A stretch of DNA of 7,424 nt from positions 21,189 through 28,612 of the forward strand of contig MGQK01000046.1 of assembly GCA_001797815.1 (NCBI GenBank). Direction: 5' to 3'. The number at the start of each line of letters is the position of its first letter. Within the stretch, counting starts at the first letter, position 1. The notes under the pieces were generated by a model. It did no database searches, was not told where the DNA came from, and saw only the letters and a program-made list of their open reading frames with translations. A program made the position numbers and the translations under genes. Shown piece by piece: positions 1-7,424 of the stretch. Source of the stretch: Deltaproteobacteria bacterium RBG_13_61_14 (lineage in GTDB: Bacteria; RBG-13-61-14).

Positions 1-1
1 G

Positions 2-556
2 ACTCTTACCGCCCTGCCCCTGCTTTGGCCGGACTTTGCCCTTTCCGCTCCCATCGTGGCCCTGTTGGGCTCGACCTCGGTGCTTCGCCAGGTGCACCAG
101 GTCCTGGGATTGATCTCGGCCTTGCTTCTTCTCGGCTGGCTCTGGAAAGTTTCCCGGGAGATCGTCTCCCTGGCCGCGTTCCGCCGAATGGGACGGATGA
201 TCCTGGCCCTGAAAAGCCCGCGCACGCTCTGGGCGATTACCTCGGTCCCGGCCCCGGGCGAGGAAGACCTGTTTCGGGTTTCCTCCAGCGACCTTTTCAG
301 CTTGCTGATCTTTCCGGCGCTCTTGGTGGCTTTGGCCGGAGGATGGCTCTGGTGGGACCGCGCGTCTCTGGCCTTGCTCCCCAAGTGGGCGCTGGACAGT
401 TTGCTGGCAGCCCACGGCCTCGGCGGACTTCTGGTTTTTATCTGGGTGGTTTTCATCTATGGCGGACTGGTCCTGCTTCGGCCCTGGCTTCTGCGAGAGG
501 CTCGACCGGCTCGGGTCGCTGCTTCGGTCCCGGAGAAAGCCGATGCGCTGGAATAA
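2..556 (+). CDS. Cytochrome b-like integral membrane protein, C-terminal part (5' end outside window)
   Basis: The frame is open from the window edge to the TAA at 554-556, giving 184 codons. A GTG at 56 could serve as a start, but the residues before it (LPLLWPDFALSAP) look like ordinary membrane-protein sequence, so the gene probably begins upstream. About three hydrophobic helices are visible, near in-window residues 32-50, 101-118 and 138-158. Two of them carry a histidine near one end (VHQVLGL, codon 32; AAHGLGG, codon 138), as heme b ligands do in the cytochrome b561/formate dehydrogenase gamma superfamily. Family membership is inferred from this pattern and from the three multiheme cytochrome genes that follow. 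Its expected role is quinol or quinone exchange with periplasmic c-hemes. The last 14 bases overlap the next gene. It could instead be an unrelated membrane anchor. Confidence 0.65.
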   Translation, partial: TLTALPLLWPDFALSAPIVALLGSTSVLRQVHQVLGLISALLLLGWLWKVSREIVSLAAFRRMGRMILALKSPRTLWAITSVPAPGEEDLFRVSSSDLFSLLIFPALLVALAGGWLWWDRASLALLPKWALDSLLAAHGLGGLLVFIWVVFIYGGLVLLRPWLLREARPARVAASVPEKADALE

Positions 557-983
557 GGTCTGGCTTGGGCTCAGCGCCTTGGCCCTGTTGGGGCTTCTCG
601 GCTGCCAGCGGCCGGCTGCGGAAACTCCGCTCCACCCTGGGCCCGGGTGGCTGCTCGATGCGGAGAGCTATTATGCCTCGGCGCACGGCGGCCTGGAATG
701 CACGGAATGTCACCAGGAGATGATGGAAGAGGATGAAGCTTATCCGCACGGGGTGGCGCCTCTGACGCGGGATTATGAATTTGACCAGAAAGCCTGCCAG
801 CGGTGTCACGCCGAGGCCTTTCGGCGGGCCAGCCTGGGGGTCCATGCCCAGGCCGCGGAGCAGGAGCAACGCGCCCGCCAAGGAGGGATGAACCCGGCTT
901 CCTTCTCCCGTTTCGGCGTCTTGGCGCCCCGCTGTCCCGATTGTCATCCGATGCATCAACGGTCGCCCCAAGGAGAGGAATGA
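543..983 (+). CDS. Triheme c-type cytochrome lipoprotein
   Basis: This 146-residue protein has a lipoprotein signal (MRWNKVW, hydrophobic stretch, lipobox LLGC with Cys21). It should be exported, lipidated and membrane-anchored on the periplasmic side or at the outer membrane. Three CxxCH heme c attachment sites lie at residues 53-57 (CTECH), 85-89 (CQRCH) and 131-135 (CPDCH). Extra histidines, including H48 in SAHGG just before the first site, are candidate axial ligands. The ATG at 543 is chosen because a GGAG at 532-535 lies 7 bases upstream and because it places the signal peptide at the N terminus; longer in-frame starts would bury it. The protein resembles the first half of the next gene product (shared W-x-LDAE-x-Y-x-x-S-x-HG pattern). 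Role inferred: short-range electron carrier for the membrane complex encoded around it. Assignment as a heme protein is firm; the redox partner is unknown. Confidence 0.9.
   Translation: MRWNKVWLGLSALALLGLLGCQRPAAETPLHPGPGWLLDAESYYASAHGGLECTECHQEMMEEDEAYPHGVAPLTRDYEFDQKACQRCHAEAFRRASLGVHAQAAEQEQRARQGGMNPASFSRFGVLAPRCPDCHPMHQRSPQGEE
971..978 (+). promoter_or_regulatory. Shine-Dalgarno sequence for the hexaheme lipoprotein gene
   Basis: The purine run AGGAGAGG lies inside the last codons of the triheme gene. It is 4 bases from the ATG at 980 when AGGAG is used, and 7 bases from the ATG at 986 when GAGG is used. This favours 986 as the main start, although 980 overlaps the upstream TGA as ATGA, the usual layout of translational coupling. 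Confidence 0.6.
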
Positions 984-985
984 TC

Positions 986-1624
986 ATGGAAATTGCCTTG
1001 CGACGAAGATGGCGAATCGGCCTGGCCGGGGCGGCGCTCGCGCTGGGCCTGGCTTCGTGTCAGGTCTCCGGTCCCGCGCCTCGGCCCGAGCGGTCCTCAT
1101 GGTTTCTGGACGCCGAACGTTACCGCCATTCCGTTCACGGCCGGGTCTCCTGCCCCCAATGCCACGTGGACCTGGAGACGCCGGGTCTGCGGGTGCTGGA
1201 AGCGCACGGCAGGAAATTGACCCGGCAATACTTTGTCCCGCCCCTGGAAGGATGCAAGAATTGTCACCCTTACGTGTTTGACCAATATCAGGGAGGCTCT
1301 CACGCTGCGGCCCTGACCCAGCTGGCCACGGGTATGCCCCGCTGCCCGGATTGCCATTCCGCCCATTATGGGCAGCGCTTGCAAAATCGTCAGGAAGCGA
1401 CCGCCTTGCAACTCCAAACCTGCGGGTCTTGTCATCCCGAGCAGACCGAAGGCCTAGTCAAGGGCCGCCACCATCCGGAACATGCCTTGGCCGACGGCTT
1501 TACCTGTGGGACCTGCCACGACGTCCATGCGGCCAAGCCTTTGACTTTGGTGATCCGGGACCAGCCGGAGTGCCGGCAATGCCACGCTCCAAATCAGGAA
1601 GGGACAAGCCATGAAGCGCAATAA
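986..1624 (+). CDS. Hexaheme c-type cytochrome lipoprotein
   Basis: From the ATG at 986 this is a 212-residue exported lipoprotein: basic N terminus, hydrophobic segment, lipobox LASC with Cys25. Six CxxCH sites are at residues 56-60, 90-94, 120-124, 146-150, 174-178 and 196-200. Nearby histidines in HG, HA and HH contexts (H51, H74, H106, H127, H162, H163, H166, H181) could supply sixth ligands for bis-His hemes. Heme density is about one per 31 mature residues, typical of small periplasmic electron-wire cytochromes. An in-frame ATG at 980 is the alternative start and adds two residues. The N-terminal half is similar to the preceding triheme protein, so the pair likely arose by duplication. 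It overlaps the following gene by 14 bases. Its likely role is electron transfer between the membrane subunits and a periplasmic or outer-membrane partner; the direction is unknown. Confidence 0.9.
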   Translation: MEIALRRRWRIGLAGAALALGLASCQVSGPAPRPERSSWFLDAERYRHSVHGRVSCPQCHVDLETPGLRVLEAHGRKLTRQYFVPPLEGCKNCHPYVFDQYQGGSHAAALTQLATGMPRCPDCHSAHYGQRLQNRQEATALQLQTCGSCHPEQTEGLVKGRHHPEHALADGFTCGTCHDVHAAKPLTLVIRDQPECRQCHAPNQEGTSHEAQ

Positions 1625-3140
1625 AGGATCATGGTGCCGGATTTTTACCGGCGCGATCATACTCCTCCTGGGGCTCCCCATCAGCCCGGCCTCGACGCGG
1701 GCGCAGGAGCAGTCCAGTCCGCCGGCGGAAGAGGGCGTCCCGGTTTTGCCGGGGCTGGACCTCCAACCCTCAGGCGAAGCCCCGGGCCCGGCTGGACGTC
1801 GGCCTCGCCGCCAGCCGCGGCAAGTACGGCCCAGCCAGCGCCAGCGGCCGACCCCGGCGGGACGGACGCCCAGGATGGAGCGCGGGGCGGGAAAGCTCTG
1901 GATGCGGGAAATGGGCCAGCAAGATTGTTGGGCCTGTCATCGCCTGCCCAACCTAGAGACCGCAACCGGCAACCAGGAGATCATTTTTTCCTGCCTGAAT
2001 TGCCATCGCAACGAGGAAAATTTAGGCAAGGTCAGCGGGAGCAAGGGGTTCGCGCTCCACGTGGACTACAACCATTATCGTTCAAGCACTCACGGGCGGA
2101 TTGCCTGCATTTCCTGCCACGACCAGGTGGCCCGGCTGCCCCACAGCGAGATCGGGCCCCTGGCCTGCGCCTCCTGCCACCGCGGCTTTGCCTGCCCGGT
2201 CGCCGGCGAGGCCCACCCGGGCATGGAGTGCGCCTTATGCCACGTGGAAGGCAACGTCATCAAGGCCAGCGGGTATCAGGACCCCGTCACCGGCCTGTTC
2301 GTGGCCTTTCCCCGGGCCAAGGTGCAGGTGGACGACAACAACCGCGACCGGGAGCATGATTTTACCAACTCCAAGCCCTGTGCCACCTGCCATAGCCTGG
2401 GCAATGCCCTGGGCGCGCCCTTCCCCAGGCTCTTCACCCTGGCACCCTGGCTCGCGGCCGCCTCTCTTCTGGGCCTGCTCGGGCTCTTGCTCCGGATCCA
2501 GCGCTCGCTGCGGCAACTGGCCAAGGACCAAGCCCGCGGCCCCTGGATCACCCTGGTCCGAGGCCTGCGCCGGATCACTCTGGGCCCGGGCGAGCGCGAA
2601 TTCCTGCGCATCGTGGCCGCCGACCTGATCCTTTGCCGGCGCTACTGGCGCGAGAGCGTCGGACGCGGCCTGGCCATGATCCTGTTCACCATCCCCTTCC
2701 TGATCATCCTCACCCTGCAAGCCCTTAAAGCCTGGGCTGCGTCGTTGGGCCTGGCTTCCGGCTGGATCGTGCGCCTGACCCATGACCCTTCTCCCCTGGT
2801 CCTGGACTGGCTGACCGTGCTCACCGGCCTGGCCCTGGCCGGAGTGGTCCTCAGCCTGCTCTTGCCCAAGCGGCCGGACAAGAACCTGACCGCAGCCACT
2901 CCCGGGGATCAGCCCTGGCTGGCCTTATCCATCCTTTTCTTCCTCCTCAGCACCCTCTACTCGCTCACCCATCCCATGCCCGCCTTCCCGCCGCTCCAAA
3001 GTCTGCTGGGGATCGGCTGGTTCCTGGGCAAACTGGGCACACTCATCAGCCTCGCCCTGGTGCCCTGGTCCGCGGATTTCCTGGGCGACTGGGCCGAGCC
3101 GCTGGCCGAGCGCATTGCGCAAGCGGCGGGGGAAAAATGA
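1611..3140 (+). CDS. Hexaheme cytochrome c fused to a five-helix membrane domain
   Basis: This 509-residue protein has a Sec-type signal peptide (residues 1-31, probable cleavage after STRA). A Pro/Arg/Gln-rich low-complexity linker follows (about 33-95). A heme domain comes next, with CxxCH at 106-110, 128-132, 166-170, 186-190, 207-211 and 257-261. Five predicted membrane helices end the protein, near 277-296, 353-372, 398-418, 435-453 and 465-486. The 297-352 loop is rich in Arg/Lys, so by the positive-inside rule it is cytoplasmic and the hemes are periplasmic. The spacing of helices 3 and 4 around a short polar loop (PKRPDKNL to GDQPW) faintly resembles NarI/HdrE/DsrM-type quinone-reactive subunits. 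However, only H391 and H454 are seen in that half, so a diheme b site is doubtful. The start has a purine-rich site at 1596-1604. Inferred role: membrane anchor and electron entry or exit point of the cytochrome complex. It is the last gene of the block. Confidence 0.88.
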   Translation: MKRNKGSWCRIFTGAIILLLGLPISPASTRAQEQSSPPAEEGVPVLPGLDLQPSGEAPGPAGRRPRRQPRQVRPSQRQRPTPAGRTPRMERGAGKLWMREMGQQDCWACHRLPNLETATGNQEIIFSCLNCHRNEENLGKVSGSKGFALHVDYNHYRSSTHGRIACISCHDQVARLPHSEIGPLACASCHRGFACPVAGEAHPGMECALCHVEGNVIKASGYQDPVTGLFVAFPRAKVQVDDNNRDREHDFTNSKPCATCHSLGNALGAPFPRLFTLAPWLAAASLLGLLGLLLRIQRSLRQLAKDQARGPWITLVRGLRRITLGPGEREFLRIVAADLILCRRYWRESVGRGLAMILFTIPFLIILTLQALKAWAASLGLASGWIVRLTHDPSPLVLDWLTVLTGLALAGVVLSLLLPKRPDKNLTAATPGDQPWLALSILFFLLSTLYSLTHPMPAFPPLQSLLGIGWFLGKLGTLISLALVPWSADFLGDWAEPLAERIAQAAGEK

Positions 3141-3228
3141 ACCTCAAAGGGGGAAAAATTATAAACCTAAGAGAGGAGCGGTAAGCCAATCACTTGCCGG
3201 CCTTCATTGCAGGAGCAATTCAGAATTT

Positions 3229-3350
3229 AACACGAAGGCACAAAGACACTAAAAGAAAAAATTTACCTCTCCTTCTTGGCCATGCGCCAAGCTGGTCGGT
3301 GGGGGATTAAGCCTGCCGCCTCACCCTTTGTGTCTTTGTGCCTTCGTGTT
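3229..3350. repeat. Inverted-repeat element in the convergent intergenic region
   Basis: The arms at 3229-3249 and 3330-3350 are perfect 21-bp reverse complements (core CACGAAGGCACAAAGACAC) separated by 80 bp. They lie in the 234-bp gap between the convergent stop codons at 3140 and 3375. The interior is AT-rich on the left and has no coding potential that I can see. Repeats built on 'cacgaaggcacaaagacac' are, to my knowledge, scattered between genes in many bacterial genomes. This could be a non-autonomous mobile element, or it could act as an RNA hairpin between the two transcripts. Confidence 0.7.
3275..3291 (-). terminator. Small hairpin, possible weak terminator of the minus-strand operon
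   Basis: CTTGGC and GCCAAG form a 6-bp stem with a 5-base loop. Read on the minus strand, a TTTTTT run follows about 13 bases after the stem. That is farther than in a standard intrinsic terminator, so the call is weak. No better terminator is visible for either transcript. Confidence 0.25.
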
Positions 3351-3374
3351 TAATAAAACTTTCTCTCAACGGCA

Positions 3375-3773
3375 CTATTCTTCGAGCAGCTCGATCAAGA
3401 CCCCGTTAAAACCCTTGGGGTGCAGGAAGGCGACCTTGTGCCCGCCGGCGCCGATGCGCGGCTCCTGGTCAATCACCGGCGCGCCCTTGGCCTTCATCTC
3501 TTCCAGGGCTTTCTTGATGTTATCCACCTGGAAGCAGATGTGATGGATGCCCTCGCCCCGCTTGTCCAGGAACTTGCCGATGGCGCTGTCCGGAGTGGTC
3601 GGCTCCAACAACTCCACCTTGCTCTCGCCCACCTTGAACATGGCCACCCGCACCTTCTGCTCCGCCACCTCCTCCTCACCCACCTTCACGAGCCCCAGCA
3701 CCGACCCCCACAGTCCCTCCGACTGGGTCAGGCTCTGCACCGCAATCCCCAGGTGATTAATCTTTCCGATCAT
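3375..3773 (-). CDS. mce: Methylmalonyl-CoA epimerase-like VOC protein
   Basis: This complete 132-residue protein of the vicinal-oxygen-chelate superfamily has two beta-alpha-beta-beta-beta modules, at about residues 3-57 and 76-130. It carries signatures seen in methylmalonyl-CoA epimerases: INHLGIAV at the N terminus, KVELLEP, GEGIHHICFQVDNI in the middle, and FLHPKGFNGVLIEL at the end. Candidate metal ligands by analogy with the family are H7, E54, H77 or H78, and E128. The family interconverts (2S)- and (2R)-methylmalonyl-CoA in propionate and branched-chain or odd-chain acid metabolism, in the cytoplasm. The start is supported by AAGGAGG at 3782-3788, 8 bases upstream. It is the last gene of the minus-strand block, 50 bases after the LolA-like gene. 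No mutase or carboxylase gene is in the window, so the pathway link is inferred. Another VOC activity is less likely given the motifs. Confidence 0.85.
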   Translation of the reverse strand: MIGKINHLGIAVQSLTQSEGLWGSVLGLVKVGEEEVAEQKVRVAMFKVGESKVELLEPTTPDSAIGKFLDKRGEGIHHICFQVDNIKKALEEMKAKGAPVIDQEPRIGAGGHKVAFLHPKGFNGVLIELLEE

Positions 3774-3823
3774 CTTTTCATCCTCCTTGACTATTTGGGA
3801 TCGATGACAACTTTAAAATAAGA

Positions 3824-4525
3824 TCAAGGCTGTTTCTGCGCAGGGGGCATCCCCATTCCCGGCCCCATGGGCATGTTGCTCATGTCCTGCACCTGAAAGC
3901 CTGCCGGCACCTGGAAGGTGCTCTCGGCAATCTTCTTGTCGAACTCCAGGTTGATCAGGTCCATGGTCGCCTTTTTCTGCTGGCTCTGGCCCGGCAAAAT
4001 CACCCACCGCCGGATCATGCTGTCCCCGGAGATGTAAATCAATACTTTATCTTTTGTCTGTAAGTTGCTGATTTCTTTGACCTTGCAACTCTGCCCCCGA
4101 ACGGTTTCGCTCCCCTTGTCCTTAATGCTATAACCTTGCTGATGGGCCGCCTGATAACTGAGCCAATCCGGTTCCACCACCATCCACATAAACGGAAACA
4201 TCATCCCGGCCATGCCGCTCTCTTTGGAAAATTTGATCGCGATCTTTTCCTCCGAATTTAAAAGATAGGAGGCGTCCCCGGTCTGGAGCATTTCCGCCGT
4301 GGTCTTCTTCTTGCCGGCCTCCTCGCCCTCGACCTTGAGCCGGCTCTTGCCCCCCTGCTCCTGGTAGTCAAAGGCCATGGCCGGCTCGCCCTCGGTCGCA
4401 ATCTCCAGGCGATACGAGATCGAGCTGTGTTTCAAAAGCTTCTTGGCCGCCTCGGTCTGCGCCAGCGCAGTTGCGGCCAGGCCGAAAAGCATCCCCAGAC
4501 CGATGGTCATCACCTTCTTTTTCAT
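3824..4525 (-). CDS. Exported LolA-like (outer-membrane lipoprotein sorting fold) protein with Met-rich tail
   Basis: This 233-residue protein has a clear signal peptide (MKKKVMTIGLGMLFGLAATALA, cleavage near 22/23 before QTEAAKK), so it acts in the periplasm. The body alternates short beta-type segments (ISYRLEIATEG, KSRLKVEGE, ASYLLNSEEKIAIKF, then GQSCKVKEIS and KVLIYISGDSMIRRWVIL). This is the pattern of LolA/outer-membrane lipoprotein-sorting-like folds, which bind lipid or lipoprotein in a half-barrel. Family membership is inferred from layout, not from a catalytic motif. The tail from 215 is rich in methionine (M215, M218, M220, M224, M226) with Pro and Gly. The ATG at 4525 is chosen because AAAGGA at 4534-4539 lies 8 bases upstream and because it starts the signal peptide; an in-frame ATG at 4606 would overlap the upstream gene and bury the signal. 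The gap to the upstream Fe-S gene is 61 bases. The specific role is unknown. Confidence 0.8.
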   Translation of the reverse strand: MKKKVMTIGLGMLFGLAATALAQTEAAKKLLKHSSISYRLEIATEGEPAMAFDYQEQGGKSRLKVEGEEAGKKKTTAEMLQTGDASYLLNSEEKIAIKFSKESGMAGMMFPFMWMVVEPDWLSYQAAHQQGYSIKDKGSETVRGQSCKVKEISNLQTKDKVLIYISGDSMIRRWVILPGQSQQKKATMDLINLEFDKKIAESTFQVPAGFQVQDMSNMPMGPGMGMPPAQKQP

Positions 4526-4586
4526 GGGCGTGATCCTTTCTCTTCCAAGTCTCGATAAATGGCTATCGTTTCCATTGATTCTAGCC

Positions 4587-5717
4587 TCAATCCAGCCGGC
4601 CGGCAATCAGGTCCGCAAGAGGGATGACTTCGAGCCTTTTCCCGCCGGCCCGGGAAAGCGAGTCCTGACAGTAAGGACAAGCCGTCACCAGTGCCTGGAC
4701 CCCGGTCGCCCGCGCCTCTTGGATCCGCTCGCGCGAGGCGAAGCGCCAAAGCTCAGGCGCGACCTCCAAGGCAAAACTCCCGCCGCCGCAGCAGTAAGCC
4801 GACTCGCCCGACCGCTCAATCTCCCGAAGCTCAAGGCCAGGGACTTGCTCCAGCACCTGGCGCAGGACTTCGCCCCGCTCGAGATAGCGGGTCAGGTGGC
4901 AGGGGTCGTGCAGGGAGACCGAGAGCTCAGGTCCGGTTTCAGCCAGGCCGATCCTGCCCTCTTCCAGCAACTCCGCGATCCATTCGCTCAAGTGGATGAC
5001 CTCCGGCTTGAGCTCGCCGGCTTCCAGGTAGTCGTTGACCAGGGTGGAAGTGCAGTGCGGGCAGAGCGTGATGATCCGCTCGGCTCCGGCCGCGTTCAGC
5101 CGTGCGATGGTCTTTTCTGCCAGGCGGATAAAAAGCTCCGGGTCGCCCAGCTCCAGAGCCGGGTTGCCGCAGCAAGGCTCGTCCTCCAAAACCGAAACCT
5201 TCGCCCCGGCCCGGTGCACGATTTTCAGCACCCCATCCAAAGCACTCTGGCTCAGCTTGAACCGGCACCCTAAAAAGAGCAAAGCTTCTACCTCGTTCGA
5301 TTCCGCCGCCAATGTTAAGTTCGGGGCCTGACCCCATGTTAAGTTCCCCTTGGTGCGAAGGTTTTCCAGAAGCCGGTGATGGGCGGCGTTGGCATAGACC
5401 CCGTGGCTCACCAGCCAGGCGCGCAGGTCGCGGATAAAATGAATGGTCTCGAACCCGGGCGGGCACATGGTGGCACAGGCATGGCAGAGCGTGCAGTGCA
5501 TGGCGACCTTTGCCGCCTCCAGCGTGGGCGCGACCTTGCCCTCGAGCACGCCTTGGGCCGTGTAGCCCTTGCCCCCGCCGGAATAGGCGAAGAAGCCCAG
5601 GTGATCAAACGAGGGGCAGACCGGGAGCTCGGGCCGGTCGCGGACCGTGGTGCAGGCCCGGCAGCGGTTGCAGGTGTAGAGGTAAGTGGCGTAGTCGGCG
5701 TCGCGGCTGAGCGGCAT
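4587..5717 (-). CDS. Fe-S oxidoreductase with two CCG domains (GlcF/HdrD type)
   Basis: This 376-residue cytoplasmic or membrane-associated electron-transfer subunit has two [4Fe-4S] motifs at the N terminus: C16-x2-C19-x2-C22 with C34, and C75-x2-C78-x2-C81-x3-C85. Two cysteine-rich domains follow. The first runs C151, C182-C183-G, C219-x2-C222; the second runs C273 (HDPCH), C309-C310-G, C347-x2-C350. This matches the glycolate oxidase GlcF, heterodisulfide reductase HdrD and LutA class. In such proteins the clusters carry electrons from a flavoprotein to quinone, heme or thiol acceptors. The neighbouring FAD-linked oxidase gene is the expected partner. The ATG at 5717 has AAAGGAGG at 5728-5735, 10 bases upstream. 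Residues about 124-136 (GNLTWGQAPNLTL) are encoded by a REP-like repeat inserted in frame in the linker before the first CCG domain. All cluster-binding cysteines remain, so the protein may still work. Confidence 0.92.
   Translation of the reverse strand: MPLSRDADYATYLYTCNRCRACTTVRDRPELPVCPSFDHLGFFAYSGGGKGYTAQGVLEGKVAPTLEAAKVAMHCTLCHACATMCPPGFETIHFIRDLRAWLVSHGVYANAAHHRLLENLRTKGNLTWGQAPNLTLAAESNEVEALLFLGCRFKLSQSALDGVLKIVHRAGAKVSVLEDEPCCGNPALELGDPELFIRLAEKTIARLNAAGAERIITLCPHCTSTLVNDYLEAGELKPEVIHLSEWIAELLEEGRIGLAETGPELSVSLHDPCHLTRYLERGEVLRQVLEQVPGLELREIERSGESAYCCGGGSFALEVAPELWRFASRERIQEARATGVQALVTACPYCQDSLSRAGGKRLEVIPLADLIAGRLD
5312..5350. repeat. REP-like element inside the Fe-S oxidoreductase gene
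   Basis: An 11-bp direct repeat ATGTTAAGTTC at 5312-5322 and 5336-5346 flanks a 13-bp core GGGGCCTGACCCC (5323-5335), followed by CCC. Read on the minus strand the core is GGGGTCAGGCCCC, sharing GGGGTCAG with the intergenic element at 5735-5806. The translated piece, about 13 residues, keeps the frame and lies between the ferredoxin-like part and the first CCG domain. From memory, repeats of this form are dispersed in many genomes and are associated with REP-type (RAYT) transposition; no transposase gene is present here. Confidence 0.75.
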
Positions 5718-5727
5718 CGTTAAAAAC

Positions 5728-5735
5728 CCTCCTTT
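5728..5735 (-). promoter_or_regulatory. Strong Shine-Dalgarno sequence directly beside the REP element
   Basis: AAAGGAGG on the minus strand, 10 bases before the ATG at 5717, fixes the start of the Fe-S oxidoreductase. Its outermost base is also the first base of the 5735-5806 repeat, so that element ends exactly at the ribosome-binding site. Confidence 0.75.
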
Positions 5736-5806
5736 GGGGTCAGGTCTTCACATTTCACATTCCCCTTATGCAGAATAGTAAAGTTTCAAGTGAAGCTCTG
5801 ACCCCA
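5735..5806. repeat. REP-like inverted-repeat element between the oxidase and Fe-S genes
   Basis: The ends are an imperfect 18-bp inverted repeat: TGGGGTCAGGTCTTCACA at 5735-5752 and the reverse complement of TGGGGTCAGAGCTTCACT at 5789-5806, differing at three positions. The element is about 72 bp and takes up most of the 95-bp gap, starting 6 bases after the oxidase stop codon. It could fold into a long hairpin in the shared mRNA, which in other operons can protect the upstream message. It carries no gene. Confidence 0.75.
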
Positions 5807-5812
5807 TTAAAC

Positions 5813-7336
5813 TTAGAACCTTCCATACATGGAGAGGCTCATGCCCGGGTTGAGGATGTTCTCCGGGTCGAGCGCGCGCTTGATGGCCTTGAGCACCTGC
5901 GCCTGCCCGCCGGTCTTGTTCAGCACCGCGCCGGGCGGGTGGCCGTAATCGTAGCGGACCGGGATCGCGCCGTAGCGGCGGAAGGCCTGCTCCAGGTATT
6001 TCTGGCGGGTGGCGGCGGCCCGCTCGATTTCTTTGGGGGAAGACTCGGGCGAGACAAAGGTGGTCATGCGCAGGAACACGGACCGGCACTGGTCCAGGCT
6101 GTGGCTGTAATAGGAGAGCGCGAGCCGGAGCGGCGACTTGCGGAGAAAGCGCAGGCCCCACTGTTCCAGGCCGGCCACCCGGTTGGGGTCGGCAATGACC
6201 ATGGGCATGAGCGGGAAGCCCTCGCCGAACCCGCCCATGAACTGGTTGGTGGGCTGGTGGTCGCGGTAGTGGTCGGCAAAGAACTTCCAGGCGCCGGGCC
6301 ATTTCTCCCGGCATTCCTCGGTGTAAATCCTGCCGCCTAATTCTTCGGTGATGCGCTTGGCCGCCTGCTCGCCGGCCGCGATCACCTCGCGGTAACCGGA
6401 CATGCTCGGCACCACCAGGATGTAAGGCCGCTCGTCCGGCTTGGTCCAGGGGTCGTAGAGCAGGATCTCGGCCGGCGCGCCCCGGCCGTAGCGGCCGAGG
6501 TGGTCAATGATGGTGTAGAGCGGCCAGTGCCAGGCGCAGATGTGCTGGACCAGGTTGGCGCGGGAGAGCCGCTTCATGTATTCCAGGGCCTGGGCATAGC
6601 TCTCAAAGGCGGAGACCGGCAGGGTCTGGGCCTCGTTCATCTGATAGACCCGCACCGCGCCCTTGGTCACCACCCCCAGCGTGCCGCCGGCATCCAGGAA
6701 AAGGTTCTTGACGTTGGGGAAGGTATTGGAAGGATAGTGCCAGCCCAGGGCGGGATAGGTGTGGCCAAAGGCCTTGGACCCGGTCTGGAACACCGTGCCG
6801 TCGGCCAGCACCACCTCCAAGCCGAGGACGTCGTCCATGATGCCGCTGGAGCGGTGGCTGTTGGCCGCAGTCATCAGGTAGTTGCCCAGGACCGAGATCC
6901 CGGGCGGGAACGAGCCCATGGCCAGGCGCAGGTTCTCTTTCTGCAAGGCTTTTGCCAGTTGGCCGATGCTCACCCCGATCTCCACCACCGCGTAAGCGCC
7001 GCCGACGTTGATCTCCAGGATCCGGTTGAGCGCCAGGGTATCGAGCACGATGCCGCCGAACCAGGGATAGGTGGACGGCTCCTGGGTGCCGCTGGCCACG
7101 GGGGTGACCGGAATCCGGCGCTTACGGGCCAGGAGCAAAACCTTTTGGATGTCCGCCACGTTCCTCGGCCTGACCACGAAATCCGGCATGGCCTTGGGCA
7201 GGACCATGCTGGTGCCGGAATAGCCGTAGCGGATGGCCGGATTGGCCGTGGCCCGTTCAGACCCCACGATCCGCTGCAGCGCCCGCAAGACCCGGGATCG
7301 CTCCGCCTCGGAAAACTTGATTCGCTTGCTAATCAT
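5813..7336 (-). CDS. FAD-linked oxidase/dehydrogenase (PCMH/VAO type)
   Basis: This 507-residue flavoprotein has an N-terminal FAD-binding PCMH domain at about residues 47-228. Its signs are PDFVVRPRNVADIQ (51-64), the SGTQEP turn (82-87), GGIVLDTLALNRI (94-106), VVEIGVSIGQL (117-127), the GNYLMTAANSHRSSG segment (151-165), DDVLGLEVVLADG (168-180) and GGTLGVVTKGAV (217-228). The substrate-binding half ends in DYGHPPG and the family's typical DPENILNPG close to the C terminus. Relatives (GlcD, D-lactate dehydrogenases, 4-cresol dehydrogenase/vanillyl-alcohol oxidase types) oxidise hydroxy acids, alcohols or phenols with FAD; which substrate is used here cannot be told. The Fe-S gene 95 bases downstream is the likely electron acceptor subunit. 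The ATG at 7336 is chosen because GGGGGAGG lies 2 bases upstream (a short spacing) and because the longer frame from 7420 would translate a palindromic repeat. Confidence 0.9.
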   Translation of the reverse strand: MISKRIKFSEAERSRVLRALQRIVGSERATANPAIRYGYSGTSMVLPKAMPDFVVRPRNVADIQKVLLLARKRRIPVTPVASGTQEPSTYPWFGGIVLDTLALNRILEINVGGAYAVVEIGVSIGQLAKALQKENLRLAMGSFPPGISVLGNYLMTAANSHRSSGIMDDVLGLEVVLADGTVFQTGSKAFGHTYPALGWHYPSNTFPNVKNLFLDAGGTLGVVTKGAVRVYQMNEAQTLPVSAFESYAQALEYMKRLSRANLVQHICAWHWPLYTIIDHLGRYGRGAPAEILLYDPWTKPDERPYILVVPSMSGYREVIAAGEQAAKRITEELGGRIYTEECREKWPGAWKFFADHYRDHQPTNQFMGGFGEGFPLMPMVIADPNRVAGLEQWGLRFLRKSPLRLALSYYSHSLDQCRSVFLRMTTFVSPESSPKEIERAAATRQKYLEQAFRRYGAIPVRYDYGHPPGAVLNKTGGQAQVLKAIKRALDPENILNPGMSLSMYGRF

Positions 7337-7424
7337 TTCCTCCCCCGGCAGGGGCATGGCATGCCATGCCCCTACACAACCGCTCGATGAATTCCAGGCA
7401 AACGCTGATGGTAGGATCATCCTC
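7329..7424 (-). CDS. Possible C-terminal end of an upstream gene (cut by window edge)
   Basis: Reading in from the window edge, one frame gives EDDPTISVCLEFIERLCRG and runs 31 codons to a TAG at 7329-7331. It overlaps the oxidase start by 8 bases (ATGATTAG). The first 16 residues look like real protein and the remainder is made by the palindromic repeat. If real, the oxidase is not the first gene of its operon. The piece is too short to assign a family, and a chance open frame cannot be excluded. Confidence 0.35.
   Translation of the reverse strand, partial: EDDPTISVCLEFIERLCRGMACHAPAGGGND
7350..7373. repeat. 24-bp perfect palindrome upstream of the FAD oxidase
   Basis: The half-site AGGGGCATGGCA is followed at once by its exact reverse complement, giving a 24-bp perfect palindrome with no spacer. 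It lies 13 bases upstream of the oxidase ATG at 7336. Similar GTAGGGGCATG...CATGCCCCTAC units are, from memory, common dispersed intergenic repeats. An operator or mRNA hairpin controlling oxidase translation is possible but unproven. Confidence 0.75.

Follow-up and report, generated by a model that had tools for sequence, protein, structure and literature searches.

How much energy extracellular respiration yields, and at what redox potential, is set by inner-membrane quinone/multiheme modules. In Geobacter sulfurreducens, the quinone oxidoreductase CbcL joins a diheme b domain to nine c-hemes (PMC9129911). Homologues of CbcL, MtoC and MtrH carry 3–23 hemes and are distributed over 15 phyla, and those of CbcL and MtoC are known from Fe(III) reducers as well as Fe(II) oxidizers (PMC6295460). 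The Cbc5 system pairs a 7-heme CbcA with a b-type CbcB (PMC10989804).

Here we describe a four-gene locus (A–D) of this general kind. The window, by which we mean the whole stretch of 7,424 nucleotides that was analysed, spans bases 21189–28612 of contig 46 in a genome of 4.7 Mb that is 95% complete.

Overall organization of the locus

The four open reading frames all lie on the plus strand with overlapping ends (Table 1): A and B share 14 bp, B and C 4 bp (ATGA), and C and D 14 bp. The initial annotation had described four genes with overlapping ends and, among them, a 3-heme lipoprotein, a 6-heme lipoprotein and a 6-heme/membrane fusion; the frames, the CXXCH counts, the lipoboxes (LLGC in B, LASC in C) and the five helices of D agree with it. 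In-frame CXXCH motifs number three in B, six in C and six in D (15 in sum), against a mean of 0.08 and a maximum of 2 over 5,000 residue shuffles of B, C and D. The 15 c-heme sites counted originally are thus exact for these three genes but a minimum for the cluster, because the upstream part of A brings two more CXXCH motifs and a terminal Cys; once that part is counted, the cluster has at least 17.

Genes near the cluster encode a glycyl radical enzyme-like protein, an FAD/Fe-S oxidoreductase and a methylmalonyl-CoA epimerase. Convergent with the cytochrome genes (window 4587–7333, minus strand), a GlcD-like FAD protein is encoded beside an Fe-S protein that contains two CCG domains; this pair is probably a membrane-linked hydroxy-acid dehydrogenase. 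An inverted repeat of 28 bases (window 3225–3252 and 3327–3354; 93% complementary, 74-base spacer) sits in the interval between D and the methylmalonyl-CoA epimerase gene, which is convergent with it, and resembles a dispersed palindromic element. At window 5309–5346, near-identical 14-base repeats, CCAATGTTAAGTTC and CCCATGTTAAGTTC, stand on both sides of a GGGGCCTGACCCC-like palindrome and fall within the reading frame that encodes the Fe-S protein, as though a repeat element had inserted in frame. A REP-associated tyrosine transposase-like gene is located at L003:16213–16878.

Table 1 Coordinates of the cytochrome genes and of a candidate conduit elsewhere in the genome (window positions unless a locus is given)
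Feature	Location	Strand	Details
Gene A, 5' part	L002:12822–13110		Upstream of 79-N gap, outside window; signal peptide, CGECH, CLTCH, Cys at gap edge
Gene A, 3' part: b561/FdnI-like membrane domain	2–556	+	5' end absent from window
Gene B: 3-heme lipoprotein, C paralogue	543–983	+	Lipobox Cys 603–605; CXXCH at 699, 795, 933
Gene C: 6-heme lipoprotein	980–1624	+	Lipobox Cys 1058–1060; CXXCH at 1151, 1253, 1343, 1421, 1505, 1571
Gene D: signal peptide, 6 CXXCH, five-helix membrane domain	1611–3140	+	CXXCH at 1926, 1992, 2106, 2166, 2229, 2379
Gene D membrane domain: five helices	2424–3140	+	Arginine-rich first loop; no His in predicted helix cores
Candidate porin–cytochrome conduit	L096:4150–8653	-	456-aa protein, 13-heme lipoprotein-like protein, large multiheme protein with assembly gaps

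Gene A at an assembly gap

The first base of the window is the first base past a 79-N scaffold gap and lies inside A. Extension upstream, as the initial annotation had advised, recovered the 5' part of A, a sigma-70-like promoter just upstream of it and a preceding thiamine phosphate synthase gene, although the gap itself interrupts A. The two parts of A are in the same frame, given the estimated gap length, and the N-terminal part matches 11-heme Cbc-like proteins (E ~1e-10). The description of the first gene as b-type-like holds for its membrane domain but, because the upstream part carries CXXCH motifs, A would not be a plain b-type protein.

As judged from its sequence, A would be a c-heme/b561-like protein or, with a gap above the estimated length, two genes; its heme count, first membrane helix and single-gene status all hang on the sequence inside the gap. 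The rest of a CXXCH, a linker and TM1 would hardly fit into the estimated 79 bases, and the actual gap may therefore be longer. This tightness favours a division into a multiheme CbcA-like gene before the gap and a CbcB-like b561 gene after it, as does the finding that the nearest homologues of the A membrane domain are stand-alone b561 proteins (~228 aa) beside separate multiheme proteins. The preserved frame and the frequency of heme–b561 fusions in related clusters speak for one gene instead, and we regard the division as a plausible if somewhat doubtful alternative. It concerns anatomy only and is compatible with the function that we favour below.

The membrane domain of A and a replaced histidine

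The window covers helices TM2–TM4 of A and the end of TM1. Pfam scans of this membrane domain gave zero matches. Its homology to FdnI-type b561 is nevertheless established by comparison with other proteins, at ~20% identity to related b561 domains: BLAST matched it to stand-alone b561 proteins adjoining multiheme genes (E 6e-8), an independent b561 profile from which A had been left out matched it with a probability of 96% (E 1.3e-9; reversed-sequence control, E 0.37), and a b561 profile including A matched Escherichia coli FdnI (1kqf_C) with an E value of 1.6e-14. A structure prediction for the domain with six relatives was uninformative (pLDDT 57; no PDB match by Foldseek).

The TM2 His (window 95–97) and the first TM4 His (413–415) of A align with the periplasmic heme b pair of FdnI. 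By contrast, the second TM4 His, kept in FdnI and in the canonical homologues, is replaced by Tyr in A (458–460); the TM1 ligand position falls in the assembly gap. Ligands were assigned to hemes in A from those of FdnI, in which His57 and His155, which match the His pair kept in A, are the ligands of the periplasmic heme b, and His169, which matches the Tyr, is a ligand of the heme b that lies towards the cytoplasm, close to the quinone site. On this alignment A probably holds the periplasmic-side heme b only. The lost b-heme ligand, a single residue in a single genome, would suggest that electrons do not cross the full width of the membrane through A.

The heme lipoproteins B and C

In both lipoproteins the lipobox Cys is followed by Gln, which under the E. 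coli rule would direct B and C to the outer membrane. C starts at the ATG at 980, which overlaps the stop of B, or at 986. B is, by its similarity to C (E 2e-12), a shortened paralogue related to it by duplication, and it also matches D (E 2e-4). C in turn matches 11-heme Cbc-like proteins (E 1e-14).

D carries hemes on an unfamiliar five-helix domain

D is composed of a signal peptide, hemes at residues 106–261 and then five hydrophobic helices. This heme part lines up with the hemes at the N terminus of Cbc-like proteins (E ~1e-10). The first loop of the membrane domain contains 13 K/R, which predicts a cytoplasmic loop and periplasmic hemes. The membrane region has two His residues, His391 and His454, both at predicted periplasmic edges.

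Searches with the D membrane domain returned weak partial matches only, both in 386 genomes across the domain (best E 1e-3) and in 195 genomes of another phylum (best E 7e-4), and no relative in the genomes of its own phylum, Pfam or PHROGs; the total of ~590 genomes held no clear relative, and no quinone enzyme was matched. A DNA pattern scan of 85,000 species, which detects close relatives only, found none for D. The profile searches that the initial annotation had recommended placed the membrane domain of A with b561/FdnI and left that of D with no clear relative. Single-sequence AlphaFold modelling of D gave a pLDDT of 46, and a fold search gave chance matches only.

The layout of D and a motif seen by eye had suggested a relative of NarI/DsrM. 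Against a profile from 13 PF02665-type proteins, hhalign gave an E value of 0.031, compared with 0.036 to 0.7 for four shuffled controls, and there was no Pfam match. We do not claim the kinship, since this E value is no better than that of one of the four shuffles.

Related clusters in this and other genomes

Canonical Cbc-like clusters contain multiheme proteins that match A, C and D over their heme domains, both in other genomes and in the same genome, which has such a cluster on contig C92 (L096:9000–15900). With the b561/FdnI-like domain of A, these matches make the likeness to Cbc clusters, proposed from the outset, right in kind. Canonical clusters contain 7–11-heme proteins, a 228-aa b561, 9-heme proteins, a second b561 and a 16–18-heme protein. 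Such c-heme and b561 clusters recur in Deltaproteobacteria, Schekmanbacteria, Acidobacteriota MAGs (Thermoanaerobaculaceae in part) and many more genomes. A scan with a second alignment of A gave four named loci, all of them canonical-type clusters and none with D.

Besides these heme domains, the b561 domain of A also has matches among the proteins of the C92 cluster. That cluster differs in its two stand-alone b561 proteins, which keep all four His where A is without one, in its 6-, 9- and 16-heme proteins, in a possible porin and a 13-heme protein nearby, and in having no D-type protein. The 456-aa protein near it, without a Pfam match, may be a porin or other beta-barrel. The distinct complex and electron conduit that the initial annotation had suggested stay hypothetical: the A-B-C-D order, whose recurrence it had proposed as a check, did not turn up in any other genome searched, two more genomes of its phylum among them, and the candidate trans-envelope conduit (the possible porin and the 13-heme protein) is on another contig.

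Several other proteins were also observed. The C92 cluster is headed by a fusion protein in which a receiver domain (E 1e-28) is joined to a b561-like membrane domain of reduced length (L096:9013–9915, plus strand). A 1016-aa protein (L098:6740–9790, minus strand) combines a bc/b6f-type cytochrome b (Pfam E 3e-46) with a tail of 8 c-hemes, and an octaheme protein (L097:5998–7872, minus strand) has a weak likeness to the hydrazine dehydrogenase/hydroxylamine oxidoreductase type (NCBIfam E 6e-16, far under the curated cut-off). Near the Cbc-like clusters of two genomes, proteins of ~600 aa (L053:5200–7002 and L110:183–1997, both minus strand) have a response-regulator receiver domain (Pfam E 4e-15 and 2e-18) in one chain with 11 c-hemes, a membrane helix and a region resembling NapC/NirT; they may act as redox sensors or as quinol dehydrogenases under phospho-control.

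Proposed function

We read A–D as a single operon for a divergent inner-membrane module of the Cbc-like type, through which the quinone pool and the c-type cytochromes of the periplasm would exchange electrons, and give this explanation as a whole a probability of roughly 0.6. A would join its b561-like domain, probably with the periplasmic-side heme b only, to its own c-hemes. B and C would serve as lipoprotein relays that extend the heme chain away from the membrane, and D would be a five-helix anchor, devoid of b-heme ligands, that bears six further hemes of the same scaffold. Electrons would pass from quinol to A, then to B/C (and D) and on to periplasmic carriers, quinol oxidation being the most likely direction. 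We infer that the four proteins form a complex, that it performs quinone chemistry and that it hands over to the porin–cytochrome genes of C92. The same-direction, overlapping genes behind a promoter-like site support the module; against it count the lost ligand of A, whose FdnI counterpart sits by the quinone site, the absence of quinone enzymes among the matches of the D membrane domain, the assembly gap in the middle of A and the recovery of the set from one genome only.

The loss of the TM4 His, the presumed ligand of the cytoplasmic heme b, would also fit a module without a quinone role. In such a module B, C and D would make up a heme relay or store in the periplasm, tethered to the membrane, and A would be the remnant of a b561 retained as an anchor. 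The absence of His from the membrane helices of D and the canonical cluster already present in the genome point the same way. However, A retains exactly the His pair expected to bind the periplasmic heme b, the overlapping genes are all intact, and every heme motif is complete; we consider such a module unlikely. Also improbable, in our estimate, is a quinone:cytochrome c module of four subunits whose b subunit has only the periplasmic-side heme b, so that the usual cytoplasmic-side quinone site would be unusable, and in which the membrane domain of D, as a new family, may supply a quinone site instead. On the one genome at hand, a distinct complex is possible.

The direction proposed for the Cbc-like module could also be reversed, electrons from outside or from a partner entering the periplasm and reducing quinones, as has been proposed for MtoC and for CbcBA of syntrophic sulfate reducers. 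The sequence leaves the direction unfixed, homologues of CbcL/MtoC occur in Fe(III) reducers and Fe(II) oxidizers alike (PMC6295460), and CbcBA has been proposed to run backwards in Seep-SRB2 (PMC10553843). The neighbouring genes look heterotrophic (glycyl radical enzyme-like, FAD/Fe-S oxidoreductase, methylmalonyl-CoA epimerase), which is weak evidence against reverse flow, an option that we hold to be improbable.

A version without one b-heme would test whether trans-membrane electron transfer, and hence energy conservation at this step, is needed. With this locus, a sparsely sampled bacterial phylum (three genomes) joins those with Cbc-like genes. The weight of the finding is modest because one genome and one assembly gap stand behind it.

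Comparison with known systems

Like the CbcL/MtoC/MtrH family, A has a b561/FdnI-type membrane domain and would carry c-hemes on its N-terminal side, and multiheme c proteins are encoded alongside. That family is recognized by at least three CX2CH motifs and a b-type membrane domain in one polypeptide; A has two CXXCH motifs and a Cys at the gap edge, with b561 in frame across the assembly gap. It departs from the diheme-b arrangement of the family in the Tyr at the second TM4 His, the available sequence keeping a single b-heme ligand pair where two are expected, and in its association with two heme lipoproteins and D.

As in Cbc5/CbcBA of Geobacter (with the 11-heme CbcC), a b-type membrane protein adjoins multiheme c proteins. 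Compared with Cbc5 as described rather than with Geobacter sequences, the A–D cluster is without a monoheme CbcD or a heme-free membrane CbcE: where CbcEDCBA comprises 7-heme CbcA, CbcB, 11-heme CbcC, monoheme CbcD and CbcE, the four genes here encode a heme/b561 protein with two or more hemes, a 3-heme protein, a 6-heme protein and a 6-heme/five-helix protein. The heme chain is divided among A, B, C and D, and the D membrane domain resembles nothing found. With NarI/DsrM/HdrE, D shares a five-helix layout and a long cytoplasmic first loop; it differs in having no His inside the helices, where NarI/DsrM have their b-heme ligands, and homology is without statistical support. The loss of a b-heme ligand in A and a membrane domain in D without a recognizable relative appear to make this an unusual form of the Cbc kind of module.
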